Of a stretch of 38,563 nucleotides of DNA, positions 1 through 38,563 are shown piece after piece. This DNA is from Ferrimicrobium sp. (GTDB lineage Bacteria > Actinomycetota > Acidimicrobiia > Acidimicrobiales > Acidimicrobiaceae). The notes beneath the pieces were generated by a model, which had not been told where the DNA came from, made no database searches, and was given only the letters and a program-made list of their open reading frames with translations. The position numbers and the translations under genes are program-made. The first letter of the stretch is position 1. Each line of letters starts with the position of its first letter. The DNA is taken from NCBI RefSeq assembly GCF_027319265.1, contig NZ_DAHVNP010000004.1, forward strand, positions 1 to 38,563, written 5' to 3'.

Positions 1-2115
1 CTAGCTGACAAGGGTGTCCGCCTTGCCAACTTCCATACGACCTCACTCTGTTCGCCTACCCGAGCCTGTCTGCTTACCGGTCGCAATCATCATCGCAGTG
101 GGATGGGCAGAGTAGCCGATCTGGCCATCGGTTTTCCTGGATATTATGGAAAACCGCCAAAAGAGAACGGCTTTCTCTCGGAGGTCCTGCGCAACGTTGG
201 GTTCGCCACCTATGCGGTCGGCAAGTGGCACCTGACACCCGACGATGAGACGCACATGGCGGCCTCGAGGTCGTCTTGGCCTCTCGGACGTGGTTTTGAT
301 CGCTGGTATGGGTTTCATGGAGGCGAGACGAGCCAGTTCTCCCCTGCTCTCTACCATGACAATCACTCCATCCGCCCCCCACGTCCGTATGTTGAGGGGT
401 ATCATCTCACCGAGGACCTCACCGACCACGCGATTGAGTTCATCGCTGACCTACGGGCGGTCGAAGTCGATCGTCCCTTCTTCCTGTACTTCTGCCCAGG
501 CGCCTGTCACTCACCGCATCAGCCACCGGAACGATGGGCGCATCGGTATCGTGGGGCCTTCGATGCCGGTTGGGATCGGTGGCGTGAGCAAACGTTCCAT
601 CGGCAGGTTGCCATGGGGTTGTTGCCTGAGGCGACTGTCCTCTCACCGCGACCCGACTGGGTTCGTCCCTTTGACGATCTCAACCAGGAGGAGTCTGCGT
701 TGGCAGCGCGATTCATGGAAAAGTTTGCGAGCTTTCTCTCTGACACTGACGAGCAGATCGGACGGCTGGTGGACTTTCTTGACGATCTAGGAGAACTCGC
801 CAATACGATCATCGTTCTTGTCTCTGATAATGGTGCGAGCGCTGAAGGAGGTCCGGAGGGATCCATCAACGATGTGCGCCTAGCTAATCTTGACCCTGCG
901 ACGACGAGCGAGATGTACGCGAGGATCGATGAGATTGGGGGACCAACCAGTCACAATAACTACCCCTGGGGTTGGACAATGGCTGGCAACACCCCGTTTC
1001 GACGATGGAAACGCGAGGTACACGAGGGCGGAGTCGCTGACCCCTGTATTGTTGCTTGGTCGGCGGGTTCGTTAGCGACCGGAGAGATCCGTCACCAGTA
1101 TGCCCACGCCATCGACGTGCGGGGGACGATTCTGCAGTTGCTAGGGGTTGATGAACCCAGTCATCTCGACTATGTACCGCAGACCTCTGTCGATTCGGCC
1201 AGTTTTGCTTCGATCCTCGCTCCGCACACGGCCAGCGCCTCAGCGATCCGAACGACACAGTATTACGAGATGTTTGGTTCTCGCGCCCTCTACCACGAGG
1301 GATGGAAGGCTGTCACCTTCCATCCGATCGCCCCGCTCTATGATGACAAGAACCCCAACGACGATTTTGATGAAGACCAGTGGGAACTCTACGATGTAGC
1401 CCACGACCTCACCGAGACACGAGACCTGGCAAACGAATACCCTGAACTGCTCGAATCGATGAAGGAACGATGGTGGCGGGAGGCCGAGCAGAACCAGGTG
1501 CTCCCACTCGACAATCGCGTGCTCTGGGCTCTGGTGCACCCTAAACCCGACCAGCGTGGACCGGTGGATATGATGCGCTATTTTCAGGGAGCTTCGCAGG
1601 TCCCGGAGGCAGTGGCGATCGATCTCAAGTATCGGTCGCATCGTCTGCTTGTCGACTTCACCTTGGAACCAGGAGACCCCCCTGCGGGTGTTTTGTTGGC
1701 GCAGGGTTCGGCACTAGGAGGTTGGTCGCTCTATCTTCTCGACGGCTTTGTCCACTACAGCCTCAATCTGTATGGGAAGTCCATCACCACGGTGAAGAGC
1801 ACCTCTCGGGTCACCGCTGGATCGCACTCCGTTCTCTTTGCCTTCACCAAAGACGAACGAGACGGTGGAGACGCACTGTTGCAACTCGACGATGCTGCCG
1901 GCGCGTCCTTGCATGTTGAACGAGTGCCGCCAGCGGGATGGAACGGGGTGGGTGCAGGACTCACCTGTGGCTATGAGTGGGGACCATCGGTAGGGCAGGG
2001 CTACGCGGCTCCCTTCCCATTCCCAGGCATCATCCATCGGGCTCGTATCGAGGCACTTGGGCCCAAGGTGCGCGATCCACTCGCGGAGATCGAGGCGATC
2101 TTATCCCAGCAGTGA
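1..2115 (+). CDS. Arylsulfatase (sulfatase family), 5' end outside window
   Basis: Type I sulfatase, which hydrolyses sulfate esters using a formylglycine made from an active-site Cys. The frame is open from base 1, so the true start lies upstream; 704 codons are present. The signature CSPTR is encoded at 49-63, with the modifiable Cys at 49-51, preceded by NFHTTSL as in the family and followed by a TGR. Further sulfatase landmarks are YAVGKWHL (the GKWH motif), FLYFCPGACHSPHQPP, VSDNGAS (metal-binding DNG) and a C-terminal beta-rich region. An ATG at 103 lies after the catalytic Cys and cannot be the start. Overall length and motif order resemble the roughly 780-residue actinobacterial arylsulfatases, so about 70-80 residues are probably missing. 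A formylglycine-generating enzyme would be needed but is not in this window. Natural substrate unknown. Confidence 0.93.
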   Translation, partial: LADKGVRLANFHTTSLCSPTRACLLTGRNHHRSGMGRVADLAIGFPGYYGKPPKENGFLSEVLRNVGFATYAVGKWHLTPDDETHMAASRSSWPLGRGFDRWYGFHGGETSQFSPALYHDNHSIRPPRPYVEGYHLTEDLTDHAIEFIADLRAVEVDRPFFLYFCPGACHSPHQPPERWAHRYRGAFDAGWDRWREQTFHRQVAMGLLPEATVLSPRPDWVRPFDDLNQEESALAARFMEKFASFLSDTDEQIGRLVDFLDDLGELANTIIVLVSDNGASAEGGPEGSINDVRLANLDPATTSEMYARIDEIGGPTSHNNYPWGWTMAGNTPFRRWKREVHEGGVADPCIVAWSAGSLATGEIRHQYAHAIDVRGTILQLLGVDEPSHLDYVPQTSVDSASFASILAPHTASASAIRTTQYYEMFGSRALYHEGWKAVTFHPIAPLYDDKNPNDDFDEDQWELYDVAHDLTETRDLANEYPELLESMKERWWREAEQNQVLPLDNRVLWALVHPKPDQRGPVDMMRYFQGASQVPEAVAIDLKYRSHRLLVDFTLEPGDPPAGVLLAQGSALGGWSLYLLDGFVHYSLNLYGKSITTVKSTSRVTAGSHSVLFAFTKDERDGGDALLQLDDAAGASLHVERVPPAGWNGVGAGLTCGYEWGPSVGQGYAAPFPFPGIIHRARIEALGPKVRDPLAEIEAILSQQ

Positions 2116-2664
2116 CGGTTTGGTTGAGTCCAACACCAAATTGGTGATGTCGGTACAATATCGTGCATGTGTCTGGGGCTTGTTGTGAAAGGAGTGTGCG
2201 TGAGATGCTGCAGCGACGATCGCTTGAAACCAAGATAAGCTTCCTCGATCCCCGTACGAACCCGTAGAGATGTCGGCCGGGATCTATCGTTGATCGATGA
2301 GGCCACTGAGGGGTAGCCCGTTCGTGAGGCAGCTGAGAATCCATGTCTGGTCGGGTTTATGATCTCCAACAGGTGTGTCCTGTAAACACAGCTTAGCTCC
2401 AGGGGCATCGGTGTTGCTACTGAGCTTGGCAACGACTGTGTGCCGAAGGCTTGGCGAGGACACACGCAGGCCGCCATTGGATAGGAGAGCTCGCTGGCCA
2501 GTTGCACGTCGCTGTCGATTGCAGACCGCTATCGATGCAATGTGGTTGGTCCCCACGGTCGTCTGCGCGTTCTGGCTGGCCGACGCCTCCTATACACGAC
2601 AACTTGTGCCCGTAGGTCTTCACGGCCTGTGCCGTGCGATCACGCCTGCGCTACGCTCAAAGAT
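2116..2664. other. Spacer with decayed sequence and a possible 20-codon ORF
   Basis: About 550 bases with no convincing gene. One promoter-like unit is visible: CACCAAATTGGTG (2134-2146), TACAAT (2154-2159), an AAAGGAG ribosome site (2188-2194) and an ATG at 2205 opening a reading frame of only 20 codons that ends at 2267. This could be the 5' remnant of a lost gene, a leader peptide, or chance. The reading frames after it are broken by many stops, and the longer frames on either strand have no recognisable motif. Confidence 0.4.
2134..2159 (+). promoter_or_regulatory. Inverted repeat plus -10-like element
   Basis: CACCAAATTGGTG is a 6-bp inverted repeat around one central base. It sits 7 bases upstream of TACAAT, where a repressor or activator could contact a promoter. 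No good -35 is seen at standard spacing. The role is inferred only from position. Confidence 0.25.
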
Positions 2665-3279
2665 ATGACACAGCGATGGTGGACCTCGGACTTGCATCTC
2701 GGACATGAGAATATTCTCCACCATACCCATCGTCCCTACGGAAACATCGATGATATGAACATCGATCTGATTGAGCGTTGGAATGATCGGGTAGACCCCG
2801 AAGATGAGGTCTATGTGCTTGGCGATGTCGCGATGGGTGCCATCTCTGAGATGCTTAAACTTATTGGGCTCTTCCATGGGACGAAGTTGCTGGTGCCCGG
2901 GAATCATGATCGGTGCTGGGAGGGGTTACGCACCAAGAAAAAAAGTCAAGTCGACCAATGGCGTGCTGAGTATAGTGCGGCAGGTTTCGTACTCCTGGGA
3001 AGTGAAGAGGAAATCCAACTCGGTGACCGTACGGTGACGGTATCGCACTTCCCCTACTATGGGGACAGTCGGGAGACGGAGCGTTTTGTCGAATTTCGGC
3101 CTATCGATCGGGGCCAATGGCTCATCCACGGACATGTGCATGAAAAGTGGCGTCAGCGTGAACGGATGATCAACGTTGGGGTCGATGCCTGGGGTGGAGT
3201 TCCGGTCGCTGAGGCTGAACTAATCGAGTTGATCGACGCTGGTCCCGAAGAGTTGCCACGAATCGTATGGAGGCGATAA
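2665..3279 (+). CDS. Calcineurin-like metallophosphoesterase
   Basis: A 204-residue cytoplasmic protein with every metal-binding block of the calcineurin-like phosphoesterase fold: DLHLGH near residue 8, VLGDVAMG, VPGNHDRC, VSHFPYY and IHGHVHEKW. These ligate a dinuclear metal centre that hydrolyses phosphomono- or diesters. The physiological substrate cannot be told from sequence; small stand-alone members of this type are often annotated simply as phosphoesterases. The start at 2665 is chosen because MTQRWWTSDLHLGH is the family N-terminus; a longer in-frame start at 2542 would add 41 residues of unusual Arg/Cys-rich sequence. There is no Shine-Dalgarno, but TACGCT (2652-2657) lies 7 bases before the ATG, compatible with a leaderless transcript. 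It has no obvious functional partner among its neighbours. Confidence 0.9.
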   Translation: MTQRWWTSDLHLGHENILHHTHRPYGNIDDMNIDLIERWNDRVDPEDEVYVLGDVAMGAISEMLKLIGLFHGTKLLVPGNHDRCWEGLRTKKKSQVDQWRAEYSAAGFVLLGSEEEIQLGDRTVTVSHFPYYGDSRETERFVEFRPIDRGQWLIHGHVHEKWRQRERMINVGVDAWGGVPVAEAELIELIDAGPEELPRIVWRR

Positions 3280-3739
3280 AGCTCAACAGCTTTGCCTCAA
3301 GGGAGATCCCGGTTCAGCGTCGTCAGCTCTCCGGAACAAGCAGTTCTGGAACGGCGGTACCAGCCTATAGCGTCCGTTTCGCACTGTCCAGTGCGACTGT
3401 TTGTCGATATAGCGTGACGCATTCCAAGGCAAAGATAGAGAAACGAGAAAGGAGAACAGAGTGTAGCGTCCGTCGCTTGAACCGGCATCGACTAAACGGA
3501 TGCGTCTATTGTGGGACGGGCCCAATCGGGATCGGGTAGACCAGGCTTGGCCTGAGTGACGGTAGAACGTGCGCACTACTTACCTTCTAAGACGCTTGCA
3601 GTAAGAACGTGTTGACCAAGGATTTCGGTGGTACCAAAGAGTTTCCTCACCGAGCTAGCGAGCTATCTCCTCGGACAAGCGGTCTGGGCCGCAGTCGATA
3701 ACGGTGTAATGGCTCGGTACCCCAAGGTCTTGGGTAGCG
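3280..3739. other. Spacer without recognisable gene
   Basis: About 460 bases between the phosphoesterase and the end of the leftward DNA-binding gene. Frames longer than 60 codons exist on both strands but have no motif, no ribosome site and odd composition. Two similar short stretches (TAGCGTCCGT near 3368 and near 3463) are the only repetition I noticed. It is probably decayed accessory DNA. Confidence 0.4.
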
Positions 3740-4156
3740 CTATTGCGAGGGGCGATCGTCCTTGGAGTGGCGTTGGGCGGATGGTCGAAAGCCCGCAGAC
3801 AAACCTTGATGACTATCGGAACCGCCAAGCCAGGAGAGCACAGCGTGTTGGGAGAAGCGCCACTTGTCGCCAAAGCACCGACCGGGCAGTTCCCCGGCGT
3901 TGACCCGTGCCATAATAGCCTCTGGGTCGAGTTTTAAGAAGTGGGCCAACTCATCAAGCGTTAAAACCTCCTCAATGGGGATCTCCAAAGAGCGCTCGAC
4001 ATATCCTTGGCCTAGTGGCTCGCCCTCTAGAGATTCAGCCAGCAGACCAGAGACAAGATCCTGTTTTGTACGTCCAAGGGCATGCGCTCTCGCGTCGAGT
4101 TGGCGCGCCTGGGTGACAGGAATACGAACAAACAATGCGGCGAGTGCTTCGGCCAT
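3740..4156 (-). CDS. Small DNA-binding protein, excisionase/MerR-like helix-turn-helix
   Basis: A 138-residue protein that I cannot name. Residues about 8-45 (FVRIPVTQARQLDARAHALG and the following TKQDLVSGLLAESL) resemble a ribbon-helix-helix type module. Residues about 65-112 (LTLDELAHFLKLDPEAIMA, then a stretch ending SWLGG) match the excisionase/helix-turn-helix domain seen in Xis-like regulators and some antitoxins. The last 25 residues are Ser/Arg-rich and may be non-native. A 32-bp perfect palindrome lies 12 bases upstream of the start, suggesting autoregulation. No toxin-like or integrase gene follows it; the downstream DNA looks decayed. The most economical view is an orphan regulator, or an antitoxin/excisionase left from a mobile element. 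Function is inferred, not established. Confidence 0.65.
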   Translation of the reverse strand: MAEALAALFVRIPVTQARQLDARAHALGRTKQDLVSGLLAESLEGEPLGQGYVERSLEIPIEEVLTLDELAHFLKLDPEAIMARVNAGELPGRCFGDKWRFSQHAVLSWLGGSDSHQGLSAGFRPSAQRHSKDDRPSQ

Positions 4157-4168
4157 GGCTTCTCAGTC

Positions 4169-4200
4169 TAGCTGCTTGCTATCATGATAGCAAGCAGCTA
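4169..4200. promoter_or_regulatory. 32-bp perfect palindrome (putative operator)
   Basis: The 16-base arm TAGCTGCTTGCTATCA is followed immediately by its exact reverse complement, with no spacer. It lies 12 bases upstream of the leftward DNA-binding gene. In that gene's orientation the centre contains TATCAT, a reasonable -10 hexamer, so a dimer or tetramer bound here would block the promoter. The palindrome itself is seen directly; the operator role is inferred. Confidence 0.55.
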
Positions 4201-4332
4201 CGTTCAGCTGCGAAACCATTCTTCTTTGCCTACCGGCTTCGCACTACGTAACCCGAACGAGTATGTCAGGCGGCCGAGGTGGCAGGCTCTGACGTGATCT
4301 GCACCCACGTTCACATGGAACAGCATCTGTCC

Positions 4333-4413
4333 TCACTCGAACCATTTGCTTTCGTAGCAGCTTGGATCGAACGCATCCGGATCTTTCCGTTGGTACTCGA
4401 CAACGACTTCCAT
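4333..4413 (-). pseudogene. Possible C-terminal gene remnant beside the IS element
   Basis: Between the palindrome and the IS630-like element, a leftward frame reads MEVVVEYQRKDPDAF... and ends SKWFE at a TGA (4333-4335). The 26 residues have normal protein composition and abut the insertion site, so this may be the tail of a gene cut by the IS. The other side of the IS offers no clear partner. Low confidence because it is so short. Confidence 0.2.
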
Positions 4414-4417
4414 CGTC

Positions 4418-4428
4418 CTAGTGTCCCT
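4418..4428 (+). repeat. Left terminal inverted repeat of the IS630-like element
   Basis: CTAGTGTCCCT at the left end matches, inverted, the sequence at 5648-5658. The TA at 4419-4420 is the presumed duplicated target. The transposase stop codon (TAG on the minus strand, 4418-4420) overlaps it. Confidence 0.7.
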
Positions 4429-5570
4429 CCTCAGAAGTTTGCGGAGAAACAATAGGCTCCAGGTATTTCTGCATAGAAGCGAAGATCTCGTCGGCGCTCT
4501 TGGTCGAGATGAAGGGCTTGGGGTTCTCGTTCCAGGCTTTGGTCCACTTGGTAATTCCTCTGTTAAGTTCGGTGACGCTGCGCTGGAGGTACTTGGTGGT
4601 TAACGCTGAGAACCATCTCTCTACCTGGTTCATCCAGGACGAGTACGTTGGTGTGAAGTGGAACTCGAAACGGGGATGGGCTAGGAGCCAGGTTCTCACC
4701 GACTCGGTCTTATGGGCTGCGTAGTTGTCTAAGACAACGTGAACTCCCAGCTCCTTGGATACTTGTCGGTCGATAAGCTCTAAGAACTGAAATGAATTCA
4801 ACTGCCCTGTGGGCGTTCCTCATCTTGGTGATAACCTTGCCCGAGGCGACATCAAGGGCAGCGTAGAGATTACTAATACCATTGCGCTTGTACTCGGTCG
4901 TACGACGCAGAGGAACCCCTGGCACCATGGGGAGCATGGGCTGGGTACGGTTCAGAGCTTGCACCTGGGTCTTCTCGTCGACGCGAGAGTTCGATCGTGC
5001 GCCTCAGGTGGGTTGAGATAGATACCAGCAACGTCTCTGACCTTCTCGGTGAACTCAGGGTCATTGGAGATGGTAAAGCTCTCGACCATGTGAGGTTTGA
5101 GCCCAAAGGTTCGCCAGATCCACCGCAGCCGTAGAGGGGGATACGCCAGCGAGAGCTGCCATGGTGTTGGTTGACCAATGGGTTGATGAGTCGGGTGGAT
5201 CAGTCGTGGTAGTGAGTTTGATAATCTCTGCGATCTTGTCATCTCCATGGGTTCTTGGAGTCCCAGATCTTGGTGCATCCGAGAGTGTCTTTACCCCAAA
5301 CAATGAGAACCGCCTTCTCCACTTATCTACTGTTTGAGCTGATAGGGAGAGTTTTCTGGCAATCTCGGTGGTCCCCATCCCCTCAGCTGCGTACAAAGCG
5401 ATCTTGGCACGACGTACCTGAGCCTGCGGGGCCGTTGTTTGACGAACAAGGGCTTCTAAGCGCTCTCGTTCCTCCGCAGAGAGCGTCACGTGATAGAGGA
5501 TCGGGCGTCCACCGACGTTCCTTCCACGATCCTCGTCTGTTGATTGCTCTTCTTGCTTTCCCATAACCAA
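4418..5570 (-). pseudogene. IS630-family transposase, three frameshifts
   Basis: Four overlapping reading-frame pieces together make one IS630 transposase. Residues from 5570 to about 5130 carry the N-terminal helix-turn-helix (LSAEERERLEALVRQ, then TEIARKLSLSAQTVDKWRRRF). The frame then shifts to continue at [15 protein letters not shown] to about 5000. It shifts back for [17 protein letters not shown] and ALDVASGKVI to about 4790. It shifts once more for VVLDNYAAHK, FTPTYSSWMNQVERWF and the end. The DDE triad is still visible as VDEK, LDNY and NQVERW, so decay is recent or caused by small indels rather than large deletions. All neighbouring genes outside the accessory stretch are intact, which argues against sequencing error. 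Confidence 0.85.
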
Positions 5571-5657
5571 TCCCCTCCCAGAGTAGATACCAACTGGGAT
5601 AACCAGGCGTAAGGGTTGAAAATTCCTTATTGAGGGAATTTCCGGCTAGGGACACTA
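4419..5657 (-). mobile_element. IS630-family insertion sequence, inactive
   Basis: An element of about 1.24 kb. Both ends carry GTGTCCCT preceded by TA: the left end at 4419-4428, and its reverse complement AGGGACACTA at 5648-5657. Matching continues imperfectly for about 20 bases inward. TA duplication at the target is the hallmark of the IS630/Tc1-mariner group, which agrees with the encoded transposase. The transposase is frameshifted, so the copy cannot move on its own. Confidence 0.8.
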
Positions 5658-5658
5658 G
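5648..5658 (-). repeat. Right terminal inverted repeat of the IS630-like element
   Basis: AGGGACACTAG is the inverted partner of the sequence at 4418-4428. A further AATTCC/GGAATT pair lies just inside this end (about 5620-5640). Confidence 0.7.
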
Positions 5659-6022
5659 AGTTTCGGCAGCTTCCCCTTGGTGGTCCAGAGTTACGCGAAC
5701 TCCTGGTCCAGAGTTGCGCGAATCGTTACTCCAGAGATATAAGAACAATCTGCTCCGCAAGGGCTTGAGGAATACTTCACCTCCTTCCGAACATGCTCTG
5801 TTCCTGAGACCACCGAGCTAACGAACCAGAACCCAGGTAATCACCCACTGAACTGGCGTCTCTACACTGGACCCTATCGATAACCGACCAGATCGTGTAC
5901 ATTTGCCCTTGGCGAAACTTTGCTAGAGGAGCGCGATAGGAGACTCGAGTTAAAGACTTTGCGAAACGGGCCGATGCCGATGACAGCTGCGCTACCACCC
6001 CCAGCCCAGACAGGAGCAGGAA
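5659..6022. other. Spacer with repeat remnants upstream of the glycosylation island
   Basis: About 360 bases. Apart from the tandem repeat at 5681-5722 I see no gene. Base composition shifts toward A/T near 5900, marking the left boundary of the following island. An AGGAG ribosome site lies just before the ATG at 6023. Confidence 0.4.
5681..5722. repeat. Tandem 19-bp direct repeat, IS-end-like
   Basis: TGGTCCAGAGTTACGCGAA (5681-5699) is repeated as TGGTCCAGAGTTGCGCGAA (5704-5722), with a partial third CTCCAGAG near 5730. Short tandem TGGTCCAG-type repeats occur at the ends of IS21-type and related elements, so this may be a leftover end of a second insertion sequence. That assignment is from memory of the pattern and is inference; no transposase of that type is in the window. 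Confidence 0.5.
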
Positions 6023-6493
6023 ATGAAAACCGCCACCATGACCGCCACATCAAGTGTGCAACATTCCAATTCCTATTACGTCCCAGTCGGCGACTACACA
6101 CCTTCCGAACGAAAACCACATTACCTTGACAATGCCTTAACAACAGGCCAGATAACATGTGGAGCCCTATCGGAAGACCTTGAAGAGAGAATTGCCCAAG
6201 CTCACGGGAAACGGTTCGGAATATTCATGAATAGCAGAAGTTCGGCGCTATACATCGCCCTCGCCGCCTTGAAGCAACACGATGGCTGGGAAGACGGAGA
6301 CGCAATCATTTTTCCAGGAACGATATTTGTAGCAACAGCAAACGTAGTCCTTCACAACGGCCTACGTCCAATCTTTGTCGACGTTCACATCAACTCTTTC
6401 AACATCAGACCAGACCTAATCGAAGGCCGTATAACCGCGTGCACGAAATGGATCCCTGACAGCATCGACGAATACTTCGGAACTACAAAATGA
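6023..6493 (+). pseudogene. DegT/DnrJ/EryC1/StrS aminotransferase with internal deletion
   Basis: The first ~138 residues are the N-terminal part of a PLP-dependent sugar aminotransferase (DegT family): NALTTGQITCGALSEDLEER, FMNSRSSALYIALAAL, IIFPGTIFVATANVVL and RPIFVDV. Intact members run near 370-400 residues and carry the PLP-binding Lys roughly halfway along. Here the protein jumps at about residue 139 (base ~6440) to a 17-residue tail, CTKWIPDSIDEYFGTTK, so the catalytic Lys and most of the fold are lost. The stop overlaps the next gene's start as ATGA, an operon-like junction, so an in-frame internal deletion is a better explanation than simple truncation. The ribosome site AGGAG is present. 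The intact enzyme would have aminated a nucleotide-linked keto-sugar for glycan assembly. Confidence 0.75.
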
Positions 6494-7650
6494 CATCCCA
6501 TGCTGTAGTCTGGGTAGGACCGTACCTGTCAACTACTGGATATGGCGCTGTCACTCGCAACTACATCGGAGCGATGGCACTCCATGCGCAGAACATCTAT
6601 GTAGTCAATATAGGAGAGGATCAGCAAAAATATATTAGCGAACTGGAGAGCGAAAGGCTGTCGCTGTATTCAGCCCCAGTGAAGGTGGCAGAACAACACG
6701 TTATACTTGTAATAAATCTCACTCCAAACGAAGCCAGGGAAATCCTAAACCCTATGCTAAACATCCTTAGACATCTGGGTTGTGCAGTCACTAAAACAGT
6801 AAAGGTAACAATCTTCGAAACACACTCACTTCCGCCCACTTGGTTGCCAGCACTAAACGAATTTGACGCTGTCATAGTTCCTAGCCAATTCAATCAGCAG
6901 ACGTTTACTTACGCAGCATATTCCAAGGAGAACACCTACGTAGTGCCTTATGCAATAGATCACAGCCAATTCTATCCGAACCACCGAACCAGGAAATCGT
7001 ATCATAACATTGGCTATCTCTTCGGCCTCTCCCATCGCAAGGGAGTAGAACTGCTACTAGAAGCATATACAATAGCCTTCACGGATCGCGACGATACCCT
7101 TCTAACCCTAAAGTCGACGACACACGTAGGGTCAGGCGGAATAACACTACTAAGTAACATAAAAGAATTCCTAGTACGTAGATTCGGGAAAACACAGCTG
7201 AACCATCTACCTCGCATTAGCATCGAGATCGGACCGACAACGAACGACCAACTACGTGACTTCTACTGGAGCCTCGACCTCTATGTATCGACTGACCGCG
7301 CCACTGGATGGGGAATGCCAACCATGGAAGCGATGGCTTGCGGTAAACTGGTAAGTGCAATAGACTACGGTGGTGGAACAACTTTCCTCCACACATGGAA
7401 CGGTTATCCAATCCCAACCACTGGACGCTTAGTTCCAGTTGATGGACGACTACTGGATGCTGCACCGATATATGCTGGTCAACAATGGGAAGAAACGACC
7501 GCAACGGCCCTTGCAGAAACCATGACTTCCGCTTTAGTTGATTCCTCACACCAAGAGAAGAGAGCCGCCGCCCTTGAGGCAACTCGACACTTTTCATTCA
7601 CAACTGTCGGATTACAACTCTTAAACTGCTTGGAATCAATCGGCACGTGA
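6490..7650 (+). CDS. GT4-type glycosyltransferase
   Basis: A 386-residue soluble retaining glycosyltransferase of the GT-B fold, family GT4. Visible blocks are GPYLSTTGYGAVTRNYIGAM (N-terminal acceptor-side loop), DAVIVPSQFN (start of the second lobe), GLSHRKGVELLLEAY (donor-binding R-K) and the final RATGWGMPTMEAMACGK motif followed by DYGGGTTFL. In the usual E-x7-E donor motif the first Glu is Thr (Thr272), while the second is kept (Glu280); this may alter the donor or weaken activity. The start overlaps the preceding aminotransferase stop (ATGA), so translation is probably coupled. The sequence is A/T-richer than the backbone. It would act on a cell-surface glycan or glycoprotein; donor and acceptor are unknown. 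Confidence 0.85.
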   Translation: MTSHAVVWVGPYLSTTGYGAVTRNYIGAMALHAQNIYVVNIGEDQQKYISELESERLSLYSAPVKVAEQHVILVINLTPNEAREILNPMLNILRHLGCAVTKTVKVTIFETHSLPPTWLPALNEFDAVIVPSQFNQQTFTYAAYSKENTYVVPYAIDHSQFYPNHRTRKSYHNIGYLFGLSHRKGVELLLEAYTIAFTDRDDTLLTLKSTTHVGSGGITLLSNIKEFLVRRFGKTQLNHLPRISIEIGPTTNDQLRDFYWSLDLYVSTDRATGWGMPTMEAMACGKLVSAIDYGGGTTFLHTWNGYPIPTTGRLVPVDGRLLDAAPIYAGQQWEETTATALAETMTSALVDSSHQEKRAAALEATRHFSFTTVGLQLLNCLESIGT

Positions 7651-7950
7651 ACTCACCTTCCGACCCAGTGGGACTCCACCTTCACAACCTTGGCCCACAA
7701 AATACTCGTGTCAAGAAACGAATGTGCCATGCATCGACGTCAAATATTAATATCGCAACAAGTAATGGTGCCAGGCTGACGATAATCCACAACATCACGA
7801 CCAGTTACGGCCGGCCCACAACCAATGACAATAGCCACCAGAACCTGGTCATAGCAGACCCCACCATTATGAAGCCACCAACACAATATCCCCAACACCC
7901 TCTAACAACAACCCACAAACAGACCATCCCCAATTCCAAGGACATATTCA
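7651..7950 (+). other. Spacer between glycosyltransferases; dubious low-complexity frame
   Basis: A frame of 108 codons from GTG 7647 to 7973 overlaps both neighbours slightly and so looks operon-like. Its translation is very rich in Thr, Asn, His and Pro, with no motif and no hydrophobic core. I regard it as decayed coding DNA or spurious. AAGGAC at about 7938 can serve as the ribosome site of the next gene. Confidence 0.4.
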
Positions 7951-10833
7951 ATGCACAATTCCATCATAATTGAAGGCCAAACCGACCCGAGGGGAAGCTA
8001 TGGCAGAGTTAACCTTTACCTAGCAGATGCTCTCCGGCGCAAAGGGGTTGAAGTTCAAGTCAGATCTTTCGACCAAGACCAGAACCAGTTAGATGCCACA
8101 CTCCCAACCCTGTCTCTGGAACCATTTGCAACCTCCATGTCAGAACCATCCATCATCATTCGCCAAACCTTTCCACCCAACTTCACCAATCGCTCCAAAA
8201 GCACGCCACTGATTGTAGTACAACCCTGGGAAATCGGCTCCGTTCCCTATGAGTATAAAGTCGCGCTAGAAACGGTCGACGCCATATGGGTTCCATCACG
8301 ATGGTCAAAACAATCGTGGGTAACCGCAGGTGCACATCCTTCCAAAATCTTCATCATTCCCAACGGTATACCCAGTTCACAGGTCAATACAACCGAGCGC
8401 ACATTCGACAGTTCAAGCCAACTCCACATCCTGTTTGTGGGTGGACCAATCGCTCGTAAAGGAATAGACCTGGCATTTTCGGCCTTAAATCTTCTACCTG
8501 ATACCCAATTACAGCAGTGCACACTTACAATCAAATCAATCGGCCATGATACATACTATCGTGGTCAAGACCGAACGACCGACCTGTTAAAACACTACCC
8601 CCGTGTAGCAGCCCGTTCCACCGTAATCACAACTTATCTCAACGAGGCAGAGATGACATCACTCTATGACAGTGCTGACGTCCTACTTCACCCATACTTC
8701 GCGGAAGGTTTTGGCATGCCCGTACTTGAGGCGATGTCGCGTGGAACCGTACCGATTGTAACCGCTGGCGGATCAACAGATGACTTCTGCGACATTAGCA
8801 ATAGCATCCCTATAGACTCAACACTTGAATTAACTAGTGCTCCCCTGAATTCAACTGGCTTTAGCGGTGGACCACAATACCATTTACGACCTGACATTGA
8901 AAGCATCGCCCACCACCTATCCGAGCTTATAGAAGAGAGACAGAAGCTACAGGAATTAAGTAATCAAGCTATCCGTACAGCTAAACAGATGACTTGGGAT
9001 AGCGTTGCACTGGCTGGCATGAAGGCCCTCTCGAACATCACAGCTGGATCGCAGGATATCTTTACCCTGGCATTAGAATTGGCCGGGATACCGCCAAGCA
9101 ACTCAAGTAACACCTATTCGCTCCTAAGTAGCTTGATCACCCTGAAGGACGTACATAGTGCTGAATTAGTAATTGCGACTTCCTCGAATTCAGCGGAGCA
9201 AAGCAACCTTCTGTGTCAGATGTCATCTTTAGCAAAGGAGATGCCGGACATCTGGACTAACTCCCTGCATCGCCAATACCTCGAAGAGCAGCTTGGTTAC
9301 ACTACCTCAGACGTTGAAAACTACTTGCGCCCACAATTAGATCCATCGTCGATCCGTGAATTATTAACAAGCGCGGCTTTAGAGAGTCAGCACATACAAT
9401 ATCATGGCTCACAATCTACTCTGAAAGCACTCCGTAGTGCGGGACTGAAATGCCATGAAGTGAACCAAATTCATACGGTTGCGGTAAGCGATCTGGATAA
9501 CTATCAATGCGTTATAGTAGAATTGGGAGATCAGCGCCCCCTACTAAATCAGGAAGTAATCAGGATGTTGATCGCAAATGCAGAACTCCCCTGCAACATC
9601 ATTATAATCACTGAGAACCAAACACACCAGGATTATGCCGGCGCATTTATTAATTCGCTCAAGACAAACCCCATTTCAGGAATACGACTTGCCGCAATCA
9701 CCACATCTACTCCTACACTCAATCCGCTTTATATATATATGTTAACGTTCAATCGGATCACACCCGCCAAACAAAACGATAATCCTCTGATACACGTTGC
9801 CTCTAACAATTCTCCAACAACTGGCTTCGACCAAGATCTCCGAACGTTATCCCATGAGTTGTCGTTACACGGGAAACTTAGCGCCAGCAGTATTCCGATA
9901 GCTCCCATGCCAAGAGACAGCGACGTATCAGTCTTCTTCATGCCATTGAATCATCTACCGTTCTCCACATACAACATCAGAGGTGCTCGTGTTCTGAGGA
10001 CGACAGTCGAGGTAGTCAAACCAAATGCAAAATTTATAGGCTATGCCGGCACATTCGATCAAATATGGTGTATGTCAAAATTTGACCACCAACAGTTCCT
10101 ATCAGAGGGTATCCCTGAAGAAAAGCTTTATATCATTCCATGTAGTGCACCAGCAAGTGTCTCCCCTGAGAGGATCACAGAATTTCGGACCACAAACATG
10201 CGACGCAAGCGGTTTTTATCTGTCTTCAATTTCGAACAACGCAAGAATCCTGTAGCCCTCTTGATGGCATATTCACAACTATGGAGCCGTCACAGAGATG
10301 CAACGTTAACGATCAAACTGAGTGGTAACATCACAAGTAACCAATTCTTTAGATGGGCGGCAACACTACCTGATCTGGATCTGAACTGCCTGTCATCGCT
10401 AACCATAATTACGAATACTCTTAGTAGACAAGCAATGAACAAATTATACCTCGAACACGACATCTTTGTCTTACCTAGCCATGGTGAAGGTTTTGGCTTA
10501 CCATTTCTAGAAGCACTCTCGTTTGGAATGATAGTTATAGCGCCTTCTTGGGGTGGCCAACTCGACTTCTTGAATCCAGAGAACTCTTATTTATGCCCTG
10601 GTGAATTGGTAGATGTGCATCTTACCGATGTAGAACTCTTTCGCAATAGCCTTTGGTTTGAAGTTGATATTCCTACTCTCGCATCCATCATGGAGTCCGC
10701 CATTCTCGATGGAGGTTACCTCGACAAGGTAGCGAACGGCCTAGCGAGTGCAGAAGAAATGGCACAAACGGACTACGGACGGTTGCTCAAACCCGCACTC
10801 CACGCAATAGGCTTCTCACCGTCAGTACCCTAG
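7951..10833 (+). CDS. Two-domain GT4 glycosyltransferase (960 residues)
   Basis: One polypeptide with two GT4 catalytic domains. Domain 1 (about 1-350) has GSYGRVNLYLADALRRKG at the N-terminus, VDAIWVPSRWSKQSW, FVGGPIARKGIDLAFSAL and EGFGMPVLEAM, with the E-x7-E glutamates at 252 and 260. A linker of about 250 residues (360-610) has no family I recognise, though it contains a Rossmann-like stretch around CVIVELGDQRPLLNQE. Domain 2 (about 615-950) has YAGTFDQIWCMSKFD, FNFEQRKNPVALLMAY and GEGFGLPFLEAL, with glutamates at 846 and 854, followed by PSWGGQLDFL. Both active sites look intact, so it may add two sugars in succession. No signal peptide or membrane segment is seen. Low-GC composition and decayed neighbours point to horizontal origin. 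Confidence 0.88.
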   Translation: MHNSIIIEGQTDPRGSYGRVNLYLADALRRKGVEVQVRSFDQDQNQLDATLPTLSLEPFATSMSEPSIIIRQTFPPNFTNRSKSTPLIVVQPWEIGSVPYEYKVALETVDAIWVPSRWSKQSWVTAGAHPSKIFIIPNGIPSSQVNTTERTFDSSSQLHILFVGGPIARKGIDLAFSALNLLPDTQLQQCTLTIKSIGHDTYYRGQDRTTDLLKHYPRVAARSTVITTYLNEAEMTSLYDSADVLLHPYFAEGFGMPVLEAMSRGTVPIVTAGGSTDDFCDISNSIPIDSTLELTSAPLNSTGFSGGPQYHLRPDIESIAHHLSELIEERQKLQELSNQAIRTAKQMTWDSVALAGMKALSNITAGSQDIFTLALELAGIPPSNSSNTYSLLSSLITLKDVHSAELVIATSSNSAEQSNLLCQMSSLAKEMPDIWTNSLHRQYLEEQLGYTTSDVENYLRPQLDPSSIRELLTSAALESQHIQYHGSQSTLKALRSAGLKCHEVNQIHTVAVSDLDNYQCVIVELGDQRPLLNQEVIRMLIANAELPCNIIIITENQTHQDYAGAFINSLKTNPISGIRLAAITTSTPTLNPLYIYMLTFNRITPAKQNDNPLIHVASNNSPTTGFDQDLRTLSHELSLHGKLSASSIPIAPMPRDSDVSVFFMPLNHLPFSTYNIRGARVLRTTVEVVKPNAKFIGYAGTFDQIWCMSKFDHQQFLSEGIPEEKLYIIPCSAPASVSPERITEFRTTNMRRKRFLSVFNFEQRKNPVALLMAYSQLWSRHRDATLTIKLSGNITSNQFFRWAATLPDLDLNCLSSLTIITNTLSRQAMNKLYLEHDIFVLPSHGEGFGLPFLEALSFGMIVIAPSWGGQLDFLNPENSYLCPGELVDVHLTDVELFRNSLWFEVDIPTLASIMESAILDGGYLDKVANGLASAEEMAQTDYGRLLKPALHAIGFSPSVP

Positions 10834-10909
10834 TCCAACTTCGGCACCAGATCGCGACACACCCCTCTGTCAAAGTAAGAATCACTTAAGCAACGACGCA
10901 CGGAATATG

Positions 10910-12100
10910 CTAACTTGACAGTACTGTCCTAACCAGCAGTGCATCCCCTTGCCCTCCGCCCCCACAGAGAGCAGCAGCCCCGACGCCTCCACCCCGTTCG
11001 GCGAGCTCTGTGATCAGCGTCAGGGCAAGACGGGCGCCAGATGCCCCGATCGGATGTCCCATTGCAATCGCGCCTCCGTTGACGTTGACGACATCTTCAC
11101 TAATCCCCAGATGATCCATGGAGGCGACCGCTACCGCAGCAAAAGCTTCGTTGATCTCAAAAAGATCGATATCTCCGACACTCATCCTGGCACGTCGCAG
11201 CGCATCGTTAATCGCATTAGATGGCTGGTGCAACAGCGACGTATCGGGACCAGCGACCTGACCATAACCAACGATTTCAGCGAGTGGCGTCAAACCCAAC
11301 TCCTTCGCCTTCGCCGGTGACATCACGATCAGCGCTGCGGCACCGTCGCTGATCTGAGAGGCATTGCCCGCTGTGATGGCTCCGTCTTTGCTAAAGGCAG
11401 GCCGCAGTTTGCCAAGTGACTCCATCGTCGTCTCTGGGCGGACGCCCTCATCGGTCTCAACGATCAGATCATCACCCTTGCGTTGGGGAACTGCCACAGG
11501 AACGATCTCCTTGGCCATTCTTCCGTCCTTGATCGCCTTGGCCGCGCGTTCATGGGACAGCATCGAGAAGCGATCCTGTCGCTCTCGAGGAATCGGGGTG
11601 ACCTGCAGATAATGCTCGGTTGCGAGGCCCATGGCCATCTTGTCGAACGCACAAAAGAGCCCGTCGTAGAGCATCGAGTCGATGAGCTGAACATCACCCA
11701 TGCGAAAACCGCCCCGCGCCCCGGGGAGGAAGTAGGGGGACTGGGTCATGGACTCCATGCCACCGGCCACCACAATGTCAGCCTCCCCAGCCCTAATCAT
11801 GAGATCCGCTAGGTGTAGGCTATTGAGACCAGAGAGACACACTTTGTTCACGGTCGTAGCGGGCACCGTCATCGGTATACCAGCACCAACCGCAGCCTGT
11901 CGTGCAGTGATTTGACCCTGCCCAGCCTGGAGCACATGCCCCATAAAGACATACTCAACCATCTCCGGTGCCAGGCCAGCTCGAGTGAGTGCACCCTTGA
12001 TCGCGATCGATCCGAGCTGCATTGCTGTCAACGATCCAAGTGCGCCTGAGAGCTTCCCGATAGGGGTTCGTGCTCCTGAGACGATTACAGAATTTGCCAT
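10910..12100 (-). CDS. Acetyl-CoA acetyltransferase (thiolase)
   Basis: A 396-residue biosynthetic-type thiolase condensing two acetyl-CoA to acetoacetyl-CoA, or the reverse. The nucleophile is Cys88 in NKVCLSGLNS; NEAFA, GHPIGASGAR and the C-terminal CGGGGQGDA complete the active site. MANSVIVSGARTPIGK is the family N-terminus, and AAAGGA sits 7 bases before this ATG; an upstream in-frame ATG at 12145 would add 15 unrelated residues. It is divergent from crotonyl-CoA carboxylase/reductase with 83 bases between start codons. The context suggests it supplies acetoacetyl-CoA for the C4 branch leading to crotonyl-CoA. The last codons contain a 12-bp palindrome, GACAGTACTGTC (10917-10928). Confidence 0.95.
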   Translation of the reverse strand: MANSVIVSGARTPIGKLSGALGSLTAMQLGSIAIKGALTRAGLAPEMVEYVFMGHVLQAGQGQITARQAAVGAGIPMTVPATTVNKVCLSGLNSLHLADLMIRAGEADIVVAGGMESMTQSPYFLPGARGGFRMGDVQLIDSMLYDGLFCAFDKMAMGLATEHYLQVTPIPRERQDRFSMLSHERAAKAIKDGRMAKEIVPVAVPQRKGDDLIVETDEGVRPETTMESLGKLRPAFSKDGAITAGNASQISDGAAALIVMSPAKAKELGLTPLAEIVGYGQVAGPDTSLLHQPSNAINDALRRARMSVGDIDLFEINEAFAAVAVASMDHLGISEDVVNVNGGAIAMGHPIGASGARLALTLITELAERGGGVGAAALCGGGGQGDALLVRTVLSS

Positions 12101-12171
12101 CGTGCGTCCTTTCTTCGTACTTCCAGTATATGAGAGACTCATCATGCATCAAGAATCCTCCCCTTTGCTGG

Positions 12172-12183
12172 TAGCATACGAGG
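12172..12183 (+). promoter_or_regulatory. Putative leaderless promoter of ccr (-10 TAGCAT)
   Basis: TAGCAT (12172-12177) is followed by 6 bases and then the ccr ATG, the spacing expected if transcription begins at the start codon. No clear -35 is seen. No Shine-Dalgarno is present at normal spacing. Confidence 0.35.
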
Positions 12184-13551
12184 ATGACAACGGAACTCAT
12201 CGATGCCATCCTCGCCGACGCGAGTGGAGAGGAGCTGGCTCAGCTGTCCCTCCCTGACCACTATCGAGCCGCCTTTCTCCGCAAGGATGAGATCTCGATG
12301 TTTGAAGGGGTTGCTTCGGCAGACAAAGATCCCTCACGCTCCTTGCACGTCGACGAGGTCCCGATGCCTGAACTCGCGCCCGATGAGGCGGTAATCGCCG
12401 TGATGGCCTCATCAATCAACTACAACACCGTCTGGTCCTCACTCTTTGAACCGGTGCCAACCTTTGACTTCCTGAAACGAATGGGGCGTTCGCACAACCT
12501 CTGGAACCGTCGCCATGACCTTGACTATCACGTGATTGGCTCCGACGCCTCAGGCATCATCGTTCGAGTCGGCTCCGCAGTGCGCAATTGGAACATAGGC
12601 GATCGAGTGACGATCCACTGCAACTACGTCGATGACCAAGATCCATCGTCTCACGATGACTCGATGATGGCTGCAGAGCAGCGCATCTGGGGCTTTGAGA
12701 CGAACTTTGGTGGACTTGCCGATTTTGCCATCGTCAAAGCCAATCAGCTCATGCCAAAACCTGCCCATTTGAGCTGGGAGGAGGCGGCGGTTAACCCGTT
12801 GTGTAACTCCACTTCCTATCGTATGATCGTCTCCAAAAATGGAGCACACATGACCCAGGGTCAAGTGGTGCTCATCTGGGGTGCCACCGGTGGAATCGGG
12901 AGTTATGCCGTACAGTACGTGCTCAACGGTGGCGGCATCCCCGTGGGAGTCGTCTCATCCCCCGGAAAGGCAGCCCTACTGCGTGAGATGGGCTGTGAAT
13001 ACATTATCGATCGCTCAGCCAACGGGTATCGCTTCTGGAAGGATGAGAACACCCAAGACGAGAGCGAGTGGCGACGTTTTGGCGGCGATATTCGCGCCCT
13101 CGTCGGAGAGGATCCCGATATCGTCTTTGAGCATCCTGGGCGTGAGACGATGGGGGCCTCAGTCTACGTCGCCAAGCGCGGTGGGTTGATCATGACCTGC
13201 GCCGCCACCACTGGCTATCGCATCGAATACGACAATCGCCACCTCTGGATGAAGCTCAAGTCCATCAAGGCCAGCCATTTCGCCAACTATCGTGAGGCGT
13301 ACGAGGCCAATAAGCTCATCGCGAAAGGTAGGGTCCAGCCAGTGCTTTCTGCAACCTTTGACCTTGACCATGTAGGTGAAGCCGTTAATGTCGTTCGCGC
13401 GAACCTTCACGAGGGCAAGGTAGGTATTCGCTGCCTGAGCCCTGCCGATGGACTCGGCGTCACCGACCAGGCCCTACGCGGCCGTGTCGGTGAGGACAAG
13501 ATCACCCTCTTTCAGCGATTTGCTCGCGCCAAGACAGTGGAGAATACATGA
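12184..13551 (+). CDS. ccr: Crotonyl-CoA carboxylase/reductase
   Basis: A 455-residue NADPH-dependent enzyme of the medium-chain dehydrogenase superfamily that reductively carboxylates crotonyl-CoA to ethylmalonyl-CoA, in the cytoplasm. The NADPH fold is marked by LIWGATGGIGSYAVQY. The four residues known to form the CO2 pocket in the Kitasatospora enzyme (N81, F170, E171, H365) have counterparts here: Asn81 in NYNTVW, Phe171-Glu172 in WGFETNFGG and His365 in KASHFANYREAYEAN. It is therefore expected to carboxylate rather than only reduce. Its stop overlaps the next gene (ATGA), coupling it to an epimerase. With the divergent thiolase it forms the core of an ethylmalonyl-CoA pathway or extender-unit branch; mutases and mesaconyl steps are not in this window. 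Confidence 0.96.
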   Translation: MTTELIDAILADASGEELAQLSLPDHYRAAFLRKDEISMFEGVASADKDPSRSLHVDEVPMPELAPDEAVIAVMASSINYNTVWSSLFEPVPTFDFLKRMGRSHNLWNRRHDLDYHVIGSDASGIIVRVGSAVRNWNIGDRVTIHCNYVDDQDPSSHDDSMMAAEQRIWGFETNFGGLADFAIVKANQLMPKPAHLSWEEAAVNPLCNSTSYRMIVSKNGAHMTQGQVVLIWGATGGIGSYAVQYVLNGGGIPVGVVSSPGKAALLREMGCEYIIDRSANGYRFWKDENTQDESEWRRFGGDIRALVGEDPDIVFEHPGRETMGASVYVAKRGGLIMTCAATTGYRIEYDNRHLWMKLKSIKASHFANYREAYEANKLIAKGRVQPVLSATFDLDHVGEAVNVVRANLHEGKVGIRCLSPADGLGVTDQALRGRVGEDKITLFQRFARAKTVENT

Positions 13552-13955
13552 ATACAACCGAGATCGACCATGTAGCCATCGCCGTTACCGACCTCGAGAC
13601 AGCCATCCAACACTACGTTGCCCTCGGCGGCCGTGTAGTGCACCACGAACGCGTCGAATCCGACGGCATCGACGAGGTGCTGCTACAAGTGGCTGACTCC
13701 TATATCCAGCTCGTCTCGCCTTACGACCAATCCTCAAGTGTTGCCCGATTCCTCGAACGACGTGGTGAGGGGCTCCACCATATCGGCCTACGAGTCCCCG
13801 ACTGCGCTACGGCCATCCAAGAACTCAAGGCGGAGGGTTTTGAACTCATCGACCACGTTCCCCGTCCTGGTTCCCGAGGAACGCTGGTCGCCTTCGTGCA
13901 CCCCCAAAGCGCAAACGGGACGTTGATTGAGATCGTGCAGGAGCAACAGCACTAA
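13548..13955 (+). CDS. mce: Methylmalonyl-CoA/ethylmalonyl-CoA epimerase
   Basis: A 135-residue vicinal-oxygen-chelate protein. Two beta-alpha-beta-beta-beta modules are visible, with metal-ligand positions in IDHVAIAVTDLE, GEGLHHIGLRVPD and GTLIEIVQ. The family interconverts the 2R and 2S forms of methylmalonyl-CoA, and in ethylmalonyl-CoA organisms also of ethylmalonyl-CoA. The 4-base overlap with ccr supports the latter role here. Its TAA stop is directly followed by the stop of convergent recR, with no spacer. Confidence 0.92.
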   Translation: MNTTEIDHVAIAVTDLETAIQHYVALGGRVVHHERVESDGIDEVLLQVADSYIQLVSPYDQSSSVARFLERRGEGLHHIGLRVPDCATAIQELKAEGFELIDHVPRPGSRGTLVAFVHPQSANGTLIEIVQEQQH

Positions 13956-14549
13956 CTACAGGCGATAACGTCCATCGAGCGCTCGTGACAGGGTCACCTC
14001 ATCGACGTAGTCGAGATCGCCTCCAACCGGCACCCCTGTCGCCAGCCTGGAAACGCCAACCCCGGCCGGGCTGATAAGCTTGGCAATATAAGTTGCCGTC
14101 GCCTCTCCTTCGATCGTCGAGGAGGTGGCCAAAATGACCTCCTTGACGGAGGTATCACGCAAGCGGTTGAGCAGCTCACTGAGGTGTAACTGTTCAGGTC
14201 CCACGCCATCCATCGGACTGATCACGCCGCCAAGCACATGATACAACCCGCGAAAGGACAGGCCACGCTCGAAAGCGAGCACATCTCTGGGTTCCTCTAC
14301 CACACAGATCACCGTCCGATCACGCCCCGGATTCGCACAGACACCACAGAGCTCATCTTCACTGAGTGCGAAGCACTCTCGACAGCGCTTGGTATTCATC
14401 ACTGCGTCCGTCAGTGCATCCGCAAGACGCTGCGCATCTTGTGGTCCTCGCTTCACCATGAAGAGCGCGATTCGCTGCGCCGACTTGGGGCCGATGCCGG
14501 GCAACCGGGAGAGCTCATCCATGAGCTTGGCCAAGGAGGCAGGATACAT
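13956..14549 (-). CDS. recR: Recombination mediator RecR
   Basis: A full-length 197-residue RecR. Features in order: the helix-hairpin-helix (SRLPGIGPKSAQRIALFM, residues 14-31), a Cys4 zinc motif (CRECFALSEDELCGVC) and the Toprim domain (VICVVEEPRDVLAFER). The protein loads RecA on gapped DNA together with RecF and RecO. It lies 3 bases downstream of dnaX in the widespread dnaX-recR pair, so the two are probably co-transcribed. It ends exactly against the convergent epimerase gene. Confidence 0.97.
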   Translation of the reverse strand: MYPASLAKLMDELSRLPGIGPKSAQRIALFMVKRGPQDAQRLADALTDAVMNTKRCRECFALSEDELCGVCANPGRDRTVICVVEEPRDVLAFERGLSFRGLYHVLGGVISPMDGVGPEQLHLSELLNRLRDTSVKEVILATSSTIEGEATATYIAKLISPAGVGVSRLATGVPVGGDLDYVDEVTLSRALDGRYRL

Positions 14550-14552
14550 CGC

Positions 14553-16664
14553 TTAGAGCTCCCCTTGAATCAATCGTGCTCCTGGAAAGACCTCGGTGAC
14601 ATTCGCAACGATCGCATCATCGCTAAAACGCTGCGTCGGTACCGAGGCGGCGAACTCCTCCTCATCGACCTCGGACATCAGCTCCTCAGGTGAGCCCGTC
14701 ACTCCATCAGAGCGATTGACTGTCCCTGCGTCTGTCTCGCTCTCTAGCACGAGTCGAAAGTTCAGTACCTCTCCGTAGAGTTGGCGTAACGAAGCGATGA
14801 TCTCGTTGAGGTAGGGCTCAAGCTTCTTCCGTCGAGTCTCATGATCGAGGACGATGCCTATCTCCCCCGCGCCCAAAACCGTCAGTCGAGTATCACGGAT
14901 CCACGTGCGGATATTGCGCTGTTGCAGCGCGGGAAGATAACGCTCAAGCCACTCAGCCTGGATCAACGTGCGCAACTGATCTGTGGCCGCTAGATCAAGC
15001 GCGCCACCGGGCCCCTGCAAGGCAGTCGGTTCCAGGTGCCCCTCATCACTCCCCTTGTCGTTCCGCGTTGCGAGCTCCGACTCATCAGTCAGTGGGGTTG
15101 TGACCTCTTGGATCGTCGCCATTGATGGTGCTGCCCGCGTCGTTTCCGTGGAGTCTGCCTCTATTCCCCCTACGTGGGTCCCGTCTCGATGTTCCTCCGA
15201 CGAGTCACCAAGGGTTACCGAGTCACTCGTTTCGGCGACGACGTCATCCGGGGCCACAGCTGGAGTCCCAGTCTCCTTAGACCCAGCCTCAGGCGCTAGT
15301 CGTCTCTCGTGGCTAGTGTCCCCTTCGCGGCGAGGGAGCAGTGAATCTGGCGTCTGCGAGCTAAGGGTCTGTGGCTCTTTCGTTGGAGGCTCTGTTGTTG
15401 GAGGCTGGCCAGCTCCCGAACCGACCGACGCTGGCGGACCAGGCCGATTCGAAGGTCGGCCAATCGCACCACGAAGACGTGCAAGGTCACCACTTTGAGA
15501 CCTTGAGGGGCCGACGTCTTCGCGAGGAGGCTGTCGCCCCGCCTCCGTGCCTTGAGGCCTGGTATCGCTGGTGGAAGGCTCACGCGATGGCCGCATGGGG
15601 ACACCTGAACCGAGCGACTCCTCAAGTCGTCGGACCCGCTGTTCGAGATCAGCGCCGCTAGCCGAATCCGCTACCAACTGTACAAGGACTGCCTCAAGAA
15701 CCACCCCCGGATCCAGAGCATCGCGAACACCGATACTCAAACGGCCTAAGGTCTCCATTGCCTTCGTTATACGAGCGAGCGGGTACTCCCCTCCCTCACC
15801 GCGGAGGGCTGCAAGAAACTGCTCCTTGAGACGAACTAAGAGCTCGGCGACGACCCAGAGAGGATCGTTGCCCGACTGCAAAAGTCCCTCCACCGCCAGC
15901 ACGGTCGCACTGGCATCGAGTTCCAGCAAGCTCGTTACTGCCAGCTCGATGGATGCGTCAACCTCCGGAATGACTTGTCCAAGCGCCAGGACCTGTTCAA
16001 GGACGGAGAGGGTATCTCGAGCCGATCCTCTTCCCCGTCGAAGAACCCACTCTCGAGTCGCCGTATTGAGCTCGACCCCGGTACGGTTCGCAATGTCATC
16101 GACAACTTCGCCCACCGCTGACAGATCCAATAGGTGAAACTCGAAATGCTGAGTCCGCGAGACGACCGTTTGGAGTACCTTTTGCGGGTTTGTCGTCGCC
16201 AGAATAAAGATAACGTGTGGTGGCGGCTCCTCGAGCGTCTTTAACAGCGCGTTTGACGCGGCAGTGGAGAGCATGTGAACCTCATCGATGATGTAGACCT
16301 TCCACCGACCTGTCCCAGCCGTAGCGACGGTTCCAATCAACCATCGCATCGCATCGACACCAGAGTTCGAGGCGGCATCAAGCTCTTCAACCTCCCCAGA
16401 GGCTCCCGAGGCAATCGAGACACACGACGCACAGGTAAGGCATGGCTCACCGTCAACCAAATTTTCGCAGTTTAACGCCTTGGCAAGGATCCGAGCGGTC
16501 GAGGTCTTTCCCGTACCTCGTGGACCTGAGAACAGGTAGGCGTGGCCGACTGAGTCCGAGGCGACAGCCGCTCGCAGCGCCCTCGTGACGTGATCCTGGC
16601 CAAGCACCTCCGAGAAGCGCTGGGGTCGAAACCGCCGATACAGGGACTGATAGTTCGCGGACAC
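14553..16664 (-). CDS. dnaX: DNA polymerase III subunit tau/gamma
   Basis: A 703-residue clamp-loader ATPase. Walker A GPRGTGKTS lies at 47-55, the zinc module CENLVDGEPCLTCASC follows, and Walker B IIDEVHMLS and the sensor region NPQKVLQTVVSRTQHFEF are in place. About residues 365-590 form a Ser/Thr/Glu/Pro-rich disordered linker, and a C-terminal domain of about 120 residues should bind the polymerase alpha subunit. The start is GTG with AGGA 8 bases upstream; the ATG 8 bases further up is out of frame. SRP RNA lies just upstream on the same strand. No obvious programmed-frameshift signal for a short gamma form was noticed. Confidence 0.96.
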   Translation of the reverse strand: MSANYQSLYRRFRPQRFSEVLGQDHVTRALRAAVASDSVGHAYLFSGPRGTGKTSTARILAKALNCENLVDGEPCLTCASCVSIASGASGEVEELDAASNSGVDAMRWLIGTVATAGTGRWKVYIIDEVHMLSTAASNALLKTLEEPPPHVIFILATTNPQKVLQTVVSRTQHFEFHLLDLSAVGEVVDDIANRTGVELNTATREWVLRRGRGSARDTLSVLEQVLALGQVIPEVDASIELAVTSLLELDASATVLAVEGLLQSGNDPLWVVAELLVRLKEQFLAALRGEGGEYPLARITKAMETLGRLSIGVRDALDPGVVLEAVLVQLVADSASGADLEQRVRRLEESLGSGVPMRPSREPSTSDTRPQGTEAGRQPPREDVGPSRSQSGDLARLRGAIGRPSNRPGPPASVGSGAGQPPTTEPPTKEPQTLSSQTPDSLLPRREGDTSHERRLAPEAGSKETGTPAVAPDDVVAETSDSVTLGDSSEEHRDGTHVGGIEADSTETTRAAPSMATIQEVTTPLTDESELATRNDKGSDEGHLEPTALQGPGGALDLAATDQLRTLIQAEWLERYLPALQQRNIRTWIRDTRLTVLGAGEIGIVLDHETRRKKLEPYLNEIIASLRQLYGEVLNFRLVLESETDAGTVNRSDGVTGSPEELMSEVDEEEFAASVPTQRFSDDAIVANVTEVFPGARLIQGEL

Positions 16665-16711
16665 GACGCCATCCTAATGTCGGCGGCTCCCCCAAAACGC
16701 CTGTGGTCCTA

Positions 16712-16845
16712 GGACCGTGTCCATCACGGAGGTCAGGCGACCCACGGTACCCGAGATACCTTGCTGAGGGCTGCTGCCTTCCGACCCTGACCCGGTTCAC
16801 GAGGTCCCGCCACGTGGGGCCCGACCTCCGTGATGGACACGGTCC
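16712..16845 (-). ncRNA. ffs: Signal recognition particle RNA (small bacterial type)
   Basis: On the minus strand the conserved Ffh-binding helix 8 reads GGTCAGGGTCGGAAGGCAGC followed by AGCC, with the GGAA-type tetraloop and the asymmetric A/C loop. The ends pair as a 23-bp perfect stem: GGACCGTGTCCATCACGGAG plus GTC at 16712-16734, against its complement at 16823-16845. The size of about 134 bases and the position next to dnaX are typical. TATAGT lies 6 bases before the 5' end. The RNA pairs with Ffh to target nascent membrane proteins. Confidence 0.95.
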
Positions 16846-16851
16846 AAAGAA

Positions 16852-16857
16852 ACTATA
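16852..16857 (-). promoter_or_regulatory. -10 element of the SRP RNA promoter
   Basis: TATAGT on the minus strand is placed so that transcription would start at base 16845, exactly the 5' end of the RNA stem. A weak TTCTGA lies 16 bases upstream as a possible -35. Confidence 0.5.
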
Positions 16858-16873
16858 AGCTAGTGTAGCACGC

Positions 16874-16893
16874 TCAGAACCGAACGGTTCTGA
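16874..16893. promoter_or_regulatory. 20-bp palindrome between ffs and tRNA-Ser
   Basis: TCAGAACCGAACGGTTCTGA has 9-bp perfect arms around AA. It lies in the divergent promoter region of the SRP RNA and tRNA-Ser(GGA), ending 5 bases before the tRNA. It could be a protein-binding site or a short hairpin in the tRNA leader. Confidence 0.35.
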
Positions 16894-16898
16894 GACCC

Positions 16899-16983
16899 GG
16901 AGGGGTGCGAGAGCGGCCGAATCGGCGCGATTGGAAGTCGCGTGTGGGGCAACTCACCGTGGGTTCGAATCCCACCTCCTCCG
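16899..16983 (+). tRNA. tRNA-Ser(GGA)
   Basis: A class II tRNA. The acceptor stem GGAGGGG/CTCCTCC, the anticodon stem CGCGA/TCGCG with loop TTGGAAG (anticodon GGA), a long variable arm and the T arm GTGGGTTCGAATCCCAC are all present. The discriminator base is G and CCA is not encoded. It reads UCC and UCU. Confidence 0.97.
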
Positions 16984-16989
16984 CGCCTG

Positions 16990-17019
16990 AGCCAAGGGGT
17001 CACCAACGGCCCCTTGGCT
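16990..17019 (+). terminator. Hairpin after tRNA-Ser(GGA)
   Basis: AGCCAAGGGG and CCCCTTGGCT form a 10-bp stem around a 10-base loop, starting 6 bases after the tRNA. No long T tract follows, so termination efficiency is uncertain. It could also serve the convergent aldo/keto reductase gene. Confidence 0.5.
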
Positions 17020-17094
17020 TGAGCAACTGGTTCTTCGTCCGGCCTTGCCTGTCCATGGCTACAGACAGATGATGACCATTGCGCTCGGTCCCAC

Positions 17095-18039
17095 TTAAGC
17101 TGACGATGTGTCTCCTGCGGCACAGAGCGACCGTACTTCGCTCAACTCATCGGCCGTGAGCGTATGGGCCTTGGTGGCGACGTTGCGTTCCACCTGTGCC
17201 CTTGAGGTGGCCCCGGCAATCACGGAACTCACCTGCGACTCGCCGAGCAAGTATGCAAAGGCAAGATCCAAGAGCTCCATCCCATGGTCCCGCGCATAGT
17301 GATCGAGCTTCTCAATCAGATCCCAGGCAGCATTTTCGAGCTGCTGAGGGCGCGAGGCGAGTCGTGTACCAGAGACCGGCGCCACCCCTCGCTGAAACTT
17401 CCCCGTCAACAAACCTGAGGCCAATGGATAGAACGGCAGGATGCCCACACCATACTTCCTGGCCGCCGGCACCAGCTCCATCTCGATCGTTCGTTCCACT
17501 ATCGAGTAGTGGTTCTGTGCAGAGATGAATCGCTGCGTTCCTAACGTTCGTGCTATCAGCTCGGCTTCAACAAGTTGCCAACCAGCGAAGTTTGAGGATC
17601 CAACATAACGGATCTTGCCCTGATGGATCGCGTCGGTGAGCGCTGCAAGCGTCTCCTCGATCGGCGTCAGCGGATCAGGCTGGTGCAGCTGATAGAGATC
17701 GATGTGGTCGGTCTGCAGGCGGCGAAGAGAGGCCTCGAGCGCCCTCATCAGATAGCGCCGAGATCCACGCGCGACATCTCGATCACCCATATCCATGCCG
17801 AACTTGGTGGCAAGAACGATCTCATGTCGAAAGGGTTTGATCACCTCTCCCATGATCTCCTCTGAAGCACCGTTCCCACCATAGATATCGGCGGTGTCAA
17901 AGAGGGTGATGCCGGCCTCGAAGGCGGCAACGATCACCTCCTTTGATGGCTCAAACTCAAGTCGACCGCCGAAGTTGTTACAACCAAGACCAACCTCTGA
18001 CACCCGAAGACCCGACATCCCTAACTGACGAAACCTCAT
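17095..18039 (-). CDS. Aldo/keto reductase
   Basis: A 314-residue (beta/alpha)8 NADPH-dependent oxidoreductase. The catalytic tetrad is visible as Asp and Tyr in LFDTADIYGGN, Lys in VLATKFG and His in LYQLHQPD; the substrate is unknown. The start MRFRQLGMSGLRVSEVGLGC is the family N-terminus and is preceded by AGGAGGA; upstream in-frame codons back to 18102 overlap larC and look non-native. The gene follows larC by 37 bases on the same strand, so it may be co-transcribed with the nickel-cofactor genes, but a functional link is only guessed. Confidence 0.93.
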   Translation of the reverse strand: MRFRQLGMSGLRVSEVGLGCNNFGGRLEFEPSKEVIVAAFEAGITLFDTADIYGGNGASEEIMGEVIKPFRHEIVLATKFGMDMGDRDVARGSRRYLMRALEASLRRLQTDHIDLYQLHQPDPLTPIEETLAALTDAIHQGKIRYVGSSNFAGWQLVEAELIARTLGTQRFISAQNHYSIVERTIEMELVPAARKYGVGILPFYPLASGLLTGKFQRGVAPVSGTRLASRPQQLENAAWDLIEKLDHYARDHGMELLDLAFAYLLGESQVSSVIAGATSRAQVERNVATKAHTLTADELSEVRSLCAAGDTSSA

Positions 18040-18076
18040 CACTCCTCCTCGCTTCTCCTTATATTCAGTCCCGCTC

Positions 18077-19258
18077 TTACGCTCGTTCCGCATTACTGAC
18101 ACCGATCGACCGGTAGGTACCCATTACCCTGTCGCGCAGTTCGCCAAGAGACATGTTGAGCACCTGCGCCACCCGGCGCAGGTCTTCGAACTCTGGCTTC
18201 GCGCCAGCTGCGGTGACCTTGACCATCACCCTGTGGCCCTCGACCTCCACCTCCTGAAAGGAGGGGACAAGACGACGCCGCTGTTGAAGACGAAATCGAA
18301 CCCCTGAAGTACCGAGCAACCGTTGCACGCGGATGACCATCACATCCATCTCAGTTGGTTTCACAAGCACGGTAAGCAACACCCCGGGACGTGATTTCTT
18401 GCCAGTTGCTGGTGTCATGTAAGCATCGAGCGCACCAGCCTCCAACATCTCCTGGATGCAATTGCCCAACAGTTCACCGCTCACATCATCGAGGTAGGTC
18501 TCCACTACCCCCACGGTCTCCACAAGAGCAGCGTCATCGATCAGATCGTCAACAAGAACCACCTGACACACGTTTGCTAGCCCTGGAGTATCCCGTGTAC
18601 CTGCCCCATAACCCACGCCAGTGATCACGCCGTCGCCAGATCCATGAGGAAAGAGCGCAGCCAGCGCAGCCAGTAGGGCGGCACCGGTAGGCGTCACGCT
18701 CTCCTCGCCTGGTGCGGCCACCACCCGCAAGTTTGCTGCAGCAAGCAGCGACAGCACAGCTGGCCCTGGGAGGGGTAGTTGACCATGCGCCATTGCAAGC
18801 GACCCAAAATGAACGCCAATTGGCATAATCGAGACGATGTCAATACCAGCCCGAGCGCAGAGGTACGCGGTTCCCACCAAATCAACTAATGTGTCGACCG
18901 ATGCCAACTCGTGGAGGTGCACCGAGGACCCATGGACCTCCCCCTCCGCCGCCGCCAACAGGTCGAGTGCTTTGCGGGCGATGTGGATACCTGTCGTCTC
19001 ATCAAGAAGCCTCTTCACCCAGGACTGCAACTCAGCAAGCGAGAGCTTGGGTGCACCCTCTTGAATGTTGACCAAACAGTGGGTTGCACGCAGTGAGGAT
19101 CGATCGACGGCCTGGAAGTCGAGGGAACACCAATTGATTGCATTCAGTGGCGCGAAGAGTGCCTCCAACGCTTCGAAAGATTGCGTCGCGCTAGCCAATG
19201 CAGCCATCAACATGTCACCTGCCACGCCGTGGGCCGGGTTGATCACGAGCGTACGCAC
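18077..19258 (-). CDS. larC: Nickel-pincer cofactor biosynthesis protein LarC
   Basis: A 393-residue protein of the LarC family (formerly DUF111). LarC inserts Ni into the pyridinium dithiocarboxylate mononucleotide to complete the nickel-pincer nucleotide cofactor of lactate racemase and related LarA enzymes. The diagnostic N-terminus VRTLVINPAHGVAGDMLMAA and the central GVGYGAGTRD are present, followed by VVLVDDLIDD and the C-terminal ferredoxin-like half. In Lactobacillus larC is split by a programmed frameshift; here it is one continuous frame. The start is GTG at 19258, one base after the larB stop; the upstream 17 codons overlap larB. Confidence 0.92.
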   Translation of the reverse strand: MRTLVINPAHGVAGDMLMAALASATQSFEALEALFAPLNAINWCSLDFQAVDRSSLRATHCLVNIQEGAPKLSLAELQSWVKRLLDETTGIHIARKALDLLAAAEGEVHGSSVHLHELASVDTLVDLVGTAYLCARAGIDIVSIMPIGVHFGSLAMAHGQLPLPGPAVLSLLAAANLRVVAAPGEESVTPTGAALLAALAALFPHGSGDGVITGVGYGAGTRDTPGLANVCQVVLVDDLIDDAALVETVGVVETYLDDVSGELLGNCIQEMLEAGALDAYMTPATGKKSRPGVLLTVLVKPTEMDVMVIRVQRLLGTSGVRFRLQQRRRLVPSFQEVEVEGHRVMVKVTAAGAKPEFEDLRRVAQVLNMSLGELRDRVMGTYRSIGVSNAERA

Positions 19259-19259
19259 G

Positions 19260-19958
19260 TTAGCGCGGCCCGGTTCCCAAGATGCGAAGGGCCGCACATG
19301 CGGCACCAAAACCGTTATCGATCCCCATCACCATGAGACCCTGCGCACAAGACGCGAGCATCGAGGCCATGGCGGTCTCTCCTCCGCGCGCGACTCCATA
19401 ACCGACCGAGGTTGGCACTCCGATCACTGGCTGGGCAACCGATGCAGCAACCACGGTGGCGAGCGCGCCCTCGAATCCGGCAAGCACAATAAAAACCTCT
19501 GCGTCAGAGGCCTCATCAAGGGCCACCATCGTCCGCTCGATCGCACTCACCCCACAATCGAGAATCAATCGTGACTTGACCCCTAGCGCGGTGAGGACCG
19601 CCTGTGCCTCAAGTGCCATCACCCGATCAGAGGATCCCGCCGCAAGAATGGCAACCCTCGCCTCTTGGCCCAAACGCAATGGACGAGCGACCAAGGTGAG
19701 GTAGGGGCTTCCCTCGTCAATCGGTGGGAAAGCAAGCCAATCAGCACGATCAGCGACAAGCGGGAAGCGGCTGGGGTCGAATCGAGTAACGAGTACGGGG
19801 CCCTCCCCCTCGAGAGCAAATTCAACCATCTCGACAAGGGCCGCATCACTCTTACCCGTGGCAAAGATCGCCTCGGGGATCCCAATCCTTGCCCGGCGCC
19901 CGGCATCGTACCAGCCATAGTCACCCCGTCGGAGCCCATCGTTCGGATTTTCCTGCAC
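19260..19958 (-). CDS. larB: Nickel-pincer cofactor biosynthesis protein LarB
   Basis: A 232-residue LarB, related to PurE-type carboxylases. The family carboxylates and hydrolyses nicotinic acid adenine dinucleotide to start nickel-pincer cofactor synthesis. The C-terminal PurE-like domain shows VAILAAGSSD, LDCGVSAIERTM, VFIVLAGFEGALATVVAA and PVIGVPTSVGYG. The start is GTG with no usable ribosome site; TAGGCT 6 bases upstream suggests a leaderless transcript. It is divergent from pheA with 44 bases between the start codons. LarE (sulfur insertion) and LarA (the racemase) are not in this window. Confidence 0.92.
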   Translation of the reverse strand: MQENPNDGLRRGDYGWYDAGRRARIGIPEAIFATGKSDAALVEMVEFALEGEGPVLVTRFDPSRFPLVADRADWLAFPPIDEGSPYLTLVARPLRLGQEARVAILAAGSSDRVMALEAQAVLTALGVKSRLILDCGVSAIERTMVALDEASDAEVFIVLAGFEGALATVVAASVAQPVIGVPTSVGYGVARGGETAMASMLASCAQGLMVMGIDNGFGAACAALRILGTGPR

Positions 19959-19964
19959 CCTTTG

Positions 19965-19996
19965 AGCCTACCGGGCAAGGTGACTCCGGCTAGTCT
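19965..19996. promoter_or_regulatory. Divergent larB/pheA promoter region
   Basis: TAGGCT on the minus strand (19965-19970) lies 6 bases from the larB GTG. TAGTCT on the plus strand (19991-19996) lies 6 bases from the pheA ATG. Both genes lack Shine-Dalgarno sequences, so both may be leaderless from this 44-base interval. No convincing -35 elements at 16-18 bases. Confidence 0.35.
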
Positions 19997-20002
19997 CCTC
20001 CT

Positions 20003-20938
20003 ATGGACGAACCTCACCCAGTGCGTATCGCCTACCTCGGTCCAGTAGGGACCTTCACCGAGGAGGCATTGATCGAATTCATGGGAACACGCAGTTACGA
20101 TGGGCTCCCGCGCCCGACCATCGAGGACGTCCTCTCCGACGTCGCCGCTGGAGACTGCGACTACGGCTTTGTGCCGATCGAGAACTCGATCGAAGGGACC
20201 GTAACCCCAACCCTGGATGCCCTGATTTTTCGCTTTCGACTCCACATCTATGCGGAGTTCATCCTCCCGGTACGCCAGCAGCTCATCGCCGCCAAAGGTG
20301 CCAAACTTGAGGAGATTGGGGCCGTCTATTCGTACGCCCATGCCCTCGCACAGGTGGGTCGTTTCCTCCGGGATCAGCTGCCGAAAACCGAGCTCCACCA
20401 CACAGATTCAACCGCTGAAGCGGTGCGCATTGTCGCCGACACCAAGACGAAGTCGATCGCCGCGATCGGGCCGAGACGTGCCGCTGAGCTCTACGGTCTC
20501 GATGTGCTCATCGCCGACATCGACGACCATGCTGCCAACTCCACGCGTTTTCTTCTCCTCAACAACGACACGATCCCGCAGCCAACCGGACACGACAAGA
20601 CCAGTATCGTCTGCTTTCAAGTTGAGGATCGCCCAGGCTCCCTCCTCTCCATTCTGGCGGAGATTGCCTCACGGGGCATCAACCTCACCAAACTAGAGTC
20701 TCGTCCGACCAAAACTGGGATCGGCATCTACTGCTTCGCGATCGACTTTGAGGGCCATATCGCCGATCAGGCCGTCCAAGAGGTGATCAGTGATCTCAAT
20801 CGCTACTTGGGTCATGTCAAGTTTTTGGGATCGTATCCCACCTTCGCCGATCGGCATGCTCGTGCGGAACTCCAGCCAACCCCTGACCCGCTGATCAGCG
20901 AACTCCTCGGACAGATCGAAGCGACACCCTCTCACTGA
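20003..20938 (+). CDS. pheA: Prephenate dehydratase
   Basis: A 311-residue stand-alone prephenate dehydratase converting prephenate to phenylpyruvate in phenylalanine synthesis. The catalytic domain (about 1-185) starts IAYLGPVGTFTEEAL and contains GFVPIENSIEGTV and the NSTRFLLL motif (Thr-Arg-Phe, catalytic Thr). An ACT domain (about 200-285) with GSLLSILAEIASRGINLTK and ESRP is the phenylalanine-binding feedback site. No chorismate mutase domain is fused. Start ATG at 20003 is supported by the -10-like TAGTCT 6 bases upstream. Confidence 0.95.
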   Translation: MDEPHPVRIAYLGPVGTFTEEALIEFMGTRSYDGLPRPTIEDVLSDVAAGDCDYGFVPIENSIEGTVTPTLDALIFRFRLHIYAEFILPVRQQLIAAKGAKLEEIGAVYSYAHALAQVGRFLRDQLPKTELHHTDSTAEAVRIVADTKTKSIAAIGPRRAAELYGLDVLIADIDDHAANSTRFLLLNNDTIPQPTGHDKTSIVCFQVEDRPGSLLSILAEIASRGINLTKLESRPTKTGIGIYCFAIDFEGHIADQAVQEVISDLNRYLGHVKFLGSYPTFADRHARAELQPTPDPLISELLGQIEATPSH

Positions 20939-20987
20939 CCCAGATGCCCTGCCTCCCGTGCCGAGGCTCTAGTATGTTTTTGCACGC

Positions 20988-21071
20988 GGAGGGATGGCAG
21001 AGCGGACGAATGCGAAGCACTTGAAATGCTTTGGGCCAAAAGCCTCGTGGGTTCGAATCCTACTCCCTCCG
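20988..21071 (+). tRNA. tRNA-Ser(TGA)
   Basis: A class II tRNA. The acceptor stem GGAGGGA pairs with TCCCTCC, the anticodon stem is AAGCA/TGCTT with loop CTTGAAA (anticodon TGA), and a long variable arm and the T arm GTGGGTTCGAATCCTAC follow. Discriminator G, no encoded CCA. TAGTAT at 20970-20975 is a plausible -10. It reads UCA and probably other UCN codons. Confidence 0.96.
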
Positions 21072-21116
21072 CCACTCCCCTGCACCAAATGGTCACAACC
21101 CTCTCAAAACGAGAGA

Positions 21117-21145
21117 GAGCTGCACGGGGAAACCCCGCGCAGCTC
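21117..21145. terminator. Hairpin between convergent tRNA-Ser(TGA) and sedolisin
   Basis: GAGCTGC-A-CGGGG-AAA-CCCCG-C-GCAGCTC forms a 12-bp stem with one mismatch and a three-base loop. It lies between two convergent genes, so it could end transcripts from either side. There is no strong T run. Confidence 0.55.
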
Positions 21146-21174
21146 ATCTCACATGCTGTTGCTGGCAACTAGGC

Positions 21175-23325
21175 CTAGGCCCCAGAACCACCAGTAGCTG
21201 TTGCAAAATCACTCAATAGCTTCAACAAGTTCGCATACCCAAGCCCTGACCCAGGGTTATAGATCGCCCCTGGTGTGCCCGTGTAGTAGTCGTTAGTGTT
21301 GGTGAACTCGCCACTGATATTAAGGGTCTTCCCATGATACATACCTGAGTAGTAGCTCGAACCATAGACCGTGTTGGAGTCCAACGGATGGAAGGGCGAA
21401 TTGGTCGACTCTGCGAACCGATAGATATTCGGGTTCCAGAATCCAATTCGGTGTCCCAATGCACTCTCGTAATCAGCGGTAACCGCGTTGAGCTGAGGTC
21501 CGATGAAACTCGTCCCACCGAAGTCCTCATAGGCGGACCCATAAACCGCCTGGAACTGAGGATCATAGGTGATGTACCCAGTCTGTGGATCTGCGTTGAA
21601 GGCCACGTCAGGGGTAGCACGGAATCCAGCATTGATGTTTCCGGTGCTGAGCGTCGGTGCCGGGTTGAGCGTAAAGCTCGTTGGAAGTACCAGATTTGTC
21701 GGAGCAATCGCCTCATAGGATGTCGGGTTGATGAACTCGTAGTCAGAGTACGTGTCAGCACCGGTTCCATCTTGATACGAAGGACTCCCAAAGAAGGTAC
21801 TATAGCCCCCTCCCGATCCAACGATCAGCTCACCAGCGGCAGCGGTCTCGTTCTTTGCACCAAGAGCCTGATACATCGGCCACAGATAGTCCCATCCCCA
21901 CGTCAGCTGCTTGGGGATATTGACCTCTTCATAACCCGTCGTGGTCACGGTACCAGTTTTGCTGGTTTTGGTGATGGGATAGACCTGGCTACCGGGAAGC
22001 GTGGTCCCACCCACAGAGGTGACGTATGGCGAGTCCTCAGGACTATCGACACCGAGGTTATAGGTGCCGATGTCGCCAGTTGGGTCATAGGCACCCTGGT
22101 CTCCGGAGGCGACAAAGTCAGACTGGCCTTGGGCTGCTGACTCCAAGAACGCCTGATTGAAGGCGGCAGCGTACCCTGGGGACTCCTGTGCAGCAGCAAC
22201 CGCGTACTGGATCGCCGTCTCGGACTCGCCCCAACTCGCCGAGAGTGAACCGGCGACATTCTGGCTTGCACCCTCGTAGAAGGCATCGACAAAGCCGTAG
22301 TCAGTGTTTGGAGCCTGATAGACGACGATGTTGGCCTGGGGCGCAATGGCACCCGACTGCTCCACATCAATCGTGGTCTCATCAGAGCCATTATTGAGGC
22401 TCACCGCGCCGGAACCACCGTCGACATTGACAAGGGTTATCCGACTCTGGGACGCCGCTGTCGACGAGAGACCAGCGACATTCTGCCAGAAGTAGGCAGG
22501 GACCGCTGGGTCGACACTTGCGAGCGTGACGATCCCCATCGTCTGCCCCTGGCCTTGATTGCCTGCAGTCAACACTTTACTCAGGTGATAATCAGACTCG
22601 AACGCCTGGGGCAACTGCGATATCGGAGCTGTGCCGGTCGGAATGGTGCCTCCTGCAGCCATCGTCGATCCTGGGACCGCCTCTGGCTTTGCTGGAACGG
22701 AAAGCGACGCATAGGGTGCGTAGTTAGTCAACCCCAACACCGCCTCGATATTTGCGGCGAGGCTTGCTGGCAACTGTGGGTTCGTCGAGCTCGCAAATAC
22801 CTGCTGCGTCTGTCCAGTAGCCCCTGTCGATCCTCCCACAGAAGCCGTCCCAGACGTTGGCACCGAATAGTTGTTAAAGAGCACCGAGAGCGCGTTCTGA
22901 TATTGCGCTGCGGTGCCCTGCGAGGTCACATCGAGCATATCGTTCATGCACTGGGTTTTGATGCCAAACGAATTGAGATAGTCAATGAGTTGGTTGACAT
23001 ATTGTCGAGTCTGACCGTACTCCTGGGCAAACTCCTTCGTGGTCAAATACGGCCCGGTCCACCCCGCATCCACTTGACTCTGAAGCGCCGCAATATTACG
23101 ACCCTTCAGGATGAACGATACGCGCATCTGCGTCGAGGTAGCGGTCGTGCCTGTCGGTGTGGACTTAGCGGCGATAGCCGGTGCAAGGCCGCCAGGAACC
23201 GTCACCTTCGGTGCAGCTTGGGCGGCCGTTAGTGAACTCGCCGGCGAAGTCACCGCCATCGTTGCAATTCCGAGCATTCCCGCTGCACCAAGCGTGACAG
23301 CATGCCTCGTAAACCTCTTCTTCAA
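21175..23325 (-). CDS. Secreted sedolisin (pro-kumamolisin-like S53 protease)
   Basis: A 716-residue exported acid endopeptidase. Residues 1-35 form a signal peptide (KKRFTR, then a hydrophobic core, ending SLTAAQA). A pro-domain extends to about residue 200 (QVDAGWTGPYLTTKEFAQEYG, DYLNSFGIKT). The catalytic Glu316 and Asp320 lie in DETTIDVEQSG, the oxyanion Asp409 in VASGDQGAYD and the nucleophile Ser606 in FGGTSFIGPQ. The usual C-terminal calcium loop is only loosely recognisable (NDYYTG, then YNPGSGLGYANLL). The start is taken as TTG at 23325 because GGAGGGG lies 5 bases upstream and MKKRF is a normal signal-peptide beginning; ATG 23340 is the alternative. Such enzymes work at low pH, fitting an acidophile. 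Confidence 0.93.
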   Translation of the reverse strand: MKKRFTRHAVTLGAAGMLGIATMAVTSPASSLTAAQAAPKVTVPGGLAPAIAAKSTPTGTTATSTQMRVSFILKGRNIAALQSQVDAGWTGPYLTTKEFAQEYGQTRQYVNQLIDYLNSFGIKTQCMNDMLDVTSQGTAAQYQNALSVLFNNYSVPTSGTASVGGSTGATGQTQQVFASSTNPQLPASLAANIEAVLGLTNYAPYASLSVPAKPEAVPGSTMAAGGTIPTGTAPISQLPQAFESDYHLSKVLTAGNQGQGQTMGIVTLASVDPAVPAYFWQNVAGLSSTAASQSRITLVNVDGGSGAVSLNNGSDETTIDVEQSGAIAPQANIVVYQAPNTDYGFVDAFYEGASQNVAGSLSASWGESETAIQYAVAAAQESPGYAAAFNQAFLESAAQGQSDFVASGDQGAYDPTGDIGTYNLGVDSPEDSPYVTSVGGTTLPGSQVYPITKTSKTGTVTTTGYEEVNIPKQLTWGWDYLWPMYQALGAKNETAAAGELIVGSGGGYSTFFGSPSYQDGTGADTYSDYEFINPTSYEAIAPTNLVLPTSFTLNPAPTLSTGNINAGFRATPDVAFNADPQTGYITYDPQFQAVYGSAYEDFGGTSFIGPQLNAVTADYESALGHRIGFWNPNIYRFAESTNSPFHPLDSNTVYGSSYYSGMYHGKTLNISGEFTNTNDYYTGTPGAIYNPGSGLGYANLLKLLSDFATATGGSGA

Positions 23326-23483
23326 TGGAACCCCCTCCATACATGTCACTCGATACAAGATCGAGATCACCAGCGCGCCAACAACACGACGCTGTCGCAA
23401 CACTATCAGAAGAGTCAGAGAAAAGTGAGCAGAAAGGTGAAAACTCGCAACTTTTCTTGCTAGTACGCCCTTACAGGCCAGAT

Positions 23484-24758
23484 CTACTGCATGAGAAGTC
23501 GTGGCGCCTCATCGGAGCCAACCGTGAAGTGGTAGAAACTATCGACCGAACCCTCCGCCTTGAGCTCCTCCGCTGCCAAGGCGAGTCGCTTCATCGGTGA
23601 ACGCGCACCACTCTGATGGGCCAAGAGCGTGACGAGAAACCCCTCACGCCGGAAATGACGCGCCTTGCTCAGTGCCTCCGCGGTCTGGTTTTCTGGCTCA
23701 AAGATGACGGTGAGTCGACGCGACCCTGTCTCTCGCAAGAGTCCAAGCTCCTCCACCAGACCTACCACCCGTTCAAAACCCAACGAGACACCACATGCGG
23801 GCGTGTCCGTACCAAAACGAGCGAGGAGTAGATCGTAGCGCCCACCTCCTCCGATCGAACCCGACCACTGAGGATGGATAATCTCATAGACCGTTGAGGT
23901 GTAATACCCGATCCCTCGAACGATCAAGGGATCAAAAATGACTGGGACATCACGGACGGAGGTAGTCACGTGCTGCTGAATGGCAGCGAGGTTCGCGATC
24001 AACTCTTTGGGCACCCCAAGGTCTGCCAAAGCCTTCAGGCTTGCAGCGTCACTCAATTGACCAAGCACCGTCACCAGGCGAGTCGAATGCTCCGTGCTGA
24101 TACCTTTGGATTCGAGTTCAGCCACGACCTCGGCGACGCTCTGCTTGTCTAACTTATCAAGAGCGATCATCGCGGTCGAGTAGAGATCCTTGGGTATCTC
24201 CAGCTTGCCAAGAATAAACTCAAGAATCCTTCGATCGTTCAGATGGATCTCAAACCCTTCAAGACCGATCTTGTGTAGCGCAGAGGTGGCGGCGATCAGT
24301 AGCTGAACCTCGGCTAAGAAACTCGGATCTCCAAGTACGTCGATATCAGTCTGCAAAAACTGTCGAAAGCGCCCGCGTTGGGGTCGTTCCGCCCGAAAGA
24401 CCGGTCCGAGCTGCATCGCATAGAACGGCTTGGGTAGCTTTGACTGGTTGATCGAGTAAAAACGCGCTAGGGGAACGGTGAGATCAAAACGCAGTGCAGC
24501 ATCAGCGAGGTCCTCTCCTGACCCAGCGATCGCTGTGTCAAGGCGTTCACCACGTTTGAGCACCTTGAACATCAATTTTTCATTCTCACCGGCACCCGAG
24601 CTGGTCAGCGTCTCCAGGGTTTCAACGACAGGCGTCTCGATCTCGAAAAATCCGTGCTGACGATACGCTTCGCGAATAACCCCCAAAGTGTGGAGTCGGA
24701 CTCCGGCTTCACCTGGCAGAATATCTCTCATTCCCCTCATCGGGCGAGGCGCTTGCAT
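23484..24758 (-). CDS. hisS: Histidyl-tRNA synthetase
   Basis: A 424-residue class II synthetase charging tRNA-His. Visible are PMRGMRDILPGE (N-terminal motif 1 region), RFDLTVPLARF, motif 2 GPVFRAERPQRGRFRQFLQ followed by DIDVLG, the histidine-specific LIVRGIGYYTSTVYEI, motif 3 near GVSLGFERVVGL, and the C-terminal anticodon-binding domain. AGGAGG precedes the ATG at 24758. The histidine-A block reads GIGYYTS where many enzymes have GLDYYT, a moderate deviation. The sedolisin lies downstream on the same strand but 158 bases away, so it is probably a separate unit. Confidence 0.96.
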   Translation of the reverse strand: MQAPRPMRGMRDILPGEAGVRLHTLGVIREAYRQHGFFEIETPVVETLETLTSSGAGENEKLMFKVLKRGERLDTAIAGSGEDLADAALRFDLTVPLARFYSINQSKLPKPFYAMQLGPVFRAERPQRGRFRQFLQTDIDVLGDPSFLAEVQLLIAATSALHKIGLEGFEIHLNDRRILEFILGKLEIPKDLYSTAMIALDKLDKQSVAEVVAELESKGISTEHSTRLVTVLGQLSDAASLKALADLGVPKELIANLAAIQQHVTTSVRDVPVIFDPLIVRGIGYYTSTVYEIIHPQWSGSIGGGGRYDLLLARFGTDTPACGVSLGFERVVGLVEELGLLRETGSRRLTVIFEPENQTAEALSKARHFRREGFLVTLLAHQSGARSPMKRLALAAEELKAEGSVDSFYHFTVGSDEAPRLLMQ

Positions 24759-24907
24759 AGTTACCTCCTACCCAAATCCTAAGGCGGATATGAGGATTCC
24801 AGTCCCCTTGGCGCCATCCAACAGGAATACATCCCCCTTCCCTTTGTTGACGTTGCCAACGATTATCGTCCAATCGACGGTGATCGAACCGAAGGGGAGG
24901 AATAAAT

Positions 24908-25498
24908 ATGAATATCCGATTAGCAGCCATAGGTTTGGGCCTTGCCGGTCTGACCCTTGCCGCCTGCGGGTCGAGTAGCTCGACCACCAGCTCATCATCG
25001 AGCTCGAACAAATCTTCCGCATCGAGCACAACAGCAAAGAGTTCTAACGCCTCAACCATCACGAGTGGCGCCACCGTCGCCACCTCGAGCTCCTCTGGTT
25101 ATGGCACGATACTGACCTCAAAGGCCGGCCAAACCTACTACCTCTTTACCGGCGACACCAAGGGCAAATCCAACTGCACCGGCGCCTGCGCGAAGGCCTG
25201 GCCCCCGGTGGTCGGCTCGCCGGCGGTCTCCGGCGGGGCGTCATCGAAGTTAGTCGGAACGATCACCCGGGCCAATGGTCAAAAGCAGGTGACCTATGAT
25301 GGCCATCCTCTCTATACGTTCGCCAGCGACACTGGTCCGCACCAAATCAATGGAGAGGGCATCAACGCCTTTGGAGGCCATTGGTACGTTATCAGCCCAA
25401 CCGGCAAAGCGATCACCTCGTCGGGTGGAGGATCAACCTATGCCTCCACAACCTCGACCGGCTCTAGCACGAGCTCGAAGTCAGGAAGCGGTTGGTAA
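24908..25498 (+). CDS. Secreted lipoprotein with Yx(F/W/Y)xxD repeats (COG4315-like)
   Basis: A 196-residue predicted lipoprotein. The signal peptide ends in the lipobox LTLAAC, placing the Cys at about residue 20. A Ser/Thr-rich tether of about 45 residues follows. The folded domain has two copies of the YxFxxD-type motif (YYLFTGD and HPLYTFASD) and the CTGACAKAWPPV Cys motif typical of COG4315 proteins, with a Ser/Gly-rich tail. Function of the family is not established; some members are near redox or electron-transfer genes. A strong GGGGAGG ribosome site precedes the ATG. It stands alone, convergent to the permease gene. Confidence 0.88.
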   Translation: MNIRLAAIGLGLAGLTLAACGSSSSTTSSSSSSNKSSASSTTAKSSNASTITSGATVATSSSSGYGTILTSKAGQTYYLFTGDTKGKSNCTGACAKAWPPVVGSPAVSGGASSKLVGTITRANGQKQVTYDGHPLYTFASDTGPHQINGEGINAFGGHWYVISPTGKAITSSGGGSTYASTTSTGSSTSSKSGSGW

Positions 25499-25584
25499 TC
25501 CAGAGGACACCGCTTACCAACTCCCCACCCCAGAGGCAAGAGAGCGACTGATCTTGGCATCTTTGCCGCAGAGAGAGAAGGAGG

Positions 25585-26991
25585 CTAGGCGTCGGCAACC
25601 TCTTGAAGGCGCACCGATTTATGTGCGAACAGCCAATAGACCCCCGCTGCAACGATGATGCCGGTGAACACTGAGAAATCAGCACCTCCACTCACCTTGG
25701 AGAGTGGGCCAACGAAGATGGTGGTGTTGATCGCCGAAAGGGACGCGAGCATGCCGAGTAGTTGGGCCACGATCGCTGGCCAGTGAACACCGTTGTTCGA
25801 CCAGTACAGGCCACCTCGGTCCTCATGCAACGCGCCAGCATCATAGCGTCGGCGTCGCAACAGCCAATCCACGAGATAGATCGCCGTCCATGGCGCGACC
25901 CAGACGATGATGAACAGAATGAAATCACCGAGGAGGGTGTTGAAGCTGTTCGAGAAGGTTGCGTAGGCCGTCAACGCTGCACAGATAGCCGTATCGAGGA
26001 CCACAGCCTGGAGGCGAGTCAGTTTGAGGCCCAACGCCTGCAGTGTCACGCCAGAAGAGTAGAGATCAAGGCTGTTGATCGCAAAGAGTTGCAAAATGGC
26101 GACTAGCAAGTAGGGCGTGAGAAACCAGGCTGGGAAGGCTTGAGGAAGCCCGCTAATCGGGTTCGTCGCACTCGGGACAAAGGTGAAGATAGCAGCACCC
26201 AGCGTCATCAAGAGGATGGAGGGGATAGCGGTACCGAGGAACACCCAGATGACCGTCTTGGACTTGGAGGCGCTGCGCGGTAGATAGCGAGAGAAGTCGT
26301 TACCATTCTCAGTCCAACCCAGCCCAGATGCTGAGATGATGACCGCGAGGACGGCAAACATGACCTGCCAACTCGCACCATGGGCCACAGAGTGCACATT
26401 TAACTTTCCGAGTGAGAGCCCAGCCATCAAGGCGAAGAGGATCAAGAACGGTACCGAGAGGATCCGCATCGTCCGAAGAATCGCCCCGTGCCCGAAGAGG
26501 GGAAGGACGAGTTGGATCAGGGCCGCGACCAGAATAAAGACGATCTTGAGTCCGGTGCCAGCATCGATACCGCCTTGATGGAACAGGGCAATGGCCGCGA
26601 GGACGATCAGAGCGAGTCCCTCGGTCTCGAAGCCAACCTGGGTCAACCAGTTGAAGAAGGAGAGCAGCTTCGAACCATTCGGACCAAAAGCCGCTCGGTT
26701 GATGGTGAAGGTCGTCGTCCCCGCATCAGGTCCTTGCAGACTGGTGAGCCCTAGAAGAAAGAACGAGAGATTGCCGATCAGGATAATACCCACCGCTTGA
26801 GCGAAGGAGAGCCCAAAGCTCATGGCCAACGCTCCGTAGACGACGTACTCGACATTGAACAGGGCTCCGGCCCACATCCAGAAGAGATCGCGAGGACGTG
26901 CCCACCGTTCTGACTCTGGGACAAAATCGATCCCGCGGGTCTCGATCAGACTCCCGGACTCCGCTACCGGAACCTCTAACGCCTTCTTCAT
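25585..26991 (-). CDS. NCS1-family nucleobase permease
   Basis: A 468-residue inner-membrane transporter with about 12 hydrophobic segments, of the nucleobase:cation symporter-1 (CodB/purine-cytosine permease) group. Early motifs include PRDLFWMWAGALFNVEYVVYG and NRAAFGPNGSKLLSFFNWLT; a later one is GWTENGNDFSRYLP. ATG 26991 is preceded by GGAGAGGG at good spacing; GTG 26997 would add two residues. It is divergent from adenine deaminase, so purine (adenine or hypoxanthine) uptake is the likely role. Exact substrate is inferred from this context only. Confidence 0.9.
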   Translation of the reverse strand: MKKALEVPVAESGSLIETRGIDFVPESERWARPRDLFWMWAGALFNVEYVVYGALAMSFGLSFAQAVGIILIGNLSFFLLGLTSLQGPDAGTTTFTINRAAFGPNGSKLLSFFNWLTQVGFETEGLALIVLAAIALFHQGGIDAGTGLKIVFILVAALIQLVLPLFGHGAILRTMRILSVPFLILFALMAGLSLGKLNVHSVAHGASWQVMFAVLAVIISASGLGWTENGNDFSRYLPRSASKSKTVIWVFLGTAIPSILLMTLGAAIFTFVPSATNPISGLPQAFPAWFLTPYLLVAILQLFAINSLDLYSSGVTLQALGLKLTRLQAVVLDTAICAALTAYATFSNSFNTLLGDFILFIIVWVAPWTAIYLVDWLLRRRRYDAGALHEDRGGLYWSNNGVHWPAIVAQLLGMLASLSAINTTIFVGPLSKVSGGADFSVFTGIIVAAGVYWLFAHKSVRLQEVADA

Positions 26992-27108
26992 TACCACCCT
27001 CTCCCACCAAAGCGCAACAACACCGACACCAGCGTACCGGAAGAGTCAGGCGCTCGCTGTGACAAACTGATGAACTCCTTGTGCTCTCTATGGTTATCTG
27101 CAGGCAAC

Positions 27109-27120
27109 TACACTAAAATA
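27109..27120 (+). promoter_or_regulatory. -10-like element setting the adenine deaminase start
   Basis: TACACT (27109-27114) followed by AAAATA and then GTG at 27121. The geometry suits leaderless initiation at the GTG and argues against the ATG at 27070, which has no ribosome site. Confidence 0.35.
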
Positions 27121-28848
27121 GTGTTCGAAGACTATCGCCGACATTCATCCGCACTGCTTGCAAAGGCCCGCGGTGATGCTCCATGTGATCTATTGCTCCA
27201 AAATGCTCGCCTCTTTGTGGGTACGACCAAAGAGTGGATCCACACCGATATTGCCATTGCGGATGGCACCGTCGTTGGGTGGGGCACCCGAGAGGCTATC
27301 GACACGCTCGACCTCGACGGTGCTTGGGTCATACCGGGCTTCATCGATGCCCACATGCACATCGAGTCGACCAAGCTTTGGATCCCAAACTTTGTGGCGG
27401 CCGTTCTTCCCTGGGGGACCACTGCTGTAGCAAACGATCCACATGAGATGGCAAACGTACTCGGACGGCAAGGTGTGCTGGCGATGATCGACGCCGCGCA
27501 GGGACTCCCCTTTACCTTCGGTTTCTCCGCCTCCTCCTGCGTGCCTGCCTCCCAGTTTGAGAGCCCTGGTGCCCTCTTTGACCTTGAGGATATTCGCACC
27601 ATCTTGGCCCAACCCAACGGGATTGGGCTGGCTGAAGTAATGAACTTTCCTGGTGTCATCGCGGGCGATCCCGATCTCCTCGCCAAGATAGCGGCGGCTG
27701 GCTCGCGCAGGGTCGATGGCCACGCCCCGGGGATCACCGGACGAGCCCTTGACGCCTACCTTTGTGCAGGAGTCGAATCTGATCACGAGATGCTGTCCTA
27801 CGACGAGGTGGTCGAGAAGCGCCGTAAGGGAATGTGGGTATTCCTGCGACACGGTTCCGCGAGCCAGAACCTCGCCCACCTTGCCAAGACGGTAATCGAA
27901 TCAGGCACCTCACGAGTCGCCCTGTGCAGCGATGACAGAGAACCTGATCTCATCGTCTCCCGTGGGCACGTCAATCACTGCATAGAGGTCGCCCGCGAGG
28001 CTGGTATCACCCTTGAAGACGCACTCACCATGGCCACGGTCAACGCCGCCGAGTACCATGGTTTTCGCCATCTTGGTCTCGTCGCACCTGGGTATCAGGC
28101 AGATCTCAACGTCTACACCTCCATGGAGACGCTCGTCCCCGAAATCGTCTTCCAACGCGGACAGGTCGTTGCACGCCGGGGTGCGCTAACCGCAACGCTG
28201 CATCACGTCGAGCCATCAACGGCGCTGCTCGGCACTGTGCACCTAAAGGAGCCGTTGGACGCAAATGCCTTTCGAACGCAAGTGCTCCCAGGCCAGACCA
28301 TTCGCGTGATTCGTGTCGTCGAGCACTCCTTGGGAACGGGATCAGAGCTCGTCACCTTTACGAACGACGACCCAACCCTCAACCAGTTGAGCGTCATCGA
28401 GCGACATCGAGCAACCGGTCGACGGGGTCATGGCTACCTCCTAGGTTTTGGCCTTGCCCGTGGGGCGATAGCCTCGACGGTCGCCCATGATGCCCACAAT
28501 CTGATGGTGGTCGGGGCAAACACCGAACAGGGGCGCCAGGACATGGCAACCGCGGCGAATCATGTCGCCTCAATCGGCGGGGGTCAAGCCGTCTGTCTTA
28601 ACGGTGAGATCCTTGCTGAGGTTCCATTACCAATCGCCGGACTCATGGCCGATGTCCCCGTCGCAGCGTTGGGACAACAGGTTGCCTCCGCCCAGAACAT
28701 CGTCCGCCAAACGCTCGGCTCCTCGCTCGAGGCACCGTTCATGACACTCTCCTTCCTCGGATTGTCGGTCATCCCCTCTCTGAAGCTGACCGATCGCGGC
28801 CTGATCGATGTCGAACGCTTCGCGGTGACCCCACTCATCGTTGGATAG
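27121..28848 (+). CDS. ade: Adenine deaminase
   Basis: A 575-residue amidohydrolase converting adenine to hypoxanthine and ammonia. Metal-binding and catalytic blocks include GFIDAHMHIEST (HxH), NDPHEMANV, GHAPGI, SDHEMLSYDE, ALCSDDREPD and HNLMVVGAN. The C-terminal domain (from about residue 400) is that of the Ade family rather than of adenosine deaminases. The chosen GTG start gives VFEDYRRHSSALLAKARG, as in homologues; starting at 27070 would add 17 residues without support. It is divergent from the NCS1 permease, forming an uptake-plus-deamination pair for purine salvage. Confidence 0.93.
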   Translation: MFEDYRRHSSALLAKARGDAPCDLLLQNARLFVGTTKEWIHTDIAIADGTVVGWGTREAIDTLDLDGAWVIPGFIDAHMHIESTKLWIPNFVAAVLPWGTTAVANDPHEMANVLGRQGVLAMIDAAQGLPFTFGFSASSCVPASQFESPGALFDLEDIRTILAQPNGIGLAEVMNFPGVIAGDPDLLAKIAAAGSRRVDGHAPGITGRALDAYLCAGVESDHEMLSYDEVVEKRRKGMWVFLRHGSASQNLAHLAKTVIESGTSRVALCSDDREPDLIVSRGHVNHCIEVAREAGITLEDALTMATVNAAEYHGFRHLGLVAPGYQADLNVYTSMETLVPEIVFQRGQVVARRGALTATLHHVEPSTALLGTVHLKEPLDANAFRTQVLPGQTIRVIRVVEHSLGTGSELVTFTNDDPTLNQLSVIERHRATGRRGHGYLLGFGLARGAIASTVAHDAHNLMVVGANTEQGRQDMATAANHVASIGGGQAVCLNGEILAEVPLPIAGLMADVPVAALGQQVASAQNIVRQTLGSSLEAPFMTLSFLGLSVIPSLKLTDRGLIDVERFAVTPLIVG

Positions 28849-28957
28849 GTCGACACCTCGTACGTTGCGCTATCGTCTGGCGTTCGGATGAAGGTACTGC
28901 CGTGCACAACACCTCGGCCCGGGCTACAGTGGATACGAGAAGGTAAAGGGGTAGCAC

Positions 28958-30136
28958 ATGCGTGATGCAGTCATCGTTGATGTCGTCCGTACACCGGGAG
29001 GAAAGCGCAATGGGAGTCTCGCCGGTTGGCACGCCGTCGATCTGGCCGCTTTTGCGATCGAAGGTCTCTTGGACCGACACTCCATCGATCCAACCACAAT
29101 TGATGACGTCATCTTTGGTTGCGTGAGCCAAGTGGGTGAGCAGTCGGCGAATATCGCCCGCAACGCTGCACTCGCAGCACACCTGCCCGAGTCGGTGCCG
29201 GGAACGACCATCGATCGACAGTGTGGCTCCTCACAGCAGGCGGCGGCGTTTGCCGCTCAAGCGATCATAGCAGGCGCAGCGGATGTCATCATCGCGGGCG
29301 GAGTCGAGTCGATGAGCCGCGTGCCCATGGGCTCCTCGATGGGACAGGGACCCGGTGCTCCTTTTGGCCCAGCGCTCGCAGCTCGGTACGCTGATCGCGG
29401 TGGTCTCGTCCATCAGGGCCTCTCCGCCGAGATGATCGCCGATCAGTGGAGTTTGAGCCGCGAAGAACTCGATCGCTTCGCCTTGCAGAGCCAGGAACGT
29501 GCCTCCAAAGCAACGACAGAGGGTCGCTTCAAGAATGAGCTTTTGCCCATCGAAGTACGCGACAGCGAGGGGCGTCCAACCGGCGACCTACTCGATGTCG
29601 ATGAGGGGATCCGGCCCAACACCTCCCTTGACGCCCTTGGCGGCCTGCGTCCAGCCTTCAAGGAAGACGGCAAGATAACCGCCGGCAACTCCTCGCAGAT
29701 CACCGACGGCGCCTCCGCAGCCCTCATCATGAGTAGCGAGCGGGCCGAACAACTCGGACTCACACCCCGTGCCCGTTTTGTCTCCTTCGCCGTGATCGGC
29801 TCCGACCCAGTCCTAATGCTGACCGCACCGATCCCGGCGACACAACGCGCACTGGCGAAGGCTCACCTCACCCTCGACCAGATCGATCTGGTCGAGATCA
29901 ACGAAGCCTTTGCGTCCGTCGTCCTCGCGTGGGCGGCAGAGCTGCACCCCGACCTCGATCGAGTCAATGTCAACGGTGGCGCAATCGCTCTCGGACATCC
30001 GTTGGGTGCATCAGGAACTCGGCTGCTGGCAACGCTGGTGAATGAGCTCGAACGAAGTGGCGGTCGCTATGGTTTGCAGACCATGTGCGAGGGTGGCGGC
30101 ATGGCCAATGCCTATGTCATCGAACGGTTGGGATAA
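28958..30136 (+). CDS. Acetyl-CoA C-acyltransferase (thiolase)
   Basis: A second thiolase, 392 residues. The nucleophile is Cys89 in [27 protein letters not shown] and the C-terminal CEGGGMANA complete the active site. The DRQCGSSQQ form is more like degradative 3-ketoacyl-CoA thiolases than the NKVCLSG form of the first thiolase at 10.9-12.1 kb, so the two probably have different jobs (beta-oxidation versus acetoacetyl-CoA supply). AAAGGGG precedes the ATG. It follows ade by 109 bases on the same strand with no clear functional link. Confidence 0.93.
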
Positions 30137-30214
30137 CAACCGGTTCGCCCACACAACCCGTAGCTCGGGGTCAGAGTCAGCACCGTTGGGGTTGGCTTTT
30201 GGCTGGATGATCGG

Positions 30215-30460
30215 TTACCGATATTTGGTTGCGGCATAGAAGGATCCCGCTAAGAGAATGAGCCCACCGATCGTGTACCAGCCGGTCTGTGAGTAGGGCA
30301 ATACCAACAAGAAGTTCAGGATGATCATCAACGCCCCACCGAGCGCCAAGACGATGAACAGATAGAGATATACCTGGTTTTTCCGTGACTGCGTTGGGCG
30401 AGGTTTCGGCGGAGTATAGCGGCCACTCTTGACGCGCTTCACCTTTTTCGGATTACTCAC
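30215..30460 (-). CDS. crgA: Cell division protein CrgA
   Basis: An 81-residue inner-membrane protein of the CrgA family, restricted to actinobacteria, which in Mycobacterium recruits and stabilises septum proteins. The basic N-terminus (KKVKRVKSGRYTPPKPRP) is followed by two membrane segments, VYLYLFIVLALGGALMIILN and WYTIGGLILLAGSFYAATKY, separated by a short loop. The start is GTG at 30460 with a promoter ending 6 bases upstream. Its position beside trpG/pabA and pknB matches the arrangement around Rv0011c in M. tuberculosis. Confidence 0.92.
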   Translation of the reverse strand: MSNPKKVKRVKSGRYTPPKPRPTQSRKNQVYLYLFIVLALGGALMIILNFLLVLPYSQTGWYTIGGLILLAGSFYAATKYR

Positions 30461-30466
30461 TCCCCC

Positions 30467-30495
30467 AGTCTAGCTACGATGATAAAGGTGCTCAA
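30467..30495 (-). promoter_or_regulatory. crgA promoter (TTGAGC - 17 - TAGACT), leaderless
   Basis: On the minus strand TTGAGC (30490-30495) and TAGACT (30467-30472) are separated by exactly 17 bases, and the crgA GTG follows 6 bases after the -10. The -35 lies inside the first codons of the divergent trpG/pabA gene. This is the best promoter match I found in the window. Confidence 0.55.
30475..30480 (+). promoter_or_regulatory. Possible -10 of trpG/pabA
   Basis: TACGAT lies 7 bases before a GTG (30488) that is in frame with the ATG at 30479. If this is the -10, the mRNA would begin at the GTG and the ATG would not be transcribed. It overlaps the spacer of the crgA promoter. Confidence 0.3.
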
Positions 30496-31057
30496 CGACG
30501 TCCTCATCATCGACAACTATGACTCCTTTGTCTACAATCTCGCCCAGTACGTGGGAGCACTCGGTGCGAACCCCACTGTCGTCCGCGAGGACGTCATCGC
30601 CGAAGAACCCCATCTGATTGGAGATCCCGATGCGATCATCATCTCGCCAGGACCAGGAAGACCGTCCTCTTCGAGGGGTGGTATCGCGGTACTCAACCAG
30701 CAGACGAAGACCCCAGTTCTCGGAGTTTGCCTCGGCCATCAGTTGATTGGAGAGTTCTTCGGGGCAAGTGTGGTGCGCGCCCAGAGGGTGATGCACGGAC
30801 GTACCTCGGTCATCACGCATGACGGCCAGGGAGTGTTTCTTGGGCTCCCAACCGCGCTGACGGTGACGCGCTATCACTCACTCGTGGTGGATCCAGCGAC
30901 GATTCCGGCCAGTCTTGAGGTCACCAGCACCACGACAGACGGCGTCGTTATGGGACTTCGACACCGGGAACGGCCTATCGAGGGCGTGCAATTCCATCCG
31001 GAATCGATTCTCTCTGACGAAGGACTCCAGATGATCGCGAACTTCCTGGATCGATGA
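30479..31057 (+). CDS. trpG/pabA: Anthranilate/aminodeoxychorismate synthase glutamine amidotransferase
   Basis: A 192-residue class I glutamine amidotransferase that supplies ammonia to chorismate in tryptophan or folate synthesis. LIIDNYDSFVYNLAQYVG is the family N-terminus; ISPGPGRP, the nucleophile Cys in GVCLGHQ, and the His-Glu pair in VQFHPESIL complete the triad. TrpG and PabA cannot be separated by sequence alone, and no synthase large subunit is in this window. The start could be ATG 30479 or GTG 30488; the latter fits a leaderless mRNA and the family N-terminus slightly better. A gene of this type sits at the same place beside pknB in Mycobacterium. Confidence 0.92.
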   Translation: MIKVLNDVLIIDNYDSFVYNLAQYVGALGANPTVVREDVIAEEPHLIGDPDAIIISPGPGRPSSSRGGIAVLNQQTKTPVLGVCLGHQLIGEFFGASVVRAQRVMHGRTSVITHDGQGVFLGLPTALTVTRYHSLVVDPATIPASLEVTSTTTDGVVMGLRHRERPIEGVQFHPESILSDEGLQMIANFLDR

Positions 31058-31208
31058 TCTCCTCGATCTACATGCTGTGCTGTCCACCAGCGACCGAGAA
31101 CGTAGGAGCCAACGTCGCGATCCTAGAGGAACAACCGGCTGCTCCAGCCCAATGAGGGAAGCTACGTGTACCAGACCATCCTTGGACGATCCTGGCCTCG
31201 GAGTCTGC

Positions 31209-33194
31209 CTAACCAGCCGCCGAAGGCGGCCCTGTTCCTGTTCCTCCTCCGCCCGGACCCGTGCCCGTCGACGATGTACCGCTTGAGACCGTCAAGGTTA
31301 TCGAGGTATTCGGGGGTTCCTGAGTTCCTGCGGCCGGTGTTGTCTGGATCACATCACCGCTCGCTACCGTCGAGCTCGCCTGATACTGATTCTGCGAAGC
31401 GACGGTAAAGCCCGCATTCTGGAGCGCTGTCGTCGCCTGCGAAACACTATCGCCGGCGACGTTTGGCACCGCGGTGGTACTCCCGGACGAGACGATAAGG
31501 TTCACAGAACTGTTCGGTGCTACCTGAGAACCCGATGCCGGTGTTGTCTGGATCACATCGCCGCTCGCTACCGTCGAGCTCGCCTGATAGGTGACCGTGC
31601 CAACCTGCAGGCCATCGGCGCCTAACTTGTTCGAGGCAGACGCAACACTCTCGCCATCGACGTTTGGCACCGTCAGCTGTGATGGTCCGCTCGAGACCGT
31701 CAGAACGATAGTGGAACCCTTCGCCACCGATTGGCCTGCTGATGGCGACTCGCCGATCACCGTCCCCTGGGAGGCCGACGCGTGTTTGTAGTTGGTCGAG
31801 ACATTGAAGCTCTTTGCCAGCAGGGTCGCCTCCGCAGTCGTCGAAGACTGGCCCTTCACGTTTGGCACCGTTACCGAGGCTGGACCGCTTGAGACGACCA
31901 GGGTCACGGTGGAACCCTTCTTAGCGCGGGTTCCGCCGTTTGGGTGCTCAGCGATCACCGTCCCGGATGACTGTGATGAGTTCTTGAACTGGATATCGGA
32001 CTGCAGGCCAGCACGGCTCAGCGCCGAGGTCGCACCCTGTTCACCAGCACCGGTCACATTCGGCACCAGGACAGTCGCTACAGTTGGTTTTGGCTTCGTC
32101 GAAGACGCTAGCAGTTTTTTGCGAAAGACAAAACCTACGCCTGCCAAGAGAAGAATCACGATAACGGCGAGGATCCACGGCCAGACTCGGTGCTGTTTGG
32201 CTTGCTGCTGTGGAGGTCCACCACTGCCGACGATCGGGATAGATGAGGTGGACTGGATTGGGGTGAGGAACTGGGTCCTCGCGCTCGTCTCGGTCACGGC
32301 GCTGGACAACATCGTCGCATCGGCAACCGCCGCCATCTCGACCGTCCCTGCTCGAATCGGTCGGTCATCAAGAAAGCGGAGCAAGTCAGAACGCAGCTCG
32401 CTCGCATCGGCGTAGCGATTCGTCCGGTCCTTCTGGAGACACTTGAGGACAATGGTCTCGAGCGCCGGAGGAATCGCCGGGTTGATCGAGCGCGGAGCAG
32501 CTGGGCGCTCGGTGACATGTTTGTAGGCGACGGCGATGGGAGTCTCCGCCAAGAATGGGGCAGAGCCGGTCAACATCTCATACATGACGATTCCGAGCGA
32601 GTAGAGATCGCTGCGCCCGTCGAGATCCTCACCCCGTGCCTGCTCGGGGGAGATATAGGTGGCGGTCCCAAGCACGGCTCCGGTCTGAGTGAGATCCTCG
32701 TCATTGGTGACCGCACGGGCAATCCCAAAGTCAGCGACCTTCACCATGCCGTCTTCGGTGAGAAGGACGTTCGATGGTTTGATATCACGGTGAACGACAC
32801 CATGGCGATGGGCAAAGGCGAGAGCCAGTGCGACGTCTGCGCCGATCACTGCGGCACGACCGGGTGCCACCCTGCCCGACTCGCGAATCACGTCAGCGAG
32901 TGTCGAGCCAGTGACCAACTCCATGGCGATAAAATAGGTCGAGTTCGCCGGGCCCCAATCGTAGACCGAGACGATGTTGGGGTGAGAAAGCGCCGCCGCC
33001 GACTGTGCCTCGCGACGGAAGCGTTCGACGAAGGTGGGGTTGGTTGAGAGTTCGGGAAACAGGACCTTCAGGGCAACAAGACGATCCAGGAGAAGATCTC
33101 GTGCCTCGTATACGTCGGCCATCCCACCGCGAGCGATCAGACGCTCGGGCCGATAGCGCGTTCCAAACGTCTGGATTTGCTGGTCTTCAGTCAT
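31209..33194 (-). CDS. pknB: Ser/Thr protein kinase PknB with four PASTA domains
   Basis: A 661-residue transmembrane kinase controlling cell-wall growth and division. The kinase domain (about 1-280) has the Gly loop LIARGGMADVYEA, Lys43 in VALKVL, HRDIKPSNVLL (Asp137) and DFG (Asp155), with a TQTGAVLGTATYISPEQ activation loop. A membrane helix (WPWILAVIVILLLAGVGFVF, near 340-357) separates it from four extracellular PASTA repeats, each beginning VPNV, which sense peptidoglycan fragments. A Gly/Ser/Thr-rich tail ends the protein. ATG 33194 is used; an in-frame TTG at 33203 would add three residues. It is the last gene of the fhaA-fhaB-pstP-pbpA-pknB run, 12 bases after pbpA. Confidence 0.95.
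   Translation of the reverse strand: MTEDQQIQTFGTRYRPERLIARGGMADVYEARDLLLDRLVALKVLFPELSTNPTFVERFRREAQSAAALSHPNIVSVYDWGPANSTYFIAMELVTGSTLADVIRESGRVAPGRAAVIGADVALALAFAHRHGVVHRDIKPSNVLLTEDGMVKVADFGIARAVTNDEDLTQTGAVLGTATYISPEQARGEDLDGRSDLYSLGIVMYEMLTGSAPFLAETPIAVAYKHVTERPAAPRSINPAIPPALETIVLKCLQKDRTNRYADASELRSDLLRFLDDRPIRAGTVEMAAVADATMLSSAVTETSARTQFLTPIQSTSSIPIVGSGGPPQQQAKQHRVWPWILAVIVILLLAGVGFVFRKKLLASSTKPKPTVATVLVPNVTGAGEQGATSALSRAGLQSDIQFKNSSQSSGTVIAEHPNGGTRAKKGSTVTLVVSSGPASVTVPNVKGQSSTTAEATLLAKSFNVSTNYKHASASQGTVIGESPSAGQSVAKGSTIVLTVSSGPSQLTVPNVDGESVASASNKLGADGLQVGTVTYQASSTVASGDVIQTTPASGSQVAPNSSVNLIVSSGSTTAVPNVAGDSVSQATTALQNAGFTVASQNQYQASSTVASGDVIQTTPAAGTQEPPNTSITLTVSSGTSSTGTGPGGGGTGTGPPSAAG
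31216..31230 (-). terminator. Short GC hairpin at the end of pknB
   Basis: On the minus strand GCCGCCTTCGGCGGC folds with a stable C(TTCG)G loop over the last pknB codons. It may help end the long operon, but there is no T tract. Confidence 0.3.
31333..31385 (-). repeat. 53-bp direct repeat in pknB, copy 1
   Basis: Nearly identical (52 of 53 bases by eye) to 31537-31589. Both encode QASSTVASGDVIQTTPA in PASTA repeats 3 and 4. Copy 1 belongs to the fourth PASTA domain. Confidence 0.85.
31537..31589 (-). repeat. 53-bp direct repeat in pknB, copy 2
   Basis: The partner of 31333-31385, 204 bases away, within the third PASTA domain. The spacing equals one PASTA unit in frame, so unequal recombination would gain or lose one whole domain. 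Confidence 0.85.
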
Positions 33195-33206
33195 CTCGCC
33201 CAACTT

Positions 33207-34679
33207 TCACAGTTTGACTCCTAGCGCTGCTGCAATCATCGCCTTTACAATGGGCCCGGCGTACTGTGCCCCCGTCGGATTCGCCGACAGCCCAGCCTGC
33301 TTTGGCACCACCACCGCGACCGCAATCTTTGGATCCTGAGCTGGGGCAAACGCCACCATCCAGTTGTCGGATTGACCCAAAATATTGGAGTGTCGCGTCA
33401 ACGTCGTCTGAGCCGTACCGGTCTTTGCCGCAATCTCGATCCCCGGCAAGGCAATCCCGGTGGCCGTGCCGTTCTTCACGACCCCCACCATGAGCTGGGT
33501 GACTTTCGCTGCGGTGGAGGGAGAGGTCGCTACCTTCCATACTTTGGGTTGATAAGATTCAACCGTTGCATCTTGGCTTGAGATAATACGGGAGAGCAGG
33601 TGTGGAACCATAATGGAACCATTGTTGGCGATAGCTGAGCCAACAAGAGCCATCTGCAGCGCTGTTGCCTGATCATCTCCCTGTCCAATCGAGGAGAAGG
33701 CGAGCTGGGGAAGGTTCTGCGAGAAGAAGGATACTGGGGGAAAGGTTGAGGCAGCGGCGCCGGGAAGATCGATCGGAGGCACCTGATTGAAACCAAAGTT
33801 CTCCGCCTCTGCATGGAGGTTCGTGGCCCCGAGTCGCAGACCGATCTGCGCAAAGCCTGTATCACACGAGACCGCGAGAAGAACAGGGAGTTCCCCACCA
33901 CAGACCTCGTAGGCGTAGTTGTGAAGGCGATGGGTGGTCTGCGGCAAGGCAATCGTCGCCACCGGGGGGAAGTTGACGCGGGCTAGCTTCGGATCGTGAT
34001 CAAAGATCGCGGATGTCGTGACGATCTTGAAGGTCGAACCAGGGGGATAGGCCCGAGAAATCGCCCGATTCAAGAGGGGCTGTTCGGGATTCGCGAGATA
34101 GCTCTTCCACGCATCCTCCTCAGTCGTGCCGTTAGGTGACGCAAGGGGAGCTGGGTTGTAGGTTGGGTTTGACGCCATAGCAAGCACGGCTCCGGTCTGA
34201 GGGTTCAGCGCCACCACTGCGCCTTTCAGCGAACCCAAGGCTTGATACGCCGTTTGCTGGAGCTTCGACTGCAGGGTCGTCACCAACGAGTCTGTGGAGT
34301 AGCTCTTCGTCAGCAGTTGCGAGAACGAGCTCGGTGCCGCCACCTTCCCTTGGAGGTATTGGTTGTACTCATCCTCAAGCCCCGAGGTCCCGTAGATCAA
34401 CGAGTAATAACCTGTCACATCGGAGTAGAGCGAGCCATGGGGATAGACGCGTTGATACTTGTACTGCGAACTCGACGGTACCGACATCGCCATCACCTGT
34501 CCGTTCGCGGTCAGGATTGCACCTCGTGGTGTTGAGAAGGCCTTGATGATCGCCGAATAGTTGCCAGGTGCCTCGGCGAGACTACTCGCCTTGACGATCT
34601 GAAGGTCATTCAACTGGAGGAAGAGCAGCGCAAAAATCATCAAAAACAGCGCCCCGACGAAGGTAATGCGTCGTCTCAC
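33207..34679 (-). CDS. pbpA: Penicillin-binding protein PbpA (class B transpeptidase)
   Basis: A 490-residue D,D-transpeptidase anchored by an N-terminal helix (ITFVGALFLMIFALLFLQLN). It lacks a transglycosylase domain. The acylated Ser215 and Lys218 lie in YPPGSTFKIV and the KTG motif is at 419-421 (AAKTGTAQ). The second motif, usually SxN, reads Ser271-Cys-Asp (AVSCDTGFAQIG), so Asn is replaced by Asp. The start is GTG, overlapping the pstP stop as GTGA. In Mycobacterium the neighbouring rodA supplies the matching SEDS glycosyltransferase; it is absent here, so the partner must be encoded elsewhere. Confidence 0.94.
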   Translation of the reverse strand: MRRRITFVGALFLMIFALLFLQLNDLQIVKASSLAEAPGNYSAIIKAFSTPRGAILTANGQVMAMSVPSSSQYKYQRVYPHGSLYSDVTGYYSLIYGTSGLEDEYNQYLQGKVAAPSSFSQLLTKSYSTDSLVTTLQSKLQQTAYQALGSLKGAVVALNPQTGAVLAMASNPTYNPAPLASPNGTTEEDAWKSYLANPEQPLLNRAISRAYPPGSTFKIVTTSAIFDHDPKLARVNFPPVATIALPQTTHRLHNYAYEVCGGELPVLLAVSCDTGFAQIGLRLGATNLHAEAENFGFNQVPPIDLPGAAASTFPPVSFFSQNLPQLAFSSIGQGDDQATALQMALVGSAIANNGSIMVPHLLSRIISSQDATVESYQPKVWKVATSPSTAAKVTQLMVGVVKNGTATGIALPGIEIAAKTGTAQTTLTRHSNILGQSDNWMVAFAPAQDPKIAVAVVVPKQAGLSANPTGAQYAGPIVKAMIAAALGVKL

Positions 34680-35854
34680 CCGATACCTCCAAATGCGATT
34701 GTGGTCGAGTGGAACTGTTGGGTCGCATTGCGGACGAATTGCTTCGCCTGTGTCAGCGAACCCTCAGTAATCCTATGTTGGATCTGGGAACGCACCCCTT
34801 CAGCGAGTTGACTGAGTCGAATATTTGTCAGATCAACAACATGGGGATTGAACCACAACACTCCGCCGGGTCTCCCCTGGTAGATGGCCACTCGATCGCC
34901 GAAGGCCGCAACAAAATAGGAGTGCTGGGCATAGATATCGATCGCGAGCACCACGACTCCAGCAAAGAGGACCAGCAGGAAGACGAAGAGAGTCGCACGG
35001 ATCAACGGACGCGAAATGGCCGAGCGTTCGGTCATGTTCGCAGGTAACGGTGAAGGGATCCGATTCGTCTTCAGGGACCGCTCGGTTTGGGGAACCACCT
35101 GTGGTGCCTCAGCCAAGCGTTGACCCTCCTGGGCCAACAATACCGGCTCGCGGTCGGGGTCTCCCAAGCGCACGACCACGACCGTGATGTTGTCACTGCC
35201 ACCATGATTGTTCGCCATCCGAACCAAGGTATCGACCGCCTCTTGCGGTAGTTTGCTCCCTAAAACTTGAGCGATCTCTGCGTTGGTCACCTCATTGATG
35301 AGACCATCCGAACACAGGAGTAGGACGTCACCAAGCTGCAAAGGAACGCGAAAATGATCAGGCTCCACATCCAAGGCCACACCGACGACCCTCGTCAAGA
35401 CGTGTCTGGCCCGATGCGTGCTTGCCTGTTCGTGCGTGATGGAACCCGCATCGACCAACTCCTGCACGTAGGTGTGGTCATTGGTCAGCTGTGTGAGGCG
35501 TCCTTCCCGCAGAAGGTACGCCCGTGAATCGCCCACATTGAAGAGGTCGGCCTGCGCATCTTCGAGATCCATGAGGGCCATCGTCAGGGTCGTACCCATG
35601 CCTTCGAGGGCAACGTCGATCGCTGCCCGCTCCAGTATGGAACGATTCGCGGTCTGGATCGCCTCTTCGGGCTCATGCCCAGCCTTCAATGATGCCACCG
35701 TCTCACTAACGGCGACTTCGGCGGCAACGTTACCACCGGCGTGGCCTCCCATGCCATCAGCGACGATGAAGACCGAACCATCTGCGTACAGTCGGTCCTG
35801 GTTCTGGGCACGAACCCGCCCTGGGTCTGTCGCCGCAGCGTACATCACCTTCAC
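34676..35854 (-). CDS. pstP: PP2C-type Ser/Thr protein phosphatase PstP
   Basis: A 392-residue membrane-anchored phosphatase that reverses PknB phosphorylation. The catalytic domain (about 1-235) shows the PPM metal ligands in NQDRLYADG, VADGMGGHAGG, LLLCSDGL and GGSDNITVVVVRL, and MGTTLTMALMD. After a linker with SPLPANMTERSAISRP comes one membrane helix (TLFVFLLVLFAGVVVLAIDI, near residues 285-304) and an extracellular tail of about 85 residues. The start is GTG at 35854, overlapping the fhaB stop as GTGA. Located between fhaB and pbpA as in other actinobacteria. Confidence 0.95.
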   Translation of the reverse strand: MKVMYAAATDPGRVRAQNQDRLYADGSVFIVADGMGGHAGGNVAAEVAVSETVASLKAGHEPEEAIQTANRSILERAAIDVALEGMGTTLTMALMDLEDAQADLFNVGDSRAYLLREGRLTQLTNDHTYVQELVDAGSITHEQASTHRARHVLTRVVGVALDVEPDHFRVPLQLGDVLLLCSDGLINEVTNAEIAQVLGSKLPQEAVDTLVRMANNHGGSDNITVVVVRLGDPDREPVLLAQEGQRLAEAPQVVPQTERSLKTNRIPSPLPANMTERSAISRPLIRATLFVFLLVLFAGVVVLAIDIYAQHSYFVAAFGDRVAIYQGRPGGVLWFNPHVVDLTNIRLSQLAEGVRSQIQHRITEGSLTQAKQFVRNATQQFHSTTIAFGGIG

Positions 35855-36339
35855 TTGGCCACTACCTTCAACGCCGTCTTGCCAAGTTGAATCACATCAC
35901 CCTTCGTGACCCGCATCGGTGCTTGGACTGGGTCGCCATTGACAAAGGTACCATTTCTCGATCCAAGGTCCATCACGATCACGTGACGCCGTTCAAGATA
36001 GATCTCAGCATGTCGCTGTGAGACGAAAGTATCCTCGGCCAGCACAATCGAGCAACCAGCATCACGACCAATGAGCGCTGGCGTCTCGAAGGTGAAGGTC
36101 TTCCCCGTATATGGACCCTCCAACGCCAAGACCTTCCCTGCACTCTTGGCTGGATGTGTACCAACGGCACTGACTCTTGGTGCTGGTTCGTTCAGTGGAA
36201 CGGTTACGAGATTGGTCGCCACCGTCGTTCGTGCCTGTCGTCTCGTCTCCCGCCAGACCGCACGCATCGCGAACAGAAAGAACAGCCAGATGAGCGCGAT
36301 GAGCGCGTATTTCAGCGCACTGAGCAAAAGAAGCGGCAT
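35851..36339 (-). CDS. fhaB: FHA-domain membrane protein FhaB (FipA type)
   Basis: A 162-residue protein with an N-terminal membrane helix (LKYALIALIWLFFLFAMRAVW), a cytoplasmic linker and a C-terminal forkhead-associated domain. FHA core motifs are LIGRDAGCSIVL, SQRHAEIYL and LGSRNGTFVNG, which bind phosphothreonine. Mycobacterial FhaB links PknB signalling with divisome assembly. Its ATG lies 3 bases after the fhaA stop, and it overlaps pstP, so translation is probably coupled. Confidence 0.93.
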   Translation of the reverse strand: MPLLLLSALKYALIALIWLFFLFAMRAVWRETRRQARTTVATNLVTVPLNEPAPRVSAVGTHPAKSAGKVLALEGPYTGKTFTFETPALIGRDAGCSIVLAEDTFVSQRHAEIYLERRHVIVMDLGSRNGTFVNGDPVQAPMRVTKGDVIQLGKTALKVVAK

Positions 36340-36342
36340 CGA

Positions 36343-37002
36343 TTAACCCTTGTGTACCGTGAGATCCGTCGTCCCTACCGTTATGACATCTCCCGAATTG
36401 AGTTCAGTCGGTCGCGAAATCTTCGTGCCGTTTACAAAGGTGCCATTGGTCGATCCAGTGTCGAAGACCGTCACGTGACCATCCTGGACGACAATCTCTG
36501 CGTGCCGCCTAGATACCCTCGCATCGTCAACAAAGACCGCCGAGCCGGCGAGTCTTCCAATCACATGCGTTCCCGAACCGAGTTTGATCTGTGAACCATC
36601 TTGAAGCACCAGTTGACACCGGTCGGCAAAACCCTGCTCCTCGCGGAAGCCACAATCGATGTAGAACGTCCCTGACTTGAGCTCCGGATCTTCCACAATC
36701 TGAAGGTCGATCGGTCCCAGAAGTTCGTAATCTCCACCCTCCACCGTCTCTTCAGCCAAAACTCGCAGTTCGCTCTCCACACGGCTACGCAGTGGCCTCA
36801 ACTCCTGCAGATCTTCGGCCGAAAGTCCGACGGTAAGCACATTCGGAGCGATACTCGACCGGACCCCGACCCGACTCGACCGTTCGATTTCGCGCACGAG
36901 TCTACGACCCAGCTCAGCTGGTTCAATGCCACGCGGACTTCCCTTGGCGAAGATTGACTCCACCACGGCCGCGATCTTACGTTCGAACGATTCGAGACCC
37001 AC
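36343..37002 (-). CDS. fhaA: FHA-domain protein FhaA
   Basis: A 219-residue cytoplasmic protein. Residues about 1-115 are the FhaA N-terminal domain (DUF3662: FERKIAAVVESIFAKG, GIEPAELGRRLVREIE, then PNVLTVGLSAEDLQEL). The C-terminal FHA domain has HVIGRLAGSAVFVDD, VSRRHAEIVV and DTGSTNGTFVNG. Mycobacterial FhaA is much longer (over 500 residues) because of a disordered linker missing here. The start is GTG at 37002, with TATAGT 10 bases upstream as a possible -10. It is the first gene of the signalling operon and is divergent from tRNA-Leu. Confidence 0.92.
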   Translation of the reverse strand: MGLESFERKIAAVVESIFAKGSPRGIEPAELGRRLVREIERSSRVGVRSSIAPNVLTVGLSAEDLQELRPLRSRVESELRVLAEETVEGGDYELLGPIDLQIVEDPELKSGTFYIDCGFREEQGFADRCQLVLQDGSQIKLGSGTHVIGRLAGSAVFVDDARVSRRHAEIVVQDGHVTVFDTGSTNGTFVNGTKISRPTELNSGDVITVGTTDLTVHKG

Positions 37003-37107
37003 TCCATTAGCACTATAACCAGGAATCGATGAAAGTCGCCTTCTTTTATCCCTGATAAGTCAAGGAGTATAGCAGATTGCCATTGCACGGGTTATGATGA
37101 GTGCGCT

Positions 37108-37191
37108 GGGCGAGTGGCGGAATTGGTAGACGCGCAGGATTCAGGTTCCTGTGAGGGAAACCTCGTGGGGGTTCAAGTCCCCCCTCGCCCA
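37108..37191 (+). tRNA. tRNA-Leu(CAG)
   Basis: A class II tRNA. Acceptor GGGCGAG pairs with CTCGCCC, the anticodon stem is CAGGA/TCCTG with loop TTCAGGT (anticodon CAG), and a variable arm and the T arm GGGGGTTCAAGTCCCCC follow. Discriminator A, no encoded CCA. TATGAT at 37093-37098 is a likely -10. Its place next to fhaA matches the leuT position in Mycobacterium. Confidence 0.97.
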
Positions 37192-37846
37192 CGGTACTCC
37201 TACGCACGACAGGGCGGCTCCGATGACGAACTGGTTTCTATGACACTCCTATGTTCGCAGCTCACGTCGGTGGCACCTCGACACAACCTTGTCCTTGCCG
37301 AGCTAGGGAGCACAAATCGTGCGTCTCCACCATCGTGGTGCCTCGCCCGCGAAGCGTTGACCCTGCGCTGTTGGACGAGGGTCTGCGACCGTGTCAAGGT
37401 CGAAACCGCAGGGATCAGACACGAGCTACGGGGCTGGATCAAAACGGAGGATCCCGATGATTCGACCACCAGCGATGCTCGCATGCCGCCACCCCGCCAT
37501 GACACCGATGCAACAACGTCTACAGCTTGGTTCCTCGACAGACTCTGTTATCGTCTGTGTGATCCTCTCCAGCGTGCATCCCACCCCAGCACCACCCGCA
37601 TTACAACGTCGCAACCAGGGCCGCCGTCGCCACTCCTATCGTCATCACGCCGATCACCAACACGACTGCATCCAACAAGCGCTCTGACCAAGCACCCACC
37701 GTGGGAACCGAGGGTCGCCGCCCAAGGGAGAGAGGCCCCGCTACCGATGATTCCAAGCACCCATGCTCACGTACGATCCCCTACGACGCTTGGCCACCAT
37801 GGCTCCTGTCAAAAGGCGATGGGGCCGCAGAGGAGGAGCTGCAACC
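37192..37846. other. Gene-poor spacer upstream of the GDT1 gene
   Basis: About 650 bases with no convincing gene. A long plus-strand frame running out of tRNA-Leu is an artefact of the tRNA. A leftward frame ending at 37601 contains one hydrophobic stretch (LLDAVVLVIGVMTIGVATAA) that could be a small membrane peptide, but it lacks a ribosome site. I looked for a yybP-ykoY manganese riboswitch before the transporter and did not recognise one. Confidence 0.4.
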
Positions 37847-38416
37847 ATGAGCATCACTGAGTTCCTCCTCATCCTCGTAATAACGCTCGCCGCAGAGCTC
37901 ACCGACAAATCCATGGTCGCAGCCGTGCTTTTGAGCAGACGCAATGGAGCAACAAAAACCATCTCTGCCGCCGTCAGCGCCGTCGGCCTAGAGGCCCTCA
38001 TCGTTGCATTCATCGCCAACTCGATCAGGCTCATCCTCAAGGGCTCCCTCATTCACCTCGTTACCGGCATCGTTCTGACTGGCATCGGGCTGTTGCTTCT
38101 TTGGAAGGCTCTTCGCGGCGAGGAGGAAGAATCAGAGGAAGATCAACGATCAAGCAGCTGGCTAAAGATTTTTGTGATCTTCTTCCTTGCCGAACTCGGC
38201 GATGTCACCCAGGCCACAACGGCTGGCTTCTCACTGGCTACCGGTGCACCAATCTGGGTGGGCCTCGCCGCCGCACTAGGGATGGGCATCTCGCTGACGG
38301 CCGCCGTGGCACTCACGCGCTTCACGCAACACCTTTCCCAGCGTCTGCTCTATACGTTGGCAGGCCTCATCATTCTGCTCCTGGCAGGCCTCTCCTTCGT
38401 AGGGGTTGGCATCTAG
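37847..38416 (+). CDS. GDT1/TMEM165 (UPF0016) family membrane transporter
   Basis: A 189-residue inner-membrane protein with about six helices in two inverted halves. Each half carries the family signature ExxD(K/V)(S/T): AAELTDKSMVAAVLL near residue 15 and LAELGDVTQATTAGFS near 115. A charged cytoplasmic loop (GEEEESEEDQRSS) joins them. Family members move Mn2+ or Ca2+, often for Mn export or homeostasis. In the second motif the usual Lys after Asp is Val. AGGAGG lies 10 bases before the ATG at 37847; a longer frame from 37763 has no support. Confidence 0.9.
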   Translation: MSITEFLLILVITLAAELTDKSMVAAVLLSRRNGATKTISAAVSAVGLEALIVAFIANSIRLILKGSLIHLVTGIVLTGIGLLLLWKALRGEEEESEEDQRSSSWLKIFVIFFLAELGDVTQATTAGFSLATGAPIWVGLAAALGMGISLTAAVALTRFTQHLSQRLLYTLAGLIILLLAGLSFVGVGI

Positions 38417-38442
38417 GCCGTCGGGGAGTGTGCAAGAAAAGC

Positions 38443-38478
38443 CACCAACTCCCCCTCGTAGATGAGGGGGAGTTGGTG
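38443..38478. terminator. Strong 15-bp hairpin, probably bidirectional terminator
   Basis: CACCAACTCCCCCTC (38443-38457), loop GTAGAT, then the exact complement (38464-38478). It begins 26 bases after the transporter stop and lies before a possible leftward gene end. No T tract follows on either strand. Confidence 0.7.
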
Positions 38479-38497
38479 TGTGCCTTGGGGATGTGGA

Positions 38498-38563
38498 TTA
38501 AGGTTTGCGGGTCTCGGCTGGTTGGGTCTCAGTTGGAAGAGGACGCTGGTGCTGCCATGGGGT
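38498..38563 (-). CDS. Possible C-terminal tail of a leftward gene (cut by window edge)
   Basis: A minus-strand frame is open from the window end to a TAA at 38498-38500 and reads TPWQHQRPLPTETQPAETRK then P. It looks like a disordered protein tail, and the bidirectional hairpin just beyond it fits a convergent gene pair. Too short for identification. Confidence 0.3.
   Translation of the reverse strand, partial: TPWQHQRPLPTETQPAETRKP

Follow-up and report, generated by a model that had tools for sequence, protein, structure and literature searches.

A methyltransferase (MT) domain is present in the majority of the GT41 enzymes encoded in enterobacterial flagellin islands, according to the account of these islands in PMC4875605. 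The type B GT2 of Clostridioides difficile is a glycosyltransferase (GT)–methyltransferase fusion as well, described as adding two rhamnoses and proposed to methylate them, and its authors suggest that methylation may stop extension (PMC5207246). Geobacillus islands are reported to contain GT4 enzymes together with separate methyltransferases (PMC5109656), and a flagellar enzyme of the GT2 family is described in PMC7874193. A further parallel comes from the lipopolysaccharide O-antigen system, where a single WbdA chain comprises two or three GT modules and WbdD provides methyl or phospho-methyl capping (PMC11231755). The protein family analyzed here shares with the enterobacterial GT41/GT2 enzymes the presence of a GT and a fused AdoMet methyltransferase in one polypeptide, and its surroundings recall the enterobacterial islands, which differ from strain to strain and contain DegT genes as well. 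The enterobacterial enzymes, however, belong to GT41 or GT2 and not to GT4, and the parts of PMC4875605 that deal with them mention neither a second GT module nor a decayed methyltransferase. With the C. difficile GT2 the family has in common a GT joined to a methyltransferase domain, in many members a location near fliC, and probably the addition and methylation of two sugars, whereas the C. difficile enzyme has a GT of the Pfam 00535 type, only one GT domain is named in its description in PMC5207246, and its methyltransferase domain is present. The dual mannosyltransferase WbdA likewise has two GT modules per chain and makes a glycan whose end is capped; here the likeness is one of description only, and the capping terminator is a separate coiled-coil protein (PMC11231755). 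GT-methyltransferase fusions in flagellin islands are thus already known, and the gene described below extends this biology and does not overturn it.

The window, by which we mean the whole stretch of DNA that was analyzed, comprises 38,563 nucleotides of a Ferrimicrobium contig. An unbroken open reading frame on its forward strand (7951-10833) encodes a protein of 960 residues (P0001), which the ORF call, Pfam and its homologues identify as a glycosyltransferase with two GT4 modules, A and B, on either side of a probably decayed methyltransferase. Module A occupies residues 1-360 (7951-9030, forward strand; 372 bits with the gtA profile). It is followed by a helical spacer (residues 361-440, 9031-9270; profile match E=1.5e-5 at Z=20000), by the methyltransferase slot, decayed or replaced (residues 441-606, 9271-9768), and by module B (residues 607-960, 9769-10830; 266 bits with the gtB profile from residue 655), all on the same strand. 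The Pfam scan of the protein detected Glycos_transf_1 (PF00534) in two stretches (E=3.3e-29 overall), likewise Glyco_trans_1_4 (PF13692), and no family of its own in the linker, at about residues 360-610. The donor motif Glu-x7-Glu, which the initial annotation had reported for both domains, was found on inspection of the residues at E252 (8704-8706) and E260 (8728-8730) in module A and at E846 (10486-10488) and E854 (10510-10512) in module B. The basic phosphate-binding residues R169, K170 and K195 in module A and R764, K765 and K789 in module B are all kept as well, so that each module combines a GT-B donor lobe with Glu-x7-Glu and basic phosphate-binding residues, as expected of GT4.

For structure prediction, a mixed full-length alignment seemed to stack fragments of module A onto module B, and therefore two half-protein alignments were folded separately with AlphaFold2. 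The donor lobes of both modules were folded confidently. In module A the mean pLDDT of 10-residue blocks was 71-96, except for 36-39 at residues 41-60 and 58 at residues 301-310; in the donor lobe of module B it was mostly about 83-96, with a lowest value of 71. Residues from about 574 to 655, which include the first part of the acceptor lobe of module B, were predicted with low confidence, the first ~50 residues of this module are divergent, and the family B profile matches the window protein only from profile position 73 on. Of the original description of two complete, fused GT4 domains, the two fused modules are therefore confirmed by Pfam and AlphaFold2, and the word complete needs this caveat for module B. 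Solved GT4-like enzymes among the matches listed (GlgA, the glycogen synthase of Pyrococcus; the viral GT 3oy2; HepE; PglA) share the GT-B type donor lobe, but are shorter (357-506 residues over the 50 matches listed) and only 10-20% identical.

Homologues of the window protein revealed a tripartite GT4-methyltransferase-GT4 protein of 973-1093 residues, here called A-MT-B, which occurs mainly in the taxonomic family of the window. Matches at E<=1e-20 were found in 9 of 296 genomes of the class, and matches at E<=1e-15 in 24 of 42 genomes of the taxonomic family, the own genome being included in both counts; several of the relatives are long and match in two distinct stretches. Searches of PDB sequences, plasmids and phages with the window protein returned general glycosyltransferases. 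Profile scans of wider genome and viral contigs were made with generic GT4 patterns and cover only the matches listed, so they are silent on the frequency of the family. The titles and abstract starts listed in literature searches included no paper on a flagellum-linked GT4-methyltransferase-GT4 protein and, for Ferrimicrobium and flagella, nothing on this gene.

The middle region of the relatives is a methyltransferase. Pfam Methyltransf_23 was found between the GT4 modules of all three fused relatives that were scanned (E=2.3e-14, 3.4e-12 and 1.1e-14), and 17 of the 18 aligned relatives have, exactly or in closely similar form (FSLDPTYIRPY for the third motif in L024), the SAM-binding glycine loop (motif I), GHxxE and WLDxxHxRPY. 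The exception, L057, has lost motif I and GHxxE and keeps a form of the third motif. The 18 rows include three cut or truncated proteins (L054, L057 and L061), which were left out of the identity table of 15 relatives. L062-L066, which have another module order or a single module, were not aligned as fused relatives, and L027-L030 (different architecture), G477, G598, the G012 match and the second G287 match were set aside. No region is better conserved among these 15 than the methyltransferase, whose mean pair identity is 0.456, compared with 0.412 for A, 0.345 for B and 0.308 for the spacer. The helical spacer precedes the methyltransferase in the tripartite relatives and also ends the stand-alone module-A (gtA) paralogues of the window's own genus; its residues D400, D433, W435 and R441 are invariant in six aligned rows. 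The window protein has the layout of this family, as the gtA, hel and gtB profiles all match it and place module A, the spacer and module B in order. Two further two-GT4 proteins, L062:145-3240 and L063:5334-8513, have a B-like module before an A-like one by match positions, and the contig of L063 also carries a flagellin and a FliD-like gene.

Between its spacer and module B the window protein differs from these relatives. None of motif I, GHxxE and WLDxxHxRPY is present in residues 441-606; the glycine-rich motif I of class I SAM methyltransferases is thus missing, and motifs and profile agree that the two GT4 modules no longer enclose an intact SAM methyltransferase. With 166 residues, the slot is about 40 short of the mean of 206 in the 15 relatives. 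Mean identity to these relatives is 0.176 in the slot, 0.350 in A, 0.303 in B and 0.225 in the spacer, the values for A and B being near normal for the family and that for the spacer somewhat low. Since the methyltransferase is the best conserved region elsewhere in the family, constraint was lost mainly in the slot. A profile built from the methyltransferases of 17 relatives gave nothing against the window protein at E<=10 for 20,000 sequences. A frameshift hiding an intact methyltransferase was ruled out by searching all six frames of the region with this profile, where the best match, in the gene's own frame, had E=0.11.

The initial annotation had described the linker as matching no family known to it and as containing a Rossmann-like segment. 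The first part holds as far as Pfam is concerned, but the region is not an orphan, as 17 of the 18 aligned relatives have their methyltransferase at this place, and for this reason an unknown, novel linker was dropped as the leading reading. The Rossmann-like pattern was recovered by AlphaFold2, in a low-confidence model (block pLDDT 38-68 over residues 465-600) for which module-A fragments were the only added alignment rows, none of them covering the linker. The predicted elements are helix 465-476, strand 482-485, helix 488-496, strand 501-503, helix 512-517, strand 520-525, helix 530-543, strand 549-554, helix 557-572, strand 578-584 and strand 594-600. This is the order of the class I methyltransferase fold from its second strand onward, and at this pLDDT the prediction would fit strands 2-7 of the seven-strand Rossmann-like fold. 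From the position of the slot and this low-confidence secondary structure, we are fairly confident that the slot is a decayed methyltransferase and not a replacement.

Sequence comparison points only weakly to such a descent. The best local match given by hhalign put residues 477-503 in register with the segment directly following the SAM motif; its score of 21.7 exceeded the highest among 60 shuffles (18.9), but its probability was only 3.7%. The position-specific score of the slot was also in register and marginal (8 of 300 shuffles were as high), and residues 1-172 of the same protein outscored it (37.2 vs 35.2). These marginal statistics, the lack of a significant methyltransferase profile match in the window protein and the occurrence of the linker in the own genome only, among 395 sampled genomes of the class, would be expected if the methyltransferase had instead been replaced by an unrelated, perhaps new, small alpha/beta domain with its own role, e.g. 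in acceptor binding or spacing. We regard such a replacement as unlikely, as the slot is the same and the spacer before it is preserved, the predicted elements follow the methyltransferase order without the first strand, if at low confidence, and L057 provides a partly decayed methyltransferase within the family. A PDB fold search with a construct of linker and module B gave glycosyltransferase-type enzymes among the matches listed and was uninformative on the linker.

Comparison of the gene neighbourhoods of homologues showed clustering with flagellin and other flagellar genes. Of the 27 places that match the A-MT-B family in the genomes of the taxonomic family, 13, distributed over 11 genomes, have a Pfam flagellin gene within 20 kb; the count leaves out the short piece G321:C147:1-309 (102 residues of module B). 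As a control we used the 150 best places of a longer list for the general GT4 family PF13692, and none of them (0/150) was within 20 kb of a flagellin gene. When the comparison was repeated within the 20 genomes that contain both the family and flagellin, the counts were 13/23 for family places and 0/75 for the control. By Pfam, the fused genes of G193 and G214 have flagellin and FliD genes as neighbours, a flagellin gene adjoins the stand-alone module-A paralogue of G269, and FliD adjoins that of the window's own genome on contig C32. An FlgE-type hook gene (Pfam) adjoins the fused gene of G328, and ORFs of nearly the same start and the same length, which we infer to be FlgE-type as well, adjoin those of G327, G329, G330 and G331. 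Among 80 matches listed, flagellin-like genes were also found near fused B-A proteins of Desulfacinum infernum and a Verrucomicrobiales MAG and near an MT-A protein of a Sulfobacillus MAG; no methyltransferase match was found in the two B-A proteins, for the Verrucomicrobiales one among the 25 Pfam families listed of 30. For the window copy itself the linkage seen in many relatives was not observed: the window contains no flagellin match, and the two of the assembly are on contigs C32 and C29.

The clustering of the relatives with flagellin and other flagellar genes makes flagellin the likely target, and the unusual surface glycan suggested in the initial annotation can be narrowed accordingly. 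The family might otherwise act on another surface or exported glycan, capsule-like or of an S-layer, with the flagellar neighbours reflecting a shared island and not a shared target. Consistent with this, 14 of the 27 family places have no flagellin within 20 kb on their own contig, the family is missing, at E<=1e-15, from 11 of the 31 genomes in which flagellin was found, and four genomes have the family and no detected flagellin (seven have neither). A missing flagellin neighbour is, however, weak evidence, because many contigs are short. Shared islands would also have to account for the complete lack of flagellin near the general GT4 places, both in the best-listed set and in the matched genomes, for the FlgE-type neighbour of G328 and the four further ORFs inferred to be of this type, and for the recurrence of the flagellar association in other phyla, and we therefore give a non-flagellar glycan little credence next to flagellin as the target.

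The A/T-rich island noted earlier is real, at 46-49% GC: the kilobases of 6001-11000 have a GC content of 0.463-0.489, and other blocks of the window 0.531-0.626. The gene itself has 46.7% GC as compared with 57.2% in the rest of the window, and is the most deviant of 16 fused genes relative to their own surroundings. A decayed sugar aminotransferase is also present, as originally described. It is a truncated DegT-type gene (6023-6493, forward strand) that retains only its first third, covers profile positions 8-116 of 360 and overlaps with its end the start codon of the next gene (ATGA). The assembly has only three more DegT matches, all of them weaker than this one and weak in themselves, so an amino-sugar step may have been lost too. 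The next gene encodes a stand-alone GT4 of 386 residues (6490-7650, forward strand), which matches both the gtA and gtB profiles. Its donor motif reads DRATGWGMPTME, without the first Glu of Glu-x7-Glu, and on this residue change it is possibly an inactive or altered transferase. Just upstream of the island, on the reverse strand, two transposase-like ORFs (4418-5570; Pfam DDE_3 at 4418-4801 and HTH_32 at 5061-5570), which we take to be of the IS630 type, form separate remnants. At the left side of the window a sulfatase gene was recognized by Pfam (103-2115, forward strand), and an ORF near the fused gene of L060 (L060:5387-6925, reverse strand) has a start that looks presumably sulfatase-like. 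That the whole island is decaying and the gene is a drifting, unused relic would fit the A/T richness, the truncated DegT gene, the transposase remnants, the donor Glu missing from the neighbouring GT4, the lost methyltransferase and the long branch described below, but is improbable for a gene with an open frame of 960 codons, the donor-site residues of both modules kept and near-normal identities of A and B.

On its other side the gene adjoins a thiolase gene (reverse strand), a zinc-type alcohol dehydrogenase gene (forward strand; the two together at 10910-13551, by Pfam) and recR. In the congener G309 this trio, in unchanged order, also accompanies the fused gene, from which a module-A paralogue separates it, and homologues of the thiolase and the alcohol dehydrogenase were found beside or near fused or gtA genes of G309, G014, G296, G322 and G269. 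Flagellin and FliD genes are found on the same G309 contig as the fused gene, whereas contig C32 holds flagellin, FliD and the module-A paralogue in the window's assembly. The stand-alone paralogue was found in four genomes, all of the window's genus. A plain orthologous relationship between the window gene and the G309 gene at the same site was tried and rejected, as the tree of module B rejects the pair (AU p=0.0004); the tree of module A does not reject it (p=0.08). Grouping the window gene with G309, G014 and G296 together is rejected by neither tree (p=0.48 for A, 0.34 for B), and against a grouping with G322 and G323 the A tree gives a weak rejection (p=0.04) and the B tree none (p=0.17). 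The window protein forms a long branch with no firm place in both trees.

Within the genus, different modules are damaged in different species. The fused genes of two congeners (L047:12902-15979 and L048:7317-10238) have damaged donor sites in module A: in G308 the RKG motif is changed to RAG and E252 to Q, and in G309 RKG has become AGG and the EGFG stretch ENYG. The methyltransferase motifs and the donor residues of B are intact in both proteins. The window species has lost the methyltransferase, with A and B intact. Among relatives from outside the genus a damaged module was observed in 2 of 16 relatives (L022 in B; L057 in MT), versus 3 of 3 inside it (Fisher p=0.01), a comparison to be read only as a lead, since it was made after seeing the data and on related rows, with three of the 16 incomplete. 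It is conceivable, if speculative, that this genus, which also has a stand-alone copy of module A near its flagellin, is dismantling the fused enzyme one module at a time, with variety in the flagellar glycan arising from the knock-out of single modules and the dead methyltransferase serving as a structural spacer.

On balance, the window protein is probably a flagellin-glycan transferase of the A-MT-B family that lost its methylation step. The intact family is likely to build and methylate a short glycan on flagellin: modules A and B would each add one sugar, in the cytoplasm before export, to an acceptor that may be flagellin itself or the growing glycan, and in the relatives the methyltransferase module would methylate or cap the product. 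In the window organism the SAM-binding strand and glycine loop would be gone and the later strands left as a structural spacer. With its methyltransferase slot decayed, this organism would make a glycan that is unmethylated or capped by another enzyme. The analysis brings to light a recurrent flagellum-linked GT4-methyltransferase-GT4 protein in the window's taxonomic family. The module-by-module loss in the genus is the part most worth following, and the natural series of intact, A-dead and MT-dead proteins could reveal the role of each module in the flagellar glycan.
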